64,000 nucleotides of DNA from Heterostelium album PN500 (taxonomy: Eukaryota; Evosea; Eumycetozoa; Acytosteliales; Acytosteliaceae): positions 2,604,001 to 2,668,000 of the forward strand of contig NW_008805064.1 in the NCBI RefSeq assembly GCF_000004825.1, in the 5' to 3' direction. Below the pieces are notes generated by a model. It was not told the DNA's origin. It saw only the letters and a program-made list of their open reading frames with translations, and did not search any database. Positions 1 through 64,000 of this stretch are shown in pieces (within the stretch, counting starts at the first letter, position 1; every line of letters begins with the position of its first letter). The translations under genes were made by a program, and so were the position numbers.

Positions 1-2917
1 TGATGGTATAAAGTATTCAGAATCCTTAAAGTTTGACAATGATTCGAATTTAACTTTCATCTGGTAGCTTGGATGGACGAATGACAACAATGTTGAGAAT
101 GCAATCTGGTAGATCAATGGTTCATCAAACAATTGGTTGACTGCCAATAGATTTGGATGAAGTGCATCTAATTTACATGGCAATGGGAAAGTTGAATTGT
201 CACTCTTGATATGTTCATTGTAGGATTCCAGTGTTGATTCTGGAGTGATACGTAAATGATATGGGTAGTAATAATCATAACGATCCCAGTACTCAGATTT
301 CAGTGTGAGTTTCTTTTCGGTCTCTGTTGTTGCCGTTGGTGTTGAAACTTCTTGGATTGCTTTCTCCAGCTCTTCATCGAGAAGTCTGAGAAAGAATTCC
401 TTTCTGGTGGCAATAATCTTAGAATGAGTATTGATTTTGGCAATCAATGAATTAATGACATTGTAACGAACTTCTTCATAACTAGTCATCGAACTCTTTC
501 TCAATTGCAGTACTCGAATAACTAATGTCAACATATCATTCAAACAATGTGGATATTCCTCTGTAATAAGATAATAGATAATAGTTATTATGTCAATATT
601 AGAATTCTATGAGACTATAAATATGTTGATTACTACTTACTTGTTGATTTATAGTTTGAAGTGAAGGTACTGATGAGAACATTCAAAAAGTAATTTGGAC
701 CAAGAAGTATCGATGAATATTGGAGAGTGAAAAGATCGATTGGTTGGAACGACCACTTTTGGAAAGTAGCGACATCTGGTATGTTCAAATTCTTCTGCCA
801 AAAACGATTCTCTGATTGGGACATCAAAACAATTGGTAGAATCGAAAGGTTGAAAATACTTATCAATTGTTGGTTGTTGATCAATGATTTGATTGCTGAC
901 TGGCTATAATCGGAAGCATTGATCATATTCATCCATAAAACACCAATCAATCTATTCAAAGGACTATGAATCGATACAGTATCAACACCATTAAAAATAT
1001 CATTCGAAGGCAATAGGTAACTATTGTTATTTTATAAATGTAAGTAAAAAAAGATGTTTGTAGTCAATCTTATTTTTTATATTTATAACAAACTTACTTA
1101 TTGAATGTAAAATATTGTTTGTTTGTAGAATTAATATAACCAAGTATTGATGTTATATACTTTAATGGGCTTACTATTATTATTATTATTATTATTATTA
1201 ATAGTTGTTAATATAATGAATGTATTTAATATTTCGTTATATAGTTATACTTTACATTTTAGCTCGTTTAATTTTATAAAGAAAGAATTTAAAGTGTTAA
1301 TTAATGATATCTCTATCAAACCAATCGATTGTAAGACAGGTAGTTCAAACTCTAATGCTTCTGTTAACTGTCTTCTGACGGGTGCAATCTCTTGAAGGTC
1401 ACTTAGAACTTTGAGGTACTCATTGATGATTACATCATTATTGAAAGCATACTCTGTGACTTGTTGGTTCTTAAAGTATCGAACGAGCAAATGATAATCT
1501 AGAAGCTTTGTTAAATACTTATCATAAGCTTCTCTCTCCTCTGAATCATCTAAATTAAATGAATTTCTTTTTTCTAAATACTTTTTCTATAATAAAGATG
1601 ATAATAAACATATTAATACGTATGTTCTATCTGATTATCATCAACAACAACAACAACAACAACAACAATGCAACAAACACTTACAACTAATGACAGAATC
1701 GAAAGAATGATATTGTGTTTTGAGTAACCGGTATTGAATGGAACGAAAATCGATGCAAGTTCAAACATTTGACAACTTATGTAGGAATTTTCGATATCTT
1801 GGTCTACATCTGCATCCAAATCTTTGTAGTATTCGAGAAACTCGTCGCACAGGACAACTTTGTATAGTGGATTACCAATGATTGCCATTAATAACAACTT
1901 TGCCTGATTAAAGTACTCTGGTATTAAATGTAGCGATTGAAGTATAATACCTATTGGAACCTTGGTTGTAAGTCCTGGAATCGTCAACTGACTATCGATC
2001 TCTTCGCCACCAGTATTCAAGAATGGAAGTGGTTGTGGTTTCTGAAGATCGAACGATCTTGGATCCAATGTCTGCTTGGTGAATTCCTCCGCCAGTATAT
2101 GTGAGAGCGGATACGATTGAGTCGATACCTCTTGAATCCATTCGATAATAACAGCAAGTCTCTCTTTAATTTGCAGTGTTATTGCTTGGTCTTCGTCATC
2201 AACAACATCATCATCATCATCATCATCTTTTTTCGAAGCTTTACAAGCCATCTGCTGGATGTCATCCAAAATGAAACCAACGAGAAATCGAACGAACAGA
2301 TGCAATCGCATTCTTAGTTGATTGTCTGTGAGTAGCTCCGATGGGTGAATCGGTTCCTCCGGGAGGAAGTGGTCGGTACAGAAACCGCTGGTTTTCCAAG
2401 AGTCGGGGTTACCGCAATCACAGCAACCGCCTTGCGAATGAGTTTCCACGGAGAATGCATGACCCTCTTTGATGTGATCGCCACGCTTGAAACACTCCAA
2501 GCAGATACAAGATGTCTGATTCTCTGCACACTCCAGACATCGAACAAACACACCGTCTTCGCCCCACTCGTTCGAACAGAATGGGAACTTGTATTGCTCG
2601 GTGCCAATCTTCTCGAGTAGCGGCTCATCTAGGTTCAGAAACACCTGGAGGTATTGATCGATTTCTGCAGTCATCGATACCTCTTTGAGTGCACGTCGGT
2701 AGGCATCGAAACTAAATTCTGGATGACCGTATTCTCTAAGAGTGCTCTTAACATCTGGTGGTGGTATGAACGATCCAAACAGTGAAGCAATCATTCCTTG
2801 TTTGTAGAGTGTCAACAAATCGTGATTTGGTTGATCGTCGTCAACATCATCTATTTCTTGATCTTGATCAATATCGCTATCATCTCCCTTTTCACTAACT
2901 TTATCTATATCTTCCAT
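1..2917 (-). CDS. UBR-box E3 ubiquitin ligase (N-recognin type), 5' part
   Basis: The gene starts at ATG 2917 and runs off the left edge. Exons are 2917-1685, 1586-1256, 1173-1098, 1020-641 and 560 to beyond 1; all junctions are GT-AG and keep frame, giving 860 residues so far. Residues about 110-180 form a UBR-type zinc finger: a Cys/His series with VRCLEC, CICLECF, GGCCDCGNPDSWK and a final CTDH. In UBR1/UBR2/UBR3 proteins this box binds destabilising N-terminal residues and the long C-terminus carries a RING; that part lies outside the window. The N-terminus is very acidic (Asp-rich) and an Asp run follows the box near residue 230, while exon 5 ends with a Tyr-rich stretch (YDYYYPYH) of a kind found in UBR1/UBR3 middle regions. 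The 76-bp third exon is inferred from phase only. Which UBR subtype it is cannot be decided from this half. Confidence 0.85.
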
Positions 2918-3226
2918 GAATACAATTTAACTAACTAAAAAAATAACAAAAATCTGAACATGGACAACTTTCAGATTAACTTAAAAAATTAAATAATTAA
3001 TTAATTTTTAATTTTTTAATTTTTTAATTATTTGAAAGATCAGAAATTTTGAAAATAGAATTTTCTTGGAATGATGTCATGGTTTGTTTGACCAAAAAAA
3101 GTTTGTGATGTCGGTAAACTCATGTTGGTTTTAGATCTTATAATTGATTAACTCGCTTGTTTTAAAACCTCATATGAGTTTCCTGACTATTTCTATTGTT
3201 AGGTATGATTGTAAATATACTTTTAT
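2918..3226. other. intergenic gap between UBR gene start and piaA stop
   Basis: A 309-bp stretch very rich in A and T, with repeated TTAATT/TTTTTAA blocks around 2985-3030. It must hold the promoter of the minus-strand UBR ligase gene and the 3' end of piaA. I see no further gene or distinctive site in it. Confidence 0.5.
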
Positions 3227-6200
3227 TTATTGATTGACTGCAGGTGTTGTAGAGGGTGGTTTTATAGAGATTGTTGGTTGATTGCTCACGTTGTTTGGAA
3301 TTGTTGACGATGTTGTTGATGTTGGTGAAGGCGCCAATTTTTTAGTTGGTGAAGGTGGTTGTGGATTAGGTGTTATGTTTGTTGTATTTATAGTTGTTGT
3401 TTTCGTTGGAACTGGATGAATAGTTGGTTTTGGTGCAACTGCAGAGACTACACCATTTGTGTGTTGTTGATTATTTGAAGGTATATTACAATTAGTGGTT
3501 GTAGTTGATGGTTGTTTAACAGGTGGCGTTGTTGTTGTTGTCGTGGTATTATTGTTGAAAGTAGGCTTGGATGGAGTTGATGGAGTTGTTAATTTTCCAT
3601 TTTGATGTCCATTTCCATTGTGATTATTTTGATTTAAATTTTGTTGTTGTTGCTGTTGTTGATTCTGTTGTAATTGTTGGTGGAATGTTTCAAGGTAGGG
3701 ATATGGATCATCACTGAAAATGGCAGTGTCAAAGCAATCGTAGATGAATCTTCTTGCACCCAGTCTGAATCTGTAGCTATCCATTACAGTGAGAATGACA
3801 CTGAGTAGTTCGCCCGACGCAAAGTACTCGGGATTCTTTTGTTTGAGACGTTTGAGATTCTTTGAGGCGGTCTCCGCTGTGATGTGGCTGGCAAGATTGA
3901 TTACGTGTCCAATGATTTCCTGCTTCATCGGATCGACTGTCGCGTAGTTGGGAATGTCAAGGGTGCTTGTTGCCCACGAACCTCTGTACTCGTAGGGCAC
4001 TACTTTCAAGAAGGTACTCTTCACCAGGTTCTTTGGCACAGAGATACGCGAAGTCAAGTCGATTGGCGACTCCCAACCGAGACGATCCAACAACTCTGCT
4101 GCCTGCTCGATGCACGACAACATTCCCAATGCATAGAAGCAGGTGCCCCTCAGTGAGAGACACGGTGATTTCTCAGCGAGATCGACAATCAGAGAGACAA
4201 CGTTGTGTTCAATCAGGAACTGAAGTCCGGTGGTTGACGAACCGATCTGTCCAATGGCAAAGATCGCTGCACGTCTCTGAAGTGGATGTGCAGCATCGTC
4301 ACGTGCAATACCGACGAATGTCAAGAAATGACCGGATTGCTTCAGAATCTTGCATCCCTCTTCGGTTTTGGCGAGTTCACCAAAGAAATGAGGCGGTAGG
4401 TATACGCAGTTGTTCGATTGGTCGGCAGCTTCTCGCTGGCGGTAGATGAGTGGTGTCAGTGCCTCTGAGATGGCATTCTCCACCGAGATGACATAGTTGG
4501 CATTCTCACTACCGAGCCACAGCTTTTGTTCTGGCTCGACAAAGTTGATCTCCTTCAAATAGTTGAGACCGTTGGTTCGCGAGAGGAAACGCAGCAACAA
4601 ACTCTTACCGGGTTTGCCCAGCTTCAAAAGTGGTGGTTTCAAATTGATCAGTGTCTCAAAGCAGTCGGGATCATCGCAGGCCTCGTCGAGGACGTTGAGC
4701 GCGAGAATCGCAACCTTGTTATCGGCGTCGTTGAGTTGCTGCACCAAAAAGTCCACTCCCCAATGACAGAAATCCTGTACACCAGCACGGAATAGGAAAC
4801 GCATATACTTGGTCGCCAAGTAACGCACTACACGCGAACTGCTGGAAGTGAGAATCTTTTGCAAGATGACACGCGACTCACCGCCCAGATTGTAGTCGAG
4901 CGAAGTGATAATCAAGTGAGAAAGATCGTCACGGCCCGGCAACTCTGCCAGTGGTTTCAAAAAGTCAAAGATGTGATAGCGCGAGATGATATCGAGACCG
5001 TTGCGATTCGAAGACAACGTTCCCAACATGGTGAAATACTCACGCGCCATTGTCTTCAACACTTTCTCCGGAGAGAGCAGTCTCGGTACTTTGTCGTGTG
5101 CTTTCGGTGGTGACGACGGAGTGGTTTGATTCATCTCCAACTCCAACCTCAGCATCTCTGTTATTTGAACGATGGTCTTGTTGTCTTTGAGATAGTCGTG
5201 TCCACATTCGTGCGAGATGAGCACCTCTAACATGACACATGCCACACGCACATACTTTAGATTCTCGGGATTCCATGACATCGATGTGAATTGCTTGTTG
5301 TTTGGACGCAGGAAAGAGAGCATTCGCTTGATGAACTTGGTCTTCAGTGCATTGGCCATGTGGTAGCTGTTCTTGAGTGGACCCTCAAGCACTTCGAGAA
5401 TCAACTCCCAATTCCACTTGAGAAAGTCCTTTGTAAAGAGTACCTGAGTGTCTTTAATCTTTGATTGGAAGTGGGCGTCGTCCATCTGATAGTCCATTCT
5501 CACCTTGATGGCATCGACCTTGTCCAGACGTCTGTCCTGTCCACGGATTCTTCGCCACTTGTCGGCACCAGTCAAACCAATCAATACCGAGTGATCCACA
5601 GAATTATTCGATGCCTTAATATGCGAATAGGAATGTAAATTTGTCACCATAGTACTCGATCTCGATCTCAATCTTGGATCCAACCTAAAAGTAATAGCTG
5701 AATTTACAAGTGCTGGTAATGTCTATGTAGACAATCAATTAATTGTGATTAGTAAATTCTCTTAATTTTATATTAATATATTCTATATTAATATATATTG
5801 ATGTATTATTGCTTACTTGTAGTTTTGCACATTGAGAAGATGGTAATAGTGAATTTGAAATATAGAGTAGTTCACCGAGGAGAACGGTTGCTTTGGTGGC
5901 GAGATTGCGGTATTGTTCTTTCTCTTGATCGGAGCCATCTTTGGTGGCGAGATTACCAAGATGAGCAAGACCCTCGATCAATCCACAATCGATGAATGCA
6001 ATCAGTAGTACTGCGATGTAGTTGTTCAACAGGTTGTGTCGAGAGGTCTTCATTCTCGATGGCAAATCAAATAGTGTATCCGGTCCAAATATAAGATTCT
6101 GTGATGCCTTTTGTTGTCTAAACGGATCACCACTCTTTGGCTGTCCAAATCTAAATATTTCAAATAATGCATCCAATATCTTATCCTAATAATAATTAAA

Positions 6201-7482
6201 ATAATAAAAAGTAATATTAATTGATTTTAATATTCCAAATTAATAAAACAAAAGTATACATCTGTTGATGTCACAATAATAATAATAATAATAATTTACA
6301 TTCAATTCGATTTGAGGCATCTTTAATGCTTCGACTATTGATTTCAAACCTTGTTCATCCGATGACAAACTGATGATACCGATCCAACTCTTCAATAGTG
6401 TAACCACTGCTTTGATGCTGCCATTCCACTTTTTCATATTCAACTCGTCGTCTCTTTCCTTTTCCTTTTCCTTCTCTTTACTCATTCCCTTGATTTTCAC
6501 ACCCAAAGTCAATGAATTTGTTAATGGTGATAATATAATCTGATATCAGAAGAATAGTTGTTGTTTTGATGCACCAAAAGTTAGTTATGTATTAAATACG
6601 AATATCAATATGAATATTGATAATTAAAAGTAGTTAACTAATTACCTCGAGATCAGATGTTGGTCTAACATATACACGTGTTTTCTCTTCGTTGAGAATG
6701 TAGAGGATGGCGATGAGCAACGATTCTTGGGTGCCTTGATAGAAGGGATCGAGTACAGCGTCAAAGAGCATACGAATACCATTCGATTGTGCAGTGGTCT
6801 GTGGATTGCGAATGGCAACCTCACAGAGTGTCTCCAAGCAGACACGACAAAAGTTATCCTCTTGATTCTCAGCGATTGCAACCAGTGACTTGACGATACA
6901 CGGTGGCATCACAGAGCAATCGATCTCCATAATCGTACGAATCAACTTCAACGCCTGAATTCTCTCTGCTTCGCTATGCTTGTCTCGCTCCAACGATCTC
7001 GTAATGAAATAATGTATCTTCAACTGAATGATCTCCTGGATGAATCGTGGTGTCGTCGCATAATATCTAATGACACGCAATGCCGATGTTCTCATTGTCT
7101 TTGGTGGTGTTGCTAAAAATATTCTTACACTATTGTGTTGTTGTTGTTGTTGTTGTTGTTAAACCAACCAAAAAAATAACCAAAACACATAAACAACAAA
7201 TACCACACACACACACATACATACATATGTAATTTGAATGTTTTTAAAATATATATTGTTAAAACTTTAGTTGTTGTTTTGCATTGTTTTGCAGATTGTA
7301 TTGTTTACTTACGTTTTTAGGAATTGTGAAATTGGAATCAATTTTGATATGTCGGTAACAGATTTCTTTAGATCTACAAGCCTGTTGAGATGATCCAACT
7401 TGACCTTGAAATTCAATGCTCTATCATCTAGACATGCTAAACTTGCAAGAATCTGTTTCTTAATATCTGATTCTGGATCCAT
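3227..7482 (-). CDS. piaA: Pianissimo/Rictor, TORC2 subunit
   Basis: Five exons join in frame: 7482-7313, 7129-6646, 6539-6300, 6185-5817 and 5722-3227, giving 1252 aa. Residues 57-71 (VRIFLATPPKTMRTS) and the ALRVIRYY stretch match the start of the Rictor N-terminal armadillo-like domain; later blocks (LVNSAITFRLDPRLRS, KYVRVACVMLEVL, RFLSRTNGLNYL, RRAAIFAIGQIGSS, LRGTCFYALGMLS) match the Rictor middle and C-terminal conserved domains in order. In D. discoideum Pianissimo (PiaA) is the Rictor subunit of TORC2, required for adenylyl cyclase activation and chemotaxis; that role is transferred by family. The last 150 or so residues are low-complexity Gln/Asn/Thr/Pro, typical of dictyostelid tails. 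Exon 2 could seem to start at an AG near 7114, but only the acceptor before 7129 keeps phase. Exon 5 likewise starts at 5722, upstream of the first in-exon ATG. Confidence 0.92.
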
Positions 7483-8298
7483 CTTTTATCTTGTTGATTA
7501 AATTGAATGTGATCAACGATTCTAAACTACAATAATACTCCTACTAATTATTTTATACTAATAATACATATAATATCATAAAAAAAAAAAAAATACAACA
7601 AGAATCAAGAAAAAAAGCACAAATCTTATCTTTCTACAATCCTATCTATTTATATATCTACAATAATAATTTTAACTTTATATCTAATATCTCTTTTACT
7701 CTATATAAATAATATTTGCACGCAAAAATATACTAAAAAAAAAAACTATATCTATTATCTGATTGTTAAACCTCCATGTAATGAATGAAATAACTATGTC
7801 TGTCTTGAATCTAATAATAATATATCTTTGTTGTTTTGATTATCAATATTATTATGATTGTTCTTGTTTTTACTATCTGATTGATTTAAGTTATCCCTAT
7901 TAATAATAAACAAAAAAAAACCAATCATTAAAAATAAAAAACACCAAAAAAAAAAATTAAAAATAAATAAACTTTTTTTTTTTAAATCAAAACACCATTT
8001 TTAACACATCCAACAAAGAATGGGTTTTTTTTTTATTGATCATGAAGTCAAAGGTTGTTTTTTTTTTTTTGATCATTTAATATATTTTTAAAACAAATAA
8101 TAATTTATTAACCATTAGTTTGTTTGTCAATGCCAGAAAAATGATGTGATCATCAGATCAATCAAGATCATCAAAAAAATAAAATAAAAATAAAAAAAAT
8201 ATTGAACTAATCTAAAAAAAAAAAAATCAAAAAAAAAAACACTACAAATGAGATGATAATGATCAGATAGAATAATGTAATTCAGATAAATTATAAAG
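7483..8298. promoter_or_regulatory. divergent promoter region, piaA (-) and RCC1 gene (+)
   Basis: This 816-bp gap separates two genes reading away from each other, so it contains both promoters. It is dominated by A and T homopolymer runs (for example near 7580, 7740, 7975, 8050 and 8215). I find no structured element or further ORF. Confidence 0.5.
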
Positions 8299-9686
8299 AT
8301 GATAAAAAAATATTTATATTGTTGGGGTGTTTCATATAGTGGACAACTTGGTTTGGGTAGTGCTATCACTTCACAATATCAGCCAAAGAAACTAAAAGAT
8401 CTCACTATAAATGCAGATTATAGACATTACCCAAAGCAGATAAAAACTGGTTCATATCATACACTATTAACATGTATGTATGTGTATTATTATTATTTTT
8501 GATAGTTTTATTAGATTGATTGATTGATTAATTAAATTGTTAGATAATTCTCAATTATATGTTTGGGGTGATCATAAACAAGGTCAACTTGGTTTAGGTG
8601 GTGGTAGTTCTAACAGTTTGGTTGGTCGTTACGATGATCATCATCACAGTCAATTTACACCTGTTCTACATCCGTTCTTTGATCGATCAAAATTTGAAAT
8701 CAAATCGATCGGCTGTGGAGGATATCATAGTATTGTTTGTGTGTTCAATCTGAAAAAGGATACCTATGAAACCTATGCATTCGGTAGAAACAATGAAGGA
8801 CAACTCGGTATCGGAAGTGCTCAGTTCACATCCATATTGGAACCAACACTGATACCCGATCTTACTGGCGTACAAATCAAACATATTTCATGTGGACCAA
8901 ATTACACTGTTTTAGTTACAAATGAGTAAGCTATAATAATAACAATCTTCAATATTCATTATAATAACTTTTTTTTTTTTCTTCATAAATAGTAATATAG
9001 TATATTCTTTTGGTATGAATGACTTTGGTCAGTGTGGACAGAAAGTAGATAGTGCAACGGGTGGTAGAGTCACCAAACCGACAGTCATTAAAGAACTGAG
9101 CGGAATCAATGGAGTTGATAAGGTTACTAGTGGATGGGGACACACTTTGATGGTTACAAACAATGGAGATTCTCTTATTACATGGGGTTCAAACTTCCAC
9201 GGTCAATGTGGTGTTGGTACAAAGGGAAAAGATCCGATTACAGTTCAACAAGTAAAGTTGATTAATGGTAATAGTAATAACAATAGTAAGATCATCGATA
9301 TCTCTTGTGGATCTGCTGCTTCAATAGCTGTGGTTAATGATAATGGTGGTAGTAATACTTTGATTTGGGGATCGTGTGGTGATGGTAAACTGGGCGGCAA
9401 TCAAACCGAAGACTTGAAATCACCTACACCAATGGATAATCTACCGAACACCATTAATAAAGTTGCATTTGGTACCGATCATTGTTTGGCATCCACCACT
9501 GACAATCGATTGTTTGGTTGGGGATTTGGTCAGCACGGTGCACTTGGTGTGGGATCGACACGTGATCAACTTAAAGTATACAAAACACCAATTGAAATCA
9601 AGTCAGAGTTGAACAACTATGCTATTGATGATATTGAATCATCTATCGATACTTCTTTTGCCATTGTGTCTGATATTTCAATATAA
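8299..9686 (+). CDS. RCC1-repeat beta-propeller protein
   Basis: Three exons, 8299-8473, 8544-8925 and 8993-9686, join in frame into 416 aa. Seven RCC1 repeats are visible by their cores: CWGVSYSGQLGLG, VWGDHKQGQLGLG, AFGRNNEGQLGIG, SFGMNDFGQCG, TWGSNFHGQCGVG, IWGSCGDGKLGG and GWGFGQHGALGVG. Seven repeats are what a closed seven-bladed propeller needs, and the protein has almost nothing else, so it resembles RCC1 itself or stand-alone RCC1-domain proteins rather than a multidomain HERC. RCC1 is the nuclear exchange factor for Ran; many stand-alone relatives have other or unknown partners, and I see no feature that decides. No nuclear localisation signal is evident at the N-terminus, which begins directly with blade one, arguing weakly against true RCC1. 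Confidence 0.85.
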
Positions 9687-10037
9687 TCGCAAAACAATAT
9701 AATAAATTATTTTTCTTCAACACTTTAGAATTTTAAATTTTTTTAAGATAAACACCATATTGAATAAAAATATCATATAAAACAATTAATTCAATATAAA
9801 TAGTTGATAAAAACAAATATATCAAAAAGGAAAATAAAAATAAAAATAAAAATAAAAACAGGTAAATGAAATGAAAAGATAATATTTTTTTAAATAAACA
9901 AAGAAAATGGATTTTATTAAATGTCCAACTATGTCAAGTTGGCGGTGCATTCCAATTTATCTTTTTTTTTATGTTAAAAAAAAATTAGTTGTTTTATAAA
10001 TATATATATTTTAAAAAGAGGCTTTGCATCCACTTAT
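9687..10037. other. convergent 3' gap
   Basis: A 351-bp AT-rich stretch between the RCC1 gene (+) and the coiled-coil gene (-), with an AAAATA repeat at about 9830-9860. It holds the two 3' ends; nothing else is seen. Confidence 0.45.
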
Positions 10038-11435
10038 TTAACTGCTCTGAGAGGTATTCAACAAATGCATGAATGACATTGGAACATTTTTGTTGGTATC
10101 TGGAACGACTGGTGATCTATCGAAATTCGAGGATAAAAGAAGTGGTGAAAGCTTGATTGGTTGTTGTTGATTACTATTGCAAGAGGTTGGTGATGATGAA
10201 AAGTCGAAATCGGTGGTGGTGGCGGCTTGTTTTAAAAGATTGGTGTTGATGTGAAGCTTTGGAAGTTGGTTGTTTGTGATTTGTTGTGAGAATAGGTTGG
10301 ACGGTGAGAGTGACTCCAAACGGCGTGACATTGAGTCTTCCTTGGAACGAAGATCCTTCTCCATTTGGTCGAGCTTGACACGTAGTGATTCGAGCTCGTC
10401 GTGCTTTCTCTTGAGACGCTTGACTTCGTGTTGCTGTTGGATCTTTTGGTAGTCGATCAACTGTTGTTGACGTTCGAGACGGTCGAGCTCCTCCTTCTGT
10501 GACTTGAGCTTGCCAAACAACTCTTGTTCCTTTTGGACAAACAACTCTTTTTGGGCTTCTTGTTCGAGGACCATCAAGAGTGACGAGTCGACGAGTGTCG
10601 ATGGCTGGGCGACGGCAGATCCCGAGGAGACGGCGGCACCGTTGCAATGAGTTGGCGATGGCATCATCAATGACACTGGACGTGGAGTGATGGTTGGAGA
10701 TTGCGATGGACTTGGAACAAAGGCGGCAATTGGTGAACTGTTGGCACTGTCGTCAGAGAACAACAACTCTGGTGACGATGGTGACTTGCGCTTCATTTGA
10801 CCGTTGTTGCTGACTAAATCGTGATGATCCAACTTGGAAGTTAGATTCAAAAGATTGATCTTGGTCATGTTGCTATTCTTGAAGGTTGGTACTTCAGAGG
10901 CACCATTGCTAACTGGCGACAATGGACGTGAACTGGCTGGCGATGATGAGATTGGTGAGACACTCTCGAACGATGGTTGCTCCAAGTTCACGATTGGTTT
11001 GGTAGTGTCCAACATGACGATGCGTTTCTTCATGTTATTCATATTCTTGGAAATGTTATTTTGCTGTTGTGATTGTTGTTGTTGTTGTTGTTGGTAGAAA
11101 GCAAAAGATGGTTGTTGTTGAACTTGTTGTACTTGTTGTTGGACTTGTTGTGGTTGTTGTTGATTATTAATCATGTAAACTTTATTTTGGAAGTAGGCCT
11201 TGCACTCTGAGCAACCGACAGTGAATTTATCTTGGAATGGTGCGTGTGGTTCGGGTGGATGAGTGACACGACCTTCACAGTTCTCTGGACAGGCTTGATG
11301 TCTCTTGTGATGGAATCCACAGGAGACTCTTCTTCTATTTGAACGCTTATCTTTATTGTAGACTGGTGGAGTCTGAAGTGACAAGGTAGCGGCGGAGACA
11401 ATTGCTTGCATTGGTATATTGACGGAGTTGGACAT
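10038..11435 (-). CDS. unrecognised protein: Cys/His cluster plus C-terminal coiled coil
   Basis: A single-exon gene of 465 aa that I cannot assign to a named family. Residues about 32-85 are basic and then rich in Cys and His: SNRRRVSCGFHHKRHQACP, a Cys four residues on, a Pro/His linker and CSECKAYF. The spacing (C-x3-H-x3-H-x2-C-x3-C ... C-x2-C) suggests a metal-binding fold, possibly nucleic-acid binding given the preceding KRSNRRR. Then follow Gln-rich stretches, Ser/Pro-rich low complexity with many SP sites, and at about residues 290-370 a strongly charged coiled coil (KELFVQKEQELFGKLKSQKE onward). The layout is that of a regulator such as a transcription factor, but that is inference. 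It is preceded by an unusually long noncoding region with a repeated motif, which also fits a highly regulated gene. Confidence 0.75.
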   Translation of the reverse strand: MSNSVNIPMQAIVSAATLSLQTPPVYNKDKRSNRRRVSCGFHHKRHQACPENCEGRVTHPPEPHAPFQDKFTVGCSECKAYFQNKVYMINNQQQPQQVQQQVQQVQQQPSFAFYQQQQQQQSQQQNNISKNMNNMKKRIVMLDTTKPIVNLEQPSFESVSPISSSPASSRPLSPVSNGASEVPTFKNSNMTKINLLNLTSKLDHHDLVSNNGQMKRKSPSSPELLFSDDSANSSPIAAFVPSPSQSPTITPRPVSLMMPSPTHCNGAAVSSGSAVAQPSTLVDSSLLMVLEQEAQKELFVQKEQELFGKLKSQKEELDRLERQQQLIDYQKIQQQHEVKRLKRKHDELESLRVKLDQMEKDLRSKEDSMSRRLESLSPSNLFSQQITNNQLPKLHINTNLLKQAATTTDFDFSSSPTSCNSNQQQPIKLSPLLLSSNFDRSPVVPDTNKNVPMSFMHLLNTSQSS

Positions 11436-11500
11436 TATTTAGATTGGATATTGAGAGAAAAAAAAAAGAGAAGATGTTTAAAAGTAATTCGATTTAGCGC

Positions 11501-11808
11501 GAGGGAAAAAGATAAACGATTGATGAGTGTGTGTATATATATAGGGAAAAATTCTATAGATAATAAAAAAAGAGAATAAACGAAAGAAATAATCGATGTA
11601 TATAAATATATATATGTGTTTTATATAGGGAAAAAATAAAATTGAATCGGATTTCCAAAAGATTAAACAATTGGAAATTTATATACAATTAAAATATAGG
11701 AAAAAACAAGTGGTGTAGATATATGTATATGAATGCCTCGCGTGAAATATAAAGGGAAAAAATTAAAACAATAAGAGGGAAAAAAATTGACGTCGATAGG
11801 GGAAAAAT
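11501..11808. promoter_or_regulatory. seven-copy GGGAAAAA motif cluster
   Basis: Seven near-identical elements with core (A/T)(A/G)GGGAAAAA lie at 11501-11510, 11541-11551, 11627-11636, 11696-11706 (GG only), 11751-11762, 11775-11786 and 11797-11808, all in the same orientation. Read from the minus-strand gene starting at 11435 they are TTTTTCCC(T) elements 65-375 bp upstream of the ATG. Several follow TATA-like ATATAT stretches. This density in AT-rich DNA looks like a cis-regulatory array or a decayed tandem repeat. Confidence 0.5.
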
Positions 11809-12544
11809 TAGGTCACTTATAATCTAATAATCAAAGCTTGTAAGGGGCTCGTTTCTAGATGTAAAGTAGACCTAAGACTGCGGAGAAATTAAATTATTTA
11901 TGATTGTGATGTGGCGCCAAAGTTATTCGTTTATATTTTTGATTTTAATTTTTTGAGTTTAGTTTTTATTATTCCAATGAAATTATTTATTATTATTATT
12001 TATTTATTTATTTATGCGCATAAAATAAAATAAAAAAATGATTGGCTATTATAATTGGTTTCTATTATAATAAAAAAAATTGATTGTTGATGATTAAGAA
12101 AAAAATATTTTTTAAGATTTGATTGATTTATAAGATTGATAGGATATTGATATGATTGGGTGATTTTTTTTGTTGTTGTTGCAAAAAAAAAAAATTAAAA
12201 TATATTTTAGAAACTTGAAATGGATTTGTTGGGATGGAAAACTTTATTTTTTTAATGTGCGAAAGAAAAACAGAAAAAAAAAATAGTGTCAATATTATTA
12301 TTAATAATTAAGATTGTTTGTTGTAGGTGTCGTCTTGTATCTTTGTGTTTAGTTTAGGATAATTTATAATTGTAGATGGAGATAAGTGAGATGTGTGTTT
12401 TGATAAGGAGTTTTGTTTCGTGTGGTTGGGTGCCAATCACCAGTTGCTGCAAAAAAAAAAAACATACACCAAAAAAAATTAAAATAAAATAAATAAAAAT
12501 TCAGAAAAAGAAAAAAGTAAAAAATCGAATTTAATTCAAAATAA

Positions 12545-12765
12545 AATACTATTTCATTACTGGCAAACAGGGGATACCCAACACGAGGCAAGTAGTATCA
12601 TGCTGTAGGACAGGAAAGGTTTGATGCTTGGTTGTGATTACGAAAATTCCAAGCAACACTAAGGTGATGGATCACCGAACCAATAACCTATAACCAATTT
12701 GATGATGTTTTTTCCTGATGTTTCATAAGCAGAGGTCCCCCCGTTTCCTCAATCCTGAGTAAAAG
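12545..12765. other. GC-elevated noncoding island 1, possible structured RNA
   Basis: About 220 bp of mixed composition inside very AT-rich flanks, with no sensible reading frame. It has potential stems: TGCTTGG at 12625-12631 with CCAAGCA at 12649-12655, GGTGAT 12663-12668 with ATCACC 12671-12676, and ATACTA with TAGTAT near 12546 and 12594. A CCCCCC run lies near 12738. It does not match a tRNA, and I could not align it to U snRNA, U3, SRP or RNase P cores from memory. Confidence 0.3.
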
Positions 12766-13046
12766 AAATTTAAAAAGAAAACAACTAATCCTAAATTCAC
12801 AACCATCTTACGACACCACACCCACCAACACCATCAAAAAAAACACCACCAGAAACATCTCCAATGATATCAGGAACCAACAATAGCATCATGATTTTTG
12901 TTTGTTTTTGTTGTGTAGCGATGACCTAAATATGTGCCATTTTTCAAAAAAAGAAAAATCAAAAAAACAAAAAACAAAAAACCCTATTTGTTGTGACTGC
13001 ACGATTTTTTTATTTTTCGGATTAGATACTGGGGCACACACACCTT

Positions 13047-13122
13047 AATTTTAATGAAAAAAATCTAAAAAATCCAATTACAAAGGTGCTTTTTTTTTGG
13101 TTTTTGCAGTTTCATTAAAATT
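13047..13122. repeat. 13-bp perfect inverted repeat
   Basis: Arm AATTTTAATGAAA at 13047-13059 is exactly complementary to TTTCATTAAAATT at 13110-13122, with a 50-bp spacer. The CACC just before the left arm and the GGTG inside the spacer could add alternative pairing. AT-rich arms arise by chance more readily here, so function is uncertain. Confidence 0.5.
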
Positions 13123-13159
13123 TTATTTTTTTTGATTTTTTTTTTTCACTCTTTTGGGT

Positions 13160-13400
13160 GGTCAAGAAAACAAAGATCTAGATTTCTCAATGAGTTGGAT
13201 TATTTGAATGATTTTTCTTCGCCTGGAGAAACTCCAATTAACGATCGTTGGCAGTAAACAAACACCAACCCCCTCAAAGGAAAGGTCTTTGCTGTTTCGG
13301 TCAAGTGATGAATGCATGCTGGTAATGCAATGTTCCAACCAGTCGAAAAATCATAGAGGTTTCTGTGACACATAGATATTTTGGCACTTTTTCCAACCTT
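13160..13400. other. GC-elevated noncoding island 2
   Basis: Between two T-rich runs lies about 240 bp of balanced composition with blocks such as TTCGCCTGGAGAAACTCC (13219-13236) and AAGGAAAGGTCTTTGC (13277-13292). No long ORF covers it and no tRNA A/B boxes are seen. Like island 1 it may be a structured RNA or a conserved regulatory block. Confidence 0.25.
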
Positions 13401-13589
13401 GAAAAGATTTTTTACTCTAATTCCACCGAAATTGAATCATTGACCAGTTTTGACCAATTTTTAGGGTACCAGAGACACAACAAACCTGATGTCACACCAG
13501 CAAAAATCTTTACTTTTATTTTCTGTGACATGTATTATTAGAGCTCTACAAAAAAGGTTAGAAACGAAACATTCTCTACACTTCGTTTT

Positions 13590-13960
13590 CTATACTCCCA
13601 ATACGGAGAGGGTGGTTCTTTGTTTTTCACTCCAGGGTCTTATATAATCAATACTTATTAGGTGCTTTTAAAATTATTTTTGTTTTGTTTTTTTTATTTT
13701 TTTACAATTTGTAATTCATCTTTGCAGAGATTATCGGTACCAAAAATTGTTGTTGAGTTTTCTTCCAACTCGGCGTGACGACGTGGACCCAGTTCATAAA
13801 TAAAAAACAGTATGGTAATCTATGGCAGTCAGAATCACCATGGTACGCGTCAACATGCCCAAAAACTATCGCCTGTGTTTGGCTCCTACGAACTCCTTCA
13901 CCCTAGGAGTTCCTGGTCTTAACTCTACCTTTTCATCTTAAGAGAGTTTTATCGTCTGAA
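13590..13960. other. GC-elevated noncoding island 3 with hairpins
   Basis: About 370 bp of raised GC, interrupted by a T-rich stretch near 13670-13710. Hairpins include GAACTCC 13890-13896 with GGAGTTC 13906-13912 (9-nt loop) and GAGTT 13755-13759 with AACTC 13767-13771, the latter followed by a GC-rich CGGCGTGACGACGTGGACCC block. No frame is open over it. It is the most RNA-like of the three islands, but unidentified. Confidence 0.3.
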
Positions 13961-14459
13961 ACAAAAAAACATCAGATTTTTTATTCTAAAATCATTTGTT
14001 TTTGCAATAAACAACAAATTTATGAATCATCACTATGATAGTGAAAGAAGACCCATGAAATTCAAGAAAAAAAAATCTTATTTTTTTTTTTTTTTGTTCC
14101 AATCTTCATCACCTTATTTTTTAATAATATTAAATTAAATGATTAATAAAATATATTTACAAATTAATTTATTATTTTTAAAAAAGATATTTTGGTTTTT
14201 TTTTTTTTGGCTTATGATTTAACTATTAGATTGATCTATTGTTTCAAGATTTGAACTAATCGATTTTAACACCTTTAACCAATTACAATAGTTTATTATA
14301 CTGCTCCAACTCCATCTCCACTGTTTTACTAATAGTAAAAAATCTACCTTTCACAATCAAATTAATTTTTTAGATTTGGTCAAAACAGGGCGACCTATTT
14401 AGTTGAATTTTGGTTTAGGTGCATGTGTGAACCATTTTTAATAATTGAATTGATATCTT

Positions 14460-14486
14460 TTATCTTAATAGATTCAATTAAGATAA
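14460..14486. repeat. 10-bp inverted repeat
   Basis: TTATCTTAAT at 14460-14469 pairs perfectly with ATTAAGATAA at 14477-14486 across a 7-nt loop. It could form a short hairpin or be a symmetrical binding site. TATCTTAA-like words recur nearby. Confidence 0.45.
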
Positions 14487-14599
14487 TCTTTAATTGATCC
14501 AAAAAAAAAAAGAACCATGGCCATTCCACATTTGTTTAAGAAAATATCCAAATCCATCTAGAAAAAAAGTTAAATATCTTGAGGAGATAAAATCGGGCG

Positions 14600-14640
14600 A
14601 AGGTTGAAAATAATGATAGTGGAGTGTCTTTTTCAACCTT
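14600..14640. repeat. 11-bp inverted repeat
   Basis: AAGGTTGAAAA at 14600-14610 is complementary to TTTTCAACCTT at 14630-14640, leaving a 19-nt loop. It is more GC-containing than the other repeats in this gap and so less likely to be chance. It lies about 900 bp upstream of the CBM49 gene. Confidence 0.5.
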
Positions 14641-15477
14641 TATCAAAAGATTACAAATATTTTCCAATCTTGGTATAATTCCAAATCCCTATTTAACTCC
14701 TATTTAGCCCATTAGCAAAAAAAAAAAGAATATAAAGATATTTTTATTTTGATCCTATGAAAAAAAAAAAAACAAAAACAAATAATTAATCTTTTTCCAT
14801 TGTAAAAATAAAGATATTATAATCTTTTTTTTTTTTTTTTTTTTGGATTAGTTGTTAATTAATTATCTTTGTCAAATTAATAATATTAAAGTGTAGTGTT
14901 TGTGAGTTGTTGTTTTTTTTTTTTTCATTTTTATTTTTGTAAACAATTAATTAATTGTTTCTCCTTACGACATCCTTCGTTATAATTTAAAGATATATCT
15001 TTAGAGTTTTATTTTTATTACTATAAACACTAATATTTCTAAAATAGTAATTTTCTATGTTTTAAAAAGTTTCGTAATCATTCATTTATCATTTATTTAT
15101 AGTTGTGTTTTGATAGATGGAGTAGCTATATCTAAAGAACTTAAATACATTTAAATTTAAGCATCATTTGATAATTCTTTTTACAAGAATGATGACATCT
15201 TTAATTTGTTGGTAAATTTTATCATTATTTTAAGAATAAAAATTTAAAACCCTCTAGAATGATATGGTTAAGGGTATAAAGATATCTGATAACATTTCAA
15301 AAAAATCATATTATTATGCACCATCCTATCGTGTTATTACTGACAATTAGTATTGATACTGAGTTGAATGTGCTATCAAAATCAAGTTTCTGACTTGTGG
15401 AGGTTAGCAAAACAATATGGAGGAACAATAGCTATTTAAACAATTCATTTCTGGTAGTTTATTTCCATCATTCAAAG

Positions 15478-15485
15478 TATAAAAG
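15478..15485 (+). promoter_or_regulatory. TATA box of the CBM49 gene
   Basis: TATAAAAG lies 45 bp upstream of the ATG at 15530, at the position and with the sequence usual for strongly expressed dictyostelid genes. Confidence 0.6.
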
Positions 15486-15529
15486 ATTAATAGTTATATA
15501 TATTAAACAATTTGAAAAGCTTTTAAAAA

Positions 15530-16228
15530 ATGAAGTTAACATTTGCCATTCTTGCAACTTGTCTAATTGTTGCTCTTGCCAACGCAGGTGACGTCGTAGT
15601 CGAAGAACAACTCAGCCAGGATTTGCTGTACCGTCAGGGTCAACAATACCAAGGACAATATAATCCATATAATCAATATGGTCAGCAATACAACCAAGGA
15701 CAGTACAACCAAGGACAGTACAATCAATACAACCAATACGGTCAGAGATACAACCAAGGACAGTTGTACAACGGAAACTACCAACAAGGACAACAATATC
15801 AAGGACAGTATCAAGGACAACAATATCAGAATCAATATCACGGACAACAATACCAATGCCAAACTCAATGCAATAACCAACAGTTCTGTTATCACAACGG
15901 TCAACAACCACAATGTTTAGCTCAAGGTGACTGCAAAGTATCGCTCTCCCAAGAGGTGACCAGCACTTTCAATGAGAATGGACAGACCTTCTATGTAGTT
16001 CAAGTCGATATCCACAACAACTATGGTGGACGTGTTGTCTCATTGAACATGCGTGCCAACAATCTCCAACTCAGAAACTACAACGCAGTCTACAACATTC
16101 AACAAGCAGGTAATGATTTATGGCTTGGTAACGGACAAACCATTGATAGAGGACAAACACTCTCATTCAGTGTCATCGTATTGAATCCAAACATTGAAAT
16201 CTACGTTACACACGTCGTTCAACAGTAA
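15530..16228 (+). CDS. secreted cellulose-binding (CBM49) matrix protein
   Basis: Single exon, 232 aa. Residues 1-19 are a clear signal peptide (MKLTFAILATCLIVALANA). Residues about 37-110 are a low-complexity linker made of GQYNQ/GQQYQ units. A Cys cluster follows (QCQTQCNNQQFC, then CLAQGDC), and the last 95 or so residues match family 49 carbohydrate-binding modules: KVSLSQEVTSTF, then NGQTFYVVQVDIHNNYGG, then an NDLWLGNGQ block and a beta-rich end. CBM49 proteins of social amoebae bind cellulose in the slime sheath, stalk and spore coat, so this is most likely a structural extracellular-matrix protein. A TATA box and a polyadenylation signal frame the gene. Its GC is higher than its surroundings, consistent with strong expression. 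Confidence 0.85.
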   Translation: MKLTFAILATCLIVALANAGDVVVEEQLSQDLLYRQGQQYQGQYNPYNQYGQQYNQGQYNQGQYNQYNQYGQRYNQGQLYNGNYQQGQQYQGQYQGQQYQNQYHGQQYQCQTQCNNQQFCYHNGQQPQCLAQGDCKVSLSQEVTSTFNENGQTFYVVQVDIHNNYGGRVVSLNMRANNLQLRNYNAVYNIQQAGNDLWLGNGQTIDRGQTLSFSVIVLNPNIEIYVTHVVQQ

Positions 16229-16278
16229 ATCTTGAACTGCAGCATCTGCACCTCCAAACCACTCTAACTCAAAAGAAA

Positions 16279-16284
16279 AATAAA
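16279..16284 (+). terminator. polyadenylation signal of the CBM49 gene
   Basis: AATAAA lies 51 bp after the stop codon, followed by AAAG-rich sequence. The ankyrin gene converges from the other side only 80 bp further on. Confidence 0.55.
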
Positions 16285-16364
16285 GAACTTTAAAGAAAGA
16301 ACTTTAAAGAATTTTTATCATTTATAAATACAACTATATATTGTTAGCCTTATTTTATTTCCAA

Positions 16365-18701
16365 TCAATCTACCAACAACGGTAAGATTTCATTAGTTAT
16401 TCTTTGTCTGATGTATTGAAATATTCTATAGTTGAGTAATGTCTCTTGTTGTTCGACTGTGACTGTATTTATGAGAGTATTGTATAGGGATCTAGGGAAT
16501 GCCGAGTGGTTTTTCTTGATCAGACAGTCCAGTAAGTAGTTGGCTGTTTCGAAATTACCACCATATATCGAGCCAAAAAGACTTGCGTTGATGTTGTCTC
16601 CAGCACGACCGAAAATATTCTTATCAAAGTGATTGTATTTTACTTCCTCCAATAGAAATACAAGTAGATCGATTTTGTTGGTGGTTATCAATGAGTGGAT
16701 CGTATTTAAATCAATACTGATTTTACAACTGGTTGACTCTAGATACCACTTTGAGAAAAATAGCTTCAACTGTGACAGATTCTTTATCGCTGATATTCTT
16801 TGTGTTTTCTGAAATTGCGAGGATTGTACGTAATCGTCATCATCGTCGCTGCCATATAGCTTCTTAGAAAAAGTGTTGCGACTATTTTGAATCTCCATTA
16901 GACTAGCAAGATGATGGCTCATTTGAATCTTGTCGGTGTTCAACATTGACGTGTCTACCTGTGTATTGATACCAGTTCGATGGATGTATTCTACAGCTTT
17001 GAGATGACCCTGTTTAATCGCTTCTACAAGTGACTTTTGGTCACCTTTGATATTGTGTTCACTGGTGAGATACTGGAGTATATGAAGTTGTCCACGTGCA
17101 GCAGCAGTATAGTAACATTTTTTCAATTCATCCGAGTGTATTCCTTTTGAGCAGTGTTCCACGATATCAAGACATCCAAAACCAGCTGCCGTATCCAAGT
17201 ATGAAGATGAATATTTTGATACATCACTATCGGATGAATAGAAAGTGAATAAGTATCGCAGCATCTCCTCTGATGTCCTGGCAGCCTCATACACCTGGCT
17301 TGGAGCCAGTCTCAATGGATGATTTGGAAAATGATGTAGCCGCTCGAGTATCTCTATTAAGTCGGCGGGTGGTGTCGGATTTAATCGTCTCATTTTCAAT
17401 CCAAATGCAATTCCTTGTCCAACAGCTCCAGTATTGTTAATCACATATCTAATGTACAGTTCTAGCGTCATTTCAAGATGTACATATCCGACAGCATTCT
17501 GAAATAGTTTAACAATGCTGGCATACGTTAGGCAATTACCAAATTGGGTCATCGCCAAATCAAACAACTTAATGTCACCAAGAATAACGGCAATGTTTAT
17601 CGACTCGATATCGAATGTGTACTTTCCCAACTTTAGATATTGAAACAATTCCATATGTTTGTCCGGAGATATCTGATCGGATACTAGTAGATTATTATGA
17701 AGTTGTGTCGTTACAATTCCTATGTAGCTCTTGTAGACCGGTAGTTTGGAAAGGTAGTCAAAACAATTGACATTACAATATCTGATTGCAGTCGACAACG
17801 ATGACTCGGTTCTTCCAATACAGTCTATATCTTTCTTGGTAAACGGTACTTGACTGACAGAAGTCAACTTCTTTTCATTCTCCATTAGGAACTTGAGCAG
17901 CTTCAAATTGCCAAATCGACAGGCATGCACCAGAGACTTGTAGGTACATTGTGCATCGACGGACTTGTTTCTTACCAATGTGAATATCATGTCGTGTAGT
18001 TCACTATTGGCTGCAAGTAGATCGATTGATTCGTTCGACAATCCTTCAGGTCTCTTGTCAAGGATAAAATCTATGAGTTGACGGTTTCCACTCTTAATAC
18101 CAGCATCGAGCACCTTTTTGCTAAAAGTTGCCCAACCATCGTTTTCATGAAAGTATTTGATCAAATGAAGATGACCATTGGCAGCTGCATTAACAGTTGC
18201 TTCGCCAGTCGGTAAGATATCGGCACGACTCTTCCTCAGCCACTCGATGACATCTAGACGACCGGCCTGCGCAGCACTAGAATAACATCGCCATGTAATC
18301 GATCTTGGCAACAGACTATTGATTCTCTCAAGTAGTGAGATCGGTGCACTCGATGCAACTGCTTTGTCAATGACATCGGTTGTGAAGAAACAGTATTGCA
18401 ATGAGCCAACACTCCTGTTGGCAAGCAACAACTCTATGATATCGAATCGTTGTTTTTCGAATAGTATTGACAGTGATTCAACTGGCCAATACAACAGCCG
18501 ATAGCATAGATCATCAGTACTGACGCCATCCAACAATATCTTATTCCTCAAGATTTCGAAACTCCCTGTTTGCACCAGCCATAATGCATCGTCAATCTCA
18601 TTATTTCTGTACTTGCAAGCATATAAATGGTGACCTTCATGAATGAAGTGTACCACTCTTTGAAATATATACTTGTTATTTATAATATTTTTAAATCTCA
18701 T
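16365..18701 (-). CDS. ankyrin-repeat protein of the dictyostelid family
   Basis: Single exon, 778 aa from the preferred ATG at 18701 (MRFKNIINNKYIFQRVVHFI); an in-frame ATG at 18761 would add 20 hydrophobic residues. The start resembles the N-terminal NNKYIFQ...V block common to this family. The rest consists of degenerate ankyrin units, clearest at AAQAGRLDVIEWLRKSR, ANGHLHLIKYFHEN, ACRFGNLKLLKFLMEN, AARGQLHILQYLTSEH and AIKQGHLKAVEYIHRTG. Dictyostelids carry many such proteins, usually of unknown function, presumably protein-interaction scaffolds. A short Asp run (SDDDDDYVQ) sits about two thirds in. No enzyme domain is visible. Confidence 0.8.
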   Translation of the reverse strand: MRFKNIINNKYIFQRVVHFIHEGHHLYACKYRNNEIDDALWLVQTGSFEILRNKILLDGVSTDDLCYRLLYWPVESLSILFEKQRFDIIELLLANRSVGSLQYCFFTTDVIDKAVASSAPISLLERINSLLPRSITWRCYSSAAQAGRLDVIEWLRKSRADILPTGEATVNAAANGHLHLIKYFHENDGWATFSKKVLDAGIKSGNRQLIDFILDKRPEGLSNESIDLLAANSELHDMIFTLVRNKSVDAQCTYKSLVHACRFGNLKLLKFLMENEKKLTSVSQVPFTKKDIDCIGRTESSLSTAIRYCNVNCFDYLSKLPVYKSYIGIVTTQLHNNLLVSDQISPDKHMELFQYLKLGKYTFDIESINIAVILGDIKLFDLAMTQFGNCLTYASIVKLFQNAVGYVHLEMTLELYIRYVINNTGAVGQGIAFGLKMRRLNPTPPADLIEILERLHHFPNHPLRLAPSQVYEAARTSEEMLRYLFTFYSSDSDVSKYSSSYLDTAAGFGCLDIVEHCSKGIHSDELKKCYYTAAARGQLHILQYLTSEHNIKGDQKSLVEAIKQGHLKAVEYIHRTGINTQVDTSMLNTDKIQMSHHLASLMEIQNSRNTFSKKLYGSDDDDDYVQSSQFQKTQRISAIKNLSQLKLFFSKWYLESTSCKISIDLNTIHSLITTNKIDLLVFLLEEVKYNHFDKNIFGRAGDNINASLFGSIYGGNFETANYLLDCLIKKNHSAFPRSLYNTLINTVTVEQQETLLNYRIFQYIRQRITNEILPLLVD

Positions 18702-19267
18702 TTGAATTATCGCTCTAACAATAACTATTCCCAAAATAAATTTGCAAACCACCACCCTCATAATAAAAAATTATTCTTATTCGAATCACACCTCACACAA
18801 CAAAAAATATTTAATAACCGACTTTAAAGTGTGTGTAATGTTATTATCCTCATGAAATATTTTTATAAATATCTGTTAACACGGATTACTTCGAAATAAA
18901 CACAATGTTTATTGATAGATGGCTGTGAGTAGATAATAATAGATAATCAATCACAACAAGAGTATTTTCATTCATGTACATATATATAAATAAAAAACAA
19001 TTTAGCTACTTTATATAATAAATTCATTCTATTGGCGAATGATATCAAAAATTATTATTACTGTTTATAGTAACAAAACTAGAAATCGAGAACAACTTGG
19101 TTGAATTATATAAATAATAATACTCAAAAAAGTGAATACTAACATAATTTGTTATTTATGAAATTGGATCTTTACTTTAAAGTAGAGATTGATCATATAA
19201 TTTGAATAACATGACACTAATTCGTAGGTAAAAGATTAATTTTATTATTTTAAAAAAGAGTTTATAC
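18702..19267. other. AT-rich intergenic gap upstream of the ankyrin gene
   Basis: A 566-bp gap holding the ankyrin promoter and the 3' side of the putative small gene that follows. I see no convincing exon or structured element in it. Confidence 0.4.
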
Positions 19268-19484
19268 TTAAAATATATTTGTATTCTTAGAATCTATTAC
19301 TAATCTTGGAAGAGTTTCATCGTCATCTTCAATCAAACAATCCATTAACAGTAGCGAAACTGGAGAAAACATTCAACAAAATGAAAACAAACCTACAATT
19401 GTACCTTTGATATTGTTGTTTCTCTTTCGTCCAGATCTCTTTGATTGGATTGACTAGTTGGAAGTTAGACTTCTTTAACATCAT
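19268..19484 (-). CDS. putative 59-aa spliced protein
   Basis: Two short exons, 19484-19397 and 19359-19268, join in frame across a 37-nt GT-AG intron. The peptide begins MMLKKSNFQLVNPIKEIWTK, continues EKQQYQRYNF, and exon 2 reads SLLLMDCLIEDDDETLPRLV to a stop. The composition, an amphipathic basic helix followed by an acidic DDDE patch, looks coding, and the frame is open on both sides only when spliced. Against it: the intron is very short for this genome, and the opposite strand also has an open frame here. I do not recognise the protein; the size would suit a small subunit of a larger complex. Confidence 0.4.
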
Positions 19485-19891
19485 GTTTCAATAAAATAAA
19501 TAAATATAAAAATAAAAAAAAGATAGGTAAATTCAACCATTGTTAGTTGTCTTTGCAAAAAAAAAAAAAAAACAAATGCGTGACGGTGGCAACTAGAAAA
19601 AAAAAAAAAAAAAAATAAGGGGGTAACTGAATGAAAGGTCAAATTTGAGATTTATTTGTTTGTTTGTTGTTGCAGTCAGTAATTGGTCTAAAATATATAA
19701 TATTATAATTATAGAAGTACACACAAATAATAATTTCATTAAAGAAATAAAATACATATTTATTTATTTTCTTTGGAAATTTGATTAATTAATGATTTCT
19801 TAAGAAATCAACCAATTTTTTTTTATACATATATTAATACAGATACAGTAACAACAATATTGTTGTTAATTAATAATAATCATAGAAATCA
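19485..19891. promoter_or_regulatory. divergent gap upstream of the SLC35B1-type gene
   Basis: A 407-bp gap with two long A runs (near 19560 and 19600) separated by a short GC-richer block (TGCGTGACGGTGGCAAC). It holds the promoter of the transporter gene and probably that of the small minus-strand gene. Confidence 0.4.
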
Positions 19892-21199
19892 ATGACAGTC
19901 GTTCAATCATCGAAAGTTCTGAATAACAATCAGAATAAAACAGGTAAACAAAACGAGCAACACTACACAACCAACAACAGTGATAATGAAAAACTAAATA
20001 ATAAAAATATCGACAATGGGATCAGCAATCTGCTTGTTCACGAGCATAAAAAGACAAGTAAATTTCAAATGGAGATCATGTTTTTGATATGTGTTGCCGG
20101 TATATATGTATTCTATCTTTTATATGGTGTCTATCAAGAGAAACTGTATGTATATCAAATCAATATCCTACATCAAGCATTTAGCAAAGTTTATTAACAT
20201 TGGTATTTCATAAAATAGTAATATAATACAATATAATGGTGAAAAGATTGGACAGTTTACAGCATTTTTGTTGGGTCTTCAATGTTTGGTCAACTACTTG
20301 TCGGCTTTGGTCGTAAAGGTAGCCACCAAAGAGAAGAAAGACAATACACCAATCTCTGAATATAGAAATACAGCGTTGCTCATTGTTATTTCCACATTTC
20401 TCTCGAATACCTCGATTCGTTACATAAGCTATCCCACTCAGGTGTTGGCAAAGTCATGTAAGCCAATTCCAGTGTTGGTGATGGGAGTTCTCTGTTTCAA
20501 ACGTCGTTACTCTGCAATGAAATATTTCATTGTGCTCGTTATCTCGATGGGTGTCGCCATGTTTATGTGGCCATCAGGAAAGAAGCATTCCACAACTTCA
20601 GTGGAGTTTGATTCCAATGTCATCTTTGGAAACCTGCTATTGTTGGGATCACTCCTCTTGGATGGTGTAATCGGTCCATCACAAGATCAATACGTAAGAG
20701 TCTACAATCCATCATCGAACAGTATGATGCTTTACACCAATCTTTGGAATACTTTCTTTATGTTTGCAAGTAAGTATTATTTGATAATATTTGAATCATT
20801 CACCAACAACAACAACAACATTGGTTGGCTAATAATAACATTTTATATTAATATTAAATTCATTTATTATTCTTAGTTTCTGCAATCAAAGGAGAGATTG
20901 TACCAGCAATTCAATATATCATTAAATATCCAGAAATCATTGGACCAATCTTTATTTTCTGTATCACAAGTGCACTCGGACAACACTTTATCTTTTTGAC
21001 GACAAAGAACTTCAGCGCTCTCACATGCACAACTGTAACAACAACTAGAAAGTTTTTCTCAATTCTTATTTCAATCTTTTGGTTTGGACACTCACTATCG
21101 GCCCTTCAGTGGTCGTCCATAGCATTGGTTTTCTTAGGTTTATCATTGGACGTAGTTCAATCATACTTTATGAAACCATCGAAATCAAAAGTACAATAG
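19892..21199 (+). CDS. nucleotide-sugar transporter, SLC35B1 type
   Basis: Exons 19892-20145, 20219-20769 and 20877-21199 join into 375 aa. A polar 55-residue N-terminus precedes about ten membrane helices of the UAA transporter family. Diagnostic stretches are YGVYQEKL, SIRYISYPTQVLAKSCKPIP, KYFIVLVISMGVAMF, LLLLGSLLLDGVIGPSQDQY, SALGQHFIFLTTKNFSALTC and TTTRKFFSILISIFWFGHSL. These match SLC35B1/UGTREL1, an ER or Golgi carrier variously described as a UDP-galactose transporter or an ATP/ADP exchanger of the ER. The C-terminus (KPSKSKVQ) is Lys-rich but not a canonical KKxx signal. Substrate cannot be read from the sequence. Confidence 0.87.
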
Positions 21200-21523
21200 G
21201 ATAATTAAGAATAACGATTATAAAAATAAACAAAAAAGATCAATTACAAAATAGATAAGATAAAGATTTTTAAGAAGACCAAAGCTTAGGATCACGTCTA
21301 AGTAATCCCTATTATATGGTCTGACTTTTAGGTAATAGAACAGGAAATTGAAAATTAGAATGATCTTGGTTGATAACAAAGATAATTCAAAGTTGATAAA
21401 CGTATGTAATTTAGGACTTTCTTGGTAAAATTAACCAGTTTTTATTGAGGATTAAAAAAAAATTATTATGAGTGATTAATATACTATTATTGATATTAAT
21501 AAGATAAGATATTGATTCTTTTT
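21200..21523. other. convergent 3' gap
   Basis: A 324-bp AT-rich stretch between the transporter gene (+) and the P450 gene (-), holding both 3' ends. No further feature is seen. Confidence 0.4.
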
Positions 21524-23471
21524 TTAGAATCTTGACTCCAACTTTACACCGAAATCATTTGGATGAGTAGTTAATCCAAAGACTTTAAATAAATAAAATA
21601 AATTTGAATTCATTAGTATAAAATAATATTAGTTAATCTTTCAACAACATACCCTCAGTATCATCGATTAGATTACCGGATTCAGATGTGATCTTGTAGT
21701 TGAACAAGATATTGGCAACAGCGATATAGATTTCGTCCAAAGCCAAACTTTTGAATAACAAGAATAGGTTAATAAAATGAATATCTTTAAATATTTATTA
21801 AATTAAATACTTACTTTAATCCAACACAATTTCTTGGTCCAATACTGAAAGGAATCCAATATTCTGCATGATTGTTTGACAAGAATCTCTCTGGTATAAA
21901 TCTATCTGGTTCAGTCCAGTATTGCTCGTCATGATGCACAGCAAAGATATTCATGATTAATTGGTCCTAATTTCATTAAAAATTATTAATAACATTAACA
22001 TTGAAAAACAAACTTCTTTATCTGAACCAGCATAAAATTACTTACACCTTTGTAGAATTCAAAGCCACCGATTTGACAATCCTCATTGCATGATCTTGGG
22101 ATGCTCAATGGTCCGATAGGACGAATTCTCAAAATCTCTTTGATAATGGCGTAGGTATAGGGAGTACTAATTCTATGAGACAAAAGAACTTCTTTATCTG
22201 AACCAACGATATCTTTGATTTCGTTATATGCCTTCTCCTGGATGTGTGGGTTGTTACACATGTACAAAAAGAACCAAAACAAAGTAGTTGCACTTGTGTC
22301 TGTTCCGGCAGAGATCATGTCGCTACTAATACCTAAGATATTCTTTTCTTTGGCGGATGGATATTCGGATGTGATGATTTGATCAAACAAATCTCTGGGA
22401 CTTGTAGAGAGAAAATTAATAAATAAAATATTAATAAAAATAATTAAATTATAATATAGTATAAAATTACAACATACTTGTTAGGATCAACATTCTTGAG
22501 ATGTTCTTCGTATAATTGACTGAGATATCCTTTAATCAAATGGTAATCTTTTTGAACCATGAGTTTAATGAGAAACATTGAAACGGGTCCCAAAATCTTT
22601 ATGAAATCTAGTGGATTTCCAGTTCCACTAAGTTCGAAGATACGGTCCATTGGTTTAATCAACTGTTCCAAGACTCTTCCACTAACACCTTCGTCATAAG
22701 AAACCTCCTCACTGAATACCATCGATAGAATAATATTCAAAGAGAATTTCTTTAAATGATTTCTTGGATAAAACTAATAATAAAAATAAAGAATTAATTA
22801 ATATTTTCGGTGATAAATAATAAGTAAAAAAAAAGAGATTAACCTACAACTTCACCAGAATCTTGAAATTCCTTCATTCTTTTTAACAACAATTTACATT
22901 GTCTGTCGAGGTGAGTTCCAACATTCTTCAATTTCATCTTTGAGAAGGCATTACCAACAATGCTACGATTGTGTTTCCAAAGGGTATAGTCAGATGAAGA
23001 GAGATCATGGTAACCATCACTCAAATACTCGAAGGTAGGAAGATGTGGTCTATCAGAGAAGATTTCAAAGTTTTTTACCCATATTTCACGAATCATGACA
23101 GGGTCACTAACAACAACAGTTCTGTAATCACCCATATAGAGTCGGAATACCTTTCCATATTTATTGGCCCATCTCATCAAAGTATGATGAGGTAATTTTC
23201 CTTTTAAAGATATCATTTCAATTAATTTGACTCTATTGTTACAAAACGTTATAGCTATATAAACTTACCCAATGATAATAAACTTCCAAAGATTGGTAAT
23301 TGCAATGGTCCTTTTAATTTTTCTTTCGGATCAAAGTTCTTTTTATACTAAAAATATTATAAACACACATTGTTAGAAGAAAGTTTTTTCAAAACCTAAC
23401 AAAGAACAACCTACAAAAGAATAAATTGCTAAAAACACTATGGTTATAATTGCTATTGAAATTAAACCCAT
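21524..23471 (-). CDS. cytochrome P450
   Basis: Eight exons, 23471-23415, 23347-23269, 23200-22848, 22773-22478, 22400-22046, 21966-21815, 21747-21653 and 21582-21524, join in frame to 481 aa. Residues 1-19 are an ER membrane anchor, followed by the proline-rich KGPLQLPIFGSLLSLGKLP hinge. The I-helix motif SAGTDTSATTLFW, the K-helix KEILRIRP (ExxR), the PERF block and the haem loop FSIGPRNCVGL (FxxGxRxC) are all intact, so the enzyme should be active. It resembles the dictyostelid CYP508/CYP519-like families; the substrate is unknown. For exon 3 two AG acceptors keep frame: the one before 23200 gives the family-typical LGKLPHHTL, the one near 23219 would insert seven extra residues, so the former is preferred. 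Confidence 0.93.
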
Positions 23472-23894
23472 AGTTCACTAAACAAATATAAATAATATTA
23501 TATTTACAAGATGACTATTTGGTCTGAAAGCAATTAAAATTTATATTTATAATGAAATCAAAATGATTTAAACTAAAGGGAAACTAAACTCCTTTATTTT
23601 TTTTTTGTTAAACAGTTTGTATCACCCTGTGGTTATAACAAACAATGAAATTAAATTTAAAAAATAAAAGAAATCGAAGATCAATTTTTTGGGTTTTTTT
23701 TGCCTGGGAAAGGTTATAAGATCATGCAAATTATAGCGATGGGTTGATGACATGCTTCGAATAATGTTACCTCAGATGCACAAATTTACAATCACTTTTC
23801 AAAATGAACTTAAGTGATCAAAATGGGAATGATCACTCATCCGAATCCAACCTTTACCAAATCATTTAAAAAATTGCTAATTTTAATTTCATTT
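23472..23894. promoter_or_regulatory. gap upstream of the P450 gene
   Basis: A 423-bp gap between two minus-strand genes, holding the P450 promoter and the VPS16 3' end. A GATCA-containing stretch at about 23810-23840 (AAGTGATCAAAATGGGAATGA and on) has partial dyad character; otherwise AT-rich. Confidence 0.4.
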
Positions 23895-26800
23895 TTATTT
23901 TGACAATTGAGCTCTCATTTGATCAATTAAATTTAATACTACTTCGTTATTTGTACATCTAGATAATAAATAATAGTTCAACATGTTTGTTAGTGATTAT
24001 TGCCTTGCTTGGTATTGATTGAGAAATGAAATCTTATTTTGACTACTTACTTTTTAGCTACGAAATTTAAAAGATCTAAATTCTTATCTTTGAAAGCAGT
24101 CTCTGCAGCTTCACGGAAATATCCAACTTGAATGTAAGATTGGCAACGGTTGACAGTGTCTTGAATCTTTGGAATATATTTGAGTGCTTCGACTTGTTGG
24201 TTTTGATCGAGACAGACCTCTACAAATGGTTCATATCCAATGGGCGACTTCTTCTCTTTCGAGAAGTTATTAAGTTCCTCCCATTGACCAGAGATGGAGA
24301 GAGCTTTGATCTTGGTCCACCAGAAACGCTTGTCGGTCACTTTGAACTCGGATTTGATCTTACTGACACGCTTCTGCTCACCGAGTAACACCAACTGGTA
24401 CATAGTGTCGGCAAGTGACAGACCGAGGAAAGAAGCATCGGGCATCGATGTTTCCAACTCCTTCTGAAGAAGTTCCAATTTGATTTGGTCCTCAGTGAGT
24501 TTTGCATAGAGATGAATATCTTTGTCCTTTGATGAGTTGAATGCATTCACTGCCATACCGAACGACTTGACACGTTGGTCCAAGTCGCCGGAACGGAATG
24601 CTTCATACATAAATGTCAATGCAAGTTCGGTTGATTGTTGTTTGATGGTATAGACCTCTTTCAAGAGTCCGAGATTTCCCTTTTGTTTCGAGAAAGATAG
24701 AAGCAGGTCGAGTGCAACCTTCTTTGAGAAAACAGTGTCCAAATAGGTGTTTCTCTCGTTACGCTCCAAGTTGAGCAGCACTAAATGCACCAAGTTGGTA
24801 TCACCCGACTCAATTGCTTTGTTCAACGCCATGTCACGCTGTTTCATAGTTAACAATGGTGGAACTTGTTCGGCAGCCTTTGGTTCGTACTCTAGCAGCT
24901 TTGTGGCGATATGATGACGACCGACACTGTATGCAGCGGAAGCAATATTGGCATAGGAAATTCCCGGTGCCGACTGCAACTTGTTGATGATAATTCGAGA
25001 GAGGACTTCTTCGTCTTCGTTGGTACGCACCTTTGTACAGGCCCAGTGATTCAAAACAAAGTCAGCCTTTATCTTCAAGTAGTCGCAAATTCGCCAGGCC
25101 AAGAGATGTGAACGACGCTCGATGAGACAACGGACCAGTCCCTCTGCTCCCATGTAGTTGTATTGTTGTAGAGTCAACGGAATACCGACCTCAAAGTGAC
25201 GAACGGCATTGAGCACACGCAATGCCTTGCAGGTGTGAACAAAGAGATCCGGATTGTAGCTATCCAAGAAACACTTACCAAACGATGCTGCCTTTAACAA
25301 CTTATTCTGTTCCGATCGACTGAATTCGTAACCCGCTGCAATAATACAGGTATTGACTGCCATATCCAATTCATTTCTAATACCTCTAATATATTCATCT
25401 GCTTTTGGACTATGATTCTAAAATTTAAATCAAAAACCTAATTAGTACACGCACACTAAAGTTATTTATATCACAGCAGCGCTTCAACCTACAAGGAAAT
25501 CTTCGGTTGCAGTATATAATAAAGAAGAAGGTGTAACCGAACCAATTGTGAAAATATCTACTGTTTCATCTGGAACCTTGCAAAAGAAGTCTGTTGTTCT
25601 CGAAGAAATGATTCTAAGTCCATCGATTTCAGTAACCAAATATAATGGAACAGTTGATTCTTTATCTTCTGTAACACTGTTTTTATTAAAAGATGATTGA
25701 TGATGATATATATAAAGAAAAAAAGATATATTAGATATTAAGATTTTAGATTAAGTGGTGTTTGTTTTATATTATATTTTTACTTACATCGTATTACAAC
25801 CGGATTCAAAATATTTAAGTGAACTATAGAAACCCATCATTACACCGTCGGAACCAGACCATTTAAGAGTGTGTGGAATACGTTTGGAAACGTTGGTGTA
25901 TTTGATGTGTTGTGAGCAATCGGTACGATAGATGTAGAGATCAATAGAGTCTTGTGCTGCAGATGGACATAGACATGCCATCTTGTTACCACACGGACTG
26001 ACAACGATCTTTAAGAAGTTCTGTGACAACAATTGATTCTTGGCATCCGAAGAATTCAATCTAAACAATGATCCTCTGGTAGCAACGAACAACTCTACAT
26101 CCAAAATGCTGGTGGCTGTCATATGTGGCTCTACAATATCCCATGCCGGTTTAACATTTCCGTCCAATTCATGTATTTCTGCAAATTGTACTGGTACAGC
26201 TGTTATCACATATCAAAATACATATATATATATTATTAGATTAGATCTATGATTATCAAATATCTATATCTATATAGCTAACTAGTACATACGTCTAAAT
26301 AATTCAATATAATAGAATCGCCAACCACCACCAGTACTCATATTCATTCTATCGTTGTTCATTCTTGGATCTTGTGGACCATTTGGTGGACCACCAGTTG
26401 TTGGATACACTGAAGTGAGGAAGACAACACCATTATTGAATATCTTGACCTCTCTTACTTCATCTCTAATACTAGAGTATGAATTATTGCTAATCTCTTC
26501 ACAAAATATATTATAAACTATAACAGTTGCATTCCTATCATATTCGAGTAGGTTTAAGTAAGTAATTGAATTGATTACATTGAATTGTGATAAAATTAAG
26601 ATAAGAATAAGACATACGATAAAACTATAACTAAACGTTCTTGACTAACCCAATCCATACCAACTACACTTGCTTTCCATTCACTTTCTTTTAGCTAAAA
26701 ATGAATAATATATTGATATATATAGAAATAAAAGTTAAATATCAATCTTTATTGTGTTGTAAGTTAGATGATACATACTATTGTTGAAGATATAAGTTTA

Positions 26801-27015
26801 CCAGAAGCAGAATAAATGAATAGATATGGTTTGGCAGTTTGAGCAGTGATTTCAATTGCTTTAGTTCTATCACGGGTTACTGCGATTGGACCACCATTGG
26901 GAGCAGCAACCAATATATTCTTTTCAAAGTCAACATCCCAAGACATATTGTAGATCTCTCTCTTTGAGACCACCCAATCTCCAATATCAATCCAACTACT
27001 TGTTGGATTATTCAT
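23895..27015 (-). CDS. vps16: VPS16, HOPS/CORVET core subunit
   Basis: Seven exons, 27015-26779, 26694-26618, 26534-26293, 26199-25788, 25676-25493, 25417-24051 and 23958-23895, join in frame to 860 aa, close to the human protein (839 aa). The N-terminal half is the VPS16 beta-propeller region (SWDVDFEKNILVAAPNGGPI, NVKPAWDIVEPHMTAT, YTNVSKRIPHTLKWSGSDGV); the C-terminal half is the alpha-solenoid (SFGKCFLDSYNPDLFVHTCK, LRVLNAVRHFEVGIPLT, FWWTKIKALSISGQWEEL, IPKIQDTVNRCQSYIQVGYF). VPS16 links the SNARE chaperone VPS33 to the HOPS and CORVET tethers for endosome and lysosome fusion. The 64-bp last exon encodes a short amphipathic tail and is supported by phase. Confidence 0.93.
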
Positions 27016-27322
27016 TATTTCTTTATTTCTTTCAAATTAAAATACAACAAACAAAAACTAACTATTAAATTTAATCAGAACAACAATAACATCATCAAAA
27101 TTAGATTCAAGACAAGAGAAAATTCTCATGAGATTTTTTTTTTAAATTTTTCATATCTTTTTTTTTTTTTTTTTTTTTTATAAAAGAGAAAGGTAATTGA
27201 TTGATGATGAACAAACTAAACTATAGTTATTTATTTTAATTTAATCTATTATATATACATATAATGTATTTTTATATAAAATAACTATATATATATATAT
27301 TTATGATATTTATGATGTTTTT
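27016..27322. promoter_or_regulatory. gap upstream of VPS16
   Basis: A 307-bp gap with a long T run at about 27158-27179 and a (TA) tract near 27285. It holds the VPS16 promoter and the 3' end of the LRR gene. Confidence 0.4.
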
Positions 27323-29695
27323 TTAAATTTTTAATAAATTAGAAAATTGATCTATAAGTTTCTCTTTGGTGAGTAGCTTTCTCTCATAGAGCTTGAGTAG
27401 ATACTTTTTGGTTTTGTAGTAATGACGTTGACGAGTGTAGGGTTGAGATCTTCGTTCTAGTATATGTGGTAGAACATCTAGTTCACTGATTCTCTTGTTG
27501 TCAGCAAGTGTTTGATGAACTAGTGGTTCGATCTGTGCAACCTCTGAGTCGTCCTGCAGGTTGTTGTCGAGGTGTATCGCATCAAGTGAACAATGCTGTG
27601 GTTGTTGCTGTAGGAATTGTAGAATTGTCTTTACTCCGTCTATTAGCAGTCCTGCACCGTTCATGGTGAGTACTCGTAGACTGCGATTGATGTGGAGTGC
27701 ACCCTTGAGTGCGAGTGCACCCTCGCCACGAATGTAGTTGCCACTCAGGTTGAGGTAAGCAAGTACGCGGTTGGTGCGTAGCGATGCAGCCAGCAGACTG
27801 AGTGATTCGTGTCCCAGACGGTTACGCGAGAGATTGAGGTCGGTCAGTGTGCAGCTGTTGGAAGCGAGTGCGTCGGCGAGCTTGGAGACGGCAGGCAGTC
27901 CGAGTGTCTCGTGCACGGTGCAGTTGGAGCTGAGGTCGAGTAGTCGGAGACGGCAGTTGGCGGTGGCGAGCGCGTCTGCAATGGCGATGAATCCGTCGGC
28001 ACCGATTGCATTGTCGTTGACCCAGAGTTTGGTGAGTGTTCGGTTGCGTTGCAGATTGTTGCCGAGCTGCGTGCCAAAGTCTTGGCCGAGCGAGCAGTAG
28101 CCAATGTTGAGCGATTGGAGTGTGGTGTTTGTGGCGATCGATGTTGCGAGAGCGATGGCGCCAGTTGGCGCGATCATGTTGTAGCGGAGGTCGAGATGAA
28201 CGAGCGAGGTGGAGAGTGCTCCTGCCTGGGCGAGTGTCGCGCCGGCAATTCCAGTGACTGCGCAGGCCGCCATCGAGAGTCGGGCCAATCGACAGTTGGG
28301 CGAGCGCAGTGCCGACTCAAATGCTTTCATCTCCTCCTGTCCCATTGCAACGAGTGAGAGTTTCAAAGATTTCATGTTGGATCCACTCTGAGATTTGAGG
28401 GCATCCGTAAGCAGAATCGATGTTTCACAGGTGAGGTTGTTGTTGGCAAGATTGAGTGATATCAGATTCGAGTTGGTCTGGAGGTAGCGACAAAACAATA
28501 CTCCACCGAGATCGTTGATTCTATTGTTGGCAAGTTGCAATGTAAATTGTGAGGTCGCTGATTTCATTGATTCCAACAGCGGTTTAATGGGCTCCGATGT
28601 AATGAGATTGTGTGATAGATTCAGGTTGTTGGGTGCCTGGAAATTCTTTACCAAGCGTGCAAGCGTAAGGATAACACTGTTCGATAGTTGGTTATGTGAT
28701 AGGTTCAGACTACGAAGATGGAGCGAGCGTAGTGATGCCAGATTCTGAAGGATATTAATCACTGTTGCGTCATTCAGATTATTTCCACTGAGATCCAGAG
28801 TCTCCAGTGGCCATGCAACCAGAGTCTTTGAGATAATCAAAGGATAGTATGCCTTCCAAGAGTCATGCGTCAATCTTAATTTTTTAATAAGCAATCCACT
28901 CTTTAATAGTTTATCCAAATCTTCTTTTCTTAATACATCCAATTCCTTTGGTAGTAAATTCATCAAAGCCATTGAAAATCTTTTTCCAGTACTTAAATTG
29001 CTATTGTTACTATTGCTATTGTTTTTGTTGTTGTTGTTGCTTTGAAGTGATGCAAACTCAACAGAGGAGTAAGCTGGAAACGTTGGAAATATATTGGACA
29101 TAGAAGTGTTATTATAGACTTGGTAGGTTGAAGAGGATGTAGCGCTGACCGACGAGCCACCTCCAACGGCACTGCTGCTGGCAACCCAGTGTTGATGATA
29201 GAGTGAGTGTTGCGATGGAGATGCACCCTTAAGCTGCTCGGAGACAATAAAGTTGAGATCAGTCAACTGTGGCAGCTTGTTGATTCTGTTGATAAAGGAG
29301 ACGAGAAGACGTAGACCATGCGTATCGGTGATGGTAATGCGATTCAGCGGGATCAGATTGATGACACCGTCCTTCCAACGCCGACAAACCAGAGAGTGTT
29401 TAATAAGCAGCCGGTAAGCATAGTTCTGACGATCAAAATGTAAAACATAAACATCACTAGTGTTAGTATCACTATGGTTATTGCTGTGTGTGGTCAACTC
29501 AGCGGTTCCTCCAACTGTGGCAGTCACCCCATTCTCCAAAACATCATTTCCAACAACACCGCCGCCACCAGTAGCAGCACTATTTTCATTGGATTTCTTT
29601 TTACTATAAACAATATTATAATTTCCGGTGTAACTATATTGTTTATACTCTAAAAAGAGTATTTTTGCAATGAGTTGAGGTGATAGATTTTGCAT
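27323..29695 (-). CDS. leucine-rich repeat protein, ribonuclease-inhibitor type
   Basis: Single exon, 790 aa. The N-terminus (LSPQLIAKILFLEYKQYSY, then HSLVCRRWKDGVINL) looks like an F-box-type helical motif split by a Gly/Asn/Thr low-complexity insert. From about residue 255 to 745 run at least 14 RNI-type LRRs, for example LETLDLSGNNLNDATVI, LISLNLANNNLTCETSI, LVHLDLRYNMIAPTGAIALA, LTDLNLSRNRLGHESLSLLA and LAYLNLSGNYIRGEGALALK. Such proteins are usually substrate adaptors or interaction scaffolds; F-box identity would imply an SCF ubiquitin ligase, which is inference. The LRR part is strikingly GC-rich with GCG, CTG and GAG codons, unlike neighbouring genes, and gives long antisense open frames. 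Confidence 0.8.
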   Translation of the reverse strand: MQNLSPQLIAKILFLEYKQYSYTGNYNIVYSKKKSNENSAATGGGGVVGNDVLENGVTATVGGTAELTTHSNNHSDTNTSDVYVLHFDRQNYAYRLLIKHSLVCRRWKDGVINLIPLNRITITDTHGLRLLVSFINRINKLPQLTDLNFIVSEQLKGASPSQHSLYHQHWVASSSAVGGGSSVSATSSSTYQVYNNTSMSNIFPTFPAYSSVEFASLQSNNNNKNNSNSNNSNLSTGKRFSMALMNLLPKELDVLRKEDLDKLLKSGLLIKKLRLTHDSWKAYYPLIISKTLVAWPLETLDLSGNNLNDATVINILQNLASLRSLHLRSLNLSHNQLSNSVILTLARLVKNFQAPNNLNLSHNLITSEPIKPLLESMKSATSQFTLQLANNRINDLGGVLFCRYLQTNSNLISLNLANNNLTCETSILLTDALKSQSGSNMKSLKLSLVAMGQEEMKAFESALRSPNCRLARLSMAACAVTGIAGATLAQAGALSTSLVHLDLRYNMIAPTGAIALATSIATNTTLQSLNIGYCSLGQDFGTQLGNNLQRNRTLTKLWVNDNAIGADGFIAIADALATANCRLRLLDLSSNCTVHETLGLPAVSKLADALASNSCTLTDLNLSRNRLGHESLSLLAASLRTNRVLAYLNLSGNYIRGEGALALKGALHINRSLRVLTMNGAGLLIDGVKTILQFLQQQPQHCSLDAIHLDNNLQDDSEVAQIEPLVHQTLADNKRISELDVLPHILERRSQPYTRQRHYYKTKKYLLKLYERKLLTKEKLIDQFSNLLKI

Positions 29696-30836
29696 TTTAT
29701 GTAATGTAATATTATTCCTCCTCCTCTACTAATATGGTTTTTTTTTTTTTAAACAATTTAAATGAATGTTTAAATGATTATATTTAAACTATTCGAAACT
29801 AATCATAACTAATAATAAATAAATAAATAAATAAATGTACAAATAAGTTAAATTGGTATAACTGCAGAAAAAAAAATAAATCATGATGTGATGATGTTAT
29901 CAGTTTTTTAATTATTAAAAAATAAAAATATAATAAAAATAATGGTACTTTTTTGGGCTGAGTGTTGGTGCTGCTGGAAAAAAAAATCAAAAAAATCAAT
30001 TCCGATGGTTATCAGTCGTTTGATTGGTACTCCCAAAAACATAATAATGATATTACACTCAGTGAGTGATCATTTTCCAAACACATAATTAGCTATATCT
30101 AATAATAAATATAAATTAATAATTTTTAAAAAATCTTTAAATATTTTAAAGTTTTATAATATTTTTGCTAACTGATTAAAATAAAATAAAAATTGTACAC
30201 ATCATCATTTTTTACAATTTTTTTTGCAAATTCATTTAATGGTATGATTGTTAGGGGTGTTAATAGACACAAAAAAAATTTCACATTTATAAATATCAAT
30301 GATTTTTTAATTTTTTTGAAACACAAAATAAAACCGATTATTATTGTTATAAATCAAATCACTAAAAATTTTAATTTTTTTTCATTTATTTAAATTTTTG
30401 TTTACTTTATTTTACACAGGTTGATGCATTTCCATTTTATAGATTGAAAATAAATCGTCACCACCACCATTGTCATCAAACATAATAATCGATTATTTAC
30501 CAGTACAATAACTTAACTATAACTAATAAACTATAATTTATATAAGTTAGCAAAAACAACAACAGAACCAGCCAGAAAACAGAGCAAATCAAGCCAACAA
30601 TTGTAAGGGTTTTTTTCATTGCTGGTCATATCATCATCCTCTTTTTTTTTTTTTTTTTTTTTTAATCAGTTCAGATTTTTTTTTGGATATTTGCTTGTTC
30701 TTTATTTTATCTATTATATTCCCTGTTTTGTTGTTGTTGTATCATTTATTTATTTATTAATAAATCAAATCATTTTTTTTTTAAAATAAATAAAAGATTA
30801 TATATATATAGTTTATTTATTGATTAGATTTAAGAA
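29696..30836. promoter_or_regulatory. divergent promoter region, LRR gene (-) and TTC39 gene (+)
   Basis: A 1.14-kb gap with very high AT, a T run of about 22 at 30642-30663, a CACTCAGTGAGTG palindromic block at 30056-30068 and a CCACCACCATTG block near 30462. It must carry both promoters. I find no exon in it. Confidence 0.45.
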
Positions 30837-32627
30837 ATGAATACAGAACAATTAGATCAATTACACCAAGCAATTCAATTGTTTTGGGGATTTAAACTTG
30901 GAGGTAAGTTAATGAGTTGTTTGTTATGACGATAAAGTGAGTTCAGAATATTAATATCGATATGACTTCAGAATGTGAACAAATATTGGTAAAATATAAT
31001 AGTCAATTACCATTGTTTGCTCTATTGTATGCGGATATTGCATTTATTAAAGCAGTATTAACAGAGACAAAGGAAGATAACGAAGAAGCATCCAAGAGAA
31101 TCGCCGAGTGTAAAAAGTTGGCACGTGCTCTTCAACTCTCACAGAAACCATTGTATTTGAAACAAGAGAAAGACGAAAAGAAGCTGTCGAGCAGCGCAAA
31201 CAACAATGGTTCAGATTCACAGTCGGCTTTCACCAGAGCCGAGTATCTCATTGCCAAGTTGGTGTATGCAGAGACTATGGTCATGAAAGGTATCATAGAA
31301 TTCAAGGCACAGAACAACATCAAGGCCGGTATGTCATTTAGAAAGTCGTGGAAGCAGTTTTACCAAGCGTTCGAGCAAGTAGTACAGCTGCCAACTACAT
31401 TCCCAGCTTATCAACACCTCGTTAGTTTAGCTTATTACGGTGTTGGAATATTCCATTTCCTCGTCTCCGTTGTTCCACCACAATACGTCTGGTTGGTCGA
31501 AGGAATTGGATTCAAAGCAAACAGAATGGAAGGTTTGAAGGAAATTAAATTATCTGCAGATGTAACCACTGGAATTAGATGTAAATATAATCAAGTTTGT
31601 TATCTATATCACTCTCTCTATTTTTATTAATATGTTTATGTTTGTTATTTTTACGAACAGCTGTCATGGCAAAATGTTGTTATACTTTATTATATGCATT
31701 CTTTTTCGAGGATTTCGAAGCAGCCGCTCCAACATTAAAGGATCTGTTGGAGAGATATCCGGATGGAGCAATGATAAATTATATGTCAGGAGCAATCTTG
31801 AGAAAGCAAGGTATAATTCAACAGTCGTCGGCCAGCTACAATAATGCTCTGAAAAACTCGGGTGAGTTGAAGCAGCTACAGTTGTTCTTGGAGTCGGAAT
31901 TGGGTTACAACGAGTTTTTGAATTTGAATTGGACGGTTGCCGAGCAACATCTCTCAAAGTTCCTCAAGGATACAACCTCCTCTGGATTCAAGGCATTCAT
32001 TCAGTATCAGCTGGCCTATTGCTACGAGATGATGGACAACCGTGAACAAGCGCTGACTGTGATGTCCGGTGTCGAGCAAAACGTCAGAAAAGGATACGAT
32101 TTCGATGAGTTCTCTCTCCGTAAGGCCAACCGTTACCTTAAGAACAAGAAACTGAATGCATTCGAACGAGCATACGCACAGTCCGCACTACTAAACGAAG
32201 CACACAATTTCGAAGCATCCAACAAGATTATCTTGGAGGCACTCACATTGCCATCGCTGACACCTGAAGAGTTGGCCGCCGGAAACTACATGGTCGGTGC
32301 AAACTATCAACAATTAGATCAACGAACAGAAGCAAAGAAATATTATTCAGTAAGTAATGAAATGGACATTATTTATTTGGATATTATTTAACTAACTTGA
32401 TTATTATTCAGACATCTTTGACATATGAAAAACAGATAGGTTACGATCATTTTATCGTTCCTTATTCAAATGTAGGATTAGCAGAGATTGCAATTCTCGA
32501 GGATAAGAAATCAGATGCCAAAGCTCATATCAAGAAAGCTAAATCATACAACTCCACTCAATATGATTTCCCATCGATCCTTGACTGGAGAGCAAGAAAA
32601 TGTCTTCAACAACTTGGAGAGTTTTAA
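30837..32627 (+). CDS. TTC39/IML2 family tetratricopeptide protein
   Basis: Exons 30837-30903, 30972-31580, 31661-32349 and 32412-32627 join to 526 aa. The first exon (MNTEQLDQLHQAIQLFWGFK) and the second share the acceptor after CTTCAG, which makes LGECEQILVKYNS. Matches to the TTC39/IML2 family run in order: FALLYADIAFIKAVLTE, AKLVYAETMVMKGIIEF, GIFHFLVSVVPPQYVWLVEG, IGFKANRMEGLKEIKLS, LKDLLERYPDGAMINYMSGA, and near the end IGYDHFIVPYSNVGLAEIAI with a final TPR-like unit. Yeast Iml2 acts in clearance of inclusion bodies via lipid droplets and TTC39B in lipid metabolism; the amoebal role is not established. The predicted fold is all-helical TPR and cytosolic. Confidence 0.87.
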
Positions 32628-32840
32628 AGGAATCAAGTATAATATTTGATCCCTATCCAAATATAAAATATAGATAATAAACAAGACCTTGAAAAAAGGT
32701 ATCCCCCACAAAACAATAACTTGCTAACATCGATGTGCTATAACTACTTTATTTTTTTTTGTGAATTTAGTAAGAATTGTGTGACGTATTTCTTTTGCTA
32801 AAAATTTCAGAAGGGGAAAGGGTTTTTGTTTTTGAACAGA

Positions 32841-32848
32841 TATAAATA
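32841..32848 (+). promoter_or_regulatory. TATA box of the GNAT gene
   Basis: TATAAATA is followed directly by a T-rich run (32850-32860) and lies 45 bp upstream of the ATG at 32886, the typical dictyostelid core promoter. Confidence 0.6.
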
Positions 32849-32885
32849 GTTTATTTTTTTGTAAAAGCATCATCATATTTAAACA

Positions 32886-33461
32886 ATGTACAGCGATATT
32901 ATCAATATCAGATATGCTAAATACAGTGATATAGCTGCTATAACAGATATCTATAATTACTCGATCAGACATGAAATATCAACTTTTGAAGAGGTTGAGA
33001 TTTCAGTGGATGAAATGAAGGCTAGGTACGAAGAAGTCGTTATAAAAGAGAAACATCCGTATATTGTTGCTACTACTAGAGGCAAAGACGGAGAGATAGT
33101 AATTGGCTATTGTTACCTTCTTAGATACCGTGCAAGATCAGGATATCGTTATACCAGTACCGACAGCATCTATATACATCATGAGCATCGTGGAAAGCGT
33201 GTTGGTTCATTGTTATTGGAGAGGATAATCGAAATTGCAAAGGAAATGAATTACTATAATATGATTGGTGTTGCTAGTGGTGGCAATGATGTTTCCATCA
33301 AGCTACACAAAAGATTTGGTTTTCGATTCCTTTGTTCAATGGAAAATGTCGGTCTAAAGTTCAATCAATGGATCAACACAGACTACTTTCAACTTGTATT
33401 AAATCCTTCTAAAGAACTTCCAACTCACCCAATAAAATTAATAGAATATATGGATTTATGA
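32886..33461 (+). CDS. GNAT acetyltransferase, phosphinothricin-acetyltransferase-like
   Basis: Single exon, 191 aa, the full length of this family. It opens with the family pattern IRYAKYSDIAAITDIYNYSI and has the STFEE motif, GYCYLLRYRARSGYRYTSTD, the acetyl-CoA loop HHEHRGKRVGSLLLERIIE and the IGVASGGNDVSIKLHKRFGF block. In bacteria these enzymes acetylate phosphinothricin, methionine sulfoximine or other amino-group substrates; the amoebal substrate is unknown. The loop reads RGKRVG instead of the usual RGxGIG, a conservative change. The lack of introns and the bacterial-type family are compatible with old horizontal transfer, but codon use is like its neighbours. It ends 42 bp from the stop of the convergent giant gene. 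Confidence 0.85.
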   Translation: MYSDIINIRYAKYSDIAAITDIYNYSIRHEISTFEEVEISVDEMKARYEEVVIKEKHPYIVATTRGKDGEIVIGYCYLLRYRARSGYRYTSTDSIYIHHEHRGKRVGSLLLERIIEIAKEMNYYNMIGVASGGNDVSIKLHKRFGFRFLCSMENVGLKFNQWINTDYFQLVLNPSKELPTHPIKLIEYMDL

Positions 33462-33503
33462 TAAATAAATATCCTTTTATTATTTTTATTTATGTTCTAA
33501 ATT

Positions 33504-36500
33504 TTAGAAACCATTAGTTGAAATGTCTGGCACTCCAGTATCAACAGAGGATGTTGAAGAGGTTGTACCTGTCGAGGTAGTAGTGCTGGTTGTGCTGTCA
33601 TCAGGGGATGTTGTTCCAAAATCAGTTGTACCTGTTAATGAAGTTGTGCTTTCACCTGTAGAGGTAGTACTGTCATCATTTGAAGTTGAGCCGTCTGAGG
33701 AAGTTGTTCCAATCTCAGTTGTACCTGTAGTGTCACTAGAGGAAGTAGTGGTGGGGGTGCTTTCATCAGAAGAGGTTGTACCTGTAGTACTGTCACCAGA
33801 GGAAGTAGTGGTGGTTGTGCTGTCTGAAGTTGTTCCAATATCAGTTGTACTTGTCGTGGTTGTGCTTTCACCAGAAGAGGTTGTACTTGTTAATGCTTCA
33901 TATGTAATATTACCAATGTGATATAGATTCATTCCATTCCAATTCATTACTATTGGTTTTGTGAAATCACCCATCAAATATGGCGGAACTGAACAATTTA
34001 CAAATGATGGGTCAATTGAAATGGAGCAATTAATCTGTGATCCTTCAACAATTAATTCTGGTTGTACCGAATAGTTCCAAAAGATATTATTCAATTGTAT
34101 TGTTCCTCCACTTAATGGAGTTATTGTAATATTATTGAATAGGTCTAAAAAAAAAAAGTCAATATATTTGTTTGATTAATTATTGTTAATCAACTTACCG
34201 AAAAAGATCAATTCAATTGATGTTATGTTGAGATTTATAATGGTTGAAGATTGATTATTTCTAATTAAAATAGTTGATCCATTGAGTAAAGTTAATGCTA
34301 CATGTTGATCTGAATTTGTTGTGAGTGCCAATATTGAATTATTCCATGAAATATTATTAAAGAATGATGAATTGAATTTCCCATATGGGATTGTCAATGA
34401 AAAGTTGGATGTTGTAATGTCGTTGAACAAGGTGATACTGTTATTCGGATTGGACTTGAATAATATTAAGTTGTCAAATGTAGTTGAAATGGTTGTTGGT
34501 TGTTCAATCGAATATGTTATGTTGTTCAGGGAAATAGTGGTGTTCGATGATTCAACATTCTTTGAAACATAAACGAATGATTCTCCTGGGACATCAGTAA
34601 CAATGAAGGATGGAACTGAATTAACATTATAATATCTATTTAATTGTTCTCCATTCAAATTCGATTGAACTAGAACTGATATTTGGACTGGATATGTTGC
34701 ATTATCATCATTCAAACCATTAAAGTTATCATCCAAAAATAAGGTTAGATTCAATTTTGATTCTAGAGGTTTTTAATTAATAAATTACTACTATGTTTTT
34801 GTTATTAATTAAATACTTACTGTATCCAACTGTGATTATTGATTGTTGTAAAATAATATTGCAAATAGATGGGAACTGTTATTTGAAAATATAAAGTTAA
34901 TAATAATATTTAACAAATCAAGTTGACGGATTAACTTACAGAGAAAGTGTGATACTCTGAGCTATAGTTATAATTGAAATTCGATAAATTAAATGATCCA
35001 TATTGAATAGTAATCGATTCGCTTTCTTCATTGGTAATTGTTCCAACACATCCAAAGATAGCTATTTATTTATTTAAAAGAAAACAAAGTTAGTAAATAT
35101 TAATAATAATTTATAAAAATTCTTACATTTCCAAAATACCGAAATATTTCTTTTAATTTCAATTTGGTTGGTAACAGTAATAGAAATATATTGGGTTGGC
35201 ATAAAGTATGGTGTTTCTTCATCATTATTAAGCAATTTAATAATATAGTTTCCAGGTTGTGTGATATCATAAAAGAATATTCCACTTGAGTTACTCGATG
35301 TTATGAGGTCAAAGCTTGGACCAAAAATCTGAATACTCGTGTTTGCTAAAAATGATTCTTCTTCATCGTACATATTGTTAAAGTTGGTATCATTATAAAT
35401 ATATCCATAGAAATAGGTAATCGATGTTCCACCATCTCCACCAGTTGTACTATCAGTTGTACTGCTAATCTCACCGGTTGTACTTGTGGTAGATGTAGTA
35501 GATGTGGTGGATGTCGTAGAGGTCGTCGGATCGGATGGTAAATAGGTTAGAGTATGAATATTATAAAGATCCATATCATTCCATCTCGATGTGATTACTT
35601 TAGATAATGGACCACCACTCCACTCTGGAATTGTACATTCCAATCCAATATCAATGGGATTACATTCTATTTGAACAGAGTCCACAAAATATGATGCCGA
35701 TTTATATGAATAGTCATTACTAATAACAATCCTACCACCAGTTATTGGAATTGATTTTGAAAATAGATCTATTTTAGAATATTAGGATTAATAAGTAAAA
35801 TAATATTAATAATAATAATAAATAAAATTACTTACATTGATTAACAATTTCAATGTTTCCATAGGTTATTTTGTCAAGTAAAAACTCATTTCCATTTGGT
35901 GTAATGATTCTTCCGTTTACTTGACCATCTTTGGTGAATATTACAGTTTGGTTGGTTCTTGGTGTGAAAGACAATGAGCTTTCTATCCAATCGATATTGT
36001 CAAAGAATTGGTTGGTGTACTTTCCAAAGGCGAGTGAGAGTGATTGTGAGTTGGTGCTAGTGAATGCCAATGTCTTGGATGGTGGAACATTTAAGAATCC
36101 AAGTGTTACAGAGACAGTTGAAATCTTTGTAGGATCGTCAACATCGATAACATAGTTATTGATAATCGGTGTAATTACAAGATTTGGTTTGAATCTAATA
36201 ACTGAGCTAGATGGTAAATCAATAGCTTTACTAATTGGATATGAATAGCTTCTGATTAACTGTTTTCCATCTACTTTTGATATAATATCGAAATTGGCTG
36301 ATGAAATTGAAGTATCTCTCTCACCGTCCAAATTGGTATCTAAGAACAATGATAAATCGAGTGTTGTTTCTAATATTAAAATATATATTAGTCATTAATA
36401 AAAATAAAAAATCAATGTTAATACAGTTATACTTACTGTATCTTATTGATATCTTTTGACCAACTTGATTGACTAAACAATAATCTGGGAATTTTAGTGT

Positions 36501-39500
36501 TGTAGTTTCAAACATATATACTCCATAATCCAAAAGATTATAATCACCATATTGTAATGTTACATTCTTTGAATAGGTTTCAACAGTTCCTAGGCATCCA
36601 AGTCCTGATTTTGTAAATAATGGAATATTTTGCTCCCAACCCTCAAATGTAATAGGGATATGGAATCTTGTTTGTGGAAGGAAATATGATGGATTTTCAA
36701 AGTTTGGCGATGAAGTGATGAATAGTGTATATAGTCCAAGTTGTTGTTGGTCTACCACGATCTCATAGGTACCATCTTGAGATACCTTACCAAAAATAAA
36801 GTCATCTCCTTGAGCAACACCAATTGTAAATAATTTGCCACCAATAGGAATGTCATTGGAATCCAATTTCATGTTGAAGTTTCTATCGTCAAACAAACGA
36901 CCTTTGATCGTAGTCTTGAGTTGGAGTGAAGGTGGCAATGGTAGTACTTCGGGTATTTGATTTGGATCACTTCCTTCTGGTAATAGCCATGCAGGGAATT
37001 TACCCTGATCAACACCATTCTCCTCGCTTGGTCTGGGCCATCCATCTTCATCCTTATCGTCACCGTCTGAACCATCGGTCTCGCATGACCATGACTTGCC
37101 ACTCTTTAGTTTGAAATTGATATTGAATTTAATATTAACCTTTATCTTTGTGCCAGTGATTACAGCAGATGCAATCTTTCCCCACTCTATTTTGATTAAA
37201 TCAAAATCAGAGAATGGATAGGTAAAGTCTGGTGGTGGAATCAATTTCATTGTCTTTGAGAATATTTCTATTGGACTGGGACCTGTCAACGTAAAAACAA
37301 CTATCACAGGTATGTTTAGAATCGGTGTAGATGTCCATTCTATTGGAGGAATTCCAAGAATAAAGAGTTCTTGTGAAGTTATTTTTGGCTTTTCTTCTTC
37401 TTGGCTTCCACTTTCACTATTACTGCTACTCTCGCTACTACTCTCACTGCTACTCTCACTACTACTGCTGTCCTCTTCAGTATATTGATAGGTTGAAGTG
37501 GTAGATCTTGAATAGAATGTCAACTGGACAGTTGCAATGGTTGTAACAGGTGAGGTTGGAACAATACATGATACTTTGGATGATGAGAATACTTGCACAT
37601 TAGAGCAGTCTTGAGAACCAACTGTTACCACTGTATCTTCTCCAAAAAGACCCAAATTTGAACCACTTATTTGAATCAATCTTCTTACATCCTTATCTCC
37701 TGATGAAGGATCAATACTTGTTATTGATGGAGCTAAATATTTAAAATTGAATCAAATCAATATTTAATTATAATCGTGGAATGAAATAAAAAAAATAAGC
37801 TATAAACTTACCTGAATAAGAGAATTCACTATTTTTGTTTGAAATTTGATCTGAAAGTTCAGGATTTATATGCTTAATGTAGATTTCAATGTTTTGACCA
37901 CCTCCGCGTTTGTTTATGAAAACGACTTGATCGTTGGTCGAAGATACGATTGAACATTCAAGGTTCTTGAAATATACTTTCAAAGTGCTAGTTTCTTCAA
38001 TTAAATTGGATCCATAGATTGTGATTTCCTCACCACCATCCACAGATCCTTCTTTTGGTTCAATTCGATCTATCTTTGGTTTGTCATAGTAGGTGTACGT
38101 GATATCTTGGTTGGACTGTTGTGAATCAACTGTAATTGAAACTGTTTTCGAACCTTCGTTTGTTGATTGTGGCGCAACACATACAATAGATTCATGATTC
38201 CAAGTGAAAACAGGACAGTCTTGACCATCGATGGTAACAGTATCTTTGATATTTCCAAAGTTTGATCCAACAATTTCTACAATTGTATTTCTCGCCATTC
38301 TTCCTCTATTTGGTTTGATTTCTGTGATTATTGGCTCTGTTATCAAGAATAAAAATTAATTTATGTTATTAATACAAAAAAATAAATAAACAAATTTAAC
38401 ATACTTTGATATGAGAAAAAGGTATTTTGATCATTGATTTGACCTCCAACTTTGATTTCAATTGACTTCTTCTGGCCTGTACCAGGTGGAATCTTGCATT
38501 GCAAAGAATTTGAATCTTTCCAAGTTAGTGATTGGCATGATTTTCCACCAATCTTGACATAGTTGTTTTGATCATTGGTCGGTGTCGATGATGCCAAGTT
38601 TGAAGGAACAAAGTTTGATCCACTGATAACCAAGTTGAATTCACCTTTTGTTGGTCCGTTATAATCAGAGTTTGATGGTAGTGAAGGTTCTATATTATAA
38701 TTAAAATTTATAATTTTTAATAATTAATATTTAATTTATAGTTTTGTTTAAATTTTATGATATTTACTATTGTAAGAAATCTGATGATTGATTGTATGTG
38801 TTTGATTTCCAATGAATAGCTTGAAAGGTATGTTCTTTCCAATTCCACTTGGAATTTTACATGAAAATTGATTGTAATCTATCCATTGATAATCTGTGCA
38901 TTTCTTTCCATTAATATCAGCATAGCTTGATGATGGACCACCATCTGGAACATCTTTTGGAATAAAGTTGTCTCCAGTGATTGTGATTATTGAGCCAGAT
39001 GTATCACTATTTGGAATCTCTGAGATTTCAGGAACTTTATAACTAAAGTTTCCTCTGACATTTTGACCGCCAATAAAGATCTCCAAAGGAATCACTTTAC
39101 CAATACCTTTTTGGAAAGTGCATGATATTTGCGATTCATCAATGAATGTCACATCAGAACAAACTACATTATTGATTGTCACATTGGATTCAACGGTTGA
39201 AATCCCATTGGGAATGAAATTGGATCCTTTGATTGTAATCGATTCACCTTGTGTTGTAACCTTTGGTACTTCGACAATCTTTGGTGGATTATAGTTGAAG
39301 ATATTTGCTGTTGTGTTTTGATTGTCAATTGCAACAAAGATAGTTTGATTTCTACCAATACCAGCTGGCGATGAACATTCTATTCTTTGATGATCGATCC
39401 ACTTTATATCTATACATTCACTTGATTTGACGAATACTTTTGAATCTTTAGGATCGAGCACTATTTGTGGAATAAAATTATAGCCATGAATTGTAATCTT

Positions 39501-42500
39501 TGACCCACCTTTGGTATCACTTGAATCTGAACTGACAATTATTGGTCTGGAATATGAAAAGTTCATAAGTCCCTCGATATTTGGTTGATTTCCAATTAAA
39601 ACATTCAATGTCAAGTTACCACCAATTCCAGGAGGTAGAATGCACGTGAAACAAGTGGAATTTATCCATGTGGGTGAGGAACAGTTGTTTTCACCGATCT
39701 GGAGGTAGCTTGTATCGAGGTCAGATTGAGTCAAGTATGTTTTATTGGTAGGAATGAAATTGAAACCGTATATAGTGATAATATTATTTCCACTTGTATT
39801 GAAAGCTCCAACAATCTCTGAAATATTTGGTCCTAAAATTATTTTAAATTAATAAGTAAGTGTATAAAGAATATTTAATTATAAAAACTTACTTTCATAT
39901 GAGAAATTAAAGAGATTATTATCAAATGGAGAGTTTAGCATTAACTGATTTGCTAAAAACAAAGTAATAGTGAGATTTGCACCAACACCTGGTTGAATCT
40001 CTGCAACTATCAATGTTGAATTCTCCCAAGTCATATTCTTGATGTGGTAGTGTCCAATTGAAAGGTTACTTCTGTCGAACCCACCTTCATAATTGATGGT
40101 TGGAACCGGTGTTTCAGTATCAGTCTCAATGTCATAGATGAATTTCGGTTCATTTGGTGAGAAATTGATTCCAATAATTGAAATTGTTGAACCATCGGTT
40201 ACTAAAGTATTGGTGACCACCTTATTGATTAATGGTCTTGGGAATACGAGTGGTTCCGTTGAGTTACCTGATAGTTGATCACCTATTTCGATAATAACAA
40301 CATTGTCCATTCCAACACCGGCGGGCATCCAACAAATGATACATTCGAAATCAACGGAATCTCTAAAGATAGTACTTAACTCAATGTATGGATCGAACAT
40401 TCCTGGAGTCTGATGTTTTGGTGTTTCAATGACTTGATAATTTTCGTCAAAATATGTTTTGTTGAAATGGCAAGATTCATCAACGTCACAGCTATCAAGT
40501 CGATAGAAATGCTTGGTAATATTAACATATGGAATATCATATGTGAACGTTCCAAAATTAATACCGGCAATCCAAAAGTATCCAGCATAGGCAGTGTTGT
40601 TGAATGGCTCTTGTACTACTTGGAGTATGGTTGGTGCGAAATAATCGTAGTTCAAGAAATTCGATTGTTGCTCATCAACAATAATACTGAACTGCTGTGC
40701 TTTTCCATATCCTGCATTTGACAAACAATAGATTTCATTGTCACTTATTCTTTGGATATCATGACAATCTACACTTCCAATAATTGTTGGCCAAGATGAA
40801 TAGTCAAGATTTGGATCACCAAATTGAGAGCCAATTACTCTAATCACTTCTTCACCGCTAGTCTTCCACAATACATTTGAAATTGAATCGATTTGTGGTG
40901 GCTTATGATCGATTATCGCTAGATCTTCATAGATCTGACCACCAATCTCAATGGAGATGTTCTTGTTGTATCCAGTACCATTCGTTCTGAAAATGAAATA
41001 TTCGTTGACACCACCATCGAAGCCACCAGAGACCACTGGAATAGGAATACCACCAATACTCAACTTGATGTCATTGACTGTTGATGATCGCGAGAAAAAG
41101 TTACTACCAGTAACGGTCACTTCGGAACCGATCGTATTGAACGGACCACTCGGTGTAATAGAGGAGATAACAGGTTGTAAATATCTGAATTCAAAAGAAT
41201 TTGGAAGTCGGAGTGCATCTTCGATTGAACTGATTACAGATAGAGTTTTGACTCCAAGACCAGACGGAAGCATACACTGAACTTGGCTATAGTCTCTAGC
41301 GGTTGTATATTCACAATTTTCAATGATCTGATCACCGAAATGCAATTCGAAATATTCAAGATTTCTACCATTGATAACGAGTGTTGTTTCATCCTTGGTG
41401 GCGGAGGTGAGCGGACCAACCGAGAGAACTACAGGATCCGATTGACATCTAGAGAGAATATCACCATTTTCAAAATTTACCAATGTAGATGGAACGAAAT
41501 TACATAGCTTGCCAAAGTATGTAATAATGACAAAACCTTCATCTTCACCTTCGACCAATTCACTGGGAATGTAATAGGTTGCCATTTGATCGTTATAGTT
41601 AATAACCCGCTCAGTTGTTTCCACCAAGTACAGAAGCATTTCAGTAACGATATCGACACCTAACGGAGTGACTGGGTTGTATGGGTCAAATTCATGTGCC
41701 GGTACATCACAAAAATATCGGTCTCTAGTGCCAATGAGATCTCTTAACCATTTGGATGATGCCATCATAGATTTAAAAGGAGAATCATACAGAGTCGACC
41801 AAACTGAACTAGTAGTAATATCACTCGTATTGGATTGTGCCCATTTACCAAAAGTATCATACAGTTTACCGAGAGGAATTGAATACAGATCGGTTTCACA
41901 TACTTGAGATCTTTTAAACTTATCCAAGATAGGATCAATAGGTATATCACTTGAATTCTAAATAATTAAAAATATTAATATATGTTTGTTTAGATATATT
42001 AATATTAATAGTTACTTACTTGATTAATACAAAAACTACATTTATAGATATAATTTAAATACATTATACGATCTAGATTATCAAAGATCATAGTAGGATC
42101 ATCTACCTTGCTGACTATCTTTGTTTTTAGGATATCTATGATTGTAAAGATGTCGGATGGAACATTCTCCTTGATGATCTCAACTAGCAATGGGAATGAT
42201 ATTTCATCCAATCCACTTGTGAATGTATTTTGGTAGAATACCTCATCTTGGTCTGCTTGGTTATCAATTATATCCCAAATAAATGAACTGATAAGTCCAG
42301 AGGATTGGGCAACTGGCTGTGCAACTCCATTCTTTTGATAACTTTCAATTGAAATCGGTGAAGAACAATGAATAGTTTGTTTAGAATCTGTTGATAAAAA
42401 TGGAAACACCTCCTATAAAAAATTAATTTTTAAACACATATTTTATAAATACTTTTTACAACACACACTTACTTGTTTAAATTTAAGCGCGAATGAATAA

Positions 42501-44332
42501 ACTAATGATATAAAGGTTGCAGCCAATTCGTCATTTTCAATGTGTTGAATTCTCTCATTGATATTTAGTTCTATTAATTTATAGTTGGTGTTGAGTGATG
42601 TGATGTAATGATAACTATAACTAAGGAATAAGTCATCAATACAAAGGTTATCAAGATCAAATTCGTAGTTTGTGTTATTATTTATAATTGCTGTGTGTTG
42701 TGTGCTTATTTTTATATAAAGTTGTGATGGTGGTGTTGTTGGTGGTAGTGGATAGATATCAATTAACATTTGTAATGTTCTATACATTATAAATATATTT
42801 GTATCTAAAGTGGTAACAGCAACTACATTCGGTGTGAAAATGTTATCTTGATAATTCAAAACAGTTGAATAAACAGAGTTTTGATTATCCGATGTTATAA
42901 TAACAATGTTTCTCTTTCTATCTCTAAGTTGTAGTGAAGTTTGGCGACTATGATACTTCTTAATATCAATCATTGCAATATCATCGGTTTGATAGAGTGT
43001 TTGCTCTTTGAATGCAGCAATGCAATCGGATGAACAATCGATATTCGATCCGGGAATTGCAGTCACTGTTATGTCAGTATCTACAAAACTAGGATCGAAA
43101 GGAGTCTGTGAGAGTAATGCACCGATGTTTGTGCTGACCGTATTGATTTCGAATCGGACTTGACCATCTCCAATGTAATCGTTCTGAACTACATTACCAC
43201 AGTTAGCAAAAGCACAGGCTTGTGTAATTGTTTTGTAGACCGTCGTTATCAAGAATGTATTGATAGCTTCACTCTGCGTCTTAATACACAATGTCATTCC
43301 AAGAGATGATTGGACAGTGGAGTGGAAATCAACCAAACACAAATGTGTTGTGTTGAATGCGAATCCAGCCATTTCCAACTCTGATTTCCATTGCCTGTCT
43401 TCAATTGGAATATCCATTTGTTCTGAAAAGTCATATGGAAATCTATTCTCTACTAAACCTAAACTATTTTGTGGAACCAAAGTATCAATTACTCTCTTTT
43501 TAAAATAAAATTAATATTATTTCTCTCTTTTTATTTTAAGGAAATTGAATAATACTTACTGGCATTGTTATATAACCTTTCAAATTTGGCAAAGTGTTTG
43601 ATTGTTTACCACTCAATATTTCGATATTGTTGATTGTTAATAATTTGTTGGAGGTGTCAATGGTATAATTTGTGAATAGCCGATTGAATAGCAAGCTATT
43701 GGAACCGGTAAGAGTGTTAAAGTAGATGTATGGAACCAATGGGAGCAATGTGTCTACAAACTTGTCATTCAAAGTATCGAATCTATGACAGAGAAAAGAA
43801 TGACCAACATTCAAATTTATAGGTTGATCATCTGCTAAATGATAGTCGTTTGGTAACCATTTGGTGTTGCTGGATGGTGTTACAATATTTTGACTGTCAA
43901 CAACGATAGCAGGGAAACCTGGTAGTGTATGCTTAACATGAATACCATTTCCGGAGGATGAAGATATGGCAATGATACCTTTGGACTGACCGTATTGATT
44001 AACATTCCATTGTGAATTGATTGCTGAATATTGATTTCCAAGATTACTATTAATTTTCCATGGTTTATTGTTGAACATTAAAACCTGACTCGACTTAATA
44101 CTTTCAAGTGTACGACCAAGACTGCTCTCAGAACTCGATAGATCAATTGCATATTGAATAGTTGATTGATCATCAATGTAAAGATATCCATTTGACAATG
44201 GTAGTTTCTTGATATACCACCACTGAACTATTTGGTTGTCAGGTGACAAACAATTAGGATCAGCAGCTAAACTATTATTATTACTACAAATAAATAAAAA
44301 AATAAGTAAATATATAAATATTTATTCTTCAT
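33504..44332 (-). CDS. giant secreted DNase II-like/IPT-TIG/SdrD-like protein (minus member of pair)
   Basis: Fourteen exons: 44332-43560, 43495-42473, 42412-42020, 41957-39893, 39832-38768, 38689-38405, 38336-37812, 37732-36437, 36369-35836, 35768-35127, 35061-34940, 34875-34821, 34762-34199 and 34144-33504. All junctions are GT-AG and in phase; total about 3327 aa if one base is missing in the A7 run at 44296-44302. Domains in order: signal peptide; DNase II-like domain (QWWYIKKLP, SKGIIAISS, IHVKHTLPGFP) lacking the catalytic His of HxKG and with no clear DHSK; a region shared with the plus-strand partner (about 380-900); many IPT/TIG repeats (about 905-2125); a Ser/Glu-rich spacer; SdrD-like units (KGRLFDDRNFNMKLDSND, LSLFLDTNLDGERD, LTLFLDDNFNGLNDD) alternating with crystallin-like modules; a final Ser/Thr-rich mucin-like tail. 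No membrane helix is seen, so it should be secreted. Probably an adhesive matrix or surface protein. Confidence 0.82.
33860..36440 (-). repeat. tandem duplication of an SdrD/crystallin-like module within the minus giant gene
   Basis: Two successive blocks, about 36440-35470 and about 35060-33860, encode the same order of motifs: YGDYNLLDYG versus YGSFNLSNFN; a short Cys segment; SLFLDTNLDGERD versus TLFLDDNFNGLNDD; LAFGKYTNQFFDNIDWIESS versus IPYGKFNSSFFNNISWNNSI; SRWNDMDLYNIHTLTYL versus MNWNGMNLYHIGNITYE; then a Ser/Thr-rich linker. The Thr/Ser linker of the second copy expands into the tail. Divergence at DNA level is high, so the duplication is old. Confidence 0.65.
44296..44302 (-). other. 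probable one-base deletion (A7 run) in the signal peptide of the minus giant gene
   Basis: From ATG 44332 the frame reads MKNKYLYIYLFF and then runs into a stop; the frame that continues into the long exon reads LFICSNNNSLAADPNC just after the homopolymer. One extra T (minus strand) in the run would join them into a normal signal peptide. No intron could do this, since only 16 nt separate the nearest GT and AG. Total exon length is also one base short of a multiple of three. A sequencing or assembly error in the homopolymer is most likely; a real disabling mutation is the alternative. Confidence 0.65.
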
Positions 44333-44951
44333 TTTAATAATAAATTGAAAATCGTATGATCAATCATACATACCTTTTTAATTAGAATTAGATATTAATC
44401 GTTCATTTTTAAATTAGGATTCTAAATCGCTCGTTTCACAAAACCTGAACAATGAAATAATATCTTTGGTTCCAAGCTAAAAATCTTTTCAAAAGTTAAA
44501 GATCAATCCATCAATCTTTTGTACATTTATATACCAAACGACATATGAAATGATTGAAAGAACGAGTTCCTCAAATGATCACACCAAGTTTGTTGAAGAT
44601 TCAATCAAAAATAAATATTTCTATAATTTTTAAAATATTTTTTTTTAAAAATTTTGCAGGTCTTCATTTTTGATTAGCTAATCATCTTTATGTTCGTTCA
44701 CGACTCTTCGAACCAAAATGAATGATTTTATTATTATAATACTAATGATTAGTGATCACCTTTATTTGCATATTTTTGGTGTAGGGTGTTCAACTATGAT
44801 CATAACGACGAATCTGCAAATGTAACAAAATTATCTTTTTGATTGAATAAACTACTTGGTACAAGCACGAAGCAATCACGACCGAATAGAAGTAAGTGAT
44901 CATTTGTTTCCACTCTATTCTTTTCAATTCAATTCCTTTAGAAAAGATTTG
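44333..44951. promoter_or_regulatory. 619-bp bidirectional promoter of the giant gene pair
   Basis: The two giant genes read outward from this gap. It contains a perfect 14-bp palindrome, TGATTAGCTAATCA, at 44671-44684, a related ATGATTAGTGATCACC at 44747-44762, and several TGATCA/GATCAT words (near 44355, 44575, 44798). Shared control of the pair is plausible. An in-frame ATG at 44856 exists upstream of the plus gene but would hide its signal peptide. Confidence 0.5.
44671..44684. repeat. 14-bp perfect palindrome in the bidirectional promoter
   Basis: TGATTAGCTAATCA equals its own reverse complement. It lies about 340 bp from the minus start and 270 bp from the plus start, a suitable place for a dimeric homeodomain-like or other regulator acting on both genes. 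Confidence 0.55.
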
Positions 44952-47900
44952 ATGAAAGAGATAAAAATAGTTTTATTATTCTTAACACTGATTGTGTTGC
45001 CTTCTGCACTCTCAGTGTTTGTTATTGACAGTCATGTCTATAAAGAAGGTTTCAGGATATCTATTCAACTACCGCCACAATACGCTTTTGATCCGACTAA
45101 ATTCAAGGTGACAGTAACAGACACCACCGATGTTAAAGACTGTCAATATGTTGGTGTGGTAGGTAGCGGTGATACAGTTGTCTATCAGATACCGGATCTA
45201 AGACAAGCGGTTGTCGACACTAATGGCGATGGTCTACCAGATCGACCACTGAAAAGAACCAAGTCAAATACCATCGATAAGAAATACTCTTTGGTTATAC
45301 TTGATCAAGCAACTACCAATCCTTCACAATCATTCGATTTAGAGTATATCAGTAAGTACAAATATTATTCACAAAACTACACTATTATTATTATTAGTAC
45401 TTTTATTTTATTAACTAAAATGATCTTGTATTTTTATTAGCACCATCTGTAACTGCATTACCTAATAATATAATATTAGAAGGAATGAAATCATTCAAAT
45501 TTATTGGGTTGGATCTTTTCTATCCAAATTTCGCACCTAAAATCACTATTATAGATATGATCGATCCAAATAAGTTGTACGATTGTTTTGTAACGCAAAG
45601 AGTATCAAAAGATGAAATTCAATGTGATTCTTCTCTTCAAACTATTCCACTTGGTGACTATACAGTAAACTTTGAATATCCTGGTTCATCTATTAAACTA
45701 AAATCTCTACTTAAAATATTTAATCGTAAGTTTAAAAAAAATAAAATTGAATATCGATCACTCATAAATTTAATCTAATTTTTATTTATTTTTATTTTTT
45801 TATTATTTATATCTCAAAGCAAAAATTATTAAACCACTGGACACACCCACTCTAAACTCTCATCTGATTTATGATGACCCAACTAATTTTATTACAATCA
45901 AATATAATTCACTTATTTTTGGTTTAAACATCAATCATGTAAAAGTAAATTTAGTAGGTCAGACCAAATCGGTAGACTGTAAAGTTCAACAATTAACAGG
46001 TGACAATGAAATTAAATGTTCATTAGACACTCCAGCCGAGTTTGAAGATGGTGTAGTAAATGCTATTGTCACTATAAACGGAAATACTCTAACAGAGTTT
46101 CAGCAATTTAAATTCTTTGGTATGTTAAAATAATAATGTATTATAAATGAATGAATATTAATTATTAACACTATATTTATTAGTTCCAAAGTTTAAAGAT
46201 TCTATGGTATCTGAATTCATCGGCGATATGACAGGAGGTGAAATGTTTGAGATAGAAGGAACTAATCTTGATCCTTCTGGTACCGTTTACTTTGAGACTC
46301 TAAACACTCAAGTTAAATGTATATTCAAGAAAGCAGTACCACAACAAACAGATTTCGATAGTTATGAATGCTTTGCGCCTACATTCTTCCCGACAACAGA
46401 TCCTGCTCTATGGTTATATTCTATCAAAGCAAAGATGTATGGAAGAGATTATACTACTGTTTATACTTTTCAATATAATTGTAAGTAAAATTAATATATA
46501 AATTTAATTTTAAATAAAATCTAATAAATATTGATAATCTGTAAATTAAATAGATCCAAAGATTGATAATACACAAACTTCAATGCCTATAATCAACAAA
46601 GGAAGTTCAATCGTAACAATTAAAGGAGATCATTTGACAATGGTTAACAAAGTAGATTTGAATGGCATTACTATCAATCCAAATGACTACCAAACAACTG
46701 CAAACTCGATTAACATTGAAATTGATTCCCAAGCACTATCCGTTACTAAAACAATCAAATTCTTTGTTGAAAAGGTTCAAATTGGTGCCGCCACTCCTCT
46801 TTTATTTGAAGTAGTACAAAATATAGATTTTAAATTAGTTTGTAAGTGTGTTATTGTTAGTTTTAAAATTTATTTTATTATTTTAACTTTATTAACTTAA
46901 TTGATAGCACCAAGTATCAAAGCTAGAGATGACAAATCACTTTCAATATACTTTCTCGATGATCCAACCACCAAATCTATTTTATTTGATCTCATTGATT
47001 TCCCAGAGAATCAAGACTATTCCATTATGTTGGGAGATGACGAGTTAAAGTGCGAACCAGATACCAATATATCACCAACTCCGATCAAATGCAATGGAAT
47101 CAAGCCAACCACTGAATTGACACTCCCTAAAGAATATCCATTTAAGATTGTATTTGATCCAACCAATGTCAAACCAAACTTTATAAAAGTGTTTGACACT
47201 TTACTAAAATTTAAATATATTGGTAAGTTAAATTATTTTATCATGGAGACATATAAAACAATATATTGATATTCACTTTTTCCATTTCCTAAAGGAATTT
47301 CCTTTAATGTTGAAAGTAACAAGGCAATAGATATAATGAAAATCAATTCAGGATATCTAAGATTGGTTAATGGAGAAAGATTGGATGCTGCCAATTCAAT
47401 TTCCATTGGAGAATCAATGATACCCATTGATAATGTTCTCACAATCAAGAGAGTAAATTCTCCAGATCTTTTTGTCACAGGAAGAGTCTTAAGTAACAAC
47501 GCTCAATCTCTAAAGATGCTAATAGACCGCAACACTGTCCAATACTCTGACGATCTCTTTATTATTTCTATGGTTGGTCTATATCAGAGTCATACTCCAA
47601 CTACAGTTACATTCTTTGATATCGATTTGACTACAGATGAAGTTCTTCCAACCACAACAACAATTAGAGGTATATTTATAAGTCAAAAGGATCATCTCGG
47701 TACTATATTGGTTGAAGGTGATTACGATTACAATTCAATGTTACTCACTGTTGATACCGTTACCTACGATATAAGTTTAATCAAGCAAGTTAAATCGGTT
47801 TATTCAATATCTTTGAGCACTGTTGGTTTGGACCCACCTACAAACAACTATCCAACAAATCCACCAAGAGCTATGATTGAGATTGAGTTGTTTGGAGTCA

Positions 47901-50900
47901 CCTATCTCAACAACGTTGTTCAATTCCCAACAGACAGATCATTCATACTCCAAGTTGATTTTGACAACATCAAAGAAAGTGGTTGTTTATTGGTAACACC
48001 CGTTGGAAATAAACAATCAATTGCCTGTGCACTTCCGCCACCAAACTCCAAAGATTTGGAAATAAGACCATTGAAATATTTAATTGGACAAAAAACAATC
48101 ACCACTGATATATCTATTGAATTTAAAGGTGACTATTTCTTATAAAATTAAATACAAACATATTTTTAATACTAATTTAATTTAGTTCCTAGAATCATAA
48201 GTGCAACTCCATTATTTGGATCGAAATATAATGATGATTTATTAACAATCACTTATACCAAAGGAGATATTCAATTCATTGAAATTCGACTCATTAAATT
48301 ATCTGGTGTTACCATCGTTCTACAATCTTGTACTGTTGAAACAGCAGTACCTGGAACTACTAATCAATTCCAAATGACCTGTACAAAGCCACTTGGAAGA
48401 GATAGCGGAAACTATTTGATTCAAGTTATCGATAAACAAACAAAAATGATTTACTCCTTAGAGAGAATCTATTTTAATAACTATGGTAATTACTTAATAT
48501 AAATTTTACCAACATTTAATAATAACGTTAATAATAATTTTTACTATTTCAAAAATATAAAAAAAGGTATTTCTTGTTTGGGACAAGCAGATGGACCAGT
48601 AAATCAGTATAATAACAAACCAGTTTCATGGTGGTTCACCTATAAGCTAGGAAAAAGAGGTACTTTTGATCAAAATGATTATAATAGTTATCTCTATATG
48701 GATGAATCAACTGATTCAATTGTAATGAAAGAGCATCTGACTCCGATTAGTAAGAAATATGGAGGTGTTCAACAACAATTCGACAGAAATCAAAAACTAT
48801 CTCCACTTGCAGCTACTTTTAAACAATTGGATGCAACCAACACCTATTATTATTTGTAAGTAAAGTTTTATGATTATTTATATAATATTAACACTATATA
48901 AACATAAACAATACTAGCTGGAATGATCAATATGGTGCAAGAGACTCAGATGGTGCCCGTGGTAATGAGAAATCAGCAGATAATTATGCACATGCTAAAG
49001 GTATTTATAATTTATGATAGTAATAATATCAAATTAATTAAGATCATTATTAATTAAAATAACATTTGTGAAGGATTTATCATATATGATATTGAAGATG
49101 GTGTTGCCAAAGGAATTCACGTAACTCACTCTAATCCAGTCTTTCCATCTCTGAATGGAAGATTCTATGACCATTTTGCCGCTGCTCCATCCTATCCATC
49201 GAAATGGCTTGGTAAAGCTGACAACGGACAAAATTTCTTTTGTTATAACTTTGAAGATCTCGGCAGTGTTGTTGACGATATGGTCAAAACCGGTGTATTC
49301 TTGTTGGATCCAGTCGATGGAAATAGAGTACCAGACAATACTATAATGTGTCGTGGAAATATTCCTTGTGTCGATCTCTACAGACTTGGCAACAGACTTT
49401 CTATACTTTCAAGATATCAAACCTATATTGATGTAAGATTTAAATTGTTTTTAATTAATGACTTATTGGAAATCCAAAAACACTAACTTATTCAATTGAA
49501 TTCAATAATAATTTGTAAAAAAGGGATGTACAAATAGAATTAGAGATATATATGATAGAAGACTGGATGAAATAGCAAGAGCAGTCAATGACCAATCTTT
49601 TATTAATAAATTAATTGGCAATCGATTGACACTTGCTCAGATACGAACATTGAATATCAATCATCCACCTCAACGATACCAAAATTTGGAAAATCATTGC
49701 TATTGGATGTCGGAGAGTAAAATCAAAGGAATTCAAAGACCATCAATTACCAAAACACTAAAGTCATTCCCAAAACCAAATATCAATATTCCCAACGATA
49801 TCAGAGATAATGTGTTTGCAATCGAATCTGGCAATGACTACACATTAGCTAATCCATTGATTCCATGGGAGATAGTAAACAAAGTCGGGCATTTAAAATA
49901 TGATGGTGTTGATATTTTTGAAGTGATTGCAACACTCTATTACAAAAGAAAATTCTTTGTACAAACATGGAACAGTATGTAATAATATTTTATTCAACAG
50001 GAAAACGTTAACGTTAAATTTTATTAATATTATTATTATAAGCTGGTTCCTCACAATTGCCAGTTTATCAAGTTTTACCATTAAATCAAATCACTCATCT
50101 TCGTAAGTTTTCCAAATTATAGAATTCACCTAGTTAAGACTTATTAAATGAAAATTATTATCTTTTTTCAAACTTCAGAGTTCAATGATGATTTAATGAG
50201 ACGAAGAGATTCTCAAAATAATTTGTTGGGAACAAGTTGGCCTAGACCATCATATTCTGGAGCAGGACAAGATCACTCGAAATTTATGATTGATGCTTTC
50301 CCATATGAAGTTGAAAATGCTGCCATTTGTTTTGGAGATGGAAATCGTCACAATAAACAGGTAATTATAATTTTATTTATATTTTTCATGAACAACAAAC
50401 ACTTAATTAATAGTTATAAATTGTAGCCTGAGAGAGGTGGTGGTGCAGTATGTTTCGAAGATGATCAATTGGTTCGCCAACTCTTTAGTTTTATTCGAGG
50501 TTATTCGATCAAAACTCATGGAAATGAAGAAATTAATAAATACAAAGATGGAAGAATCTTTAGTCATTTGGTCGACCAGAATATTCGAATAGATGTCCGC
50601 AACTTTATTGGAGATGTGAAGCTTGCCGTAAAAAGAGGAAATGGACATCCTTTCATTCCTGAAGTGCCGATTACTAGACACATAATAAACGGTCCAGTCA
50701 ACACAATGAAACAGATCGACACCCAAATCCGAGTGGTAAGAACAATATCTCCATTTCCAAACGATGCAGCTTCTCCAAATCTAGAAGAGGTATCTGTACT
50801 CAAACCGTACGTCGCTCAGTACCTTTGGACGCCTGTTGTACCACCTGCATCGGAACCACCAGGTAGAAAATCAGTAAAAACATACGCTGAAGCTACACAT

Positions 50901-53900
50901 ATGACACTTGAATATCTTTCAATGGATCCAGTTGGATTGACAATCAATTCAATTGATTCACTTCAATTGTGTGGCAACGATCTTACCTCTGCAATAGATA
51001 ACCAAATGAGACAGTGTCTTGATGATAATCCCATATCAACAAGAATCACTTACAACGGGGTCAATCCAACTTTTGCCAATGATAATCAAATTGTGCTTGC
51101 TCATCAACAGTATTTTACGGCTAGTGACAGTAGATCCTATATCTTGGATTCAACAACCAACTATGAATTTGGAATCACTTCATTCATTCCTAAATTCAAA
51201 AGTACTATAGCAGATGTAACTTCAAGATTCAATATAATCATTGATTCAAGCATAGTTCCAATTTCACAATACAACTATCCGTTTATCTACTACAAACAAA
51301 CTGTTTCGATCCAAAAAGATATTACATTGGTCTATTTTCTCTTGACTCAAAAGATTATGAATCATGAGAAATACACAACCATCTCAAAAAACAACGACCA
51401 ATGGGGAAATGCAGTGATCATGGTTATTTCAAAGTTTGTTCATACCCTAATCAACAATCCAATGAACCCAATACCATCACCTGATTTTTCATCATTTTCA
51501 TTGATAGTACCAATAACTACAATAAATGATATCAGTATTAAACCGTAAGTTTAAAACATATCAACCGCCAAGATTTCAAACAACATAAATACTAATATTT
51601 ATATTTAGTAATGACAATGATAATGATTTTACAAAAGTTGCTTATTTAATTTGGAAATTAATGACCCAACAAGTAAATCCATTATCTTTTTCTGATATTT
51701 TGGCAGATCTTGATCTCTTTAAATCAACAACTACTGTTGATTTATATGAGAGATACAAACCAAAGATCAATCCACCAGATCCAAATATCGAGAAACTATT
51801 CAAGCCAGCACCAGCTATAGGAGTGACTGGTACTCGTTCTTCCAAACTTGGAGCACAAATCAAACAAGCAACATCTTCTCAACTTGCCGCACTATTAGAA
51901 TCTACTCTGATCGATCCAAAGGATATTTTCGATTTGGATTCTCACGAAACTAAACAGCTCTCGGATTCATTGGATATGTGGGCAGAAAATAGAATGATTT
52001 CAAGCCTTTTTGGATCATCACATTCAAATGAAATCAAATATCTTGATGAATTTTACAGAGTGTCATTGAAAAATGGTCTTTGTCCACATTATTCAATCAA
52101 TAGTATCACGCACTATCAAATTTGTAGAGCAATGTCAATCGTAGAATTCACCAACATCATCAGATATACACAACAGTCATTGAAATCAGTGAAATATTCA
52201 TTTGGTGAATTGGAATATTCCTTTTCACCAATGTCAATAAATTTCAAATCAATCTTTTTGGACACCAATTCTTTTGATGGAATATTGATTGCATCCATCA
52301 ATTCAAAGCTCTGTGATATCAAACTTATCAGACAATCACAACTTAGGAATATTGAATCAATAGATATTTGTAAAATTCCAGTTATCAATAATATTATTCC
52401 AAGCAACACCAGCAATAATAATTTAATAACAATCAATGGATTTAACTTCTATCCAACAACACAAATCTCTATTTCCTCAGAATATCAATGTTTATCACAA
52501 CAATTCCTAAACAGTACAAATATTGTTTGTGAAATGCCAGATCTAATGGATAACAACAATATTGTTGTTAGAGTTGATAATGTTGTCAATGACCAATCAT
52601 CGTTCTATGTCACAAACAAATGCCCGATCATCAATGATATTGTGATTCAGACTACCGACGAATTGCTTTCATCTTTGGGTGGTGACATTATTGAAATCAA
52701 AGGAAATTATTTTGGAAATTCTTTGTTGAATACCCAGGTTTTCTTTGAACATCAACAATGTTTCATCATAAAAATTGAAGATACATCCATTCAGTGTGTT
52801 ACACCACCACATTTTGGTATAAATATTCCAATTCGCATTAAAACAAGAAATTGTCCAAACATTCAATCAAATGATCAAAGAATATCGTTCTCCAATCCAA
52901 CTATTAGTACTGGTCAATCCATTGACTCGTTCAAATTCCCTGGTGATTCAATTTTGTTAAGTGGATCGTTTGGTTCATCTCCTCAGTTATACTTGGAAGA
53001 GAAACTATATTCATTTGAACTTATCAACGCTGAAACAATCAAATTTACCATTCCAAACGACGTTTTAATTCCTTTCAGTGCGCTGCCTTTGAAAATAAAG
53101 TGTAGAAACTCACAGGCAATTTATTGGTTATCTTTGTCATCAGGCTATTTCGCACCAAGATCTATCCCTCTTATAGTTCCAACTAAAGGAATGGATGTAA
53201 TATTCGACGGTGATTCATTTGGACTATCATCGAGTGAAATCGACAACATCACACTCAGCAATGGTGCAAAACTCATTGGATGTCACCGACACCAATACTT
53301 TATGGAATGTTCAGTACCTCCAGGAATTGGTTCAATCCTCTCTGTAACCGTAAATATCAAATCAGCTCTATACAATTTCAATGAAATTAAATCACCATCA
53401 AACTATATATCCTATGAGCACCCGTCGATTGAAAATTATATTATGGATAGTACAAAGATTACAATCAAAGGTAGAAACTTTGTTCCTGTTGGAGTTTCAC
53501 CTTTGGCATCAAATATATATTTTAGCAATACCCAAACCAATTGGATGATATGTCAAAATACTACGTTTGTTGATGATCAAACAATGGTTTGTAATCAAAT
53601 TCCAACACTCGATTACCAAACTCAATTCAATACCTATGTGAACGTAGGTGGTCAAACTTCAAACATCATCTCAGGAAAAGTTACATTTGTCCAAGGATAT
53701 GTTTATTTGGACTCTAATTTCAACAATGCCAAAGATTCCAATGAACAGATATTTACAAATTGCAGAGTTACACTATCGATCGATTCGATTGACAAATACG
53801 TTGCATCCTGTGACACCAAAGGATATTATTTTTTTACTTCAATTACCCCTGGAATATATGAATTATCAGCGAGCATTAACAGCGCAACCAAATATTTCAT

Positions 53901-56900
53901 TATTATATCAACTTCAATGCTAAATGTTTCCCAATCACAGTTCATTCAACAGGATATAGGTGCAGTTGAAGATACTGGATATAATTGCTATGCAACTTTT
54001 AATTCATTGACATCACCTTATAAATTGACGTTACCTTATGGTGCATATGATCTCTCCTATTATGAATGGTGTAGTGGTTTAGATGTTTGTAAATACACAA
54101 TTTCAAATGTCGTAAGTTTTTAATATTTTTTTAAATATTTTTAATCAAATTATTAATGTTGATATTTTTATTTCTTTAGGTAATGAGTAGTTCTGATTGT
54201 ACTTGGAATATTCTTTCCAATTCAAAAATATCAATTACTTATTGTAAGTAATAACCTTAATTTGCTAAGAAAACAAAATAATATTAATATTTTTAAATTT
54301 TTAATATAGCATCTACGATAACATTGAATTTTAAGAGAGATAATTTGGTACCACCAGGTTTTGATTCGACTCCATTTAGTGATTCATCTATTTCAGCAGA
54401 GATCAGATTCTCTTTCTATCAGAAACAATACATCTTCAAACAATACAACCAGGATTCTCAAATTATCTTTAGAGTTCCAGTAGTCAAGTCAATGGTGAAT
54501 ATTCAAACTGCCAATCAAACACAAATTTCAGTACTCAACAACTTTGCAATAACAGCTCCCAGCACAATGACAATTCCTATATTCATTTGGAAAAATACAC
54601 AAATTTTACCAGTGGTTTTATATGATAAATCCAATGGACAAGGTTCTACACTAACACTCCCACCTGGTTATCATAATGAATATACACTCAATCATCTTTC
54701 CTGGGTATCAAGGGCAATGTCAATCTCGATCCCTCCTCAATATCTTGTCCACATAGATCACGACATTGTTACTGGTGTTCCAACAATCTCTTATTCTGGG
54801 GATCCCTCAACACAATTTGTCAATTTTATCAATGTAATAAGTAAAACTATTGAAATTTCATATAAATGTAAGTTTTAAATTAGAATATTAAGAGGCTATC
54901 CAAAACTAATTATTTTTTCAAAAAAAAGCAATGTTTGACAGATTAAGTTTTACAGGTGGATACCACTCGTTCCTTAATACCTATATTGATCAAACATTGA
55001 TCCAATTTTTAATTGGTGGTAAGTCAAAACTCTTAAAAATTATTAAAATATTAAAACCAATCTAATTAAATTATCAATATAAAGATGATCAGTTAATGTG
55101 TACAAATACACAGTGTTATTTCACATCAGATGTTGGACCAAACGTTGTGAATATCAAGTACAATGGAATTAAAATTTACACCAATTACACAGTAACTTAT
55201 ACAAGTAAATATCTTCCTCAAAACTTTATTCTTGTTCAAGTAATTAACTAATATATTTTTAGGTCCTTACGGAGATCTTAATCAATACCCATACCTCGAC
55301 ACAAAGAATGCTACCAAGGACAGATTGAAAATTAATCAGTACCTACAAGTCAAAAATGGATCCACTGTTATTTCACAGATTTCATTTGATTCAAACGGTT
55401 TGTCGGTAATATCAGTAGGTAGTGCTTTACTAAGAATTACACCATTGATGTACTCAAGTTCATCATGCATCGGTGAAGATCAACTGGTATTCAGAGATGG
55501 TGTACTATGTATTTTCACAGTTAGAAACAACCAACAATATTGTACGAGATGGTGTCTGAATAATGAAAATCTCAAGGCCAGATATCTAAGATTACTACCA
55601 TATGGAATCGTTCTCCAAAATGAACAAATGGAAGTGATCTATGTAAAATATCAAGCGGATAACATAGCCAGTGTTGTCAGCCAAGATTATAAGAGAAGAT
55701 TTATCAATCCAAGAGTTTATTCTACCGTTCAATTGGATAACCAAAATCCCAACAACAATACGCTTTATGCCTATGGATCGGGAAGTCCATCAGTTCTCAC
55801 CAATGGAATACACTACATGATATTGGACGCCTCGTTTTGCCAACTTAGAATTTATAGTGATATGAAATTTGGAGTGGGATCACAACTATTGTTTATATCA
55901 AGCTATGTTGTTGCACCGGGAGTTCCAACAACCAATTGCAAATTGAATTTCGGTTTGGATGGAAATCTTTGTGCTACGACACCCGATGCCACTAAAATAG
56001 TGTGGTGTGCATACACTCAGCAACTTGGTGGTCGGTACTTTGGATTGCCACCCGCATACACTTCATCTCAAATCGGATTCTACATGACCAACTCCAAAGG
56101 TAGAATGGTATATGGAAGATTTGCTAATCTAATGGAGACATCGGAATTGAAAATGATTCCAGGAAGTTTCATTGTCGAGTCCACCCAAGAGTTTTATCCA
56201 GACATCGAAGACAGAAAGATCAATGTAGGTGCGTTTATAACGAATGGAGAGTCTTATCTCAGACTTGAAAGCAATGGTCAACTTAAACTCTACGACTCCA
56301 ATCCCTACAATACTATTGGTTCACCGCTACCAAAGGTAATGTGGAGTTCATTTGTAGCGTTTTCAGCACCATACAACGGTCCTATGTACGCCGAATTGAG
56401 ATTATCATCAATCACTATTTGTACTCCAACTTCAACGTTTTCCGGTGGTAAACTGGCAGTAACCAATGCCTTTGCTTCAGTGCTGCATTTAAGTTGGATG
56501 GCAATGAACAAAGAGAATGACTGGGGACTTTTATTCCTAAGTAGTGAAACCAAGATTATCAGTGGTCATCTTCCAATACCTGGTCAAATTAACAACTTTA
56601 TCCCGGTCAATACTATAACAAAAGATTCGTTTGAAAACGATTACGTTAGATTCAGATTAAATAGCCAACCAGGAATAATCGATCTTTATCACCTCCAAAC
56701 CAATTTAGTTGTTTGGTCAAGTCTTACCACCAACATTCCAGCGAGATCATCGTGCGCCAATTATAAATCAGACTTTTTAAACAACTCTACACTCCCACAA
56801 CTCTGTCTCTACACTTCGATAGGATCACCCGTCAACTGTAACTACTCGGGAGCCTACTGGTGCCAACAATTCTCACTAGGTACAACATACCTTCAAACAG

Positions 56901-56992
56901 CTTCATCCATTCCCGAACTAATAGCAACAAAAGATGACGGAAGAATAACATGGACTGCCAACTCTATAAAATACGCTAAACTGACAAAATAG
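44952..56992 (+). CDS. giant secreted DNase II/IPT-TIG/SdrD/lectin protein (plus member of pair)
   Basis: Twenty-one exons: 44952-45351, 45441-45725, 45820-46119, 46184-46480, 46554-46841, 46908-47222, 47295-48128, 48186-48485, 48567-48855, 48918-49000, 49074-49432, 49524-49974, 50043-50102, 50179-50360, 50427-51544, 51609-54111, 54180-54243, 54310-54867, 54929-55018, 55085-55204, 55263-56992; 3541 aa, all in phase. Order: signal peptide (MKEIKIVLLFLTLIVLPSAL); seven or eight E-set/IPT-like units to about 1005; a complete DNase II domain about 1007-1512 with SWWFTYKLG, YAHAKGF, IHVTHSNPVFP, QDHSKF and NKQPERGGGAVC; a region shared with the minus partner; IPT/TIG repeats about 2110-2540; an SdrD-like unit (GYVYLDSNFNNAKDSNE); a crystallin-like module; and bulb-lectin-like repeats about 2965-3541. 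DNase II is an acid endonuclease using the two His of HxKG and DHSK, both present. The donor at 48129 is GTGACT, weak but required by phase. No membrane anchor is seen. Confidence 0.85.
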
Positions 56993-57229
56993 AATCAATA
57001 ATAATAATCATCGTTGATCGTTACTCGACTTTTCATTTAAAATCGTCGAAAAACACACACCGCTGTGTCATAAATTTCCAATAAAACAATGTTTTTTTCT
57101 TATTTTTTTCGTCTTCCAAAAACGTTAATCGATTATTTAAATAAATAAATATGATATTATTATTATTACTGTAACAATAAATAAAGTTAACTTTATTTTA
57201 TCAATAATAATAATAATAATAGGCTGAGA

Positions 57230-58555
57230 ATGAAAGATATCAACTTTATTTCTAAATCATGTAATGATACGTATATTTATCATAATGAAGTGGTCAGAAT
57301 CATGGCTGATTTCAATCATTCTTTGAATTTGATATCATTGTCAGATTCCGACATACAACCACACGAACAACAAAACGATAAAGATAATTTACAACAACAA
57401 GCAACAAATATACTAAATAAACAATTCAAAAATTGTAATCAACCATGTTTCACAGAATATAGATCGTTATCTATTTATTCCGATAATAATAATAATAGTA
57501 ATAGTATCGATATTATTCAACATTTTAATGAATCACAATTACAGACATTACCTGTAAACACATTACTTCTTTCTAAATATAATCGATTAAAAGCATGTTT
57601 ACATATTGATCTTTATTACACTCTAGACGGTAGAGTAATAGAGAAACTACATACTTTTATCGATGGTATTATAGATGTAAATAACGATAACAACACAACA
57701 ACAACCTATATTGAAAATATAGAGTAAGTTTAACCATTTATTTGTTTCATTAGTAAAAGTTATAATATCTAATAACTATTCTCTAAATCTAGATCTATTT
57801 TCAAGTCAAAAACTAAATCGAATGGTGTAAAAAATAACTTTATTACGAGTGGTAGATATCATTGTTATTTAGAGTTATCAGAGATACTGAGGAATCATAT
57901 GTATTCTGGTTTATTCGAGATACATATTACTGTGAAGAATGACGTCGACGATGCAGGTAATGACATTGTCGAACATTTCAAAGATGTTTGTAAAACTATC
58001 GGTTGTAAACCAGTGCTCATAGAGTTACCTAAAGGTGAACATCCAACGCAGCTGATGACCTCTTTCTATCACCGAGCCGAGTCACTCGCTCACATACAAC
58101 GACTGGCCTATCGTCAAGCACAACAACTGATAGACCAACGATTTACTATCACCAGAATCAAAGTAGAGATTATGTTCTCCGGTGAGGGTGTTCCGCTTGG
58201 CGACGACCAGCAATCACTCGACAAAGTATCATCGGAGAACTACTTTGAATTTCATATCAAACTGACGCTGCCAAGCGATTATCACGATTATTCGGAATTG
58301 AATACGATAGTAGCGAGACACAATGCACATCTATCAAAGAACGCATTCAAATCGAGTGGTGGTGAGCAACAACGATTCGTAACGATGCGACTCTATCACA
58401 CCGGTAAACAATCGGCGGAACACAGATACCTCGCCTGTGTGGACGACCTCGAACAACACCAATACACTATTACCGCTAAAATGAGAGAATACTCAATATA
58501 CGACTCCAATGTACATTTAGATAAAGGTTGGATTGAATATTCAACAACAAAATAA
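57230..58555 (+). CDS. unrecognised conserved-looking protein with internal two-fold repeat
   Basis: Exons 57230-57723 and 57793-58555 join to 418 aa. The first 165 residues are polar and Asn/Gln-rich. The C-terminal 220 residues look like a well-folded domain made of two related halves: LFEIHITV followed by HRAESLAHIQRLAYRQAQQL and FTITRIKVEIM, then YFEFHIKL followed by RFVTMRLYHTGKQSAEHRY and YTITAKMREYSIYDSN. The beta-alpha-beta rhythm suggests a duplicated ferredoxin-like fold. The strand GWIEYS closes the protein. There is no signal peptide or membrane helix and no catalytic motif I know. Codon use in the C-terminal half is more GC-rich than in the N-terminal half, as expected for folded domain versus low complexity. 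An internal ATG at 57302 is a possible alternative start. Confidence 0.7.
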
Positions 58556-58706
58556 TATTTATAACAAAAATAAATAAATATTAATATATTATTATTAATT
58601 AAATAAATCAATAAAAAAACAGTTTTATTTTCTTAGAAAATTTAAATGCTTACGAAAAACCACGCAAGTTCAGGCTGGTCACACATCAACAAAATTCTTT
58701 TTAAAC

Positions 58707-58730
58707 AATGAGTACTAATTAGTACTCATT
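58707..58730. repeat. 24-bp perfect palindrome
   Basis: The half-site AATGAGTACTAA followed at once by its reverse complement TTAGTACTCATT gives a perfect 24-bp palindrome in the 232-bp gap between the two-fold-repeat gene and the FNIP gene, 58 bp upstream of the FNIP ATG. It contains two AGTACT words. It could be a dimeric factor site in the FNIP promoter or a cruciform/terminator hairpin. Confidence 0.7.
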
Positions 58731-58787
58731 AAACTTTGAACTATTATTCTATTTATTTATATAACTTTAAGATTTGTTGTTATTAAA

Positions 58788-60173
58788 ATGTCAATATTAA
58801 ACTTATCACATTTTTTAATTCAAAAAATAATTTCATTATTAGATAGTAATATTGATAGAATATGTTTGATATTCAGTTGCAAACAGTTTTTCAGTGTAAA
58901 AGATAAGATATTGTACTTTAATCATAAGTACATTACTTGTACAGATTCAGAACTTTACTATCACTCGATATTCAAACTGAAATCATTTAAATCTATTTTA
59001 ATTCAATCCATTATTAATCAATCAAATGGTGTAAATAGTTTATATATTTCACATGATATCTCTGATAGGTATATAAGTCCAATTGATTTAGAATCAATAA
59101 ATGATATTGAAGATAAAGGTAAGAATGCTTTATTTATTTTAAATATACTATAAACAAATTAATTTAAACAATATTTTTGTTCAGATCATTTAACAGAGTT
59201 AAAGATTAATTTTTATTATAAGTCAATTGAAACTAAACTAATTCCACACAATTTAAAGAAATTGATTCTTGATAAATTCAATCAGAATCTTAAAAAAGGT
59301 GATCTATATCTAGACCACCTGGAATATTTGAATCTTGGACCTGCATTTTCATCGATGATCGAAGATGGCAGTTTACCACCAAATCTAAAGTATTTAAATT
59401 TAGGTGGTATAGTAGAATTCCCTACTTCTCTACCAGATGGAATTGAATATCTAGAGTTTGGAAATAGATTCAATAAGGTGATTGATGTGAAGCTACCAAG
59501 TCATTTGAAAACAATGATTTTTGGTCAGCTGTTCAATCAGTCACTTGAAAGCACTGTATTTCCACCAACGCTAAAGCGAATAGTGTTTGGATACTACTTT
59601 AACGAAAAGATATGTCAGTCTGCATTGATAAACTTGGAATCCATTGAATTTGGAAATAACTACAATAAATCATTTACGAGATGTGGTTTGGAGTTACCAG
59701 AGACATTGAAAGAGATTATTGCTAGTTTCAAATTCTATCGGGCAAATCGTTATTCCAATATCCCAACGACAGTCAGTACACTAACTTTAAAAACAAGATA
59801 TAGAACACTAAGTATTAGAAGAGGTGAAGGTGGTTTCTTCACCAACGACCATGTACTGATGCTTAATGATCTTTCTGCTGGTGGACTTATCAATACGATT
59901 CAAGCCGATGAGATTCTCATAGATCAAAGTGAAATCCTGTTGGAAATGGATCAAATGGATAGACAATTGCAAATAAAACAAGATAGAGGTATAACAGAGG
60001 ACCTGGCGCTTCCTGGTGATCAATGGTTTGACCAAGTCGGTGATGGTTCTGATATCGACGACCACGATGATTTCTTTTCGAATGTAGATTTAGATTATTA
60101 TATGCCTCTTGGAAACAATAACAACTATGATGAAGATCTTGATATGGATGAATCAATGGATAATGATTTATAA
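58788..60173 (+). CDS. FNIP-repeat, F-box-like protein
   Basis: Exons 58788-59118 and 59185-60173 join to 439 aa. The N-terminal 45 residues (LNLSHFLIQKIISLLDSNID, then CLIFSCKQFFSVKDKI) are the F-box-like start usual for dictyostelid FNIP proteins. FNIP/LRR-like units follow: FNQNLKKGDLYLDHLEYLNL, LPPNLKYLNLGG, LPDGIEYLEFGNRFNKVI, LPSHLKTMIFGQLFNQSL and FPPTLKRIVFGYYFNEKI. The C-terminal 50 residues are strongly acidic (Asp/Asn-rich). The family is greatly expanded in social amoebae; members are presumed ubiquitin-ligase adaptors or binding scaffolds, but functions are mostly unknown. Confidence 0.85.
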
Positions 60174-60264
60174 AAACAAAAAAAACAAACTATTATTTCC
60201 TTTTTTTTTTTTGTATAATTTAAAAAAATATTATAACAAACAATAAATAAAATATTTTATTATT

Positions 60265-61164
60265 TTACTCTACTTTCTTACGGTTGACTGGAGCGCTCTT
60301 CTTGGAGGAGTATGACTTGATGTAGAAACGAATAAAGAGTCCAATGAAGAGAGTGTTGATGACGTATGAGACGATGGCTGGAGCGATTCCACCTTGACAG
60401 TTCTCTGTCTTTCTAATGTAGAACCAATGTGATACGATGGCAGTTCCAGTGAGGAACTGAATGATTTGTGAGGTGGTAATGTAACGCTTGAACCAACAGT
60501 CGTTTCCGAGGGTGGTTTGGAGGTAGTAGTAATACATGATGGTGTGGATGAATGAGTTGACCAAGACGCACCACCAGGAACCGACCAACCATTGGTCGTT
60601 GAGCCATTGCCAGGTGACTGGAACCATTGCCATATGATGGAAGACGTGCAAGAAAATCAATGGCTTCTTTTTGAGTGCCAAGATGACAGTGTCAAAAAGT
60701 TCGTAGTATTTGGAGACGTAGAATACATAGATCCACCAACCGATTCTACCGTTGACTGCATTTGGCTTGTTCTCACAGAGCAATGAGAATCCACCTTGCT
60801 CTTGTGCTTGTCTATAGGCTGCTTCCAAAACACCAAGCATCATAGTGAGTGACAATACAATCAAATTGAAATTGTGAACAATTGAAACTCCTTTCAAAGT
60901 CATTGGTTTTCTATCTTTCATGAATTTCTATAAATATTTATTTTATTTTATAAGATGAGAAAATTTATAAATAATTTGGTCAATAAAACATATTTGAGAT
61001 ATATATAATAATAGATTATCTCTTACGTTCAATCCATAAATGACAACCAAATAGGTGATGGCAGTAGCTGCTGGATAGATTCGACTGGAGAGTGGTGTAT
61101 TTTCATCCCATTTGAAATTATCCATGAATCCTCCAATTTGACTAGACAATGTTTGGATATCCAT
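60265..61164 (-). CDS. ELO-family very-long-chain fatty acid elongase
   Basis: Exons 61164-61027 and 60927-60265 join to 266 aa, the standard length. The ELO signatures are complete: YVSKYYELFDTVILALKKK, the histidine box LHVFHH, NSFIHTIMYYYY and TTSQIIQFLTG. ELO proteins are multi-pass ER enzymes that condense malonyl-CoA with a fatty acyl-CoA, the first step of each elongation cycle. The Lys-rich tail (KKSAPVNRKKVE) fits ER retention. A second elongase begins 2.1 kb away at 63284 on the other strand, with the anamorsin gene between them. Chain-length specificity cannot be read. Confidence 0.93.
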
Positions 61165-61684
61165 CTTTTTCTAATCTAAATAAAATAAAGCAATAAATAA
61201 AATTACTTATGACTTTAATTAATTAAATTAAATCTCTCTTAAGTGTCTACTTAAAATGAACTCGAAAAGGGTGGTTGTTTTTTGATCAAAGCAGGTAGGT
61301 CCTTGATTTCTTTTAAAAAAAAAAAAAAACAAAACAAAAAAATTATAAAAATTAGAAAACTTTTATTTAATTTTATTTTGATTTGTTTAGTTTCGCCCGC
61401 TTCAAATTTGCACTGACGCCATTGCCTCGCTCGATCAAATCAATTTTTTTTTCATTATAAAATTGATTAAAAAAAAAAATCCGAAAAAATATATCTTTTT
61501 TTTTTTTGATTTTGCTACCGTTTCACACCCCAACATAACCCTCCTAAGCGCTTATGAAATAAAACAGTTTATGATTAACTTACAAAGCAAATAATAATAT
61601 AATTATTGTTTTATTTGCATGTGAATTGTGTGTTTTGATGTTTTCTTTTTGCTATATTATAATTGTTGTAATATTATTATTAAT
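61165..61684. promoter_or_regulatory. gap between elongase start and anamorsin stop
   Basis: A 520-bp gap with A runs near 61317 and 61470 and a T run near 61498, and a short GC-richer block (TTCGCCCGCTTC, GACGCCATTGCCTCGCTCG) at about 61393-61433. It holds the elongase promoter and the anamorsin 3' end. Confidence 0.4.
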
Positions 61685-62638
61685 TTAAATGTCATCAGTC
61701 AAAAAGTCATCTGGAAGAACAATCTTTTCACCGACTTTGAATGCAGGTAATCCTCTATATGGACAACCCTTGCACCGGAAAGCATCACCCAATGAACAAC
61801 TGCCACAGTTACTGTTGACACCAGGATTATCCAACATCTCCTTTGTTAACTTTGGCTTTGGTGGTTCTTCACCAGCTGCCTCCATCTCTGCTCTACCACA
61901 AGTACAGTTCTTACATGCCTTTTTCTTTGAACCAACTTCACAATCGTCCAATGATGCTTTTTAAATTTTAAAAAAAAACAATAATTTATTAGAATTAATT
62001 TTTGTTGACAAAAAATCATAATCATTTAATAAGTTAGAACAATATACATACTTGATGGCTTAGCATTCTTATCTGTTTCACTTAATAAATCATTTTCGTC
62101 CATTGTAGCATCGTTATTAATTGCGCCCCAACCAGCAGACTTTGCTTCGATCTTTACGGTATCGCTTGTACCTTGATTCCAATCTGGCTTGGTAGCAGAT
62201 GTAACAAACTATCGTAAAATAAATATATGTTTGTTTTGTTAGTATATATTATTATTATTTTGAGATAGGATAACACATAAATAAGGTAGGTATTTAGTAA
62301 TGTAGTTGATAACATACCAAACCGTTGGCTTCTGATTGAACGACATCGACTAAACCATTCATCAAGAGGTCGAGTGTAAGGTTTTGTTGTGTAGACTGAT
62401 AGATTCCGATAGATCCACCTGCATTCAATTGTTGAGCGAGTTGTTGTAATCCTGTTACATTGGCACCACTGACAATGATTATATGGTTATAGGTTTGTCC
62501 TGCAGCAGCCAATTCACTAACAGAGTTTGACACTGAATTCAATAACTCTATGATCTGTTGGTATGCTGGATAGTCTTTACTAATCAAAGCAAGAACATTC
62601 TCTGTCTTTTTAATCTTTGAAACATCAATAACTGACAT
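61685..62638 (-). CDS. ciapin1: anamorsin/CIAPIN1 (Dre2), cytosolic Fe-S assembly
   Basis: Exons 62638-62318, 62208-62052 and 61956-61685 join to 249 aa. The N-terminal part is a shortened methyltransferase-like domain; the linker has the WGA-containing SAGWGAINN; the C-terminal CIAPIN1 domain carries motif A ([16 protein letters not shown], a [2Fe-2S] site) and the twin CX2C motif [17 protein letters not shown] (the second cluster), followed by [13 protein letters not shown]. With the diflavin reductase Tah18/NDOR1 this protein feeds electrons to the cytosolic iron-sulfur assembly machinery. All cluster cysteines are intact. Acceptor for exon 3 lies in AAAAG just before 61956, which phase requires. 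Confidence 0.94.
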
Positions 62639-63283
62639 TTTTATATATATGTATAATATCTATTTATTTAAATAAACTAATAAAAAATAAAAAAAAAAAG
62701 ACAAATTAATTTAACTTTTATTTTTTGAAAAAAAAAAAAAAAAAAAAAAACAAAATGTTTTTTACACTCATTCTAGAATAAAACGACGTCTTGATTATTC
62801 ATAGATATATATTTCTTCAAATATAGCTAAATCTTTAACCATCCCATCTGATTTAAATCATTATCTTTAAGATTAATAGTTTATTAAGATTTAATTTATA
62901 CATTTTCTAATTTCTTATCAGAATCTTTTTATTTATTTATTTTTTATTATTGTTTGTAACAAAGATTATTTGTTTCAACAAAAAATAGAATTTCATTGTA
63001 TTACCGATTATCACCTTATGATATCACGATATTTTCATTCACTTTGAGATTTGATTGGTCAATGACATTAATTAATTTCTTTTAACTGCAAATTTTGCAA
63101 AAACTATGCATGGGAATGAGTTTGTTAAAAATCCCAAACATTGAAAATGATTTGCTGATTTAGTACTGCAGTGTTTTCTAGCCTGTAATGAATGAACCAT
63201 GACAATAAAGAATGCTTTTATTAAAATCGTTGTTAAATTGTTTATAATATAATTTGTTTATTTATTGTTATAAAAAAAAAAAA
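62639..63283. promoter_or_regulatory. divergent promoter region, anamorsin (-) and second elongase (+)
   Basis: A 645-bp gap with an A run of about 23 at 62728-62750 and an A run just before the elongase ATG. Nothing else stands out. Confidence 0.45.
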
Positions 63284-64000
63284 ATGAATAGTTTACTTGT
63301 ATATATAAATAACTTTGAATGGGTCACTGGAGTGACACCGTTCTCCTCGGTTTGGACTCCTCTGATCGCAACTTTTGCCTATCTAGTGGTTATCTTTTCA
63401 TTGCAAGAGTTTATGAAAAATAGAAAGGAGATACATTTACATTACATCTGTTTGGCTCACAACCTATTTCTATCTGTTTTGTCATTGGTAATGTTCCTCG
63501 GTATTCTTGTGCCACTCTTTATCACAGAAGTACCACAAGGTCTCTACCATATCGTTTGTAAACCAGTCACCAAAGGTCAAATCCAATTTTTCTACTACAT
63601 TTTCTATCTCTCCAAAGTTTATGAATTCTTGGACACAATATTTTTAGTATTAAGAAAGGTATGTAATTTATTTAAAACAATAAATTTTTATCAATAATAT
63701 ATATTAATTTATTTTAAAATAAATATTATTTTATATCTATACTTTTTATATATTTAGAAAAAATTATTATTCCTACATGTATATCATCATTTCATTACAT
63801 TCTGGTTATGTTGGATTAGTTTAGATCAAAATACAGGATTCCAATGGGGTGATATCATTGCCAATTGTTTTGTACATATTGTGATGTACTACTACTACTA
63901 TCTATGTGAGCAAGGTCAAAATCCATGGTGGAAGAAATACATTACACGTGTACAGATAATTCAATTCGTTTTCGACATATGTCTACACAGCGTATGGCAT
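63284..64000 (+). CDS. second ELO-family elongase, 5' part
   Basis: Exons 63284-63658 and 63758 to beyond 64000; the 206 residues present are in frame to the window edge. It has YLSKVYEFLDTIFLVLRKKK, the histidine box LHVYHH, NCFVHIVMYYYYL and TRVQIIQFVFD, so the ELO core is complete and only the last helices are missing. It differs from the elongase at 60265-61164 throughout (for example HVYHH versus HVFHH), so the two are old paralogues rather than a fresh duplicate. The ATG at 63284 follows a 13-base A run; the in-frame upstream codons are noncoding in character. Confidence 0.9.

Follow-up and report, generated by a model that had tools for sequence, protein, structure and literature searches.

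According to published work, DNase II is monomeric and has a pseudodimeric active center, and its active members carry an N-terminal HxK motif and a C-terminal DHSK or DHAK motif (PMC4148230). The DNase II-like family of Trichinella spiralis resembles the one analyzed here in being a large lineage expansion with catalytic loss: it numbers 125 genes, nearly all without the catalytic motif, and about half of its members are reported as excretory–secretory products (PMC4148230). Unlike in the present case, neither fusion to IPT/TIG modules nor head-to-head pairing of live and dead members is mentioned in the available part of that account. An expansion of DNase II has already been noticed in dictyostelids, where deoxyribonuclease II activity is a shared enriched GO term of the lineage-specific expansions (PMC8535579), but architecture, catalytic loss, and pairing are not described in the part of that paper at hand. 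Dictyostelid IPT/TIG proteins, including Tgr, are likewise lineage-expanded—Polysphondylium pallidum has 110 of them, in a paper from whose main text the words “DNase” and “deoxyribonuclease” are absent (PMC4931340)—and include a known two-protein pair, TgrB1/TgrC1 (PMC4448137). In the literature searched, no title or opening of an abstract dealt with the DNase II–TIG architecture analyzed here. The TgrB1 and TgrC1 genes are arranged head to head; our literature search found no paper stating this order.

The window, the whole 64-kb stretch of DNA analyzed, holds two multi-exon genes in spliced models, one on each strand, which read outward, head to head, from a 619-bp spacer between their ATGs (44333–44951). 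The minus-strand M-type giant (33504–44332) has 14 exons (44321–43560, 43495–42473, 42412–42020, 41957–39893, 39832–38768, 38689–38405, 38336–37812, 37732–36437, 36369–35836, 35768–35127, 35061–34940, 34875–34821, 34762–34199, and 34144–33504), and its body (44321–33504) encodes 3323 aa comprising a pseudo-DNase II, 12 TIG stretches, SdrD-like modules, and a Ser/Thr-rich tail. The plus-strand P-type giant (44952–56992) has 20 exons (44952–45351, 45441–45725, 45820–46119, 46184–46480, 46554–46841, 46908–47222, 47295–48128, 48186–48485, 48567–48855, 48918–49000, 49074–49432, 49524–49974, 50179–50360, 50427–51544, 51609–54111, 54180–54243, 54310–54867, 54929–55018, 55085–55204, and 55263–56992), which encode 3521 aa without an internal stop: a weakly TIG-like N-terminal region, an intact DNase II, a further segment, TIG repeats, SdrD-like repeats, and a lectin-like C-terminus. 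Both models draw on splice modeling, Pfam, and colinear paralogs. The first-pass annotation had correctly placed the divergent pair, its 619-bp gap, and the 14 minus-strand exons, but its 21 plus-strand exons are 20, and its lengths of 3327 and 3541 aa become 3323 (body) and 3521 aa.

Is each locus a single gene? Most of the sequence fetched from three paralogous pairs on contig C15 (10 kb only for copy B) runs colinearly with the window proteins, which favors one gene per locus, as originally proposed, and argues against several separate transcripts or genes at either. The DNase part of the plus gene was also considered as a gene of its own and rejected, as the frame contains no ATG from the last stop before it up to the start of the domain. 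No tRNA was found in the 64-kb window.

The leader of the minus gene is irregular. Its ATG at 44332 opens a frame other than that of the body, with the shift within or near a T-run, while in the three C15 copies leader and body are in frame. Inspection of the sequence by hand found no upstream exon that brings the body into frame, and the leader of this gene may be broken in the window. Of the signal peptides earlier assigned to both proteins, that of the plus gene corresponds to a hydrophobic leader seen by eye, while that of the minus gene is not confirmed, its reading frame differing from that of the body.

Both proteins match DNase II (PF03265, curated cut-off 23 bits), as had been claimed. 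In the plus gene, the match reaches 114.7 bits (E 6.5e-33) in two stretches, the best at residues 1022–1191; the domain spans several exons (48567–50540, end approximate) and also matches 5i3e (E 4.4e-4), the solved structure of a bacterial DNase II, that of Burkholderia thailandensis. In the minus gene, the N-terminal 349 aa scanned alone score 71.0 bits (E 1.3e-19), a six-frame search gives 71.3 bits, and the domain occupies 43180–44264 with an intron (43496–43559) inside. A Pfam scan of the minus protein at its full 3323 aa did not list DNase II at E ≤ 1, which is probably an effect of HMMER's filters. The two domains differ in their catalytic motifs, assessed by the HxK and DHSK/DHAK pair introduced above. 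In the plus gene, both are intact: HAK (48991–48999, within AHAKG) aligns with 5i3e, and DHSK (50271–50282) aligns with its DHAK. In the minus gene, both are lost in the alignment: GQSKG (43977–43991) stands in place of the active HxKG, the first catalytic His being replaced by Gln, and LEMAGF (43361–43378) stands in place of the VDHSKW of L001, an ordinary DNase II of the same genome. L001 is a 360-aa open frame, while the window domains sit in TIG proteins of 3300–3500 aa. The earlier idea of secreted nucleases thus suits the plus gene but not the minus gene; because the latter lacks both motifs, the pair would consist of a nuclease and a pseudonuclease.

The modules around these domains are less even. 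IPT/TIG (PF01833) exceeds its cut-off in both proteins, in agreement with the first reading, with 12 stretches over the minus protein (278 bits; about 37402–41498) and 4 in the plus (68 bits; about 52377–53667). SdrD_B (PF17210) stays under its 29.7-bit cut-off in both window proteins (22.9–25.7 bits in the plus, including 22.9 bits for the SdrD_B-like repeat at 53700–53882, and 14.2 bits in the minus), but exceeds it in two paralogs (39.2 and 50.5 bits); support for SdrD modules in the pair is weak. The putative lectin-like region at the plus C-terminus (55263–56992) shows 46–50% identity in three C15 paralogs. It has no Pfam match, B_lectin included; the three best matches in a PDB profile search are pyocins L1/L2 at a non-significant E of 0.71–0.84, and its AlphaFold model is of low confidence (pLDDT 32.5), which leaves the proposed lectin weakly supported. 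The crystallin-like modules proposed at the outset have no Pfam match at E ≤ 1 in either protein. The unnamed segment said to be common to both is not detectably shared: profiles built from six M-type giants other than the window gene and from the plus gene with copy C of contig C15 gave an hhalign probability of 0.4%, on thin alignments, and a distant relation of the two segments is possible. For the M-type, a tblastn search found no profile relatives in the prokaryote and viral collections, a PDB profile search gave one match only (E 0.18, taken as chance), and the AlphaFold model of the DNase domain plus segment of paralog L009 is of low confidence (pLDDT 30.6). One C15 M-type paralog carries CBM49 (43 bits, cut-off 23.4). 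No transmembrane tail was seen by eye in either window protein model.

The pair belongs to a large expansion of DNase II in this genome, with 65 exon-level matches and two subfamilies, one resembling the plus gene (P-type) and one the minus gene (M-type). Among P-type members, all 18 read at the first motif keep HxK, and all 17 read at the second keep [DE]H[SA]K. Among the M-type members read, the first catalytic His is lost in all 14 and the second motif in all 13, one of which retains the second His without its Lys. A single branch parts the 14 M-type from the 18 P-type rows of the tree with support of 100/100; an earlier tree of 28 rows gave the same split (100/98). The combination of DNase II with TIG, part of an architecture for which the first reading knew no described protein, is not unique to this pair; members of both subfamilies carry it.

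What might such a pair do? Our main reading, with a probability of about 0.45, is that the locus is one of several head-to-head units in which a co-expressed secreted nuclease (P) and a non-cutting partner (M) handle extracellular DNA on a matrix scaffold. The shared spacer would co-express the two genes. P would use the metal-free mechanism of DNase II to cut DNA outside the cell, while the TIG, lectin-like, and—in the C15 M-type paralog—cellulose-binding modules would anchor the proteins to the cell surface or the matrix. M may be a non-cutting binder of DNA or of P that serves as scaffold, targeting subunit, or restrainer. Feeding or the multicellular stage is the likely setting, in which extracellular DNA of bacterial or self-released origin would be turned over, and the DNA of biofilm, traps, or prey is a candidate target. 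Several observations count against a co-expressed unit: a word-poor spacer match, kinship by duplication, partnerless loci, and a possibly broken minus leader. Moreover, the monomeric nature of DNase II, with its pseudodimeric active center (PMC4148230), implies that P needs no partner to cut.

Head-to-head P/M pairs with both members read number seven (the window, three on C15, one on C3 at 17–21 kb, and two on C12). The gaps between ATGs are 619 bp (window), 1526, 915, and 1240 bp, and about 913 bp on C3; the range of 0.6–1.5 kb refers to loci with both starts read. For one of the C12 pairs, about 0.92 kb separates the P ATG from the beginning of the first M frame; in the other, the starts are unread. 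Because the paired loci are related by duplication, these recurrences are not independent, and P and M could be mere neighbors with unrelated jobs, spread as a block by segmental duplication: P might digest DNA, and M might be an adhesin with a leftover DNase fold. The C15 copies, 96–99% identical in aligned pieces with introns included, look like segmental duplicates; a head-to-head partner is missing for 7 of 15 M-type and 17 of 23 P-type loci in lists limited by threshold; and the spacers of the window and copy C share no more words than chance. We nevertheless regard independent neighbors as somewhat unlikely, as the head-to-head order persists between the window and C15, where amino-acid identity by exon is mostly 42–76%, and further to C12 and C3.

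The rates of evolution, compared among paralogs of one genome rather than alleles, differ between the two genes. For M, dN/dS is 0.19–0.26 among the C15 copies, which argues against mere decay, even though the window copy's leader is out of frame; because it is low among such recent copies, M looks like a maintained pseudoenzyme. Between the window and copy C, the value over all exons is 0.24 in M and 0.27 in P, with dS saturated. The N-terminal and DNase exons of P show 0.64–0.87, as against 0.28–0.37 for its exons 12–14; the excess of the DNase part over M has p values of 0.003, 0.010, and 0.070 in three copy pairs; and exons 2, 4, 7, 8, 10, and 15 exceed 1 in at least one pair, up to 2.6 (raw values, uncorrected for the many exons looked at). 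The fast N-terminal and DNase parts could be the cue of a recognition system in which a TIG-rich P/M pair works like Tgr, given that the polymorphic transmembrane proteins TgrB1 and TgrC1 act as a compatible pair (PMC4448137). We consider this improbable: no such transmembrane segment was seen by eye in the window proteins, the catalytic motif residues of P are invariant, neither of the two P regions tested as a whole for positive selection has dN above dS (p 0.72 or more), the rates come from paralogs, and exon 9 of copy B has a dS of 0.18, as after gene conversion. Still less probable is a reading of M as a dedicated inhibitor, or a decoy, that spares the cell's own DNA from secreted P. Its head-to-head co-occurrence with P, its loss of catalysis in every member read, and its low dN/dS would suit such a role; the P residues before the motifs, however, vary at 17 of 36 positions among three copies, versus 48 of 408 elsewhere (stretches picked after looking), while M is steadier (19 of 603 residues in exons 1–2), unlike a co-evolving inhibitor, and most P-type loci have no listed M neighbor.

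Beyond the main reading of a co-expressed nuclease and partner, we tentatively envisage, as a rather unlikely possibility, an extracellular enzyme/pseudoenzyme system kept as a head-to-head gene pair in several lineages of one genome. Here, the dead twin would capture or organize extracellular DNA, for example in nets or matrix, for its live counterpart to trim, and the loops beside the active-site motifs of the live twin would change fast from copy to copy. In D. discoideum, sentinel cells make DNA nets by which bacteria are trapped and killed (PMC4773522), and a secreted-type, adhesive DNase II family with both live and dead members would be a natural source of candidates for cutting, holding, or shaping net or biofilm DNA. 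The head-to-head pairs offer a clean genetic handle, and a pseudonuclease subfamily beside its active sister is a good case for asking why dead enzymes persist.

Each half of DNase II is described as supplying one HxK motif, the second within DHSK or DHAK (PMC4148230). The plus gene of the window (44952..56992, +) carries AHAKG and QDHSKF, which align with HTKG and QDHAKW of the solved bacterial structure 5i3e, and the minus gene (33504..44332, −) has GQSKG and LEMAGF at the two motif places. In all 18 of the plus-gene-like (P-type) genes read (window, three C15 copies, L017–L020, L022–L028, L034, L036 and L038), HxK is intact, as is [DE]H[SA]K in 17/17 with L038 left out; in L034 the latter directly follows a raw-frame stop, which was taken as preceding an exon start. 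The first His is gone in every one of the 14 minus-gene-like (M-type) genes read (window, three C15 copies, L009–L016, L035 and L037). There, the residue in register with the His of HxKG is Q, T, L or E, and the next Lys is retained. At the second motif, among 13 M-type genes (L035 left out), the His persists in one (L009, DHSH) and the Lys in none. L001, a DNase II of ordinary length from this genome, has both motifs.

In the tree of the domain's N-terminal half, a single branch with 100/100 support sets M (14) apart from P (18), and an earlier 28-row tree gave this division at 100/98; both trees drew a long-branch warning, for L036, L035, L037, L026 and L001 among others. L001 joined the M side via a long branch in the first tree, and is absent from the second.

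Searching the genome (32.9 Mb, 39 contigs) yielded 65 exon-level DNase II profile matches. The plus protein matched 23 loci and one fragment, which were termed P-type; L036 was assigned to this type by its residues, outside that search set. By coordinates, 15 loci are M-type: the window, three on C15, three on C12, one on C9, two each on C10 and C25, and one each on C6, C3 (17 kb) and C23, the last by coordinates only, its sequence being outside the 14 read. The two classes leave the remaining DNase II matches unassigned, among them C27, C9:28–30 kb, C3:318 and 474 kb, and C10:746 kb. TIG matches number at least 150, counting all scored candidates, from 729 first-look candidates. In the other fetched giants, too, TIG comes after DNase II, either within a single frame or across adjacent ones; therefore, the architecture, for which the first-pass annotation knew no described parallel, is not special to the window pair. 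Earlier publications put the number of P. pallidum IPT/TIG proteins at 110 (PMC4931340) and list DNase II activity among the GO terms common to dictyostelid lineage-specific expansions (PMC8535579).

Splice models of both window genes were made from open frames and splice signals. The 14 exons proposed for the minus gene were recovered, with a body of 3323 aa, and the plus gene has 20 exons instead of 21, encoding 3521 aa; the earlier lengths of 3327 and 3541 aa thus hold approximately, not exactly. Donors are strong at most junctions, and the plus-gene acceptors 48567, 49524 and 54929 are ambiguous, so that individual exon limits could be wrong. A stretch of 619 bp separates the two start codons. 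The minus-gene ATG (44332) is out of frame with the body, the mismatch lying at window 44321–44332; because the start is in frame in all three minus-like C15 copies, the cause is an assembly error at or close to a T-run, or else a recent break. The flanking open frames match Rictor, Vps16 and FNIP-repeat domains, and a GNAT acetyltransferase frame (window 32883–33461) ends ~42 bp from the minus-gene 3′ end.

As first proposed, DNase II matches significantly in both proteins, although it was missed when the minus protein was scanned whole. The domain is N-terminal in the minus protein and follows ~1000 residues of weakly TIG-like sequence in the plus protein. The IPT/TIG repeats were likewise borne out, with 12 Pfam stretches in the minus and four in the plus protein. 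The SdrD-like repeats score under the cut-off in the window proteins, but exceed it in two paralogs. No crystallin match was found in the window proteins, despite the modules first described. Pfam gave no match for the plus C-terminal region or for the segments that separate DNase II from TIG; the latter had been considered one shared segment, but profile comparison, using an M profile from six single-frame M-type giants excluding the window gene, detected no relationship between the M and P segments.

The head-to-head arrangement recurs. M/P pairs occur in the window (619-bp gap), in the three C15 copies C15-A, C15-B and C15-C (1526, 915 and 1240 bp), on C3 (M ATG 17,641, P ATG ~18,555; ~913 bp) and twice on C12: near 1,057 kb (P ATG 1,057,347; first M frame, not its ATG, from ~1,058,268), and near 1,022–1,031 kb, read from both DNase parts alone, without starts or the stretch between. 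At C23:5.8–10.7 kb, profile matches give the pair order from coordinates only. Seven of the 15 M loci are thus in pairs with both members read (8/15 with C23); seven M loci, and 17 of the 23 P-type loci from the plus-protein search, have no listed partner. The C15 blocks (488–508, 945–955 and 984–1010 kb) lie on one contig, each with a divergent pair. They are 96–99% identical over aligned pieces, the spacer being partly unaligned, and the two C12 pairs have members that are closely related to each other in the tree; the pair loci are of common ancestry, in about three separate lines. The spacers of the window and C15-C show no conservation. The mirrored pairs at C3:16.9–22 kb and C23:5.8–10.7 kb, near low contig ends, look like copies of each other.

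Among the C15 copies, M dN/dS is 0.19–0.26 for exons 1–3 and 0.26 for exons 4–9 (one copy pair only). Exons 10–13 do not enter the group counts, since copy A breaks off within these exons and aligned to an incorrect repeat. For P, the values are 0.64–0.87 in the N-terminal part (exons 1–7), 0.65–0.87 in the DNase part (exons 8–11) and 0.28–0.37 in exons 12–14. Fisher tests on nonsynonymous versus synonymous counts (AC, AB and BC copy pairs; uncorrected) gave p = 0.003, 0.010 and 0.070 for P DNase versus M exons 1–3, p = 0.019, 0.060 and 0.108 for P N-terminal versus P exons 12–14, and p = 0.012, 0.110 and 0.057 for P DNase versus P exons 12–14. In neither the P N-terminal nor the P DNase region of these copies did dN exceed dS; point estimates reach 1.2–2.6 in single P exons of some copy pairs. 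Between the window and C15-C, where dS is saturated, totals are 0.24 for M (exons 10–13 included) and 0.27 for P, and M exons 1–9 singly give 0.12–0.29.

Of the 444 residues in the P DNase part, 65 are variable, and 17 of these fall within the 36 residues preceding the two motifs (hypergeometric p 9e-7, for stretches picked after looking), and the motif residues are invariant. Variable positions form clusters, with 30 adjacent pairs against a mean of 9.4 and a maximum of 19 in 2000 shuffles, and gene conversion could lie behind part of this clustering, given the dS of 0.18 in copy B exon 9. The C15-C plus-like copy may be decaying or misassembled, since its exon 8 has a frame shift (L030 near 2040–2190) through which A and B align.

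The lectin-like plus C-terminus is also present in all three C15 copies and, as a weak match, at four further places; in copy B, it was matched as two overlapping pieces in different frames (C15:940635–942331). A Ricin-type beta-trefoil lectin domain (L024:7865–8947, 39.9 bits) lies 3′ of a P-type gene, and may belong to it or to a separate gene. CBM49 cellulose-binding domains occur near the tail of the C15-C minus-like gene (L031:359–1228, −), with no match in the window minus gene. These domains and the lectin-like plus C-terminus suggest that the giants may bind matrix, and the close divergent placement suggests a promoter region common to both pair members, despite the lack of conservation between the window and C15-C spacers. 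The most likely role of P is that of a secreted acid nuclease borne on a scaffold, and M would most likely be a secreted pseudonuclease maintained by selection.
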